From positions 1 through 38,060 of IMG/VR virus record IMGVR_UViG_3300046328_000030: a stretch of DNA of 38,060 bases; one strand, written 5' to 3'. Shown piece after piece: positions 1-38,060 of this stretch. The notes under the pieces are model-generated. The model was not told the origin of the DNA, searched no databases, and was given only the letters and a program-made list of their open reading frames with translations. The stretch's first letter is position 1. The number at the start of each line of letters is the position of its first letter. The position numbers and the translations under genes were made by a program. This DNA is from a virus.

Positions 1-2
1 AT

Positions 3-98
3 GTTAAGGATGGAGGCTTTGATGAGCTTCTTCTTTCAATAGAATATCTAGGAGAAAAATATGGTGGAATTAAACGACCGGCTTCTAAAAGAGATTAA
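3..98 (+). CDS. Metallophosphoesterase, C-terminal part (continues from the window's right end)
   Basis: The open frame from base 3 to the TAA at 96-98 has no start of its own and encodes 31 residues (VKDGGFDELLLSIEYL...). It reads as the natural C-terminus of the metallophosphoesterase cut off at 38060: joining the ends through their shared AT gives ...VVLN-VKDGGFDE... in frame. The whole enzyme would be 265 aa. Its last 38 bases overlap the HNH gene that starts at 61. Fusion across the ends is inferred from frame and family-like sequence; I cannot see reads that span the junction. Confidence 0.8.
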   Translation, partial: VKDGGFDELLLSIEYLGEKYGGIKRPASKRD

Positions 99-525
99 AA
101 TAAAATATGATTATGATGGATACTTAGGAAGACTTGTTTTGAAAGGAACTCCGATTGATAAATCTTATGAAACAACACGAGGATATCGGAGATTGACTTT
201 TGATTCACGAGGTTATCTGCTTCATCGTTTAATTTTCTTTTACCATCATGGTTACTTTCCAAAAGTGGTAGATCATATTGATGGAAACGTGTTCAATAAC
301 AAAATTGAAAATCTACAAGGATGTACCCAAATAGAAAATATAGCTAAAGCACGAAAATTTAAAACTAATAAAACAGGTTTTACAGGCGTTAGTTATCATA
401 AGGCAGCTAAAAAGTATGAAAGTTACTTTTGGAGAAACTATGAAAAAATATACTGTGGACTTTGGGACACAGCAGAAGATGCCTACAAAGCTAGAGAGGA
501 GCGTAAATATGGCAAACAAATGTGA
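61..525 (+). CDS. HNH homing endonuclease with AP2-like C-terminal domain
   Basis: A 154-aa protein typical of free-standing phage homing endonucleases. The HNH core is at about residues 60-90 (VVDHIDGNVFNNKIENLQ), followed by an AP2/ERF-like DNA-binding segment from about 105 (TGFTGVSYHKAAKKYESYF...GLWDTAEDAYKA). Such enzymes nick or cut DNA near their own insertion site and spread between related phages. The start ATG lies 5 bases after AGGAG, inside the end of the metallophosphoesterase gene, and the gene's end overlaps the next start at 509, so it is inserted tightly between two conserved genes. Similar in architecture to the HNH gene at 31174. Target site unknown. Confidence 0.85.
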   Translation: MVELNDRLLKEIKIKYDYDGYLGRLVLKGTPIDKSYETTRGYRRLTFDSRGYLLHRLIFFYHHGYFPKVVDHIDGNVFNNKIENLQGCTQIENIAKARKFKTNKTGFTGVSYHKAAKKYESYFWRNYEKIYCGLWDTAEDAYKAREERKYGKQM

Positions 526-994
526 TCAGTGCTTCTATGCACTAATGGATAAAGAGTCAGAGACTCCTTGTGGTTCGTGCTATGCGTATTCTAACTTTGT
601 TAAAGGGACAATGTACGCAACAGATCATTCTTCCAAGCCTCTTAAAGAAGCTATTGATGATTGGTTTAAGTTTAACGACCATGGAGGCGGAAGCACATTG
701 GATGACTATCCAGAGTTGAAATATGATACCGTGAGTAAGCCTAAACACTATATGCTGTTCGAGGAAGAAGGTATTGAGGTACGGGATGTCATTGAACAGC
801 TCATGAAAAGGATTTACATTGCCTATAATGAGGAAGGGAATACCACAATTAATTCTTCTCCTCTATTTGATGCTGACTATGTTCAGATGATGCAATACTT
901 GATGCGCTTTATGGACAAGAACGGTCAGGAAGACCTGAAGAAAGCCCGATGGTACTTGGATAAGCTGATTGATAGCTATGAACATCACGTTTGA
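509..994 (+). CDS. DUF3310 protein (T7 gp1.7 nucleotide kinase-like) with N-terminal Cys motif
   Basis: 161 aa. The C-terminal half carries the DUF3310 signature: a KPKHY segment near residue 80, IEVRDVIEQL, and a closing QEDLKKARWYLDKL. T7 gp1.7, the best-known member, is a dGMP/dTMP kinase; the same role is inferred here. An N-terminal C5-x2-C8...C21-x2-C24 set could form a zinc knuckle. The ATG at 509 is preferred over the upstream in-frame ATG at 416 because AGAGAGGA precedes it and 416 lies deep in the HNH gene. It sits just upstream of the ribonucleotide reductase genes, fitting nucleotide supply. Confidence 0.75.
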   Translation: MANKCDQCFYALMDKESETPCGSCYAYSNFVKGTMYATDHSSKPLKEAIDDWFKFNDHGGGSTLDDYPELKYDTVSKPKHYMLFEEEGIEVRDVIEQLMKRIYIAYNEEGNTTINSSPLFDADYVQMMQYLMRFMDKNGQEDLKKARWYLDKLIDSYEHHV

Positions 995-1133
995 CGAGCT
1001 TAAAGAGAAGCTTCAACGTGTCGACGAAGTAACACTGCTGGAACTGTTAGAGATTCGCAGTGATGACATCGTAGAGCGCTTTGAAGACTACATTGAAGAA
1101 CAACAGGATAAACTTATGCGGGAGATTGAATGA
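978..1133 (+). CDS. Small acidic conserved phage protein
   Basis: 51 aa (MNITFDELKEKLQRVDEV...), helical and acidic, with a LLELLEI segment followed by DDIVERFEDYIEE. The start overlaps the end of the DUF3310 gene by 17 bases and its TGA overlaps the nrdB ATG (ATGA), so translation is probably coupled. I recognise the type as a recurrent small phage protein near replication and nucleotide genes, but no function is known to me. Confidence 0.7.
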   Translation: MNITFDELKEKLQRVDEVTLLELLEIRSDDIVERFEDYIEEQQDKLMREIE

Positions 1134-2086
1134 GAAACCTTCTAACGAAGAAGACTACGTACACCTTCGATTATCCAGAGGCTCTGGCCTTTGCAGATAA
1201 ACAGAATGGTGTGTTCTGGACATTTGACGAGATTGATTTGGAAAAAGATGTACACAGCATTCTTACCGACTTTACTCCTGCTGAACGTCATGGTGTTACT
1301 ACTTCACTCAAGCTCTTTACCAAGTACGAACGTATTGTTGGTGATGAGTATTGGTCTGGTACTGTTAAACCTAACTTTCAGCATCCTGATATTGGTCTGA
1401 TGGCGGATGCCTTCTGCTACTTTGAAAGTAATGTCCATGCACGATTTTATAACCGGATTAATGAACTGCTGGGACTGGCTACTGAAGAGTTCCATCAATC
1501 TTGGCAGTATGATCCTGTACTGGCTAGCCGTGTCGGGTACTTGGATGCTATTGCTGGTAGTCGTGATATTCCCCTTTCCTTGGCTGTCTTCTCCATGATG
1601 GAAGGCTGTATCTTGTACTCCAGCTTTGCTTTCCTGAAGCACTTCCAGAGTAACGGTAAGAACAAACTGAGTAACCTTGTGGCAGGTATCAACTTCTCTG
1701 TGCGAGACGAGAATATTCACCACGAAGCAGGTGCTTGGTTGTTCCGTACCTACATGGATGAAAACAAGCTGGATAAGGGATGGATGAAAGCACGAGTTGA
1801 GCAAGCTGCTAAAGCGTTGGTTGAGCATGAGCATCGTATCGTTGACCTGCTGTTCTCTCACGGAGACATTGAAGGTATCAACGCTACAGCTATGAAGGCT
1901 TTTGTGAATGCACGAGCTAACGTATGTTTGAACAATTTGGGCTTTGACACTATCTTTGATGAAACTGGTGATACAATCTCTGAGTGGTTCTACATTGGTA
2001 TTAGCACCTCTGTGATCCACGATTTTTTCGCCAAGGTTGGCAATCAGTATTCACGCAAATGGAACGAGAAAGGCTTTACATGGTAA
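1130..2086 (+). CDS. nrdB: Ribonucleoside-diphosphate reductase, small (radical) subunit
   Basis: 318 aa, the diiron/radical R2 subunit of class I ribonucleotide reductase, which makes dNDPs for phage DNA synthesis with the NrdA encoded next. Likely metal ligands are E67, E99, H103, E158 (SMMEGC), E194 and H197 (DENIHHEA); the likely radical tyrosine is Y107 (H103 plus 4, as in E. coli H118/Y122). The first Glu/His pair reads E99-S-N-V-H103, one residue longer than the usual E-x-x-H. Start ATG overlaps the previous stop; the end overlaps nrdA. Family assignment is firm; individual ligand assignments are by eye. Confidence 0.95.
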   Translation: MRNLLTKKTTYTFDYPEALAFADKQNGVFWTFDEIDLEKDVHSILTDFTPAERHGVTTSLKLFTKYERIVGDEYWSGTVKPNFQHPDIGLMADAFCYFESNVHARFYNRINELLGLATEEFHQSWQYDPVLASRVGYLDAIAGSRDIPLSLAVFSMMEGCILYSSFAFLKHFQSNGKNKLSNLVAGINFSVRDENIHHEAGAWLFRTYMDENKLDKGWMKARVEQAAKALVEHEHRIVDLLFSHGDIEGINATAMKAFVNARANVCLNNLGFDTIFDETGDTISEWFYIGISTSVIHDFFAKVGNQYSRKWNEKGFTW

Positions 2087-3792
2087 GCACACCAGTGTTG
2101 GACAATAAGTATGAGTTCCTGAGTGCGGAGCGTAAGCGTCTGCAAAACCAAGGACTTCTCCCGATGTTTTATCAAACCGGAGGATGGGGACTGTTCAAGA
2201 GTAAGTATATGGAAGGCTCAACAAGCTTTAAGAACCGTGTAGAACAGATCGCTGAGACAGCAGCTAAACACGCACCTAATGACGGGGTAGACTGGAAAGG
2301 TAAGTTTTATGAAGTTATTTGGAACGGCTGGCTTAGTCCTTCAACGCCTACGCTGGCTAATCTTGGCACCAATAAAGGTATGCCTGTGGCTTGTAGCGGT
2401 CAGTACATTGGTGATTCTGTTGCTGACTTCTATGGTGAGTTACTTGATACCGCTGTTCTTACTAAGAATGGCTTTGGCACTAGTGGTTATCTGGGGGACA
2501 TTCGACCACGGGGTTCTCAAATCGGGACTGGAGGCACAGCTTCGGGAGTTCTACCAGTCTTTCAAACCTATGTAGATGCTATGAAGCGAGTGACTCAAGG
2601 TGTTGCTCGGCGAGGCGCTTGGGCTGGTTATCTTCCTATTGATCACCCTGACTTTCACGAGTTAGCTGATTGGGTAAAGAATAACCCTGATGATGCTAAC
2701 GTTGGTTGGACTGTCAGCGCTGAGTTCATGGAGTCCTTGGACAGTGGACATCCTGAAGCTATTGAGCGTTATCAGAAGGCGTTGAAGCTGAAGATGTTGA
2801 CAGGTAAGGGTTACTTCTTGTTTACCGATAAGGTCGCTGAAGCCCGCCCTGAGATGTACAAGGCTCATGGCTTGGATGTTAAGGCTTCTAATCTGTGTAC
2901 AGAGATCATGCTGCACAGCGGTGAGGAAGAGACATTCACTTGTATCTTGGCTAGTATGAACTTGGAGAAGTACGATGAGTGGAAAGACACGGATGCTGTA
3001 TTTACTGCGACAGTATTTCTTGATTGTGTTACTAGTGAGTTCTTGTCGATGGCTGCTGGCAAAAGAGGCTTTGAAAAAGCAGTGGCGAGTACTGAAAAGA
3101 GTCGTGCGCTAGGTCTTGGTGTTCTTGGTTGGCACTCACTGCTGCATAAGCGTAAGCTGCCTTTTGAGAGCTTCCAAGCTCAGAAACTTAATGTGGAGAT
3201 CTTTAATGAACTCAACCGTCAGTCCGGGTCAGCTTCGCGCTACCTCGCCGACAAGCTCGGAGAACCGGAATATTGTAAAGGTTATGGGGTCAGGAATACT
3301 CATCGACTTGCTGTTGCACCTACGATGTCTACCTCACAACTCATGGGTGGAGTGTCCCAAGGAATTGAGCCATTCATTGGGAACGTATTTGTCCAGCAAG
3401 GAGCAGGCGGAGAAACCATTCGAGTAGTTCCTGAGCTGCTGGAGATCATGAAGCGTGAAGGTGTGTACAGTCGTGAAACATTGCTTGAGATTGCAAGTCA
3501 CGATGGTTCTATCCAACACGTTACATGGATGACTGAGGCTGAGAAGGAAGTGTTCAAGACAGCGTTTGAGATTGACCCTTACGTCATCTTGAACCAAGCG
3601 TCTGAGCGTCAGTTGTATATCTGCCAAGGTCAGTCCATCAATCTGTTCTTCGGCGCAGATGATCCAGAGGAACATATCTCTGCTGTCCACAAGGCAGCGT
3701 TTAAGGATCCTCTTATCTTGAGTCTATATTACATTCGTACGAAGGCAGGCGTAAGTGCCAGCTCTGGTGAATGTGTTGCCTGTCACGCTTAA
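2080..3792 (+). CDS. nrdA: Ribonucleoside-diphosphate reductase, large (catalytic) subunit, short form
   Basis: 570 aa, the catalytic R1 subunit. Key residues are visible: C105 (VACSGQ), N271/C273/E275 (NLCTE), C288 (CILASMNL), the radical-transfer tyrosine pair Y550/Y551 (LYYIRTKAG) and the C-terminal reducing pair C565/C568 (ECVACHA). At 570 aa against about 760 in E. coli it lacks the N-terminal ATP-cone, so dATP shut-off of overall activity is probably missing, as is common in phages. The ATG at 2080 is preferred to 2059 because it follows GAGAAAGG and opens at the expected N-terminus. The CxxC tail is probably re-reduced by the glutaredoxin at 3999. Confidence 0.95.
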   Translation: MVSTPVLDNKYEFLSAERKRLQNQGLLPMFYQTGGWGLFKSKYMEGSTSFKNRVEQIAETAAKHAPNDGVDWKGKFYEVIWNGWLSPSTPTLANLGTNKGMPVACSGQYIGDSVADFYGELLDTAVLTKNGFGTSGYLGDIRPRGSQIGTGGTASGVLPVFQTYVDAMKRVTQGVARRGAWAGYLPIDHPDFHELADWVKNNPDDANVGWTVSAEFMESLDSGHPEAIERYQKALKLKMLTGKGYFLFTDKVAEARPEMYKAHGLDVKASNLCTEIMLHSGEEETFTCILASMNLEKYDEWKDTDAVFTATVFLDCVTSEFLSMAAGKRGFEKAVASTEKSRALGLGVLGWHSLLHKRKLPFESFQAQKLNVEIFNELNRQSGSASRYLADKLGEPEYCKGYGVRNTHRLAVAPTMSTSQLMGGVSQGIEPFIGNVFVQQGAGGETIRVVPELLEIMKREGVYSRETLLEIASHDGSIQHVTWMTEAEKEVFKTAFEIDPYVILNQASERQLYICQGQSINLFFGADDPEEHISAVHKAAFKDPLILSLYYIRTKAGVSASSGECVACHA

Positions 3793-3805
3793 CTAGGAGA
3801 GAAAG

Positions 3806-4009
3806 ATGAAAGTTTATATTGTGGTCGATACTGAAGGTATTCAAATAGCAAATACTTCTACAGGAACTCGTTTCTTTAGTCGAAAGCCAGATGCTTTAAG
3901 ATTGAAAAATAAATATAAGTTGACAAAAGACATTAAAAAGGTACTAGAGTACGATCTTTCTAAAATTATTCCGGTAGAAATTAAAGAAGGAAATCTAAAT
4001 GAAGATTGA
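3806..4009 (+). CDS. Hypothetical protein between nrdA and glutaredoxin
   Basis: 67 aa, basic and lysine-rich in the middle (KPDALRLKNKYKLTKDIKK), no family recognised. AGGAGAG stands 5 bases before the ATG, and the end overlaps the glutaredoxin start by 11 bases. The higher A+T content than the flanking RNR genes suggests later acquisition. Confidence 0.65.
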   Translation: MKVYIVVDTEGIQIANTSTGTRFFSRKPDALRLKNKYKLTKDIKKVLEYDLSKIIPVEIKEGNLNED

Positions 4010-4184
4010 AGTATATAGCAAGGAGAATTGCCCTGCGTGTACGGCTCTGAAGGCTCGCCTGAACAAGGAGGGCGAAGCCTTTACAGAGATCGTAGTAGGT
4101 GTTGACCTATCTCGTGAGGACTTCCTTGAGAGGTTCCCACAGGTGCGTCAGATGCCTCATCTAGTGTTTATCAACGAAGCTTAA
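3999..4184 (+). CDS. Glutaredoxin/NrdH-like thiol redox protein
   Basis: 61 aa, a minimal thioredoxin fold: beta strand MKIEVYS, active site C11-P-A-C14, and the cis-proline M52-P53-H after the second strand. Shorter than bacterial NrdH (about 75 aa), lacking most of the last helix. Given its place right after nrdB-nrdA, its likely job is to reduce the C-terminal cysteines of NrdA. Start overlaps the preceding gene; GAAGGAA upstream. Confidence 0.85.
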   Translation: MKIEVYSKENCPACTALKARLNKEGEAFTEIVVGVDLSREDFLERFPQVRQMPHLVFINEA

Positions 4185-4198
4185 CCAAGGAAGTATTA

Positions 4199-4945
4199 AT
4201 GGCAACTAAGCAAATGAACCGAGCTATCCCAGCTAAGGAACTGACTCCACGAGAGAAGGTAAGTAACAGTCTGAAGTTGAAGCTAGATGACATGACAGTC
4301 ATTAAGCCTAAGACTGAGAAGCAGATGGACTTCTTTGAAGCCTATCAAGCCTCTAACTATTTCATGGCATTGCATGGCGTAGCAGGTACAGGTAAGACAT
4401 ACATTGCCTTGTATAAGGCCTTGGAAGAGGCTTTGGATCGTAACAATCCCTTTAACAAGGTGACTGTGATCCGTAGTAGCGTACAAGGTCGTGATATGGG
4501 ATTCTTGCCCGGAGATGCAGATGAGAAGATGGAGGTGTATATCCAGCCTTATCGACAGATCTGTAGTGACCTGTTCAAGCGCAAGGATGCGTGGGATCGA
4601 CTGGTAGAGCAAGGACATATTGAGTTTGTGTCTACCTCGTTCATTCGAGGAACTACCTTCTCTAACAGCATCATTGTCGTGGATGAGGTGCAAAACCTTA
4701 CCTTTGAAGAGTTAGACACAGTGATCACACGAGTAGGAGATAAATCTAAGATTATTTTCTGTGGTGATTACCGTCAAACTGATTTGAAAAAGAAAGATGA
4801 TAAATCAGGTATCTTAAAGTTCTTTGACATTGCCGCTAAAATGAAAGAATTTATCCGGATTGAATTCCACATTGAAGATATTGTTCGTAGCTCATTAGTT
4901 AAGAACTATATTATTGCTAAGACTAAGTACGAGGATGGTGAATGA
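4199..4945 (+). CDS. phoH: PhoH-like P-loop ATPase
   Basis: 248 aa. Walker A is G60-VAGTGK-T67, Walker B IIVVDEVQ at 158-165, and a GDYRQTDL motif follows near residue 195, all as in the PhoH family. PhoH is widespread in phages; it is an NTPase related to superfamily 1 helicases and its role in infection is unsettled. GAAGTATTA precedes the ATG. The stop overlaps the next start by four bases, so it is probably co-translated with the ClpP-like gene. Confidence 0.9.
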   Translation: MATKQMNRAIPAKELTPREKVSNSLKLKLDDMTVIKPKTEKQMDFFEAYQASNYFMALHGVAGTGKTYIALYKALEEALDRNNPFNKVTVIRSSVQGRDMGFLPGDADEKMEVYIQPYRQICSDLFKRKDAWDRLVEQGHIEFVSTSFIRGTTFSNSIIVVDEVQNLTFEELDTVITRVGDKSKIIFCGDYRQTDLKKKDDKSGILKFFDIAAKMKEFIRIEFHIEDIVRSSLVKNYIIAKTKYEDGE

Positions 4946-5568
4946 AAGCAAATGAAAACTTGGAAGAACTCTTGATGATGCCCCAAGAGCAGAAGGGTCT
5001 TATCCGTACTATCACTCAGCAGATGCACACTCACTTGGTGTTCATTGACGATGATATTACAGACCCTCGCAACTACCGTGATGTTATCCATTGCTTGGCT
5101 ACTTGCAGTGAGAATGACTCAGTTAACCTATTGGTGAATAGCTCAGGAGGACGCTCAGATAGTATCTGGCAGATCATTGAGGCAATGAAAGGATGTCGTG
5201 GTGATGTATCTGTTACAGTTATCGGTGCTGCGTACTCAGCAGCTAGTATGTTGGCTTGTATGGCTCCTGAGTGCTATATTGCTGATAGTGCTGAGTTCAT
5301 GCTTCATACTGCTCATTATGGTTCCATCGGTACTGTGCCGAATGTCAAAGGACAGACTGAGTTTGCTACACGACAGATTAACAAACTCCTTGACCAAGCC
5401 TACAAAGGATTCTTGACAGACAAGGAACTTGATGAACTGAAGAATGGTAAGGAGTTCTGGTTCGACGCTGAAGAGTCAGGTAAGCGTATGACTAAGCGTT
5501 ATAAATATCTCAATGGATTGAGTAAGCCACCTAAGCCTGCGAAGGTTAAGGAAGTTACTGTAGAGTAA
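4942..5568 (+). CDS. ClpP-like serine protease
   Basis: 208 aa with a ClpP/crotonase fold. The nucleophile is S99 in GAAYSAASML, the His probably H122 in FMLHTAHYG (spacing close to ClpP S98/H123), and NSSGG at 66-70 matches the oxyanion/strand region. The catalytic Asp is not clear to me. In many phages such proteases mature the prohead, but here the gene is last in the early/middle operon, far from coat and scaffold and on the opposite strand, so processing of host or phage regulatory proteins is equally possible. Directly followed by a terminator. Confidence 0.85.
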   Translation: MKANENLEELLMMPQEQKGLIRTITQQMHTHLVFIDDDITDPRNYRDVIHCLATCSENDSVNLLVNSSGGRSDSIWQIIEAMKGCRGDVSVTVIGAAYSAASMLACMAPECYIADSAEFMLHTAHYGSIGTVPNVKGQTEFATRQINKLLDQAYKGFLTDKELDELKNGKEFWFDAEESGKRMTKRYKYLNGLSKPPKPAKVKEVTVE

Positions 5569-5574
5569 ATGAAA

Positions 5575-5606
5575 AAGGCCCGTTAGAGTTTCCTCTAACG
5601 GGCCTT
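5575..5606. terminator. Strong hairpin terminator between convergent operons
   Basis: A perfect 14-bp stem (AAGGCCCGTTAGAG, loop TTTC, then its reverse complement) lies in the 44 bases between the ends of the two arms. A run of A precedes it and T-rich sequence follows it, so it can act in both directions: after the ClpP-like gene on the plus strand and after the last lysis gene on the minus strand. Confidence 0.9.
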
Positions 5607-5612
5607 ATCTGT

Positions 5613-5837
5613 TTATGGTTTACTGTTATGTGCAATAGTCACGAAAGCAGCCACAGTAGCCACAATCCATAACAAGGGTTTAGCTACTTTAGCGATCCAC
5701 TCAAGTACGGTAAAGGCTCCGGAGGCAGCGTTAAAGGCTGCTACCATTCCTTCTGTGTCCTTAGATACCTTGTCTACCTTAGCTTCTACCTTACACAACC
5801 TCTCATAGATTTCATTGTGTGATACTTCTTGGTTCAT
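5613..5837 (-). CDS. Small coiled-coil protein with one C-terminal membrane segment (putative holin/lysis protein)
   Basis: 74 aa. Residues 8-30 form an amphipathic, heptad-like helix (EIYERLCKVEAKVDKV), and a hydrophobic segment at about 50-68 (AKPLLWIVATVAAFVTIA) gives one transmembrane helix near the C-terminus. This plan resembles XhlA-type holin-associated proteins. It is the last gene of the leftward arm, and its start overlaps the holin-like gene upstream by four bases. Assignment to lysis rests on position and topology. Confidence 0.6.
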   Translation of the reverse strand: MNQEVSHNEIYERLCKVEAKVDKVSKDTEGMVAAFNAASGAFTVLEWIAKVAKPLLWIVATVAAFVTIAHNSKP

Positions 5838-6241
5838 TTCTTGCTCCTAAGTTCGGTAATCTTCTCCAGACTCCGAGAACCGAAGTAAGCACCAAAGATT
5901 AACATTCCCCAGTTACCCAAGAGAGTAACATAGGACTCATTAGCATTATACCCGAAAGCACTCATCATTGCAAAGGTGAAGTACCCAGATAGGATAGCGA
6001 TTAAAGACATAGGTCTAATGTTCTTAGATAGCCAAGAATCACTAGACATATCCGATTGCCATCGCTCAGTCACATTACCTTGCTCTGTCTTAAACAGCTC
6101 AATATCGTTAGCCATCTTAGCAAGTTCACCCTTCTGAGCCAGTTCTGCCAGCTTCATCTGAGCCTCTGCCTTTTGAGCAGGGTCAGGGATGAACTTATCT
6201 AAGAGCTTACCTCCGAAGTTTAATAAGGAATCAAGTACCAC
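5834..6241 (-). CDS. Holin-like protein, 3TM/GTA-type family
   Basis: 135 aa from a GTG start at 6241 that has AAGGAG seven bases upstream; longer in-frame starts lie inside the preceding gene. The pattern is an N-terminal helix (LLNFGGKLLDKFIPDPAQKA), a charged linker, then DSWLSKNIRPMSLIAILSGY and two or three hydrophobic helices, as in holins of the gene-transfer-agent release type. Expected to sit in the inner membrane and release the endolysin. Confidence 0.7.
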   Translation of the reverse strand: MVLDSLLNFGGKLLDKFIPDPAQKAEAQMKLAELAQKGELAKMANDIELFKTEQGNVTERWQSDMSSDSWLSKNIRPMSLIAILSGYFTFAMMSAFGYNANESYVTLLGNWGMLIFGAYFGSRSLEKITELRSKK

Positions 6242-6245
6242 GAGA

Positions 6246-6668
6246 TTACTCCTTACTTGTAGTGATAGAGTCCTTGCCTTTAGAGACAGTAACCTTACCA
6301 CCATCAACCGTCACAGACATAGGTTCCTTGTCGTTGAGCTTATCAAGCTTAGAGATCAAGTCACGAATAACTTCAAACTCAGGCTTCTCTTGCTTCGGAG
6401 CAGTACCTGCAATGCCATTGAGCATACTAATCAAGGCTGTTAAGGCAGCGCCTAAGAGACCCATAACAGCAGCAATCTTATCGTTATCAAGGACGATAGA
6501 AGCACCAACACCGATGGCAATGATTAAGGTGATGTAGAATAAACCACCCTCACCAATAGCCTTACCTGCAACTTCCTTGGCAGAACTCTCAGCATGGAGC
6601 TTACTTAATTCTACTTCAGCCTGAGCTTTAATCACTTGAATGTTATGTTTTAGATTATCTGTTGTCAT
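6246..6668 (-). CDS. Membrane protein with two hydrophobic helices, lysis cassette
   Basis: 140 aa: a basic/charged N-terminal helix, two adjacent hydrophobic helices at about 43-60 (LFYITLIIAIGVGASIVL) and 67-88 (AAVMGLLGAALTALISML), then a charged soluble tail. No family recognised. The ATG at 6668 overlaps the TGA of the displaced endolysin C-terminus (6665-6667), showing that this gene was once translationally coupled to the endolysin. Holin, antiholin or spanin-like roles are possible. Confidence 0.65.
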   Translation of the reverse strand: MTTDNLKHNIQVIKAQAEVELSKLHAESSAKEVAGKAIGEGGLFYITLIIAIGVGASIVLDNDKIAAVMGLLGAALTALISMLNGIAGTAPKQEKPEFEVIRDLISKLDKLNDKEPMSVTVDGGKVTVSKGKDSITTSKE

Positions 6669-6721
6669 GGATATTTGCTTTTGTTAAGTTCAAAGTGAGG
6701 GCCATCTTTAAAGGAGATCAT
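6665..6721 (-). pseudogene. Displaced original 3' end of the endolysin gene
   Basis: On the minus strand, directly after the HNH stop, a short frame encodes SFKDGPHFELNKSKYP and a stop. Ten of its 16 residues match the last 16 of the intact endolysin (SFVDGPHIELHSAKYV), including the zinc-ligand His of DGPH. Its TGA forms an ATGA overlap with the next gene. It is therefore the old endolysin tail, cut off when the HNH gene entered with a substitute tail. An ATG at 6721 could in principle start an 18-aa peptide, but that is probably chance. Confidence 0.85.
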
Positions 6722-7119
6722 AGTTTCTTTCTTTCTACATTTAATACACGAGATGCTTCTCGCTTACTATAAAAGAACTGGCCATCAATCTCCACTTCAT
6801 GGCATTTAGAGTGTTGTCCCCGCTTAAAAGCTAAAGAACAGTTCTCACCTGCTGTTACTAACTGAAGGTTTGAAATATGGTTGTTGCTTTTATTTCCGTC
6901 AATATGATCGACTGTATTCCCTTGTCCTCGCAGTTTAAAACAATCAGCTACAAGGCGATGAATTGTTACAGTTTTGTTCTTACTGTTACCTATCGAGATA
7001 TTGATACGAAGATAACCATAACGGTCAGTGCGTGGTTTCCTAATCTTACCTGAGGGGCCTTTGATGAAGCCTTCTTCAGTAACAAAAAGATTGTATATCG
7101 GATGCTTAACCCAATTCAT
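6718..7119 (-). CDS. HNH homing endonuclease inserted at the endolysin 3' end
   Basis: 133 aa. An N-terminal NUMOD4-like region (WVKHPIYNLFVTEEGFIKG) precedes the HNH core (TVDHIDGNKSNNHISNLQLV, about 72-92) and a NUMOD1-like helix at the end (FYSKREASRVLNV). The last domain stops abruptly at ERKKL, exactly where the displaced endolysin tail begins, so the protein is probably clipped at the insertion joint. AAGGAAACAAT precedes the start, nine bases after the endolysin stop. See the finding on the duplicated endolysin C-terminus. Confidence 0.88.
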   Translation of the reverse strand: MNWVKHPIYNLFVTEEGFIKGPSGKIRKPRTDRYGYLRINISIGNSKNKTVTIHRLVADCFKLRGQGNTVDHIDGNKSNNHISNLQLVTAGENCSLAFKRGQHSKCHEVEIDGQFFYSKREASRVLNVERKKL

Positions 7120-7128
7120 ATTGTTTCC

Positions 7129-7512
7129 TTAAACGTATTTTGCACTATGTAATTCGATGTGCGGACCATCGACGAAAGATGTCCAGTCTATCCCACAAAC
7201 GATAGGAATGTCAAGTTCTTTTGCCACTTTCTTAATATGGTCAGTCACAATGCGATAGTATTTTAACTCCCAAGTCACAGTACCATTCTTGATCACAGCG
7301 ATGTCCACAGCCTTCCCTGTCAGATGCCTACTGTTCATCGTCTGAGACTTACCCGCACTAAAGAGTTCCTGTTGGCGCTCCTTAGTACGTAAGCCTTCGG
7401 TGATGGAGAAGTCCAGAGGAGACTCTTTGATAGCCTCCTCAATTACTTTCACTAGATCAGGATGTACTCCGCTTAGACGTTCCTTAGATCTGTTTCCGAA
7501 TGAGAATGTCAT
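7129..7512 (-). CDS. Endolysin, M15-family L-alanyl-D-glutamate/D,D-peptidase
   Basis: 127 aa peptidoglycan peptidase of the VanY/M15 type. Zinc ligands are visible as H63 and D70 (SRHLTGKAVD) and H118 (DGPH), and the N-terminus (SFGNRSKERLSGVHPDL) is typical of phage endolysins. No signal peptide, so export depends on the holins downstream. The ATG at 7512 has AGGAAGCAGG upstream and follows the preceding stop directly. The final codons come from a different allele than the remnant at 6665-6721 and keep the active site whole despite the HNH insertion. Confidence 0.92.
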   Translation of the reverse strand: MTFSFGNRSKERLSGVHPDLVKVIEEAIKESPLDFSITEGLRTKERQQELFSAGKSQTMNSRHLTGKAVDIAVIKNGTVTWELKYYRIVTDHIKKVAKELDIPIVCGIDWTSFVDGPHIELHSAKYV

Positions 7513-7513
7513 T

Positions 7514-9142
7514 TTATCTACCTGCTTCCTGTGAGAGAGGATACCCAAATAAACCGCCAGTAGGTACAGTGCTTTGCTGGATAGTCTGCCCCAACAACTT
7601 AGCTAACTCTGGCCGCTGGCGTAAAAGAGCATCCGTTACTTTAAGACCCGGAGCAGAATACATCGCACTTGTCGCAGATAAGGCTGGGATAGCTACTTGA
7701 GGATTGGACAACAACGCAGCTCCTCCTGCGGCGCTCAAGGCTAAACGTCCTTCCAAGGTAGAGTTGACAGGATTACCGATTACCTGCATACCTGTTTCTG
7801 CCAGTTCCTGTCCTCGTGCAAGTCCTCGTGCAAAGTTCTTCTTATTACGAGTAACATCCAACTGTTTTACAGCAAGTTGATACTGTTTAGGCGTAAACAC
7901 TCCGTTTTCAGCGCCTGTATTAGCAGCTGCTTTACTCATGATAGACAAGTCACCGTAAGCGCTATCAATACGGCGAAGAGTAGAAGTCCATTTAGGATTC
8001 TGACTCTTAAGTTCTTCTTTGAAAGTCTTTAAGACATTCTGAAGAGCTTCCCCTACATTGCGATCAGAAGCAGAAGCACTATTCAAATATTTACTTGCTT
8101 CCTTACGAAGATCAGATTCTATTTGTTTATAGGTAGTTCCGGGAATCTTACTGTTGCTGAACTTATCCAACACAATGTTGTTTAAAACATTAGTTGCTTC
8201 TTGACGCTGTGCATCTGAAGTAAGATTAGATTTATTCAAAGAGGAAAGGATACCCGATGTTGTTTTAAAGTCCAAGTTAAAGGACATTTTACCCAATACA
8301 TCATCATACTTATTTGAAATCTGTTCAGCAGCGTAGTTAACGGCATCTCTTCCTACTACACTAGCTGGCAGTTTGTCATCTACTTTATCTAGTGCTTTAT
8401 TGATAACAGCTTTATTGTAATCAAATAGAACTTTCTCTCGTGCGCCTCGGATTTGTTCTCCCACCAGTGGCAAGTTCTGAGCGAAATCCTCAGCTTTCTT
8501 AAAGACTCCTCCCATTGTCTGTCCCGGAGTTGGTGTAATGCCTAGATCGCGCATTGTCTTTTCTGCTTTGGACACAAGAGGATTAGCAATCTTGGCTACG
8601 CCTTGAGCAGCAGCTTCCCCTAACACCCCCATACCGGCTCCAATACCGATTTGAGTAGCTTTTTCAGTAGTGTAATCTCCTTCAGAAGTGACAGGAGTTA
8701 ATACTGCCTGAGCCGCTCCTGCTGCCGCTGCTGGAATAGCCCGTCCTGTTGCTCCTAACGCCTGTGCTGCCTGTGCTCCACGTAAACCTACTGCAATGTT
8801 AGCAGGGTTTACTACGTTACCGGCAAGGCGACTCCAATCTATGCCTTCAGAACCAGATGCTGCACGATTAGCTTGATAGCCAGCTTCTTCAGCTTTGACC
8901 ATCTCACTAACTCGTTGAGCTTCCGAACCAAAAAACTTACTTACAGGATTAGGAACTGTACCTCCCAAAGACGTAAGCAGTTCTAAGCCTTTGGGAAGAA
9001 ACTGAGCACCTCCGCTGATAGGGTCTTTTAAGCCCATCAAAAAGCCGCTAGAAGGAGCATTGGCGTCTCCCTCAATCATTTTGATAGAAGATTTAGCAGC
9101 AGATTTAGTATCCTCTGTATCTTCAATAAATTTAATACCCAT
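7514..9142 (-). CDS. Internal virion / DNA ejection protein (large)
   Basis: 542 aa, last of three consecutive Ala/Gln-rich genes between the fibre genes and lysis, the usual place of podovirus ejection proteins (T7 gp14-16, P22 gp7/16/20). It has long Ala/Gly-rich helices (about 110-160) that could be membrane-active, and a helical middle with many charged residues. No transglycosylase motif seen. Starts two bases after the previous stop. Function is inferred from position, size and composition. Confidence 0.65.
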   Translation of the reverse strand: MGIKFIEDTEDTKSAAKSSIKMIEGDANAPSSGFLMGLKDPISGGAQFLPKGLELLTSLGGTVPNPVSKFFGSEAQRVSEMVKAEEAGYQANRAASGSEGIDWSRLAGNVVNPANIAVGLRGAQAAQALGATGRAIPAAAAGAAQAVLTPVTSEGDYTTEKATQIGIGAGMGVLGEAAAQGVAKIANPLVSKAEKTMRDLGITPTPGQTMGGVFKKAEDFAQNLPLVGEQIRGAREKVLFDYNKAVINKALDKVDDKLPASVVGRDAVNYAAEQISNKYDDVLGKMSFNLDFKTTSGILSSLNKSNLTSDAQRQEATNVLNNIVLDKFSNSKIPGTTYKQIESDLRKEASKYLNSASASDRNVGEALQNVLKTFKEELKSQNPKWTSTLRRIDSAYGDLSIMSKAAANTGAENGVFTPKQYQLAVKQLDVTRNKKNFARGLARGQELAETGMQVIGNPVNSTLEGRLALSAAGGAALLSNPQVAIPALSATSAMYSAPGLKVTDALLRQRPELAKLLGQTIQQSTVPTGGLFGYPLSQEAGR

Positions 9143-9144
9143 AG

Positions 9145-10329
9145 TTACTCCACAATAGCTTTTTTACCGCCGACAGTAATTTTAGTACCTTTAGGAAGAT
9201 TAGCAGCTTCTGCTTCAGCAACAGTATTAAAGGTTGTCTTTAAAGGCTTAAGGGAAGGAGTGTTGAGCGCTTCCACTACATCCTTACCTGCTGGGCCTGC
9301 TTGACGAGAGAAGCCTTTAATAACTGTTTCTCTGTTCTGTCTCTTCTGGTCCAACACTGCTTGCGAATCTCCGGGTTGCGGGAAATACTGTTTACGGGCA
9401 TTCTCGAATTCAGAGGCATTAATTGCAGCACCAGATTCTTGACGCAGAACAGCATTAACAAAGTTGTTTTGAGCTTGTTGAGCCTTCTGGCCTTCCGCTG
9501 AGTTAACAAAAGAAGGGAGATAATTAGCAGAAAGCGTATTATAAGTATTCTCAAGATTATTTAGAATACTATGTGCTTCAGCAGCCCTTGTACCAAACGT
9601 CAAAGATTTACCTTGGAACTCTGTCAGAGGTTTTTCGCCTTTTAAGGAAGCTGCTAGTTGAGCAAGTTCCTGACGGGATTGAGCAGCCATCTGAGCAATC
9701 TGAACCTGTGTAGCGCCTTGTTGACGAGCAACTTCTAATCGGTTCTCAGCAGCAATACGTGCAGCCTCAACCCGTGCAGCGTTGGTATCCTGACGGCCTT
9801 GTGTTGTCTGGATACTGGTCATGATCTTGTCTGGATCACCATACTTACGTACAACCTGCAAGTATTGTTCTTCTGTGGCATCTGGCCCTAAAGCAGCCAG
9901 CTCTGCACGAAGTTTCTCTTCCTGAGCAGTAGTCAGCTCTACTTTACGTTGTTCAGCAACAGCTTTACCTGTTTGAGCAGCACGTAACTGAGCTTGACGA
10001 GCTTGATCCATAACCTGCATCGCCTGAGCACCAAAGCCTTGTCCGCTGAGTGTCTTAGCCAGTGTAGCAAGTCCTTCAGGAGAAGTAGTATCGGCACCTT
10101 TCAAGATACCCTGCAAAGCAGCAGCCTTAGCCATCTCAGGATCTTGAGCACCAAGCAAACCCCCAGCAGCGCCTGCCAAGCGATTACCTGCTGTGTAGAA
10201 GCCTGCCTGAGCAGCCTGCATAGGACTCAACTGTGCAAACTGTTGAGCTTGTTGAGACAATGCAGCTTCACGTTGAGCCATCAAAGACTCTGGAGTAACT
10301 CCGAATAAACTATTCATAACTTCAGCCAT
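9145..10329 (-). CDS. Internal virion / DNA ejection protein (middle)
   Basis: 394 aa, very rich in Ala and Gln, with long predicted coiled coils (about 105-235) and a conserved segment near 290-345 (FVNAVLRQESGAAIN...QYFPQPGDS) that I recognise from ejection proteins of several podovirus-like phages. The C-terminus has a small strand-rich motif (LPKGTKITVGGKKAIV). Probably ejected with the DNA to span the cell envelope. Confidence 0.65.
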   Translation of the reverse strand: MAEVMNSLFGVTPESLMAQREAALSQQAQQFAQLSPMQAAQAGFYTAGNRLAGAAGGLLGAQDPEMAKAAALQGILKGADTTSPEGLATLAKTLSGQGFGAQAMQVMDQARQAQLRAAQTGKAVAEQRKVELTTAQEEKLRAELAALGPDATEEQYLQVVRKYGDPDKIMTSIQTTQGRQDTNAARVEAARIAAENRLEVARQQGATQVQIAQMAAQSRQELAQLAASLKGEKPLTEFQGKSLTFGTRAAEAHSILNNLENTYNTLSANYLPSFVNSAEGQKAQQAQNNFVNAVLRQESGAAINASEFENARKQYFPQPGDSQAVLDQKRQNRETVIKGFSRQAGPAGKDVVEALNTPSLKPLKTTFNTVAEAEAANLPKGTKITVGGKKAIVE

Positions 10330-10338
10330 AATTACTCC

Positions 10339-11427
10339 TTATTCGCCCCACTGGGCAGCTAACATACGAGCTTGTTGTGTCTGTGGGTTAGACAGAGCAC
10401 CAGCTAAGTATTGTTCTTGTTGTCCGTAAGCACCTTGAGGCGTACCTCCAAAGGGGTTAGCCATGTTCGTAAACGCCTTCAACAACTGTTGATTGCCAGC
10501 AGCACCCATCAACGAGGCACCTACAGGACTGTAAGCATTGGCAGCGTTAGCAGCGGTCTGAGCGTTGTAGATAGTGTTAGCCGCGTTGGCAGCACCTTGA
10601 GTAGTACGACCACCAATGTTCAAGCCTAAGTCCAGAGCACCTTGACCAGCAGATTCCATTGTCTGACCTAAGCCAAACTGAGTCTTCAGAGGATTGTAGC
10701 CAGCGGTAGCAATATCCAAGCCAGTACCGAACAATCCTGCACCGAACTGAGTCTGAGCACGGCCTTGTTGCTGTGCCTGAGAAGCCAGTTGTAAGTCCTG
10801 CATTGCCTGAGCATTAGCAAAAGCAGCCAATTCAGGGTTAGTAGCTTGCAAGTTACCGCCTTGAGCGATAGACAAACCTTCACGGCCAGAATTGAACAAA
10901 CCTGTACGCAACTGTGCCAGAGATTGTTCACGGCTCGGAGCCAACAGAGCCTGCTGAGAAGTCATCCACTGCTGTGCAGCAGCTTCAGGAGACTGAGCCA
11001 GATACTGATTACCCAGATTGAATAAGCCCTGTTGAGCCGTCTGAGCTTGTTCAGCAGTCTGGAAGCCTTGACCACCGGCTTGAGAGAATAGACGATCACG
11101 CATAGCAGCAATGTCAGGAGCTACGTTGTAGCCTGCACTAACTAACTGACCTTCTTTGGCGACCCGTGTTTGATAATCGGACAAAGCCTGATCGTATTCA
11201 GCTTGTGTTTGATAAGCAGAACGAGAAGGAGCAGAAACTCCGGGAATACCCATTTGAAAGTTAGAAGTACCAAAGCGAGTGGTCACACCAACGGGACGGA
11301 ACTTCTGAGCTTCAGCAGCGATACGAGCAGCTTCTACGTTAGACTGTGCAGCCGATTGAGCTGCGTCTGCCTGCATAGAAGAACCTAGCAAGCCCATGCC
11401 TGCACCAATAATAGCACCAATAGGCAT
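10339..11427 (-). CDS. Internal virion / DNA ejection protein (N-terminal membrane-active type)
   Basis: 362 aa with a Gly-rich hydrophobic N-terminus (MPIGAIIGAGMGLLGSSM) followed by Ala/Gln-rich helices, the plan of T7 gp14/P22 gp7-like proteins that insert in the outer membrane on ejection. Gly/Asn-rich C-terminal third. First of the three ejection genes, two bases after the small cupin gene; AGGAGGCG precedes the start. Confidence 0.65.
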   Translation of the reverse strand: MPIGAIIGAGMGLLGSSMQADAAQSAAQSNVEAARIAAEAQKFRPVGVTTRFGTSNFQMGIPGVSAPSRSAYQTQAEYDQALSDYQTRVAKEGQLVSAGYNVAPDIAAMRDRLFSQAGGQGFQTAEQAQTAQQGLFNLGNQYLAQSPEAAAQQWMTSQQALLAPSREQSLAQLRTGLFNSGREGLSIAQGGNLQATNPELAAFANAQAMQDLQLASQAQQQGRAQTQFGAGLFGTGLDIATAGYNPLKTQFGLGQTMESAGQGALDLGLNIGGRTTQGAANAANTIYNAQTAANAANAYSPVGASLMGAAGNQQLLKAFTNMANPFGGTPQGAYGQQEQYLAGALSNPQTQQARMLAAQWGE

Positions 11428-11428
11428 C

Positions 11429-11746
11429 TTACGCCTCCTCTTTCTGCTTAATTAAAACATTATCAATTTTATTCATATCTGTCTCGAATGTATGATGAAT
11501 ACAGAACCAAGTTGAATCCTCTAAAGCGAGGATAGTATGGTTGATGCCTTTTCTGATATTGATACAAGCAGGGGCTTCAAACACTTCATTAACATCATTA
11601 TCAAATAATACTCTTACCTTCCCTTTACCGAGGATACTCAAGTGATCATATTCATGCTTGTGTTGACAGGCAATAGATCCTTTGGGTATGTCCATCTGTT
11701 TAGCATATAAGCCATCGGAGAAATGATGAAGAGTATTATTATCCAT
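11429..11746 (-). CDS. Small cupin-like protein
   Basis: 105 aa with a single cupin barrel: HKHEYDHLSILGKGKVRVLF (two His about residue 29-31 plus Glu as possible metal ligands), then the second motif ApaCINIRKGINHTILAL with a further His. Proteins of this size and type sit among tail and ejection genes of several phages; their role is unknown (structural subunit or metal-binding enzyme). Confidence 0.6.
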   Translation of the reverse strand: MDNNTLHHFSDGLYAKQMDIPKGSIACQHKHEYDHLSILGKGKVRVLFDNDVNEVFEAPACINIRKGINHTILALEDSTWFCIHHTFETDMNKIDNVLIKQKEEA

Positions 11747-11754
11747 GTTTTTCT

Positions 11755-11976
11755 TTATTTTTTGTTAACTACTTTTGGAACAAATTCTGAAATTTCCCCA
11801 AACTCTTTAGCTGCAATTCGAGCAAAGATTTCTTTTCCGTGTTCGGCAACATCATTAGGACTTGCTGTAAAAGGCAAAGAAAAATCCAATTCTTTTACAG
11901 TCAAATCGCAGTCAATTAGAGTATGTTCTTCATTCATCCAAACTGGATTTTTAACATCTACAAGTGTTAATTTCAT
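11755..11976 (-). CDS. Small hypothetical protein next to tail fibre
   Basis: 73 aa with the phrase LPFTASPNDVAEHGKEIFARI near the middle, a motif I associate with small genes beside phage tail-fibre genes. Possibly a fibre-linked or assembly factor; nothing more can be said. Confidence 0.6.
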   Translation of the reverse strand: MKLTLVDVKNPVWMNEEHTLIDCDLTVKELDFSLPFTASPNDVAEHGKEIFARIAAKEFGEISEFVPKVVNKK

Positions 11977-11985
11977 ATGTATTCC

Positions 11986-12603
11986 TTATGCTACCCGCAA
12001 AAATAAAGCAACAATAGAGTAAGTAGTCCCTGTGTTAGGGATTGAACTCATAAGTTTCCATGTTCCTGTTAGAGCCGGGCCTTGCGCCGAAGCAAACCAA
12101 GCATTTCCGAAAAATAAATCATAACAGAAACAAGCAGGCTGTAAAGATGAACCGGAAACGTTTGTTCCTGCTTGCACTGTAGACGATGTACTAATTACAA
12201 GTTCGGCATAAATATATGTCCCTACTGCACTTGCTGAAGAACCGGCAGTAGCTCCTAAAACTTGAGATGTCGTAACTGTAGTCACAGTACTTGAACTGCC
12301 TGTTACATTGATAGGCCAATCTCCTGAAGCACCTGTACCTGTTTTAGTCGGAGCATCATCAGCAATCTGAGCCACAACAAAAGCAGTAGTAGCCAACTGA
12401 GTAGTATTAGTACCTGAGGAAGCTGTTGGAGCAACAGGAGTACCGATAAACGTAGGACTATTCAGGTCAGCCTTGGTAGCCACAGATGTAGCAATATTAT
12501 TGAATTCAGTATCGAACTCAGTGCCTTTAATAATTTTTAAAGGATTACCAGTAGCAAGAGAATCCTTACTGGCAAAGTTAGTTGATTTTACGTAATCAGT
12601 CAT
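11986..12603 (-). CDS. Tail fibre / tip protein
   Basis: 205 aa. The N-terminus has DSLATGNPLKIIKGTEFDTEF and then a repeat-like LNSPTFIGTPVAPTASSG...TTQLATTAFV, a phrase very common in fibre shafts of phages. Ser/Thr/Gly-rich beta-structured C-terminus, probably a trimer that contacts the cell surface. Short for a full fibre, so it may be a tip or a base for the larger fibre. Its ATG overlaps the preceding stop. Confidence 0.75.
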   Translation of the reverse strand: MTDYVKSTNFASKDSLATGNPLKIIKGTEFDTEFNNIATSVATKADLNSPTFIGTPVAPTASSGTNTTQLATTAFVVAQIADDAPTKTGTGASGDWPINVTGSSSTVTTVTTSQVLGATAGSSASAVGTYIYAELVISTSSTVQAGTNVSGSSLQPACFCYDLFFGNAWFASAQGPALTGTWKLMSSIPNTGTTYSIVALFLRVA

Positions 12604-14150
12604 TATACAATCTTTCCGTTCTTAGCTTGGATCTCGATCTTTTGAATAGACAGAGGAGTTCCTTGGATGTCTGCCTCGTATCCTGTTTGGATGACTTTAC
12701 CTGCCCCTGTAGGATATGCAACTAAAGTTTGTAATGCTGTACCATTAGAAAAGGTAGATGTACTAACATTATACTCGTTTATGCCAAAATAAGCAACCCC
12801 TTGAGCGGGAATATTTACGGTTTGGGCATAGTAGTTACCGGAGAAGTCATAACCCCACTTCATCGCAACATACTGATTAGCACCACCAATGACAACCACT
12901 GAAAGTTTCTTAAGCACAGATGTAACTGAGGGAGCGCCTAAGTCAGTGTGGTTGGTAAAGTATTGAAAACGGTAAGTAGAGGTATTATCTAAATACCCAG
13001 TATATGTTCCAATGTAGCCAGCTTTACCAATTAACAAAGAACCATCTGAGCGATAACAAAAGCTCTTAGGTTCAATACTATCCCAAGTAGTTACACGAGC
13101 AGAGCCATCTTGAAGAGTAGTCTTCATGTCAAAACAATATACTGTCTTCAAAACAGGCAACGTAAGCAAATAAAATGCTTCACGGGGACTATACACAGCC
13201 TTGATAGTTGCTTTATCTTCACTAGCTACAGCAGACAGTAGATCATTACGTACGTTTTTAGACAGGTCACGCAAAGGAGCAGACTTCTCTTGAATTGTGC
13301 GTAAAATACTACGAACACCTGTATCCGACAAAAAGATAACATCTGTTCCTGTGTTAACTACCGTGTCACGGGCAATGCAGCCAATGCCTGTGATAGTGTC
13401 GTACAAGGACATAGTAGCCGGGTTATTAGCGCCTTGATACACAAGGATATTCTGCTTACCAAAGATAAACAAGAAGTTGTTGTGTACAGCCAGAGCAGTA
13501 ATAATATCCCCTCCTTTAGGCCACACAGTAGTGGTATCTAACGTACCTGCTGTCCCTGAGCCGAACTTATGAGGATTCTTTAAATCAGACCATTGAACAG
13601 TTACCTTGTCGGTAGTTGTGTCTGCGTTCCAGATACGACCCAAAGCAGAGATTACAATATTTGCTAACTGGACTGTGCCGTTATAGCCTGCTTCTTGGTC
13701 AACTCGATAGTACGTAGTGGAGGAAGTAGCAGGATCAAAGCCAATAGGTACGTGTCCTCGTTGGTAGAAGTAAAGGTCACCATCTAAAAAGGCGGTAGAC
13801 CAGTTACTATCTGTGATCGTTGGAGCAGTTCCTACACCGTTAAAGGTAAGTTCAGTGAGAGCGCCAGAGGAAAGCTTAAAGAGTTTATTGTTACCGGCAC
13901 ACAGAGTGTAAGTAGTTCCATCTTTATCCACTAACTCAGTAATAGTTTTAATATCAGCAGTACCTAAAGCAGACGAAGTTGTATTAGCTTTAGTCCACCC
14001 CTTACGAGAACCCACACGACCGTATTGATCAATAACACAGTTGTTAGCCACCAAAGCAAAACCAGAAGCTAAATCTAGTGAACTATCTTGGGTATTCAGA
14101 CCATAGAAGCCCGGAGCAGTGATACTAAATGTTTGGATCTGTTGGCTCAT
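12603..14150 (-). CDS. Tail nozzle / tail tube (DNA stabilisation) protein
   Basis: 515 aa, mostly beta structure. The opening (FYGLNTQDSSLDLASGFALVANN, then CVIDQYGRVGSRKGW) is characteristic of nozzle and stabilisation proteins (P22 gp10/T7 gp12 role) that close the portal-adaptor channel. The ATG at 14150 follows GGGAGG and overlaps the adaptor stop as ATGA; a longer in-frame start at 14162 lies before this ribosome site. Makes the short tail with the adaptor encoded upstream. Confidence 0.8.
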   Translation of the reverse strand: MSQQIQTFSITAPGFYGLNTQDSSLDLASGFALVANNCVIDQYGRVGSRKGWTKANTTSSALGTADIKTITELVDKDGTTYTLCAGNNKLFKLSSGALTELTFNGVGTAPTITDSNWSTAFLDGDLYFYQRGHVPIGFDPATSSTTYYRVDQEAGYNGTVQLANIVISALGRIWNADTTTDKVTVQWSDLKNPHKFGSGTAGTLDTTTVWPKGGDIITALAVHNNFLFIFGKQNILVYQGANNPATMSLYDTITGIGCIARDTVVNTGTDVIFLSDTGVRSILRTIQEKSAPLRDLSKNVRNDLLSAVASEDKATIKAVYSPREAFYLLTLPVLKTVYCFDMKTTLQDGSARVTTWDSIEPKSFCYRSDGSLLIGKAGYIGTYTGYLDNTSTYRFQYFTNHTDLGAPSVTSVLKKLSVVVIGGANQYVAMKWGYDFSGNYYAQTVNIPAQGVAYFGINEYNVSTSTFSNGTALQTLVAYPTGAGKVIQTGYEADIQGTPLSIQKIEIQAKNGKIV

Positions 14151-14806
14151 ACAGCCTCCCAACCATCTTCCTCAACAAAGCGAGAACTCTCAATAGCGAT
14201 AGCGTCAGCCAACGATGCCTTATACAAGCCATAGGCTTCAGAGCTATTCAAGCCACCGTCTTCACCACGCTCAACCAAGGCACGGGCAAATGCACCTAAG
14301 ATGACAGGCTCCGAAGGAACCAACATTGTGCTACTATCAGTGCTCAGAGCTAACTGAGGTACGTACAATTGAACATTGATAGCATAAGCAGCGTCAGGAA
14401 CAGGCCAGAGCATTACCTTAGCATCTCCGTTGCTGTCGATACCGTTGAAGCAGTAGTAGTTAGGAGAACCCTTTTGAGGAGATCCTGTAGAACCACTCCA
14501 TAAGTTATAGGTAGCTAAAGAGATTGTCTTGAGGCCAATATACTTGGTAGTATTGTGTAACTCACTGACCTTGTACCGAGAACCAGAACCTGCAATGGAA
14601 TACGTTGAAGTATTGTCAGCAGTGGTTACAGGGATGTCAGTGATCAGTGCTGACCACTTATAAGAATCCTCTACTTGTCTCTTGGCATCATTGACCAACT
14701 TACCAATGAGCTTAGAGAGTACGTTTTCTTGGACGGTAGATACTTCAGGTTCGCGCATACGAACCAAAACATCATTGACCAGTTCTAGGTAAGTTGGTAA
14801 TGCCAT
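14147..14806 (-). CDS. Head-to-tail adaptor protein (gp4/gp11-like)
   Basis: 219 aa. The helical start (YLELVNDVLVRMREPEVST...LIGKLVNDAKRQVEDSYKW) and later beta part (KVMLWPVPDAAYAINVQLYV) fit podovirus adaptor or tail tubular A proteins, which form a dodecameric ring under the portal. Translationally coupled to the nozzle gene. Confidence 0.8.
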   Translation of the reverse strand: MALPTYLELVNDVLVRMREPEVSTVQENVLSKLIGKLVNDAKRQVEDSYKWSALITDIPVTTADNTSTYSIAGSGSRYKVSELHNTTKYIGLKTISLATYNLWSGSTGSPQKGSPNYYCFNGIDSNGDAKVMLWPVPDAAYAINVQLYVPQLALSTDSSTMLVPSEPVILGAFARALVERGEDGGLNSSEAYGLYKASLADAIAIESSRFVEEDGWEAV

Positions 14807-14808
14807 TA

Positions 14809-14976
14809 TTATTTAGCTTTCTTCTTTGGTTTAGATTTGCCAGCCTCAGACAGGGCGATAGCAATAGCTTGTTTACGATCAGTAACAACAGTACCACCTT
14901 TGCCACTATGTAGAGTACCTTCTTTGTACTCTTTCATGACTTTCTCTTCTTTAGTCTTTTTCTTCTTTGTCGCCAT
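14809..14976 (-). CDS. Small basic DUF6496-like protein
   Basis: 55 aa, strongly basic, with the core KEGTLHSGKGGTVVTDRKQA and IAIALSEAGKS, which I recognise as the DUF6496 pattern found in bacteria and phages (function unknown). Ends in a lysine-rich tail (KPKKKAK). AAAGGAG lies seven bases before the ATG, inside the end of the gene upstream. A DNA-associated role in the capsid would fit the charge but is conjecture. Confidence 0.75.
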   Translation of the reverse strand: MATKKKKTKEEKVMKEYKEGTLHSGKGGTVVTDRKQAIAIALSEAGKSKPKKKAK

Positions 14977-15145
14977 TACTAGCTCCTTTTACTTTACGTT
15001 TACGAGTAACGACTTCCATAGAAGCCTGCTCTTCAACAATCTCATACCACTCAGGATTAGAGCGAAAGCTATCAATATCAACCTTACTCTTCACAACTGC
15101 AATAGTCTGTGGACGATTACTTGTCTTCATTTGAAAGCGTACCAT
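14951..15145 (-). CDS. Small hypothetical protein downstream of coat
   Basis: 64 aa with mixed charge; contains NPEWYEIVEEQAS and a basic/acidic tail. AAAGGAG precedes the ATG and the end overlaps the DUF6496-like gene. It lies below the coat terminator, at the position where other podovirus genomes have small head-completion or decoration genes. Confidence 0.55.
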   Translation of the reverse strand: MVRFQMKTSNRPQTIAVVKSKVDIDSFRSNPEWYEIVEEQASMEVVTRKRKVKGASNGDKEEKD

Positions 15146-15183
15146 ATATTCTCCTTTGTTTATAACTCACAGCGTAAGTGATA

Positions 15184-15210
15184 AATAAAAGAGAGCCCCG
15201 AAGGGCCCTC
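15184..15210 (-). terminator. Terminator after coat gene (UUCG loop)
   Basis: On the minus strand GAGGGCCC, loop TTCG, GGGCTCTC, then TTTTAT: an 8-bp stem with one G-T pair, a stable UUCG tetraloop and a T-run, nine bases after the coat stop codon. It probably ends part of the late transcripts, so coat mRNA exceeds that of the tail genes. Confidence 0.8.
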
Positions 15211-15218
15211 CTCAACCA

Positions 15219-16142
15219 TTAGGCTGCCGAAGCGTCCACGATGATTGGCACAGCGCCGTAGTCACGCAGTTCGGCAACGCCGTACAGAGTGTCAGCAGTG
15301 AACAAGTTACCGAGGTATTCCTGTTTGTACTGAGTCTGAGCACGAACGCCGATCTGCTCAACCAGAACAGCCCAATCGCGGTGGAACATCAGAGCAGCGC
15401 GGTCAGTGTTGGTGTTACCAGCAGCAGTGTCGCAGTTGGTAGACACATAGACTTTCACGCCATAGATGTCACCGAACTCGCCGTTCATCAAGGTAGAACC
15501 AGTGCCTTTGAAGGCTTGCTCGGTGAAACGAGCGATACCCAACATAGAGTTACGGGCAACAGGAGGAACCACCAGCGAACGACCGTCCATAGGCACGTCT
15601 TGATCGTCCAGCAACTGAATAGCTGCACGGATACCCGCATCAGCGATGTTGGCAGCGTTAGACGAACCGGAAGTGTAGGCAGCGCCGGTAGAACCGATGA
15701 TGCCGCCTGTGTAGGCTTGGTTAGCGCCGTTGCCGCCACGAGCAGCGCGGCCCAGTTGGATCAACGAAGAGTCAACCTTCTTGCCCAGAGCAAAGCCAGC
15801 ATCATCAGTGTAGAAGCTACGCAGGCTCGACAGAGCTTGTGCTTCCACGATGTCTTCGATCAAGCGGCTGTACTCGAAGTGTTGGTTGATAGAGACTGCG
15901 ATGTCGCCTTCAGTGGCGGCAATCAGAGTCACTTGACTGCCTGCTGTCTTAGCAGAAGCGTCACCACGGACAGGCGAAGGAATGTGAACGGTGTCACCCT
16001 TTTTACCCTTGAACGACATCTTCTTCACCAGATTAGCCATCACGAGGGATTTTTTGTATGCAGCAACAATCTCATCGCTCCAAACTTCAGGGATGAAGGT
16101 TGCGGCGGTAGTGACTGTAACGTTATTAGTACCTAAAGGCAT
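15219..16142 (-). CDS. Major capsid protein (HK97 fold)
   Basis: 307 aa. An N-terminal arm (FIPEVWSDEIVAAYKKSLVM, VKKMSFKGKKGDTVHIP) leads into the coat core; the later RALMFHRDWAVLVEQIG and TLYGVAELRDYGAV segments are typical of podovirus coats. It is preceded by the scaffold and followed by a terminator. GC-richer in third positions than its neighbours, as is usual for a highly expressed gene. TAGGAG lies before the ATG. Confidence 0.9.
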   Translation of the reverse strand: MPLGTNNVTVTTAATFIPEVWSDEIVAAYKKSLVMANLVKKMSFKGKKGDTVHIPSPVRGDASAKTAGSQVTLIAATEGDIAVSINQHFEYSRLIEDIVEAQALSSLRSFYTDDAGFALGKKVDSSLIQLGRAARGGNGANQAYTGGIIGSTGAAYTSGSSNAANIADAGIRAAIQLLDDQDVPMDGRSLVVPPVARNSMLGIARFTEQAFKGTGSTLMNGEFGDIYGVKVYVSTNCDTAAGNTNTDRAALMFHRDWAVLVEQIGVRAQTQYKQEYLGNLFTADTLYGVAELRDYGAVPIIVDASAA

Positions 16143-16194
16143 TTGAATACTCCTATAATTTCAATTAAAGATTTGTTTAGATTTTGTGATTAGA

Positions 16195-16980
16195 TCACTT
16201 GACTCGACCTTCGCTGTAAGCAGCCATAATTTCAGGTTGTAGGTGCTCATAACGATCTGGATCGGTCATCTTAAGACGGATTAAATCCGCACGACGATAC
16301 ACTTTCTTTGCAACTTCGCCAGAACCTCCAGAATCAACACCAGCGGCCTTTAAGGCTTGTGCTTTCTGTTGTTTACCAGTTTCCTGTACGTTGTTGTTGC
16401 GAACTTGCTTAAGTTCTTTGTATGTGCTCAAGAGTTCATCAGCAGCACTGAAGTCAAACTCTGCGTCTGCTTTAGCATACAGACCCATACGCACTTGGCT
16501 TGCTTTAACCCATTCTTGGAAACCTGTGTCTTGGACAACGGTTTGCATATCAGGATGTTTAGCTGAAAGCTGCTGTGCTGTCTTCATCCGTTTAAATTCA
16601 AGGTTAGCTTGTTTAGCTTCCAGAACTGCGGGATTGTTCTCAATAGCACGTTTAATAGAATCTTGAGGGTTCTCAAAGAAATCTACTTCGGGCGCACTCT
16701 CGACAACAGGTTTATTATCTTCTTCGAGTTGCCGTTTAAGGAGTTGATCTGCTAAAGAACGAACTTCGTGAACTTCCTGTGCTTGCTTACCAATCATCTT
16801 TTCAGCTTCTTGGTGCATTTTAACAATATCCTCAATGGACTTGTTCTTATACTTCTCAGGAATAATCTTGTCAATTACGCTTTCAGATACTTGAGTTTGT
16901 TCCTCTTGAGGAGTCTCTTGAATCTGTTCTTCAATCTCGATCTCTTTACCGTCAAACGATTCGGTTTCAATAAGTGCCAT
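16195..16980 (-). CDS. Scaffolding protein
   Basis: 261 aa, acidic and helical through most of its length (IEIEEQIQETPQEEQTQ; coiled coil about 50-90) with a basic C-terminal helix-turn-helix (YRRADLIRLKMTDPDRYEHL), the coat-binding end known in P22-type scaffolds. Lies just upstream of the coat, as expected. AGGAGA precedes the start. Confidence 0.85.
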   Translation of the reverse strand: MALIETESFDGKEIEIEEQIQETPQEEQTQVSESVIDKIIPEKYKNKSIEDIVKMHQEAEKMIGKQAQEVHEVRSLADQLLKRQLEEDNKPVVESAPEVDFFENPQDSIKRAIENNPAVLEAKQANLEFKRMKTAQQLSAKHPDMQTVVQDTGFQEWVKASQVRMGLYAKADAEFDFSAADELLSTYKELKQVRNNNVQETGKQQKAQALKAAGVDSGGSGEVAKKVYRRADLIRLKMTDPDRYEHLQPEIMAAYSEGRVK

Positions 16981-17070
16981 ACTGTCTTTCTCCTGTCTCT
17001 TATGAGATTATAGGACTATAAAATGTGTCTATACTGATTTCTCAGTACCTACCCGTGAAATGAAATGAGG

Positions 17071-17313
17071 TTATTCCGGAACAGCGTAAGAGGATTTCCT
17101 CTCAACTGCCAGCTTCTCACTTCGTTTTCGTTCCCATGCGTCATACGCAGAAGGAAATGCACCAGAGATGCCTTCCAACCGTGAACGAACCATAGAAACA
17201 ATTCTGGTTGAGTTCTTACCGCAGGCTCGACAAGCGAGTTCCCTTACGGTTTCATCAACCAACGCTTCAGAGATGTGGCCATCTTCACAAACAAACTCGA
17301 ACATTCGGCGCAT
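17071..17313 (-). CDS. Small zinc-ribbon protein of the head module
   Basis: 80 aa. The N-terminus has C9-x3-H and CRAC (ELACRACGK), a FmdB-like zinc ribbon, followed by LEGISGAFPSAYDAWERKRS, a phrase recurrent in small proteins beside phage portal and scaffold genes. AGGAGG is six bases before the ATG, which overlaps the preceding TAA. Function unknown. Confidence 0.75.
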   Translation of the reverse strand: MRRMFEFVCEDGHISEALVDETVRELACRACGKNSTRIVSMVRSRLEGISGAFPSAYDAWERKRSEKLAVERKSSYAVPE

Positions 17314-17552
17314 TATTGTGCCTCCTGCTTAAGCTGCTCATAAACATCTTCACAAGTCTTCTTGCGATTTAAAATAAGATCCAGAATATCCAGTTGGCCC
17401 TGACGATAAGATAATGTTTGTGCGTCTTTGACCGTGCGGATATTTTCTAGTTCTTGCTTTAACTTTGTAAAGTCCTCCATCAAGAATGACCACCCTTGAG
17501 TAGCCATTGTTGAGAAGGATTCTTCGTAATAAGTTGCTAAGGATTGTTCCAT
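17313..17552 (-). CDS. Small helical protein of the head module
   Basis: 79 aa, wholly helical, with WSFLMEDFTKLKQELENIR and a closing RQGQLDILDLILNRKK. Small proteins of this kind recur next to the zinc-ribbon gene in related phages. It is the first gene after the promoter at 17582-17611. No known function. Confidence 0.7.
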   Translation of the reverse strand: MEQSLATYYEESFSTMATQGWSFLMEDFTKLKQELENIRTVKDAQTLSYRQGQLDILDLILNRKKTCEDVYEQLKQEAQ

Positions 17553-17581
17553 TGGAGTCCTTTATAGTTGTACATTTTACT

Positions 17582-17611
17582 ATTATACCACATTTGGTAT
17601 TACTTTGTCAA
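17582..17611 (-). promoter_or_regulatory. Late promoter with palindromic operator in the spacer
   Basis: On the minus strand TTGACA (17611-17606), 18-base spacer, TATAAT (17587-17582). The spacer's -10-proximal part is a perfect inverted repeat, ATACCA-AATG-TGGTAT (17600-17585), which runs into the -10 box. It would drive the 17552 gene, scaffold and coat. A protein bound to the palindrome would block RNA polymerase; the binder is unknown. Confidence 0.75.
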
Positions 17612-17907
17612 GTATTATTTGTGGATGCGAGTAAAATAGAGATTAAAGTGTTTTTCTGCTCTTCTGTCAGATTTGCAAAAGGATCAGTAGGCTGTTCCAA
17701 TATAGGCTCAGGAGCAGGCTCTAAAACCCACACCTGATGCCATACATTATCAGCGTCCTGCTCTGGTTCTTGCTCAACTGCTACCATTCCTGCTTCTCTC
17801 GGAATAGGTGTAGGCATGACCAATGGAATACCTTCAGCTTGCAAGAGTTCAATATTGGCATTGGCAGGGATGCTGCCGTCAGAGTTCAATAGAAATTGTT
17901 TTGGCAT
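17608..17907 (-). CDS. Small protein following the fibre gene (possible fibre chaperone)
   Basis: 99 aa. Opens MPKQFLLNSDGSIPANANIE, then a Pro/Glu-rich middle (VLEPAPEPILEQP) and a helical end (NLTEEQKNTLISILLAS). Located right after the long fibre gene, where fibre-assembly chaperones often are. The TAA overlaps the -35 box of the next promoter. Role inferred from place only. Confidence 0.65.
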   Translation of the reverse strand: MPKQFLLNSDGSIPANANIELLQAEGIPLVMPTPIPREAGMVAVEQEPEQDADNVWHQVWVLEPAPEPILEQPTDPFANLTEEQKNTLISILLASTNNT

Positions 17908-17915
17908 TTGTGTCC

Positions 17916-19580
17916 TTAGAAGAATGTGGTTATACGAATATACCCGTCAGCTCCATTACCTCCAGCGCCTGAGTTGACACCATGACCGGCTCCTCCGCCT
18001 CCTCCGCCTCCTGAAGGGTACCCTCCGTTACCTCCAGAGCCTGCTGTAGTTGTACCAGAACCGCCACCACCACCACCATCGCCACCTACAAAGTATGCGA
18101 CTGAATTACTGCCTGTTCCGCCATTGGTATTACCAGCGCCAGCCGTCCCACCTCCGTTAACTGCTGTAGTAACGGTATCGTAAGCTGAACCGCCTTTACC
18201 TCCAGCTCCTCCGGGAACCATGGTTGTAGAGCCAGCAGTAAAACCGTTTCCGCTCCCCCCGCCACCGGCCCTATATGCCCCACGGCCTCCGCCAGTTGTT
18301 ACGTTTGATCCGCCAACACCGCCAGCGCTGTTGTAGTTAGTGCCGCCGCTGTTAAGCCCATCTGCACCGCCTCCTCCACCAGCGCCTGCTAATCCGCCAG
18401 CGGTGCCTGAACCGCCACCAGCAGCACCACCTCCTCTGGCTAGTCCCCAAGAGCCAAAAGATGAACTACCGCCGCCTAAAGAATTGCTGCCGCTTGTATC
18501 GTCAACGGTTTGAGCCGCTCCGCCGGTTGATCCAGCACCTACAGTTACTGTTTCAGTTGAAGCAAGAGACGCAGCAGGTATCCACAGTTCAGTTCTTCCC
18601 CCTGCACCGCCACCGCCACCACCAAAGGCAGCAGAAGCTACAGAAAGAAGAGCCCTGCGTCTTCCTGAACCACCGCCAGCACCTGCTCCAAAAAGAAGAA
18701 CATGAACCATTTTGGCTCCGGCAGGCTTAGTCCATGTGGATGTACCGGCAGTTGTAAACTCTTGAATGTCTGCTGAAGAAATACCGCCACTTGTGATAGC
18801 GACAGTAACATCATTTCCAGAAGCAGTTGCTGTGACACCAGCACCTGTAAAGTTTAAGGAGGTAGCACCTGTTGTTAATGAAGTACCTTCATCTTTAACT
18901 TCAAGAGAACCACCACCTCCGCCAGAACCGTTCGCTGCTGCTGTAATGCGGCCTTGAGCATCAACGGTAATATTTGCACTTGTATAGCTACCCGCTGTAA
19001 CAGCAGTATTTGCTAATGAAATAGTACCTGTGGAAGTAATAGGGCCTCCAGTTAAGCCAGTGCCTGTAGCAACTGAAGTAACAGTACCAGAACCGCCGCC
19101 ACCACCTCCTGTAGTCCAGTAAGCATTAGAACCATCAGTAGCTAATACTTTACCTGTTTGTCCGGTTTGAGAAGGAAGCAACTCATTTAAGGAAGCTGCT
19201 CCGTTCTTCAACATGGCATAGACATTCTCGGCTTGTTCTGTCGAAACCTTACCTGCATCAATTTCATTGCCGTCCGATAGTGTAAGCACTAAAGAACCAT
19301 CAAAATCAACACGGGCGTCTACTACAGAAATACCGTCTTTGCCGTCTTTTCCGTCAATACCGTCTTTACCTTTAACGCCATCAAGACCGTTTACACCATC
19401 TTTACCGTTAATACCATCTTTTCCATCTCGACCAGTAGAACCAGTCTCACCTTTATCACCTTTTTCGCCCTTCTCACCCTGTAAACCTTGTGGGCCTACT
19501 GGCATTTGAAGAACTTCTTTGACATCAGTGCGAAGTTTCTTAAATTCCCGAGCGAGAACAAGCAAATTAGTGTCAGCCAT
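17916..19580 (-). CDS. Receptor-binding fibre with collagen-like shaft and glycine-rich tip
   Basis: 554 aa. Order: short coiled coil (about 3-26), collagen-like Gly-X-Y repeats about 29-83, linker, a beta region with TSVATGTGLTGGPITSTGTI, then from about residue 300 a long glycine-rich part in GGGG-type blocks alternating with variable loops, closing GADGYIRITTFF. Such tips (as in gp38-type adhesins) can fold as polyglycine-II sandwiches whose loops bind the receptor. Unusually it is placed between portal and scaffold rather than with the tail genes. Its start overlaps the portal end. Confidence 0.85.
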   Translation of the reverse strand: MADTNLLVLAREFKKLRTDVKEVLQMPVGPQGLQGEKGEKGDKGETGSTGRDGKDGINGKDGVNGLDGVKGKDGIDGKDGKDGISVVDARVDFDGSLVLTLSDGNEIDAGKVSTEQAENVYAMLKNGAASLNELLPSQTGQTGKVLATDGSNAYWTTGGGGGGSGTVTSVATGTGLTGGPITSTGTISLANTAVTAGSYTSANITVDAQGRITAAANGSGGGGGSLEVKDEGTSLTTGATSLNFTGAGVTATASGNDVTVAITSGGISSADIQEFTTAGTSTWTKPAGAKMVHVLLFGAGAGGGSGRRRALLSVASAAFGGGGGGAGGRTELWIPAASLASTETVTVGAGSTGGAAQTVDDTSGSNSLGGGSSSFGSWGLARGGGAAGGGSGTAGGLAGAGGGGGADGLNSGGTNYNSAGGVGGSNVTTGGGRGAYRAGGGGSGNGFTAGSTTMVPGGAGGKGGSAYDTVTTAVNGGGTAGAGNTNGGTGSNSVAYFVGGDGGGGGGSGTTTAGSGGNGGYPSGGGGGGGAGHGVNSGAGGNGADGYIRITTFF

Positions 19581-21597
19581 TAGCTGTATCCTTCATTAAA
19601 GATTGAAAAGTTGAATCTTCAGCCTGCTTTGATTTCATCTGAGCCAGAGCGATACGCTCATTAGAGTCAATATCTTTCTCTTTAAGCATCAAATCAGCCA
19701 GTTTCAAGCGTTTATCAAAATCATCGCCGTTATCTAGGTTAGTAGAGGCTGCTTGAACGACTTTAACACGCAGTTCTTCAGGCATTAACTGAGTTTCAAC
19801 CATAGTTTGTTGAGCCTCTGCCTGATATTTCTGTGCTTGAGCTTGTGCAACTGCCAAATCAGCCTGCATTTTATCCATAACAGCCTGTTGCTGCCTCATC
19901 TGAGCTTCTTGCTGCTGTGGGTTAGGTTGACTCATCTGATCCAAGGCTGCAATCAACTCCATACGGTTGCTCAAAGAGCTATTACCTAAGATACCTTTAA
20001 GAATCAGAGGCAGCACAGGAGTATCTGGGCCTAATGTCTGCAACAAAGCAATGAACTGTTGCTGTTCAAACTCACGAGCCAATATACCCAAGGTAGCTGT
20101 AGGAATAAACTTCACATCAGCAGAGGGATAACGCTCGGAATCGAACTGCATATATCGCCATGCAGCTTTGTTAATGAAAGGAATCAGGAAGTCTTCTTGG
20201 AAATTACTCAAGGTACGCTTGTACTTCTTGATGATACCTGCCATAGCCATAGACATACCACCAGCGCCTGCGTCACGAGGAGCAGAGGAGGGCATGCCTG
20301 CACTGTCGACAGTACCTGTAGCTTGCAGCAACAAACGTTCGTAGTTCTGCGAAGCCTGCACCGAAGCTGGATCATGAACACCGAACTTCAAAGGCATCAT
20401 AATCTGGTTAGGATCACCATTGGTCAGGAATGACTTACCGGGACGCACTTCAAACTTAGCACCACGAGGCAGACGGGTAGCATCCATAGCCATCATAGGA
20501 GCGCTTGTAAGGGCACGAGAGTCAATGTCCATACGCAGGCTACCGTCAATAGCTTTCTGCATATTGTAAGCCTTCTCAGCCGTTCCGCGACCGAATACAC
20601 GACCGGGCACAGTGTCATCCTGATACAACATGACAGGACGATCCTTCATCATGTAGGGATTCTCTTCAGCCTTCAGGAGCTTGCTACCGTTAGCGATAAC
20701 GATAATAGCTTCCACCAAGTCAGAGTAATCATCAGACAAGGAGTCTTCAGGGAACAGGTCAGCGACCTCTTCTTCGTTCTCCAGTTGTTCCAAGTATTCA
20801 CGAGGAACCAAACCGTAGTAAGTCAACAGACGCACTTTACCTTCAAGGTAATTAGTTAAATCGTCAGTTGCTTCTAAATCATCATCAGGAGCATCCAAAC
20901 CTAAGTCAATCTTGCGGTAGATACCACTTTCCATGCCTTCCACAACCTTGTGAACAGACACGAACTTTTCAATGGCACAACCCATAGCGTCATCCAAAGA
21001 TGTAGCGTTAGGATCAACCAAGAAGTTCTTAGGATTGACAGGAACCAGCTTAACTGCTGTGCGGTCTTTCTCAGATACGCCAATAGCAGCTTGACCAACC
21101 ACACCGGGAATAGCTTGAGTAGCAGGAGCGTACTCTTTCTCGGTCTTGACAATGATCTCACCAATACCTGTACCGTAGATCTCAGCCATTAACTCGATCT
21201 GGTCGATAGCTTTCTTAATCTTGTCACGAGCAAAATCTTCATTCAACTTCAGCTTAATCTCTTCGACATCCAGAGGATTGCCGTTAACGTCCATGATGTC
21301 ATCTTTGATGTCAAAGAATTCACCCTGACCGAAGATAGCTTCCATGATCTCAGCGTGACGAGTCTCGATAGCCTGCTGTGTGGCAGGGGAGATAATACGG
21401 CTACGCTCAGACTCTCGGGTCTTGTCTTCAGCGGCCCACTGACCACGGAAGATACGCTCGTACTCCTGCCAAGATGTCAGATAGTTCTGATCACGCCAGT
21501 CACGCCATGTATCAGTATGCGACACAACCCAGTCAGTAACTTCTTTGTCTGACTCTGTAGGCTCATCGAACTGAGATTGTTCTAAGTTATTTTCCAT
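19573..21597 (-). CDS. Portal protein
   Basis: 674 aa, size and plan of large podovirus portals: an N-terminal acidic part (DWVVSHTDTWRDWRDQ), wing and stem region, a central GRGTAEKAYNMQKAIDGSLR segment, and a Gln/Ala-rich coiled-coil barrel near the C-terminus (about 570-610). Forms the dodecameric vertex for packaging and ejection. Begins two bases after the terminase stop and so is likely coupled to it. Confidence 0.9.
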   Translation of the reverse strand: MENNLEQSQFDEPTESDKEVTDWVVSHTDTWRDWRDQNYLTSWQEYERIFRGQWAAEDKTRESERSRIISPATQQAIETRHAEIMEAIFGQGEFFDIKDDIMDVNGNPLDVEEIKLKLNEDFARDKIKKAIDQIELMAEIYGTGIGEIIVKTEKEYAPATQAIPGVVGQAAIGVSEKDRTAVKLVPVNPKNFLVDPNATSLDDAMGCAIEKFVSVHKVVEGMESGIYRKIDLGLDAPDDDLEATDDLTNYLEGKVRLLTYYGLVPREYLEQLENEEEVADLFPEDSLSDDYSDLVEAIIVIANGSKLLKAEENPYMMKDRPVMLYQDDTVPGRVFGRGTAEKAYNMQKAIDGSLRMDIDSRALTSAPMMAMDATRLPRGAKFEVRPGKSFLTNGDPNQIMMPLKFGVHDPASVQASQNYERLLLQATGTVDSAGMPSSAPRDAGAGGMSMAMAGIIKKYKRTLSNFQEDFLIPFINKAAWRYMQFDSERYPSADVKFIPTATLGILAREFEQQQFIALLQTLGPDTPVLPLILKGILGNSSLSNRMELIAALDQMSQPNPQQQEAQMRQQQAVMDKMQADLAVAQAQAQKYQAEAQQTMVETQLMPEELRVKVVQAASTNLDNGDDFDKRLKLADLMLKEKDIDSNERIALAQMKSKQAEDSTFQSLMKDTANG

Positions 21598-21599
21598 TG

Positions 21600-22856
21600 T
21601 TAGTATCCACTAATGTCATCATAAACCTCATATTCATCCTCTTCATAGTCAGGGAGAAACGATGAGATAGCGAGTTGTTCAACGTAAGCGAGAGCATCAA
21701 CCAAGTCATCATGTACACCTTTGGTTGGGAACATCACAAGCTGGTCTTTGAAGTCTTCAAAGTCTTCATCCTCATTGAGAATTACATGACCATGTTCAAA
21801 CCTTCCTTGCAGTGCCCATACCACACGGTCTACCTTCTTCTTGTTGCCGTGAGTAAGTGTCTGGATATGAGCAAAAGTGTTGTACTGACGCATCATGTCC
21901 TGTAGCACACCCATAACAGCGTTCATGGCTGTACCTCGCTCAATACCAATCTGAATAGGCTGATACTCTTTAATGTTCTTCAAGATACGCATACAGGTGT
22001 CTTTGATGTCCCACCGTCCATGCTCAATCTTGTGTACATACCACTTGTTATCTGTACCTATCTTCACTACGGCAATAGCAGTCTCGTCTAGTCTCTTCTT
22101 GTTCTGGGAACCATCTGAGATGTTCTCAAAGCCTGCTAAGTCGATAGCGATGACGTAAGAGCCATCCTTGGGCATCTCACCCTCTTTAATCCACTCTTGC
22201 TTGAAGATGTCAGAACCTGCGGTATCGAAGCTAGATAAGTATTCCTGCTTGAAGGCAAAGCTACTGAGGCTACGCTTGGCAGCTTCAATCTCTTTAGGGT
22301 CAATGGTCTCGTTATCAGCAGTGGTCTTGTGCCATGCCTTCCACTCCTCATCTGATCCCTCCTGTCCTAGTTTAAAGACATCATAGAACCAGTTACGACC
22401 CGAGGGTGTAGAGATGAATAAGGCTCTACCTTTCTTGTCAGACAAAGAAGCTCGAATAATCTTCTGCCATACATCTTCTTTAATGAAGGCGCATTCGTCC
22501 ATGACTACGTAGGTCAAAGACACTCCTCGCAGAGAGTCTGGATTGTCAGCACCACGTACAAGAATCTTCCTACCATTAACCAAGAGTATCTCAAGGTTAT
22601 TGATGTGTGAAGACTTGATTACTGGACGACCAAGCTCATGTAGCAAGTCCCAAATAATCGTCCGGGCTTGTCCCAGCGTGGGAGCAATGTACATCACCGC
22701 AGAGCCTTCAGGACAGTTCAGAGCTTCAATGAGCAGAGTAACAGCAGACAGACGGGACTTACCACATCGACGACCAGCAGCTACAACCTTGAAACGGGCA
22801 GTGTCTTTAAAGACCTCTTGTTGCCAGTTAAGGAGGGCAAAGTTAAGTTCAGACAT
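21600..22856 (-). CDS. terL: Terminase large subunit
   Basis: 418 aa. ATPase half: Walker A AAGRRCGKSR (26-35), Walker B YVVMDE (116-121), coupling motif STPSG (149-153). Nuclease half: D239 (IAIDLAG), E306 (GIERG) and HDDLVDAL (382-389), the RNase H-like metal site. ATG at 22856 chosen (MSELNFALL); a TTG lies one codon before. Overlaps the small subunit end by eight bases. Confidence 0.95.
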   Translation of the reverse strand: MSELNFALLNWQQEVFKDTARFKVVAAGRRCGKSRLSAVTLLIEALNCPEGSAVMYIAPTLGQARTIIWDLLHELGRPVIKSSHINNLEILLVNGRKILVRGADNPDSLRGVSLTYVVMDECAFIKEDVWQKIIRASLSDKKGRALFISTPSGRNWFYDVFKLGQEGSDEEWKAWHKTTADNETIDPKEIEAAKRSLSSFAFKQEYLSSFDTAGSDIFKQEWIKEGEMPKDGSYVIAIDLAGFENISDGSQNKKRLDETAIAVVKIGTDNKWYVHKIEHGRWDIKDTCMRILKNIKEYQPIQIGIERGTAMNAVMGVLQDMMRQYNTFAHIQTLTHGNKKKVDRVVWALQGRFEHGHVILNEDEDFEDFKDQLVMFPTKGVHDDLVDALAYVEQLAISSFLPDYEEDEYEVYDDISGY

Positions 22857-23214
22857 CAATTATGTCCTCATCGCTAACACTGCTTACAGTGGGCTGATTC
22901 AAGCTAGTGATGTTGATCGAGATAGACGGAGCACCGTTACCTTGTTTAGCTGCTTCGAATGCTGAGACAGGAACAATCCTATCGACAATCAGCTTCCATG
23001 CAGCAGCTTGGTTCTTGTGTTCATCGTTAAGAGCTGCATCGTATATGGCCTCTAAGACCTTAGCACTCTTAGGTGAGTTAAGCATACGTAGCTTATACTC
23101 ATTGATGATAGCAGCCTCTCCTTTAGGACGACCTACTGATCTACTTTCTTTTATTTCCGTAAGCTCTGACTTCTTTGGTCTTCCTGCTTTACGTTTACTT
23201 GTTTCATTTTCCAT
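22849..23214 (-). CDS. Probable terminase small subunit
   Basis: 121 aa upstream of terL. Two AT-hook-like basic motifs (RKAGRPKKS at 8-16, SVGRPKGEA at 26-34) are followed by helices suited to oligomerisation (LRMLNSPKSAKVLEAIYDAAL). The AT-hooks would allow recognition of the AT-rich segment just upstream. AAAGGA precedes the start. Identified by position, size and DNA-binding character. Confidence 0.75.
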   Translation of the reverse strand: MENETSKRKAGRPKKSELTEIKESRSVGRPKGEAAIINEYKLRMLNSPKSAKVLEAIYDAALNDEHKNQAAAWKLIVDRIVPVSAFEAAKQGNGAPSISINITSLNQPTVSSVSDEDIIDV

Positions 23215-23268
23215 TTGTCTTTATCCTTTCTTAGGGAGACAAAACACTTAGTGTTATAGACAAAACAT

Positions 23269-23370
23269 CTATGCTTAAAGTACTTTAAAGGAACGTATAA
23301 GTTAAGAACTTAAATACTTATATTATAAGTACTTATAGTAAGTATTCTTATAGTATTTAACTTATACATT
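23269..23370. repeat. AT-rich block with nested palindromes
   Basis: Contains the perfect palindrome TATAAGTACTTATA (23324-23337), AAAGTACTTT, AACGTATAAG (23292-23301) and CTTATAGTATTTAAC. The same words recur at 26846-26911, partly in another order. Lies in the leader between the leftward promoter and the terminase small subunit, whose AT-hooks might bind here; an unwinding element is the other option. Confidence 0.6.
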
Positions 23371-23452
23371 CGTTGTATCAACTGTCCAGATTCCTCTACT
23401 GACTATCACGTACCGTCAAACGTCATAGTTACAGTTCTGTCCTTTAACGTAT

Positions 23453-23481
23453 ATTATACACTATTTTGATCATCTTGTCAA
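23453..23481 (-). promoter_or_regulatory. Perfect-consensus leftward promoter for the late arm
   Basis: Minus strand TTGACA (23481-23476), 17-base spacer, TATAAT (23458-23453). Both boxes and spacing equal the sigma70 consensus. It faces the terminase and portal genes with a leader of about 230 bases. Such a strong site suggests late genes are read by host RNA polymerase, perhaps held back early by a repressor on the palindromic leader. Confidence 0.85.
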
Positions 23482-23659
23482 GCTTTTTCTTCATTTTGTT
23501 ACAATTTAGTTCAATCTTTACATTTCTTTGTACTTCTACATTTACCATTACAATCTAAACACTATGGATTGTCTAGTTCTTATACTTTTTCTTGTATATC
23601 AACTACTTAGCGCTTTAAGTGATCATGTCTTATCTGTCCCTAATTAGTTGCTTTATAGC

Positions 23660-23683
23660 CTTTTTTGTGAACTTCAGAGGCTC
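23660..23683 (+). repeat. 24-base direct repeat, copy 1
   Basis: Begins CTTTTTTGTGAACTTCAGAG and ends GCTC; followed by TCGCAA. Identical to copy 2, 61 bases further on. Possible protein-binding iteron in the control region. Confidence 0.85.
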
Positions 23684-23720
23684 TCGCAAGGCCTTGGCCT
23701 GAGAATTCTTTCTTCAGTTA

Positions 23721-23744
23721 CTTTTTTGTGAACTTCAGAGGCTC
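23721..23744 (+). repeat. 24-base direct repeat, copy 2
   Basis: Exact copy of 23660-23683, followed by CTGCAA, so the similarity extends to about 30 bases with two changes. Only two copies; not a CRISPR array. Confidence 0.85.
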
Positions 23745-23858
23745 CTGCAACATTAAACACTAACATCACACCCCTCCCCCCATCAATCGTGTACGTCAAA
23801 GCGCTTAACAGTCACTCGATCATGACTGGCGGAGTTACTGACTCAGAGGTCATTAAAG

Positions 23859-23889
23859 TTATCCACAGGTTATCCACAGGTTATGTGCG
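23859..23889 (+). promoter_or_regulatory. DnaA-box cluster
   Basis: Two perfect TTATCCACA boxes at 23859-23867 and 23870-23878 and a degenerate third (TTATGTGCG) at 23881-23889, each start exactly 11 bases after the last and in the same orientation. TTATNCACA is the consensus of the host initiator DnaA, and head-to-tail boxes about a helical turn apart are how DnaA filaments assemble at origins. Either an origin or DnaA-controlled transcription. Confidence 0.7.
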
Positions 23890-23989
23890 AGTGGCGGTGT
23901 AGGTGCCTAAACGATACACTTGAAAGCTACACTTCAACGACCACATCAGAGCATCAGCAAAGCAACTGTAAGGGTTAGGTTATTGGTAA

Positions 23990-24009
23990 TTGTAACAGTT
24001 TGTAACAGT
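23990..24009 (+). repeat. Tandem 10-base motif upstream of the rightward promoter
   Basis: TTGTAACAGT occurs twice head to tail, ending 12 bases before the -35 box at 24022. A third copy is found at 33543-33552, two bases before the -35 of the tRNA promoter. The 10-base period and the 10-base difference in distance are what one expects of an activator site on one face of the helix. Confidence 0.65.
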
Positions 24010-24021
24010 CAAGATAAATAG

Positions 24022-24049
24022 TTGACAAAGACAAAAGAGCTGTTATACT
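24022..24049 (+). promoter_or_regulatory. Rightward early promoter
   Basis: TTGACA (24022-24027), 16-base spacer, TATACT (24044-24049), about 25 bases before the first rightward ATG. Opens the early arm. Confidence 0.8.
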
Positions 24050-24080
24050 TGACACATCAACAACACATTAAAGGGCTATC

Positions 24081-24224
24081 ATGTACGCGATCACTGAAAA
24101 ACTGGCATATAGCAAAGCAGGCAAAGCAGTTGCAACTATTCTGCGCAATGCTATCTATAAAGACAGTCGCATTCACTGGGTTCAGCAAGCAATGGCTGAA
24201 ATGAACTTTAAGAAGTTAGGGTAA
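24081..24224 (+). CDS. First early gene: small basic protein
   Basis: 47 aa (MYAITEKLAYSKAGKAVATI...), helical and basic, no family recognised. AAAGGG seven bases before the ATG and a good promoter just upstream. As the first gene of the early arm it is a candidate for a host-takeover protein; this is inference from position. Confidence 0.6.
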   Translation: MYAITEKLAYSKAGKAVATILRNAIYKDSRIHWVQQAMAEMNFKKLG

Positions 24225-24242
24225 ACACCTAGAAAATAGTTC

Positions 24243-24270
24243 TTGACAGGTCACGCAAGTGGCCTACAAT
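24243..24270 (+). promoter_or_regulatory. Early promoter 2
   Basis: TTGACA (24243-24248), 16-base spacer, TACAAT (24265-24270), between the first and second early genes. The -10 lies in the word CCTACAATC that recurs at 24394 and 25307. Confidence 0.8.
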
Positions 24271-24300
24271 CACACCATCAACAACATAGGAGAATCCATC

Positions 24301-24393
24301 ATGCACAAAATCATCGACACTATCACCGCCATTGCTATCGGCCTCCTGCTCGCTGCACTGGTTCTGCATTACTTTGACGTTCTGGTCAAATAA
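24301..24393 (+). CDS. 30-residue membrane peptide
   Basis: MHKIIDTITAIAIGLLLAAL and ten more residues: nearly all one transmembrane helix (about 7-25). Preceded by TAGGAG at good spacing and directly downstream of its own promoter, so expression is likely in spite of the small size. Possible inner-membrane effector; no homologue known to me. Confidence 0.6.
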   Translation: MHKIIDTITAIAIGLLLAALVLHYFDVLVK

Positions 24394-24401
24394 CCTACAA
24401 T
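24374..24401 (+). promoter_or_regulatory. Early promoter 3, overlapping the end of the membrane-peptide gene
   Basis: TTGACG (24374-24379), 16-base spacer, TACAAT (24396-24401). The -35 box lies within the last codons of the peptide gene. It would drive the GP88-like gene at 24441. Confidence 0.65.
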
Positions 24402-24440
24402 CAACCCACGGCCACGGCCATAACTTAACAAGGTTTAAAC

Positions 24441-25085
24441 ATGATCAAAATCTCTAAAACATCTAAGCTTGATGGTATCCGTTCGTGGTCTCTGCAAGCG
24501 CTCGATACATGCCCAGGCAGCATCGCTTCACCGGGCGTACTTGTCGATGCATGTAAGGGCTGCTATGCCACCACAGGCAACTACAATTACCCTAACGTTA
24601 AAGCGCCTAGGTTGTCTAACCGTGAAGATTGGCAAAGGCTTGACTGGGTTAGTGATATGGTTCAAGCGCTTGACTCTGACCGCTATTTCCGTTGGTTCGA
24701 TTCAGGCGATATGTACACGCTGGGCCTAGCCGAAAAGATTCTCGAGGTCATGACGCTAACGCCGTGGTGTAAGCACTGGCTGCCTACACGTATGCACAAA
24801 TTCCCTAAATTCTCGCTTGTCTTGCAAGCCATGCAAGCGCTGCCTAACGTATCAGTTAGATTCTCGAGCGATAGCGTACAAGGTGAATTTATCGCCGGGT
24901 TACATGGCAGTGTCATTGTCCCTGACAGCGAGACTCTGCCCGCCGGTGTATCATTGTGCCGTGCTTATGAGCAGGAGGGTAAATGTTCAGGCTGCCGCGC
25001 TTGCTGGGATAAGTCAGTTGGCGTTATAGCGTATCCAGCCCATGGCCGTAAAATGGCTAAGGTTATCCGTATCATGAAAGGTTGA
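24441..25085 (+). CDS. GP88-like protein with two cysteine clusters
   Basis: 214 aa, resembling the GP88 family of phage proteins. Motifs: SWSLQALDTC, C38-K-G-C41-Y-A after C24, a central YFRWFDSGDMY, HWLPTRMHK, then VRFSSDSV, and near the end C173...C182-x2-C185-x2-C188 before WDK and IAYPAHG. Cysteine spacings suggest one or two iron-sulfur or zinc sites. The biochemical role is unknown to me. Base composition is richer in G+C than the surrounding genes, so it may be a separate acquisition. Has its own promoter just upstream. Confidence 0.75.
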   Translation: MIKISKTSKLDGIRSWSLQALDTCPGSIASPGVLVDACKGCYATTGNYNYPNVKAPRLSNREDWQRLDWVSDMVQALDSDRYFRWFDSGDMYTLGLAEKILEVMTLTPWCKHWLPTRMHKFPKFSLVLQAMQALPNVSVRFSSDSVQGEFIAGLHGSVIVPDSETLPAGVSLCRAYEQEGKCSGCRACWDKSVGVIAYPAHGRKMAKVIRIMKG

Positions 25086-25088
25086 CCT

Positions 25089-25265
25089 ATGACCGAAAAG
25101 AATATAGTTTATCTGTATGATGTATGCGGATTGTCGCTTGAAGTGATAGCGTTACAATCCGGATACAGTCTTGAACGTGTACACGCTATAGTAGGTAAAC
25201 CGCCTAGCTATCCGCTTGCATACGTAACGCGAAACCGCTACAATGACTGGGTGAATGGTAAGTGA
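25089..25265 (+). CDS. Small putative helix-turn-helix protein
   Basis: 58 aa. Residues about 15-36 (LSLEVIALQSGYSLERVHAI) read as a helix-turn-helix of the 'LSLEEIA..SGYS.ERV' kind, so a small transcription factor is possible. Begins four bases after the GP88-like stop and is probably co-transcribed. It is the only clear DNA-binding regulator candidate of the early block. Confidence 0.6.
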   Translation: MTEKNIVYLYDVCGLSLEVIALQSGYSLERVHAIVGKPPSYPLAYVTRNRYNDWVNGK

Positions 25266-25345
25266 TAGATTAGAGACTGTAGCGCATGCTTACCCGTGCG
25301 CTATGGCCTACAATCTGTAGGTTTACATTTGACTAAGGGTACATC
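25266..25345 (+). other. Intergenic segment with two hairpins
   Basis: AGCGCA...TGCGCT (25281-25302) and CCTACA-ATC-TGTAGG followed by TTTACATTT (25307-25330). The second could be a weak terminator; its left arm is the recurrent word CCTACAATC. No gene seen. Confidence 0.4.
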
Positions 25346-25549
25346 ATGATTTATAGGGCCTGGATCAATCAACCCTCAACACTACAACCTTTGCATCACT
25401 TACATGGTAAGTATTGTATTGCACATGATACGCATCAAGGCAGCGTAACTATCTATTTCACTGAGGGTGATGTCCATTCAATGGATGTTATGCGTAGTTG
25501 TATTTCACGGGTGTATTTGAGTAAAACAGTAACCGGAGAAAATAAATGA
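25346..25549 (+). CDS. Hypothetical early protein
   Basis: 67 aa with LHGKYCIAHDTHQGSVTIYF and TEGDVHSM; beta-rich, no family recognised. AAGGG precedes the ATG. Stop overlaps the next start (ATGA). Confidence 0.6.
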   Translation: MIYRAWINQPSTLQPLHHLHGKYCIAHDTHQGSVTIYFTEGDVHSMDVMRSCISRVYLSKTVTGENK

Positions 25550-25749
25550 GTCGCTATGAAGAAACCACAAAAGAAAATTTCCATCGCTGCTTGAGAACAA
25601 ATGAGCGATATTTAAACACAGGATGCACGACTACTTATGATAGCGTGGAAAACATAACGCTTTGGATTGTTGCCGGTCTTACATTTGGAATGTCAGGGGG
25701 ACGAATAGGTGAATCCACGTTTTACAAGGTGAACAAGGAGTTTGCATGA
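25546..25749 (+). CDS. Hypothetical early protein
   Basis: 67 aa; helical acidic N-terminus, then a mildly hydrophobic stretch (ITLWIVAGLTFGMSGG) that may be a membrane segment. Overlaps both neighbours by four bases, so translation is coupled along this string. Confidence 0.55.
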   Translation: MSRYEETTKENFHRCLRTNERYLNTGCTTTYDSVENITLWIVAGLTFGMSGGRIGESTFYKVNKEFA

Positions 25750-25946
25750 GATATGAAGTCCAATTCAAAACATCTGGCATAGTGGCCTTTAGTGCCTCTG
25801 AACGGGGTATCTGTCAGCATTGGTACGATTGCAACAACTACGGGCCTGAAATGGCCTATTGTGACCCTGCAACGGGTGAGATTGTCCCTGATCGCTGGGT
25901 TAAGGGTGAATGCCTTGAATTGTTCACTATCAAGAGGGTTAAATGA
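25746..25946 (+). CDS. Hypothetical early protein
   Basis: 66 aa; MRYEVQFKTSGIVAFSASER, then aromatic-rich HWYDCNNYGPEMAYCDPATG. Reads as a compact beta protein; no family. Translationally coupled on both sides. Confidence 0.55.
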   Translation: MRYEVQFKTSGIVAFSASERGICQHWYDCNNYGPEMAYCDPATGEIVPDRWVKGECLELFTIKRVK

Positions 25947-26044
25947 TGTACACATGGCCCTTCCCTGCCTTCCCTAACCCATTGGACACTGGGCATAAGC
26001 GCCCTAAATTCAATCCTGCAAACCATGAGGATGCACCATTGTAG
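25943..26044 (+). CDS. Very small proline-rich protein
   Basis: 33 aa (MMYTWPFPAFPNPLDTGHKR...) with six prolines. Supported only by the ATGA overlap with the preceding gene and the tight fit before the next. Confidence 0.45.
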   Translation: MMYTWPFPAFPNPLDTGHKRPKFNPANHEDAPL

Positions 26045-26055
26045 TGCATAAGACT

Positions 26056-26307
26056 ATGACCAAGATTAAACAATTTATCTACAAACTGAGAGGCTGTGAG
26101 TGGCACGGACTCTGTGAGATACAATCCATTGAGTCATTGCCCTTGATCGTTCGATGCACTGACCTTTATCTGGGTGGCTATCAAGATGATAACCCTCCTG
26201 ACATGATGGACATTGTAGACTACCAAATTATCCTTGACATTGAGGACATGGTACGACTGGAGTATGAGAACCCGAAGGGGGCGAATGGATATGAGAATGG
26301 TAGATAA
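26056..26307 (+). CDS. Hypothetical early protein
   Basis: 83 aa. Contains CEWHGLCEIQSIESLPLIVR and an acidic C-terminal half (VDYQIILDIEDMVRLEY). ATG 26056 chosen; a GTG at 26044 would add four residues. No clear ribosome site. Confidence 0.5.
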   Translation: MTKIKQFIYKLRGCEWHGLCEIQSIESLPLIVRCTDLYLGGYQDDNPPDMMDIVDYQIILDIEDMVRLEYENPKGANGYENGR

Positions 26308-26380
26308 ACATTGGCTGGTGCTGTTCGTGGTGCTTTGTGCATACTTGATCGGGGGATACTATGATTCGATGGCTTATTGA
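26285..26380 (+). CDS. 31-residue membrane peptide
   Basis: Short charged start (MDMRMVDKHW) then one transmembrane helix (LVLFVVLCAYLIGG). It overlaps the preceding gene by 23 bases. One of several tiny hydrophobic peptides of the early block. Confidence 0.45.
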   Translation: MDMRMVDKHWLVLFVVLCAYLIGGYYDSMAY

Positions 26381-26423
26381 GTTGTTGTTGCCATCACGCA
26401 AGAAGGATGTAAGCTATTTGTAA
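26361..26423 (+). CDS. 20-residue amphipathic peptide, doubtful
   Basis: MIRWLIELLLPSRKKDVSYL, hydrophobic then basic, overlapping the previous small gene. GGGGGAT precedes it. Too short to be sure. Confidence 0.3.
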   Translation: MIRWLIELLLPSRKKDVSYL

Positions 26424-26437
26424 GCAAATTAGTGTAA

Positions 26438-26569
26438 AGACACCGACAAGATAAACTTGACAGGTATCGTGACAAGATTCGAGCCATTCAGGTGAGGCAA
26501 CTCAAACCAGAGACCTATCCTGACTACTATGATGACAATGAAATTGAAGATGAGGAGTATTTACCATGA
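26438..26569 (+). other. Open frame with coding-like sequence but no normal start
   Basis: After a TAA at 26435 a frame of 43 codons ends in an ATGA overlap with the next gene. It reads charged and protein-like (KLDRYRDKIRAIQ, then YPDYYDDNEIEDEEYLP), yet has no ATG or TTG; the only GTG is at codon 19 without a ribosome site. Could be a gene remnant or use a rare start such as ATT. Confidence 0.4.
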
Positions 26570-26802
26570 AATGCGTATGCTGTGACCGTAAACTGAAAGA
26601 CCATGAGGCCGTGCGCCGTCATGCCATCACTAACGAATTCCTTGACATCTGCGATGGGTGCCTGCGTGAGATTCCGGGATTGCCTACGAAGCTACCCACA
26701 GGGGTCGTGATCGAGTCTGACCCTTTCGAGGACAGTGAAACCAACGATGTAGACATTGATGATGTTACAGATTGTTACACTTTAGACATTGACAACGATT
26801 GA
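26566..26802 (+). CDS. Small zinc-finger protein
   Basis: 78 aa: MKCVCC, then HAITNEFLDICDGCLR gives a C-x2-C...C-x2-C zinc knuckle (residues 3-6 and about 29-32), followed by an acidic tail. A type seen in the accessory regions of many phages. Its last codons contain the -35 box of the next promoter. Confidence 0.7.
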   Translation: MKCVCCDRKLKDHEAVRRHAITNEFLDICDGCLREIPGLPTKLPTGVVIESDPFEDSETNDVDIDDVTDCYTLDIDND

Positions 26803-26816
26803 GGAGCGTGTATAAT
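26789..26816 (+). promoter_or_regulatory. Near-consensus promoter with palindromic -10
   Basis: TTGACA (26789-26794), 16-base spacer, TATAAT (26811-26816). The -10 is part of the palindrome GTATAATTATAC (26810-26821), a likely operator. Drives the second half of the early block through a 205-base leader. Confidence 0.8.
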
Positions 26817-27021
26817 TATACTATATAGACACTAGGACATTGCTTCTATGCTTAGAAGTTAAATACTATAAGTATATACTTAGATAAGTACTTATAACAT
26901 TAACGTATAAGCATTGATGTAACGTCTTAGTGACTTTAAAGTAACATTAAAGACTCTATGTAACATAGACAATGTTATATGTGTGGCTAAATGTTATAAA
27001 CTATCATTAAAAGGTGATAAC
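26806..27021 (+). other. AT-rich non-coding leader sharing words with the control region
   Basis: Holds TCTATGCTTA (26846), GTTAAATACTATAAG (26858), ATAAGTACTTATA (26884) and AACGTATAAG (26902), words also found at 23269-23361, and several repeats of ACATTA/TAACAT. No gene seen. Probably regulatory: a second binding region for the same protein, or a second origin-like element. Confidence 0.6.
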
Positions 27022-27207
27022 ATGAATGATTTGTCTATAACCATGATTGAAGAATTTGACTCACAAGAGCAAGAACTTATGCGCTTTGAGTGCTGGTATC
27101 ACTCTGTGATTGACGATATGGCTGGTCTTATCCGTGCCAATGGCTACGATAAGGTCATGTTTGATGTAATGTGCGCAGTGAAACGAATGCAAGAGGATGT
27201 AGAATGA
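27022..27207 (+). CDS. Hypothetical early protein
   Basis: 61 aa, acidic helical (MIEEFDSQEQELMRFECWYH...). ATG 27022 chosen for its AAAAGGTG; the GTG at 26983 lies in the AT-rich leader. ATGA overlap with the next tiny gene. Confidence 0.55.
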   Translation: MNDLSITMIEEFDSQEQELMRFECWYHSVIDDMAGLIRANGYDKVMFDVMCAVKRMQEDVE

Positions 27208-27260
27208 TCGTCTCACTGTTTGTGGGTGTCTTAACACTGTTAAAGGTGGTGCTTAAATGA
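27204..27260 (+). CDS. 18-residue hydrophobic peptide coupled to both neighbours
   Basis: MIVSLFVGVLTLLKVVLK: a single hydrophobic helix. ATGA overlaps at both ends place it exactly between two genes, which argues for real translation. Function unknown. Confidence 0.45.
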   Translation: MIVSLFVGVLTLLKVVLK

Positions 27261-27490
27261 CTAGATTTAGTCTTGTCTTGAACTTAGGTGAGAACGCTAA
27301 AGTCACCGTAGGATTTGACCTACTGAGTGACGATGGTGATCCTTACGTGGACTTTGAAGGCCTTGAAGTGTGGTATAAAGGTGTTGACATCATTGATACC
27401 CTTGACCAGAATGATCTAGCCTCCTTAGACACTCAGATCATGGAGTCATGGGGCTTGATTGAGGATCAAATTTATCATGATGACTATTGA
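27257..27490 (+). CDS. Hypothetical acidic protein
   Basis: 77 aa, beta-strand start (TRFSLVLNLGENAKVTVGFD) then acidic helix. No family recognised. Coupled to the preceding peptide. Confidence 0.55.
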   Translation: MTRFSLVLNLGENAKVTVGFDLLSDDGDPYVDFEGLEVWYKGVDIIDTLDQNDLASLDTQIMESWGLIEDQIYHDDY

Positions 27491-27522
27491 CAAGGAATTG
27501 ACATGACGAACGGAGTGAATGT

Positions 27523-27768
27523 ATGAGAGACACCATAGACATGGCCCTCGAGGCGGGCTTTCCATTCAACAAGTACGGTTTGCTTCAAGGCAATGATGAC
27601 AATGAAATTGATGCCGATGAAATGTTTAAAGCCTTTGAAGCCCTTGTTCGTGCTGATGAGCGGAGCGTAGAGCGTGAGGCGTGTGCAAAGGTGTGTGATG
27701 ACTGGCCTAATGGCAGAGACGATGTGTACTCAATTGGCGTAGCCATCCGAGCAAGGGGGAAGACATGA
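27523..27768 (+). CDS. Phage accessory protein with 'CAKVC...AIRARG' motif
   Basis: 81 aa. An EREACAKVCDDW segment and final VAIRARGK match a pattern common to small genes of temperate and lytic proteobacterial phages, function unknown. Higher G+C than genes further left. GGAG precedes the ATG. Confidence 0.65.
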   Translation: MRDTIDMALEAGFPFNKYGLLQGNDDNEIDADEMFKAFEALVRADERSVEREACAKVCDDWPNGRDDVYSIGVAIRARGKT

Positions 27769-28055
27769 CCACCTACACCGTGAGCTATTTCATCAAGAAC
27801 CCGACAAAGTTTGAAGAAGGAGCAACAGTAACGGAAATGGGCAAGGGCTGGTTTCATGTGGTCAAAGTATTTGAAGGCTGGAGCCAAGTAGAAGCACATG
27901 GATTTGCAAAAAGCCTTGTATTTCCGTTTGGTTCTGCGGGGCACACCATTGAGACCAGTCTTCATGCACCAGCTTGTGTCCCATACAAACCCAAGCGCAA
28001 AGCCGCATGGAAACAAAACCCGCTGCAAAGATTTGCACCAAGGAGCCAAAAATGA
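27765..28055 (+). CDS. Hypothetical protein of GC-rich block
   Basis: 96 aa: beta-rich N-terminal half, basic C-terminus (PYKPKRKAAWKQN). No family recognised. Four-base overlaps on both sides. Confidence 0.55.
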   Translation: MTTYTVSYFIKNPTKFEEGATVTEMGKGWFHVVKVFEGWSQVEAHGFAKSLVFPFGSAGHTIETSLHAPACVPYKPKRKAAWKQNPLQRFAPRSQK

Positions 28056-28651
28056 TCTGTGACAAATGCGAAACAGTCGCGCACTGCCTGAAGAATGGGT
28101 GTGCGCCTAAGCAACCGAGCAAGGATGAAGCATTGAAGCTGTCGCTGGAGGCGTTGGAAAACCTGCTTGAGCAGTATTACTGCAACACTGTTGCAGGGAA
28201 GGACTGCGACCAAGCGCATGATGCCATCACCGCCATCAAGCAAGCCCTTCTCACGGCTACGCCGTTGGCAGCACCTGTGCAGCAGTCACGCAGTGACGTA
28301 GAGCCTGTGGCGACAAAGCTGCAAACACAGCAGTTCAACTGTTTTCATGTTTCAGCAGAAGACTTTCAAAGATTGAAAGAGTTGCCAGTGGGGACAAAGC
28401 TCTACACCACCCCACCCGCAGACGAAATCCAACGTCTGAGCGCACTGGTACGGGCGCAGCAGATCACGATTGAGAAATTGGAGGCGGCTCATGTGCCAGA
28501 AGGGTGGAAGATGGTTCCCATGACACCGACACAAGAGATGCTTGCCGTCTGTGATGAGGATGTAGGCAGCAAAATCATAGACGGCGCAGCATTTGCGGGT
28601 GCTGTTTGGGCAGCTTTGCTCGCCGCCGCACCAGAGAAAGGCCAGCCATGA
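28052..28651 (+). CDS. Accessory protein of mosaic type (prophage-like)
   Basis: 199 aa. N-terminal CDKC...C-x4-C motif, a Leu-rich helix (KDEALKLSLEALENLLEQYY), the phrase LPVGTKLYTTPPA and then VPEGWKMVPMTPTQEML near the end. These phrases recur in variable order in accessory proteins of many temperate phages, suggesting modular recombination. ATG 28052 has AAGGAG; an upstream ATG at 27974 lies in the previous gene. Confidence 0.7.
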   Translation: MICDKCETVAHCLKNGCAPKQPSKDEALKLSLEALENLLEQYYCNTVAGKDCDQAHDAITAIKQALLTATPLAAPVQQSRSDVEPVATKLQTQQFNCFHVSAEDFQRLKELPVGTKLYTTPPADEIQRLSALVRAQQITIEKLEAAHVPEGWKMVPMTPTQEMLAVCDEDVGSKIIDGAAFAGAVWAALLAAAPEKGQP

Positions 28652-28707
28652 TGACTCTGAAAGACGTGATGACAACCGAAGCCAAACTCAAGGAGAAGAA
28701 CACATGA
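28648..28707 (+). CDS. 19-residue peptide before primase-helicase
   Basis: MMTLKDVMTTEAKLKEKNT, with ATGA overlaps at both ends. Its own codons include the AAGGAG for the primase gene. Possibly a translational coupler. Confidence 0.4.
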   Translation: MMTLKDVMTTEAKLKEKNT

Positions 28708-30302
28708 CTAGCAAGTTTCTACGTCATATCGCTTGCGAGCACTGCGGTAGCTCTGACGCGAACTCGCTCTATGACGATGGCCATACACACTGCTTTAATT
28801 GCGGTACGACAGAGCACGAAGGTGCTTACGATGAACGAACGGTAATGAGGGACGCTATGGCTCCCAAGAAAGTAACAAAGATGGACATTAGTACACCGGG
28901 ACTCGTTAAAGCAATCCCTGATCGGGGAATAAGTCAAGCAACCTGTGAAAAGTATGGAGTAACAACCGATGGAGACAAACAGTATTATCCTTACACTGAC
29001 GGAGACGGAGTTAGAACGGCTGTTAAACAACGCACTGTTTCTACAAAGACATTCACCATCTCCGGAGACTTCAAGGGAGCAACACTATTCGGTCAGTCTC
29101 TCTTTCACTCTGGAGGAAAGGCTATCACGATCACAGAGGGAGAGCTTGATGCTCTCGCTGCTTTCCAGATGCAAGGGTCTCTCTACCCTACAGTGAGTAT
29201 CCGTAATGGTGCTCAGGCTGCTCTGAAGGACTGTAAAGCCCAATATGAGTGGTTGAACAGCTTTGACTCTGTGGTGATCTGCTTTGATGCCGATGAGCCG
29301 GGGAAGAAGGCTGCTAAGGAAGTTGCTGAGTTGTTCGGTAACAAGGCCAAGATCATGCAACACAAGAGTGGACACAAGGATGCTTGTGACTACCTTATTG
29401 CAGGAGCTACCAAGGACTTTGTTAACGAATGGTGGAGAGCTGCTCCTTTTACACCTGACGGAATTATCAACGGTAAGGATTTGTGGGAGGAGCTTCGTAA
29501 GCCTAAACAGCTTCCAGATGCCTCATGGCCTTATGCTAAGCTGAACGACATGATGGCAGGTTTGCGTAAACGTGAACTTATCACTATTGCGGCAGGTACA
29601 GGACAAGGAAAGTCAACTTTTCTGCGGCAGTTGATTCATCATTTGTTGGTGACGACAAACGACAATATTGGTATGGCTTTCTTGGAAGAATCTCCTGAGC
29701 GTACTGCATTGGGTATCATGTCCATTGAAGCTGGTAAGCCTTTACATTTGCCTCAGACGGAGTACACCGAAGAGGAGCTTGAACAGGCTTATCAGAAGAC
29801 AATGGGTACAGGACGCTGTGTGTTGTTCAATCATTTCGGATCTCTGGATATTGACAATGTTTTGAACCGTCTGCGTTACATGGTTAAGGCTCAGAATTGC
29901 CAGTGGATTATTTTGGATCACTACCAGATGATTTTGTCAGGTATGGATACAGACGAGCGTAAAGGCTTGGACATGTTACTGACTAAGCTGCGTACCTTTG
30001 TCGAAGAGACAGCAGTAGGTTTGTTTGGTATCTCTCACACACGGAGACAGGATGGTAAAGGACTGGAAAATGGAGCTGAGATTAGTTTGTCTTCCTTACG
30101 AGGCACTCAAGGTATCAGTCAACTGTCCGATGCAGTTATTGGTCTTCAGAGGGATCAACAGAATGATGATGAAGCCAAGCGGAATACAACTGAGCTTCGA
30201 CTGCTGAAGTCACGCTTTACAGGTGAGACAGGCCCTGCCGGTAACTTGTATTTTGATAAGAAAGTTAACAAACTTGTGGAGGTTGTGGAAGAATCTTTAT
30301 AA
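28704..30302 (+). CDS. DNA primase-helicase (T7 gp4-like)
   Basis: 532 aa. Zinc finger C11-x2-C14...C30-x2-C33 (HCFNCG), TOPRIM primase core with E145 (TEGELDA) and D195/D197 (CFDADEPG), then a RecA-type hexameric helicase: Walker A AAGTGQGKST (296-305), Walker B WIILDH (401-406), and ISHTRRQ with a downstream SLRGTQGISQLSD. Same order as T7 gp4 (566 aa). Unwinds and primes at the fork for the polymerase at 31817. ATG 28704 chosen for its AAGGAG and the zinc finger directly behind. Confidence 0.95.
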   Translation: MTSKFLRHIACEHCGSSDANSLYDDGHTHCFNCGTTEHEGAYDERTVMRDAMAPKKVTKMDISTPGLVKAIPDRGISQATCEKYGVTTDGDKQYYPYTDGDGVRTAVKQRTVSTKTFTISGDFKGATLFGQSLFHSGGKAITITEGELDALAAFQMQGSLYPTVSIRNGAQAALKDCKAQYEWLNSFDSVVICFDADEPGKKAAKEVAELFGNKAKIMQHKSGHKDACDYLIAGATKDFVNEWWRAAPFTPDGIINGKDLWEELRKPKQLPDASWPYAKLNDMMAGLRKRELITIAAGTGQGKSTFLRQLIHHLLVTTNDNIGMAFLEESPERTALGIMSIEAGKPLHLPQTEYTEEELEQAYQKTMGTGRCVLFNHFGSLDIDNVLNRLRYMVKAQNCQWIILDHYQMILSGMDTDERKGLDMLLTKLRTFVEETAVGLFGISHTRRQDGKGLENGAEISLSSLRGTQGISQLSDAVIGLQRDQQNDDEAKRNTTELRLLKSRFTGETGPAGNLYFDKKVNKLVEVVEESL

Positions 30303-30317
30303 TTTTGCAGAAAAGTG

Positions 30318-30346
30318 TTGACAGTTTCGTGAACATAGTGTACAAT
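30318..30346 (+). promoter_or_regulatory. Promoter for the middle genes
   Basis: TTGACA (30318-30323), 17-base spacer, TACAAT (30341-30346), in the 69-base gap after the primase-helicase gene. The TACAAT -10 equals those of early promoters 2 and 3. Confidence 0.8.
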
Positions 30347-30371
30347 AATACTGATCACAAAAGGAGTTAAC

Positions 30372-30857
30372 ATGAAACAATGTAAAGTTTGCGCCCAAGA
30401 GTTACCTGATGAGAAGTTTGGAAATACATACCATACCTTATCTGACGGTACTCGAAAAGCCTATAAAGATTCTACCTGCATGGTTTGCCGCCGAAAGAAA
30501 CACTTGGAAAATCCTGAGAAGAGGGAGATTCATAAGAAAGGATCAAGTAAGTGGTATAAGAACAATCCTGATAAAGCAAAGGAACAACGCCTTCGTAGAT
30601 ATGGGATTACACTGTTGCAATACAATCAAATGAGAGAGAATCAAAACTATTGTTGCGCGGTCTGTGGCAGGCACGAAGATGATGTGGAGCAAGGAAGAGC
30701 AGTATCTGGAAGTACAGCACTGTGCGTAGATCATTGCCATACAAGCGGTAAAGTTCGCGGTCTTCTTTGTACCAACTGTAATACAATGATTGGTAAGTCT
30801 AAGGATGATGTTTCAATCTTGGAATCAGCTATTCAATATTTGAAGGAACAGAAATGA
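30372..30857 (+). CDS. Endonuclease VII-like HNH nuclease
   Basis: 161 aa. N-terminal zinc site (CKVCAQ...CMVCRR), then YGITLLQYNQMRENQ, C-AVCG, and the core CVDHCHTSGKVRGLLCTNCN of the recombination endonuclease VII family. It may resolve branched DNA, but members standing alone among replication genes with AT-rich codon use often behave as mobile nucleases. The phage also encodes endonuclease I (34935) for branch cutting, so the two would overlap in role. Confidence 0.85.
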   Translation: MKQCKVCAQELPDEKFGNTYHTLSDGTRKAYKDSTCMVCRRKKHLENPEKREIHKKGSSKWYKNNPDKAKEQRLRRYGITLLQYNQMRENQNYCCAVCGRHEDDVEQGRAVSGSTALCVDHCHTSGKVRGLLCTNCNTMIGKSKDDVSILESAIQYLKEQK

Positions 30858-31021
30858 CAGCATGGCATGGCGGTAAAGGCTCAGGTAGCCGTCCTAAACA
30901 AGTGAGCAATGAGGACTACGCAAACCGATGGGATGCTATCTTTGGAAGGAACAAGGAAAAGGAAGAACCTATTGGTAAAGCCTTGGAAGAGGAACCTTTG
31001 AAGGAAGACGAGAATGATTAA
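30854..31021 (+). CDS. Small conserved phage protein (WHGGKGS type)
   Basis: 55 aa. Starts MTAWHGGKGSGSRPKQVS, then YANRWDAIFGRN and an acidic tail. I recognise the opening from small genes beside replication genes in many podovirus-like phages; function unknown. ATGA overlap with the nuclease gene. Confidence 0.75.
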   Translation: MTAWHGGKGSGSRPKQVSNEDYANRWDAIFGRNKEKEEPIGKALEEEPLKEDEND

Positions 31022-31166
31022 CGTAGAGCAATTGATCGTGGGAGCTACCGGAGTTGGCTACCTGATCGTGGGTGTGCTACAATGGAGCAAGGGAGAAATC
31101 TCTAACGGGATGATCTGGTCAGGTTACGCCTTTGCTCAGATTGGCCTTTGGCTTAACATTAAATGA
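31014..31166 (+). CDS. Small two-helix membrane protein
   Basis: 50 aa with two hydrophobic stretches (LIVGATGVGYLIVGVLQW and MIWSGYAFAQIGLWL). Overlaps the previous gene by eight bases. Membrane anchoring or superinfection roles are possible but unsupported. Confidence 0.6.
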   Translation: MINVEQLIVGATGVGYLIVGVLQWSKGEISNGMIWSGYAFAQIGLWLNIK

Positions 31167-31173
31167 GGAAGAT

Positions 31174-31659
31174 ATGATAGAAAATATTTTAAAGGATAGA
31201 TGTTTATATTTTCCTAATACAGGAGATATTGTATGGAGAAGTGACTTAGGAAAAGCCAAGGAAGGAGCAAGAGCAGTATTCTTCAGTAAAAAGACAGGAT
31301 ACGGCTCACTTCGAGTAAAACATCAAGGAATCAGATATACTTTTATGGCTCATCGAGTTGCATGGTTGTTGTATACAGATGAGTGGCCTAAAGGAGTTGT
31401 AGACCATATAGATAACAATCCCTCTAATAATGCTATATCTAATCTAAGAGATTGCTCTCAGTCTCATAATTTGGCGAGGCGTAGGATGAAAGAAAAAAAA
31501 CTTCCGAGGGGTGTAACTTATGTACACAATAATAAAAAAAATCCATATGTTGCTCAGGTCAGGTGTAAGCATGTAGGGTATTTCCCAACGCCTGAATTAG
31601 CCTCTCAAGCTTATGAGCTTGCCTTTGAGAAAGAATTTGGAAAAGAATGGAGAACTTAA
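31174..31659 (+). CDS. HNH homing endonuclease with AP2-like domain
   Basis: 161 aa. HNH core VVDHIDNNPSNNAISNLRDC (about 84-103) and a C-terminal AP2-like domain (RGVTYVHNNKKNPYVAQVRC...GYFPTPELASQAYELA). ATG 31174 follows GAGGAAG; a longer frame from 31132 lies in the membrane-protein gene. A+T-rich against its neighbours. Inserted between two small genes just ahead of the polymerase. Confidence 0.85.
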   Translation: MIENILKDRCLYFPNTGDIVWRSDLGKAKEGARAVFFSKKTGYGSLRVKHQGIRYTFMAHRVAWLLYTDEWPKGVVDHIDNNPSNNAISNLRDCSQSHNLARRRMKEKKLPRGVTYVHNNKKNPYVAQVRCKHVGYFPTPELASQAYELAFEKEFGKEWRT

Positions 31660-31857
31660 ATGTGCGCCGATATTACAATGTGTAATGACTATTCCTGTCC
31701 TGCATTTGATGATTGCTATCGAGCACAGGCAAAGCCTAGCATGAGGCAGAGTTACTTCATGACCTCTCCTCGTGACAAGGATAAATGTAGTTACTTTTGG
31801 CCTTTGGAAGAAACAGATGAGAATAGTTCTAGATTGCGAAACAAACCTAGCACATGA
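31660..31857 (+). CDS. Small cysteine-rich protein
   Basis: 65 aa with C2, C8, C13, C19 (MCNDYSCPAFDDCYRA) and a later Cys, probably a metal site. Its ATG follows the HNH stop directly and its last 41 bases overlap the polymerase start. A recurrent type before phage polymerases. Confidence 0.65.
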   Translation: MCADITMCNDYSCPAFDDCYRAQAKPSMRQSYFMTSPRDKDKCSYFWPLEETDENSSRLRNKPST

Positions 31858-33529
31858 TAAGATTCATGTTGTTGTAACCAAAGACATTGACACTGGAGAA
31901 GTAAAGTTATGGAAAGCAGCCGACAACCTGCGGGAGTATTTAAAGGACGTGTCGTTGATAGTCATGCACAACGGCATCGCTTTCGATGCACCAGTATTGA
32001 ATCGCTTATGGAAGACGAAGATTCGTTTGAATCAAGTGTACGATACGTTGATAGTAAGCAGGCTACTCGATCCCTCGCGAGAGAACGGTCACAGCCTCGA
32101 AGCATGGGGACAGACACTTGGGTTTCACAAGATTGACTATGCGAAAGTATGGACATGGCTTATGGATCGTCCTCAAGCGTATTCTGGTGAATGTTTCGAT
32201 ATTCCTCATTATGGGCTTCTTGATGACTATTGCGTACGTGATGTCGAAGTAACTGCTAAACTGTATCTCAAACTAGTCAATGACTTTAATGAGAAACAGT
32301 TCAGTCTGGAATCTTTGGAGCTTGAACACAGTGTTGCAGCTATCATTGCTCACCAAGAAAGGAACGGGTTTAAACTTGACCAAATCTACGCGACCTGCTT
32401 ACTTACTGACATCAAATCAAAAGTGGCAGCAATATATGAGCGAATGCAACAGAGATGGCCTCCTGTCACTGTTGAACGATACTCTGACAAAACAGGAAAG
32501 AGACTCAAGGACAGCGTGGTTACTTTCAACCCCGGAAGTAGACAGCAGATTGGAGAACGACTGAAGGAACTCAGTTGGAAGCCTAAGGAGTTTACCGAGA
32601 CAGGTATTCCTAAGATTGACGAGACTGTGTTGGCAGGCATCAAGATACCAGAGGCTCAGGTCATTGCTGAGTATCTGATGCTGAATAAACGTATCAGTCA
32701 GATCGAGTCTTGGATGGAAGCTGTGGGTAAGGACGGTAGGGTTCACGGTAAGGTCATCACTAACGGTGCTGTTACAGGCCGGATGACCCATAGCAGTCCT
32801 AACATGGCTCAGATTCCCAATGCAGGTAGCATCTATGGCCCTGAGTGCCGTGAATGCTGGACTGTTGAAGAAGGTAATGTGTTGGTAGGTTGCGATGCTT
32901 CAGGTCTGGAGCTTCGTATGTTGGCTCACTATATGAAGGATAATGATTATGTCAGAACAGTTACAGAAGGAAGTTCAAAGCTTGGTACAGATGTACATAC
33001 GGTCAACCAACGAGCTGCTGGACTTGCTACACGAGACAATGCAAAGACATTCATCTATGCCTTTCTCTACGGAGCTGGCGATGCAAAGATTGGAAGTATC
33101 GTTGGAGGAACTGCTAAAGTTGGTAAAGAACTCAAATCAAAGTTTCTGCGACAAACACCCTCACTTGCAAGACTCATCGAAAGAGTCGGAAAGCAGGCAG
33201 CAAAAGGGTGGGTTCCCGGACTTGATGGGAGACGTATTTGGGTTCGATCAGAACACGCTGCCCTCAATTCGCTCCTCCAAGGTGCTGGAGCCATCGTGAT
33301 GAAGAAGGCTCTCGTGATCTTTGACAATAAGGTCAAGGCTAATAAGTGGCCTGTGAAGTATGTCGCCAATGTTCACGATGAATTTCAGATGGAATGCCCT
33401 AAAGAGATTGCTGATATAGTTGGAGCTGCTGCTAGAATGTCAATCATTGAGGCAGGAGAACACTATAAACTTCGCTGTCCTTTGGATGGTGAGTACAAGA
33501 TTGGTGCTAACTGGAGACAGACTCACTGA
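31817..33529 (+). CDS. DNA polymerase, family A (T7-like)
   Basis: 570 aa. 3'-5' exonuclease: D6/E8 (LDCET), D57 (HNGIAFDAP), D142 (YCVRDVE). Polymerase: motif A D360 (GCDASGLELR), O-helix R406...K410...Y414 (RDNAKTFIYAFLYG), motif C H520-D521-E522. The O-helix residue matching E. coli Pol I F762 is tyrosine, as in T7. Shorter than T7 polymerase (704 aa), so the thioredoxin-binding insert is probably missing. ATG 31817 is chosen because it opens directly into the exonuclease motif. Confidence 0.95.
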   Translation: MRIVLDCETNLAHDKIHVVVTKDIDTGEVKLWKAADNLREYLKDVSLIVMHNGIAFDAPVLNRLWKTKIRLNQVYDTLIVSRLLDPSRENGHSLEAWGQTLGFHKIDYAKVWTWLMDRPQAYSGECFDIPHYGLLDDYCVRDVEVTAKLYLKLVNDFNEKQFSLESLELEHSVAAIIAHQERNGFKLDQIYATCLLTDIKSKVAAIYERMQQRWPPVTVERYSDKTGKRLKDSVVTFNPGSRQQIGERLKELSWKPKEFTETGIPKIDETVLAGIKIPEAQVIAEYLMLNKRISQIESWMEAVGKDGRVHGKVITNGAVTGRMTHSSPNMAQIPNAGSIYGPECRECWTVEEGNVLVGCDASGLELRMLAHYMKDNDYVRTVTEGSSKLGTDVHTVNQRAAGLATRDNAKTFIYAFLYGAGDAKIGSIVGGTAKVGKELKSKFLRQTPSLARLIERVGKQAAKGWVPGLDGRRIWVRSEHAALNSLLQGAGAIVMKKALVIFDNKVKANKWPVKYVANVHDEFQMECPKEIADIVGAAARMSIIEAGEHYKLRCPLDGEYKIGANWRQTH

Positions 33530-33542
33530 TCTGATAAAATAA

Positions 33543-33552
33543 TTGTAACAGT
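33543..33552 (+). repeat. Third copy of TTGTAACAGT, before the tRNA promoter
   Basis: Identical to the tandem repeat at 23990-24009. Ends two bases before the -35 box, against 12 bases at the early promoter. Confidence 0.6.
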
Positions 33553-33554
33553 GC

Positions 33555-33582
33555 TTGACTTTGTGTTAAATGCTGCTATAAT
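33555..33582 (+). promoter_or_regulatory. Promoter of the tRNA/SSB transcript
   Basis: TTGACT (33555-33560), 16-base spacer, TATAAT (33577-33582) with TGC just before it, so an extended -10. Transcription would start about 33589, just ahead of the tRNA. Confidence 0.8.
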
Positions 33583-33593
33583 ATATGCAAGAC

Positions 33594-33680
33594 GCGAGTA
33601 TGGTGGAATTGGTATACACAGCAGACTTAAAATCTGCCGCCTGAGAAGGATTGAGGGATCGTGACCCTCTACTCGTACCA
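33594..33680 (+). tRNA. tRNA-Leu, anticodon UAA
   Basis: 87 bases. Acceptor GCGAGTA/TACTCGT, then ACCA encoded; D-arm TGGTGGAATTGGTATACACA very close to bacterial tRNA-Leu; anticodon stem GCAGA/TCTGC with loop CTTAAAA, so anticodon TAA; long variable arm as in class II; T stem GAGGG/CCCTC. The T loop reads ATCGTGA in place of the usual TTCRANN. The first pair is G-T. Supplies the UUA/UUG-reading tRNA. Confidence 0.9.
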
Positions 33681-33842
33681 AGTTATGATCGAAAGCGGAT
33701 GCCAACGGGATACAAGGAGTCGAAAGATCACCGGGGATTGCTATGTCCCAAGGAGAATAGCCCGATACAGTGGAAGAAGTGAGTAGATCACCAAACATGA
33801 CAGCACGGAAAGACGGCATAACATTTTAAAGGAAATTAAATC
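33681..33842 (+). other. Structured leader between tRNA and SSB gene
   Basis: 162 bases with no clear gene (a 33-codon frame from 33685 looks non-native). GATCACC occurs at 33727 and 33788, enclosing a foldable core (GGGG...GCTAT...ATAGC...CCG). Could be a regulatory RNA for the gene at 33843 or the trailer of tRNA processing. Confidence 0.4.
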
Positions 33843-34256
33843 ATGGATAACAAACCAGTCAAAATCGCAGGTCAAATCTTCTGGGCTAACTGGATGAAGG
33901 AATTCAACACCAAGTTCAATGAAGACAACACCAAGTATGAGTGTACAGTCGGTATGCTCTCTGACAAGGCTTGTGAGGCTCTTAAAGGCTTGGGCATCGT
34001 GATCAAAAACAAAGACACAATGGGTAATTACATTGTTGGTAAGTCTAAGTTTGTGTTTGAGCCTGTGGACACTGAAGGTAATCCAGTGGACATTAGTAAG
34101 ATTGGTAACGGTACTAAGATCACTGCTTTGGTTGGTAGCTATCGCCACAAAATGTCGAGTAAGTTCGGTGCTGCTCCGTCCATCGGTAAGATCATTGTGA
34201 CTGACTTGGTTGTCTATGGCGGTGACGCTGAAGGTGACGATGACGACATCCTCTAA
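33843..34256 (+). CDS. Single-stranded DNA-binding protein (gp2.5-type)
   Basis: 137 aa. IAGQIFWANWMKEFNTKFN, LKGLGIVIKNKDTMGNYIVG, KFVFEPVDTEG, then an acidic tail ending DDDDIL. I recognise it as the phage SSB type that stands in for T7 gp2.5; the acidic tail usually contacts polymerase and helicase. First gene of the tRNA-promoter transcript; AAGGAAA precedes the ATG. Confidence 0.75.
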   Translation: MDNKPVKIAGQIFWANWMKEFNTKFNEDNTKYECTVGMLSDKACEALKGLGIVIKNKDTMGNYIVGKSKFVFEPVDTEGNPVDISKIGNGTKITALVGSYRHKMSSKFGAAPSIGKIIVTDLVVYGGDAEGDDDDIL

Positions 34257-34998
34257 GCAGGAACCTAAGATTGCACTAGTTGATGCTGATTTCCTTGTCT
34301 ACCGTATTGGCTTCAGTACGGAGGATGAGCCAAGTGGCATCGCTAAAGCACGATTAACGGAGTGGTTAGAAGACTTTATCTACGTGAAACTCAAGGCTGA
34401 TCATTATCTAGCTTGGATCACAGGTAAATCTAACTACCGTTATGACATTGCCAAGACAGTCCCTTATAAAGGCAACCGTAAGGATGCAGTCAAGCCTAAG
34501 CACTACGATGCCTTACGAGAGCATCTAGTCAAGCGCCATGATGCTATCCTGACGGTAGGCGAGGAAGCTGATGATACTGTCGCCATTGACTCCACCAAGC
34601 TCTTGGATAAGTGCTGGATTGTGCATGTGGATAAGGATCTCGATCAGCTTCAAGGCTGGCATTACAATCCTGTAAAGGATGAAAGATACTATGTCAATGA
34701 GTTCACAGCGTACAGGTCTTTCTGCACTCAGTTACTCACTGGGGACAGGACTGATAACATCCCGTGCTTGGCTGGTATTGGCCCTAAAAAGGCAGAGAAG
34801 GTTCTTAAAGATGCAACGACTAAAGAAGAACTTTTACAAGCAGCGTGGGGAAAGTATCAAGAACTTGGCCATACGGTTGAGTATCTTACAGAGCAAGCAA
34901 GACTTTTATGGTTGCGCAGAGAAGAAGGACAAATATGGCAACCGCCAAACAAGTTGCAATTAAGTACGGATTCAGGTCAGGACTTGAAGAGCGAGTAG
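34240..34998 (+). CDS. 5'-3' exonuclease (T7 gp6 / FEN type)
   Basis: 252 aa. PIN/FEN active-site acids: D15/D17 (LVDADFLVY), E109/D111/D112 (EEADDT), D131/D133 (VDKDLDQL), and D169/D172 in the helix-hairpin-helix GDRTDNIPCLAGIGPKK (168-184). Removes RNA primers and recombines ends in T7-like replication. ATG 34240 chosen, inside the SSB acidic-tail codons. Confidence 0.9.
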   Translation: MTTSSKQEPKIALVDADFLVYRIGFSTEDEPSGIAKARLTEWLEDFIYVKLKADHYLAWITGKSNYRYDIAKTVPYKGNRKDAVKPKHYDALREHLVKRHDAILTVGEEADDTVAIDSTKLLDKCWIVHVDKDLDQLQGWHYNPVKDERYYVNEFTAYRSFCTQLLTGDRTDNIPCLAGIGPKKAEKVLKDATTKEELLQAAWGKYQELGHTVEYLTEQARLLWLRREEGQIWQPPNKLQLSTDSGQDLKSE

Positions 34999-35336
34999 CG
35001 GAACAGTTGGATAAGTTAGGGATTGAGTACACATACGAGAAGGTTAAGCTGAAATACATTAAACCTGCTTCCTCTCATGTGTACACTCCTGACTTTCAAC
35101 TTCCAAACGGGATCATTGTGGAGACTAAAGGGCGCTTCTTAGCGCCTGATCGTCAGAAGCATTTGTTGGTTAAGAAACATAATCCTGAACTCGATATTAG
35201 ATTTATTTTTTCAAACTCAAATGCACGAATCAGTAAGACATCCAAAACAACCTACGCAATGTGGTGTAGAAAAAATGGATATCTCTTTTCTGATAAGACT
35301 ATCCCTGAGGAGTGGTTAAATGAATGTAAAGACTGA
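34935..35336 (+). CDS. Endonuclease I, Holliday-junction resolvase (T7 gp3-like)
   Basis: 133 aa, clearly alike to T7 gp3. Catalytic E18 (FRSGLEERV), D53 (YTPDFQLPNG), E63 and K65 (VETKG); later KHLLVKKHNPELDIRF and IPEEWL as in T7. Resolves branched DNA before packaging and degrades host DNA. ATG 34935 chosen (GAAGAAGGA upstream). Overlaps the exonuclease gene by 64 bases. Confidence 0.93.
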   Translation: MATAKQVAIKYGFRSGLEERVAEQLDKLGIEYTYEKVKLKYIKPASSHVYTPDFQLPNGIIVETKGRFLAPDRQKHLLVKKHNPELDIRFIFSNSNARISKTSKTTYAMWCRKNGYLFSDKTIPEEWLNECKD

Positions 35337-35457
35337 GAAACAAGTAATAGTAACTTATAAGTTTACCAAAAACGAACGAGACTACCTTATTAAGATAGGT
35401 TTGTGGGACTCTATCATTGGACGTTTGCTGAGCAATGAAAGGATTGAAGTTGAGTAA
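35320..35457 (+). CDS. Small hypothetical protein
   Basis: 45 aa; VTYKFTKNERDYLIKIGLWD then a basic/acidic helix. Overlaps the endonuclease stop and the thyX start, in step with the tight operon. No family known to me. Confidence 0.55.
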   Translation: MNVKTEKQVIVTYKFTKNERDYLIKIGLWDSIIGRLLSNERIEVE

Positions 35458-36133
35458 AGTATCATTGGTTTGTTATTCCGTCCCTGCACCGGGACTTGTT
35501 GAGAAAGGTATCAAAGATGCTCAAGATCTTCTTGCGTACATGGCTCGTGTCTCTAATCCAGACAACCAGTATGCCACGGAGTCAGGCCCAAAGCTGTTGA
35601 AGTATTTGATCAACAACAAGCACTGGTCGCCTTTGGAAATGGTTCACTTGTCCTTGGAGATTGAGACTACTCGTGACATTGCTCGTCAGATCTTGCGTCA
35701 CCGCAGCTTCAGCTTTCAAGAGTTCTCTCAGCGATATGCTGCTGTGCAAGGCTTTGAGATGTCTGAGGTACGCTTGCAGGATGTACGTAATCGACAGAAC
35801 AGCATTGAAGTGGGAGACTCTGATCTACATCACTGGTGGTTCCAAGCTCAAAAGCGTGTACGCGATGATGCTGAGTTGATGTACAATATGTCATTGGCTA
35901 AAGGTATTGCTAAGGAGCAAGCACGTAAGCTACTGCCTGAAGGCCTTACAATGAGCCGTATGTACATGGCAGGTAATCTGCGTAGTTGGCTTCACTATGT
36001 GGATATTCGCTGTGACAAGGCTACGCAGAAGGAACATCGTGAGGTAGCGGAGCAGGTTAAGCTGATCGTTTGTGAACAGTTCCCTGCTGTTAAAGAATTG
36101 TTTTATGCAAAGGAATTGAATAATGCGTATTGA
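35435..36133 (+). CDS. thyX: Flavin-dependent thymidylate synthase
   Basis: 232 aa. The ThyX signature RHRxxSxxExSxRY is present at 88-101 (RHRSFSFQEFSQRY), with NKHWSPLEMV before it and LPEGLTMSRMYMAGNLRSW after. Makes dTMP from dUMP with FAD and folate. Start ATG 35435, but a TTG at 35450 with AAAGGA upstream is about as likely. Works with RNR and the DUF3310 kinase. Confidence 0.95.
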   Translation: MKGLKLSKVSLVCYSVPAPGLVEKGIKDAQDLLAYMARVSNPDNQYATESGPKLLKYLINNKHWSPLEMVHLSLEIETTRDIARQILRHRSFSFQEFSQRYAAVQGFEMSEVRLQDVRNRQNSIEVGDSDLHHWWFQAQKRVRDDAELMYNMSLAKGIAKEQARKLLPEGLTMSRMYMAGNLRSWLHYVDIRCDKATQKEHREVAEQVKLIVCEQFPAVKELFYAKELNNAY

Positions 36134-36419
36134 ACAGGTTGAAGACTTGCTAGACGAATTTGACTTTAGTAAGGTCAAGAAAGTTATGGATTTCTTGGAA
36201 TGGAATTACTTTGATAGTCCAGATAAAGAGGTCAGCATCGGTGAACTTCGGCGGATGGCTCGATACTTATTGGAGATTGCGTACAATGCTGATCCAAGTC
36301 CTGAGTTCATGACAGGCTCTGGTGGCTTTGAAGTGACTCGCTATATGCACCCGGGAGATACTACAAAGTATCTTACTTTATCTTTTGTTGTCGTTAACTG
36401 GAGTAACCCTGTATGTTGA
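36123..36419 (+). CDS. Hypothetical protein
   Basis: 98 aa. Acidic helical start (IEQVEDLLDEFDFSKVKKVM), a middle helix (IGELRRMARYLLEIA) and beta end with GGFEVTRYMHPG. A recurrent small phage protein type next to MazG-like genes; no known function. Confidence 0.65.
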   Translation: MRIEQVEDLLDEFDFSKVKKVMDFLEWNYFDSPDKEVSIGELRRMARYLLEIAYNADPSPEFMTGSGGFEVTRYMHPGDTTKYLTLSFVVVNWSNPVC

Positions 36420-36721
36420 TTGAAGAGTATCAAGAACTAGCGTTTAAGACAGCGCTAGAGACTGCTAAGAACCCTGCTTACATGGTATCTAACCTTACCT
36501 CTGAAGCTGGTGAAGTTGCAGGTAAGTATGCCAAGTGGATTCGAGATGGTATCTTGGATGAAGAAGGTATGCAGAAGGAAGTTGGTGATGTGTTCTGGCA
36601 GATCGCTGGCTTGGCTACAGTAATGGGCTGGAGCTTGGCTGATATTGCAAGTCAGAACCTGAAGAAGCTGGCACAACGACAGATTAACAATACTTTGAAA
36701 GGATCTGGCGATGATCGATAA
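36413..36721 (+). CDS. MazG-like nucleotide pyrophosphohydrolase
   Basis: 102 aa. All-alpha NTP pyrophosphatase with the metal residues E31-x2-E34 (TSEAGEVAG) and E56-x2-D59 (KEVGDVFW). Could act on dUTP or other non-standard dNTPs, or lower (p)ppGpp as proposed for phage MazG. Overlaps both neighbours. Confidence 0.88.
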   Translation: MLIEEYQELAFKTALETAKNPAYMVSNLTSEAGEVAGKYAKWIRDGILDEEGMQKEVGDVFWQIAGLATVMGWSLADIASQNLKKLAQRQINNTLKGSGDDR

Positions 36722-36980
36722 AGAAGAGATTATGCAAGTGTTTGGGTTCTCTTACGTTGATTGTGATGGCAAGACGTATACGAAAATCATTGAGACACCC
36801 GGAGTTACGTGGCATGAGTGCATGGACGGCTATGTAAAGTTCTTAGAGTCAGTGTTTGGCTATGACATTAAGAATCAAGTACGCTTGGAAGAGCCTAAGT
36901 GGTTGAGTACGATGTATGATAATCACCATGACTATCTTGACCCTTGGACTGGTGAGTACTTCACTAAGGACGAAGACTGA
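36711..36980 (+). CDS. Hypothetical protein
   Basis: 89 aa. FGFSYVDCDGKTYTKIIET, then WHECMDGYVKFLESVFGYDI, and an acidic, His/Tyr-rich end. Known to me as a recurring phage gene type without function. Start 36711 (AAAGGA) or 36732. Confidence 0.6.
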   Translation: MIDKEEIMQVFGFSYVDCDGKTYTKIIETPGVTWHECMDGYVKFLESVFGYDIKNQVRLEEPKWLSTMYDNHHDYLDPWTGEYFTKDED

Positions 36981-37366
36981 TGACTAAGGAAGAACGGTTG
37001 GAATATCAACGAAATCGAAGACTGCTTAACAAGAATCAGGATACAAGGACGTACGAGAAAACCATGAATGGATATCTTATGCGAATGTACCGAAACATGA
37101 AAAGCAGAATTACAGGTGTTCAGAGTAAGAAAGCTCATTTGTATTTAGGAAAAGAACTCATGGACAAGGAATTGTTTTATGAATTTGCAAAATGTTCTCC
37201 TATGTTTCGGACATTGTTCTATCAATATGAAGGTAGCGGGTATGCTCAAAAGTTAGCGCCTACTCCAGACCGTATTGATTCTACAAAAGGTTATACAGTG
37301 GAAAATATTCAATGGGTAACACATTCTGTTAATTCAGGACGAACTACACGAGGGCTTAATGGATAA
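36980..37366 (+). CDS. Putative HNH-related endonuclease
   Basis: 128 aa, basic N-terminal half (helices rich in Arg/Lys), and a closing PTPDRIDSTKGYTVENIQWV followed by SVNSGRTTRG. The phrase 'PDRID..KGYT..NI.WV' matches the divergent HNH core of small phage nucleases. A+T-rich, inserted between conserved genes with 1-8 base overlaps. Likely mobile. Confidence 0.55.
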   Translation: MTKEERLEYQRNRRLLNKNQDTRTYEKTMNGYLMRMYRNMKSRITGVQSKKAHLYLGKELMDKELFYEFAKCSPMFRTLFYQYEGSGYAQKLAPTPDRIDSTKGYTVENIQWVTHSVNSGRTTRGLNG

Positions 37367-38060
37367 ACCACTACGTATTCTATGTATCCCTGATACACAG
37401 TGTAAGCCCGATACTCCTACCGAGCACCTTGAGTGGGCAGGTAAGGCTATCTGTGATTACCGTCCTGACGTTGTTGTTCATTTAGGAGACCATTGGGATT
37501 TTCCTAGTTTGAGTAGTCACGACAAATCAGGTAGCAAATACTTTGAAGGTAAGCGCTATCTTGCTGACGTTGACGCAGGGAATAAAGGAATGGATGTATT
37601 GCTGGCTCCTTTGAAGACTCTTCAGAAAACACAGAAGGAATCTAAACATAAGGTGTATAAGCCTCGTTTAGTGTTTCTAAAAGGAAACCACTGTAACCGA
37701 CTTACTCGGGCTGTTGAAAACAACCCAATGCTAGAAGGATTAATGACATATGATCATCTTAATCTCAAAGATTGGGAAGTTCACGACTTTCTCCATCCTG
37801 TCTTTATCAATGGTGTTGGTTTTAATCACTATTGGCCTGTCGGTGCTATGGGGCGTCCAGCAGGAACCACTAGTGCTCTGGTCAACAAGCTTCATATGTC
37901 TGTCGTGGCTGGTCACCAACAGGGTAAGCAAATTGCCTATGGTAAACGTGCTGATGGGAAACCTATTTGCGGTATCATCGCTGGTAGTTACTATCTACAT
38001 GATGAGTCGTACATGGACAAACTATCAAACCGTCACTGGCGTGGCTTGGTTGTCTTGAAT
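37359..38060 (+). CDS. Metallophosphoesterase, N-terminal 234 residues (continues at base 3)
   Basis: Calcineurin-like phosphoesterase: D12 (CIPDTQ), GDHWD at 43-47, GNH at 109-111, and VVAGHQQG near 188-195 for the two-metal site. Phage members are found beside replication genes; the substrate is unknown (nucleotides or nucleic-acid ends). The gene runs off the window; with the end at 3-98 it totals 265 aa. Confidence 0.9.
   Translation, partial: MDKPLRILCIPDTQCKPDTPTEHLEWAGKAICDYRPDVVVHLGDHWDFPSLSSHDKSGSKYFEGKRYLADVDAGNKGMDVLLAPLKTLQKTQKESKHKVYKPRLVFLKGNHCNRLTRAVENNPMLEGLMTYDHLNLKDWEVHDFLHPVFINGVGFNHYWPVGAMGRPAGTTSALVNKLHMSVVAGHQQGKQIAYGKRADGKPICGIIAGSYYLHDESYMDKLSNRHWRGLVVLN

Follow-up and report, generated by a model that had tools for sequence, protein, structure and literature searches.

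A stranded endolysin gene end beside a homing-type HNH endonuclease: gene-end replacement in the lysis operon of a phage

Why should a phage hold the end of its endolysin gene twice, once in the working gene and once, stranded, beyond an HNH endonuclease gene? The question is raised by IMG/VR virus record IMGVR_UViG_3300046328_000030, which we analysed as one stretch of 38,060 nucleotides (here, the window); the phage encodes ribonucleotide reductase and PhoH, along with a ClpP-like protease and a polymerase of the PolI type. The intact endolysin ends in SFVDGPHIELHSAKYV, and a short spacer that opens with GGA, resembling a ribosome binding site, leads into the HNH gene (Table 1). The ATG of the mini-ORF that holds the second lysin tail (the remnant) overlaps the HNH stop (ATGA, 6721-6718), and the remnant's TGA (6667-6665) overlaps the ATG of a membrane protein gene, so that these 18 codons are linked on either side. 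Both tails and the TGA/ATG overlap lie where an earlier note on this DNA had placed them.

Table 1. Features of the endolysin-HNH-remnant locus
Feature	Position	Strand	Basis
Endolysin gene, 127 aa, M15-type peptidase	7512-7129	minus	ATG at 7512, stop ends at 7129
Putative incoming part of the lysin, with the DW and DGPH codons	7129..7260	minus	sliding identity, nearest tails
9-base spacer GGAAACAAT, lysin stop to HNH start	7120..7128	minus	sequence
Free-standing HNH endonuclease, 133 aa, I-HmuI-like	7119-6718	minus	Pfam, PHROG, PDB matches
Mini-ORF MISFKDGPHFELNKSKYP*, 18 codons	6665..6721	minus	translation
Stranded old lysin tail SFKDGPHFELNKSKYP-TGA, within the 18-codon mini-ORF	6715-6665	minus	translation, L009 match
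Predicted membrane protein gene, 140 aa	6668-6246	minus	ORF
Holin gene	6241-5834	minus	Pfam and PHROG matches

The endolysin matches Pfam Peptidase_M15_4 (E 5e-9) and PHROG 465, endolysin (E 7e-57), and its solved structural relatives include 2mxz. The HNH protein matches Pfam HNH_3 (E 2e-8) and PHROG 59 (E 2e-30), and its sole PDB match is the HNH homing endonuclease I-HmuI (1u3e_M, E 5.5e-9). The holin is recognized as Pfam GTA_holin_3TM (E 4e-8) and PHROG 3427, holin (E 5e-22). For the 140-aa membrane protein, neither Pfam nor PHROG gave a match at E 0.01; relatives of it are encoded in hundreds of viral contig stretches, in other gene surroundings. Two further HNH genes occur in the window, one near the ribonucleotide reductase genes (61-525, plus strand) and one before the DNA polymerase gene (31132-31659, plus strand).

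The two tails match in ten of 16 residues, as the earlier note had counted, and in 28 of 51 bases (our count, made by hand from the codon table). The resemblance exceeds chance, as judged by the E value of the remnant's match to a relative and by the flank similarity score of 58 described below. To place each tail, we scanned viral contigs with the window lysin, which yielded 48 related loci, and compared the tails with 33 distinct lysins. The remnant is nearest to the lysin of L009, a relative without the HNH gene, from which it differs at 6 of 51 bases (95.2% identity over 42 bases of the lysin 3' end, E about 1e-12). The working tail is nearest to those of L005 and L006, which carry the HNH, with 5 differences in 51 bases from each.

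The rest of the gene follows the same division. Over lysin bases 1-257, L009 and the window share 95.7% identity; the sliding identity of L009 to the window, 0.94-1.00 in the lysin head, falls to 0.54-0.62 in the incoming part. For the HNH carriers L005 and L006, identity is lower or variable in the head and reaches 0.85-0.90 in the tail, and the carrier L043 stands at 0.77-0.88 there. Since L009 and L005/L006 show opposite patterns, the window lysin is a mosaic, with a head of the L009/L004 type and a tail of the type found with the HNH, and the remnant is what the recipient's lysin formerly ended in. The earlier note had read the upstream tail as incoming and the downstream one as old, and this order holds: L009 matches head and remnant, and the HNH carriers match the working tail. 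Its view that the remnant is no recent tandem copy is borne out as well, as the tails are nearest to different lineages.

The earlier note compared 16 residues and spoke of a foreign allele of the active-site codons. The exchange is wider than those 16 residues and covers roughly the last 130 lysin bases, the final third of the gene; its left border is approximate, at lysin base 240-260 or thereabouts. The DW...DGPH motif of the M15 peptidase falls inside this part; in this family, DW would provide the catalytic Asp, and DGPH the final His that binds zinc.

The same HNH, 58-82% identical to that of the window, sits nine bases behind the lysin in L005, L006/L007, and L043, together with the same kind of tail, which agrees with the earlier note. 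In these carriers, the HNH runs directly into the holin start, without a remnant, and the spacer keeps its GGA start and nine-base length in L005, L006, and L043. A more distant HNH (58%) lies directly behind a distant M15-type lysin in L136. Among the relatives examined, the remnant is present in the window alone, and a pattern search across viral contigs turned up no second HNH-remnant join of this type. The bases that precede the remnant, ATGATCT, are also the start of the holin gene behind the HNH in L005; they may be donor-derived or common to both parents.

Between HNH carriers (window, L005, and L006), the HNH gene has a dN of about 0.12 and a dS of about 1 to 2.3, near saturation, which indicates that the protein is maintained by purifying selection. 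A band of elevated synonymous-codon conservation runs among HNH carriers from lysin codon 100 to HNH codon 12 (window 6990-7215); in the same three sequences, agreement there is 71-89%, vs 49-58% for HNH codons 43-133. With few sequences compared, either selection acting at the DNA level (e.g., for an immune site or signal) or conversion that happened repeatedly could lie behind this. An RNA fold of the lysin-HNH junction showed only one compensated pair in the consensus, which leaves the structure without support. A scan of the genome collection with the HNH alignment gave no confirmed relative, and nothing matched when the region was searched as nucleotides against GenBank phages.

The distribution of the HNH is patchy, as it is missing from the L004, L008, L010, L012, L019, and L044 records. 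The last of these is 98.8% identical to the window over 5.4 kb; its lysin (L044:5000-5400) has a 4-base deletion, real or an error, and a divergent 3' half in which DAVH replaces DGPH. Most HNH-free relatives have a lysin stop that overlaps the next gene's start (ATGA); that gene is usually a holin, and, taking all relatives together, most have a holin gene directly behind the lysin (or behind the HNH). The membrane gene is absent from all 12 of the related lysin-bearing records (12/12). The earlier note expected HNH-free relatives to end in the remnant-type tail, with an ATGA link to the membrane gene; L009 has such a tail, but its link goes to a holin. Elsewhere, in L031, L033, and L032 (5385-5850), a different HNH-type gene lies between lysin and next gene, so this position has seen more than one such entry.

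Two HNH-free relatives deserve attention. Substitute-type tails without the HNH would, in the earlier note, have spoken against its reading; L004 and L008 share the substitute-type core (CGIDW.SFVDGPHIEL), but their last third differs and ends HRSKYI-ATGA, which goes part of the way towards that refutation. The "foreign" tail is therefore an existing lysin allele. L004 and L008 may have lost the HNH by recombination, or they may represent the allele behind which it first settled; with either history, HNH carriers are not the only phages that have the substitute type.

We regard homing as the likely cause of this footprint and, at a probability of roughly 0.7, read the locus as follows. An I-HmuI-like HNH gene, resident behind the endolysin of a donor phage, would have been transferred to a phage whose endolysin was of the L009 type. 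A nick or cut in the recipient lysin probably fell near the DW-SF-DGPH codons, and the upstream side would have been repaired by homology with the donor lysin, a pathway suggested by its product. This repair would have copied in roughly 130 bases from the end of the donor lysin, together with the 9-base spacer and the HNH gene. On the far side, the donor had a holin gene behind its HNH and the recipient, as its state is reconstructed here, probably a membrane gene behind its lysin; these could not pair, and the join would therefore have used just a few bases, leaving the final 51 bases of the old lysin stranded. The lysin remains whole, and the HNH would be read within the lysis operon through the proximity of stop and start. 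The HNH insertion alone might interrupt its target, and it is plausible that the donor tail also renders the site uncuttable, as the earlier note proposed.

Some observations count against homing. The donor-type core occurs in the HNH-free L004 and L008, the left border falls where strains are almost identical in sequence and an assembly switch could have occurred, and the remnant is known from one virus contig.

Ordinary recombination might instead have swapped the lysin-holin boundary, HNH included, with an illegitimate join leaving the old tail and the endonuclease uninvolved. The lysin 3' half is strongly divergent among HNH-free relatives too (e.g., L010 and L012), so tail exchange may occur without an HNH, and several unrelated genes are found between lysin and holin in this family. 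Against this passive account stands a screen, confined to HNH genes, in which the upstream and downstream flanks of 208 HNH genes (129 clusters) were compared for peptide similarity, with 600 mismatched pairings as control. Flank similarity was enriched at the HNH genes: a score of at least 45 was reached by 9 of 129 clusters vs 2 of 600 mismatched pairings, and a score of at least 50 by 5 of 129 vs 0 of 600, with none of the 600 reaching 48. The window locus, at 58, ranked third of the 129 clusters; neither of the other two window HNH genes ranked high. Two of the nine high-scoring clusters were checked against relatives without the HNH at that place, and not all nine are convincing.

Both of the checked cases border HNH genes independently of the window. 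In L216 (1902-2520), from a phage unrelated to the window, an HNH gene precedes the terminase large subunit gene, and the terminase takes its start (MFIRTTAIN) from the final HNH codons, which are read there in a different frame. Upstream lies the stranded old start, MFKRTTAVNKIRQLKKRI, and the terminase of the HNH-free L376 begins with the same start; against L376, one of two HNH-free comparisons (the other being L378), the stranded start is identical at 51 of 54 bases and the working start at 33 of 54. This terminase N-terminus is, as its sequence reads, the mirror image of the lysin C-terminus in the window. In Lactococcus phages 05601 (L213) and JG7 (L400), an HNH gene is preceded by a fragment of the native ATPase start and followed by a wholly divergent ATPase, which is to all appearances the whole-gene version of the window case. 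In JG7, the fragment is annotated as a separate 34-aa "DNA polymerase", and Lactococcus phage 11W16L (L399) has the native ATPase gene without that HNH. Other matches were set aside: in Lactococcus phage 340 (L209), the flanks are truly similar, but the join is too complex for a clean end replacement, and the matches in L162, L296, L197, L226, and L344 look like chance, low complexity, or unclear cases. The L216 and Lactococcus cases suggest that the rewriting of gene ends by selfish genes recurs in essential phage genes, and we consider passive mosaicism unlikely for the window.

An assembly chimera of coexisting strains is very improbable. The window is a metagenomic contig, and the related contigs L042 and L045 end inside the lysin, hinting at assembly ambiguity; the HNH-remnant join, however, shares too few bases for an assembler jump, and the left border is less secure in this respect. 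Duplication of the lysin end in tandem, followed by divergence and insertion of the HNH between the copies, would leave the HNH flanked by two similar tails, as it is, but we rejected it from the comparison of the tails, which are not each other's nearest and share little more than half of their bases. Finally, a group I intron, with the lysin head spliced to the remnant and the HNH as its endonuclease, is almost certainly wrong, even though the remnant frame could complete a lysin and I-HmuI is itself intron-encoded: in line with the earlier note, no Rfam intron family, and hence no intron RNA core around the HNH, matched 5500-8500 at E up to 5, only nine bases and the HNH gene separate the tails, the lysin is complete without splicing, and the relatives that carry the HNH lack the remnant. 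The HNH is thus encoded outside any intron or intein.

The closest parallels to homing with a spare gene end come from fungal mitochondria, where mobile ORFs replace the C-terminus of atp6, atp9, cox2, and nad3 in Glomus (PMC3630166), of atp6 in Allomyces macrogynus (Paquin et al. 1994, as cited in PMC3630166), and of atp6 and cox2 in Phlebia radiata (PMC4019555). As in the window, an endonuclease lies behind a gene whose C-terminus is an in-frame foreign version, and the native C-terminus, matching insertion-free relatives, lies beyond it. The fungal elements are LAGLIDADG or GIY-YIG endonucleases in mitochondrial DNA, whereas the window has an HNH in a phage lysis operon; its system has a similar working plan but is not a member.

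Among phages, the free-standing seg and mob endonucleases of T4-like phages undergo intronless homing with co-conversion of flanking sequence, according to the passages on them in PMC2988022. Those passages describe, as in the window, free-standing endonucleases near presumed target genes, including HNH enzymes that nick, and expression by read-through from upstream genes; they describe no stranded old gene end, and their MobA and MobE split genes, whereas the window HNH comes with a replacement end. I-HmuI and I-HmuII of Bacillus phages, for which the same source describes marker exclusion that favours the carrier's flanking sequence, are of the same HNH type but are encoded in group I introns. 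Lactococcal Skunavirus phages have I-HmuI-like HNH genes beside conserved genes, some with exclusion activity (PMC12724721); in 05601 and JG7, a whole divergent ATPase follows the HNH, and in the window only a gene end was exchanged. A term search of the main text of PMC12724721 met no mention of stranded gene ends, and a literature search from which subscription papers largely fell out, and which is weak evidence, met no report of one beside a phage HNH gene.

What this locus shows is a genuine and well-resolved trace of gene-end replacement, linked to an HNH endonuclease of the homing type. That phage HNH genes may often travel with a divergent allele, immune to cutting, of all or just the end of a neighbouring essential gene is a wider proposal, which we offer tentatively and think rather doubtful. 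If it were true, the composite unit would repair what its insertion breaks and protect itself without an intron or intein; the window lysin, the L216 terminase, and the Lactococcus ATPase would be three independent cases, and the conserved synonymous band from lysin tail to HNH start could mark the immune site. Because the Lactococcus cases lie in sequenced, cultured phages, the idea is directly testable. It would mean that phages share a mode of movement described in fungal mitochondria, in which a selfish endonuclease carries a spare end for the gene it enters, would predict cut sites in conserved active-site codons, and would explain part of the mosaicism in lysis and packaging genes.
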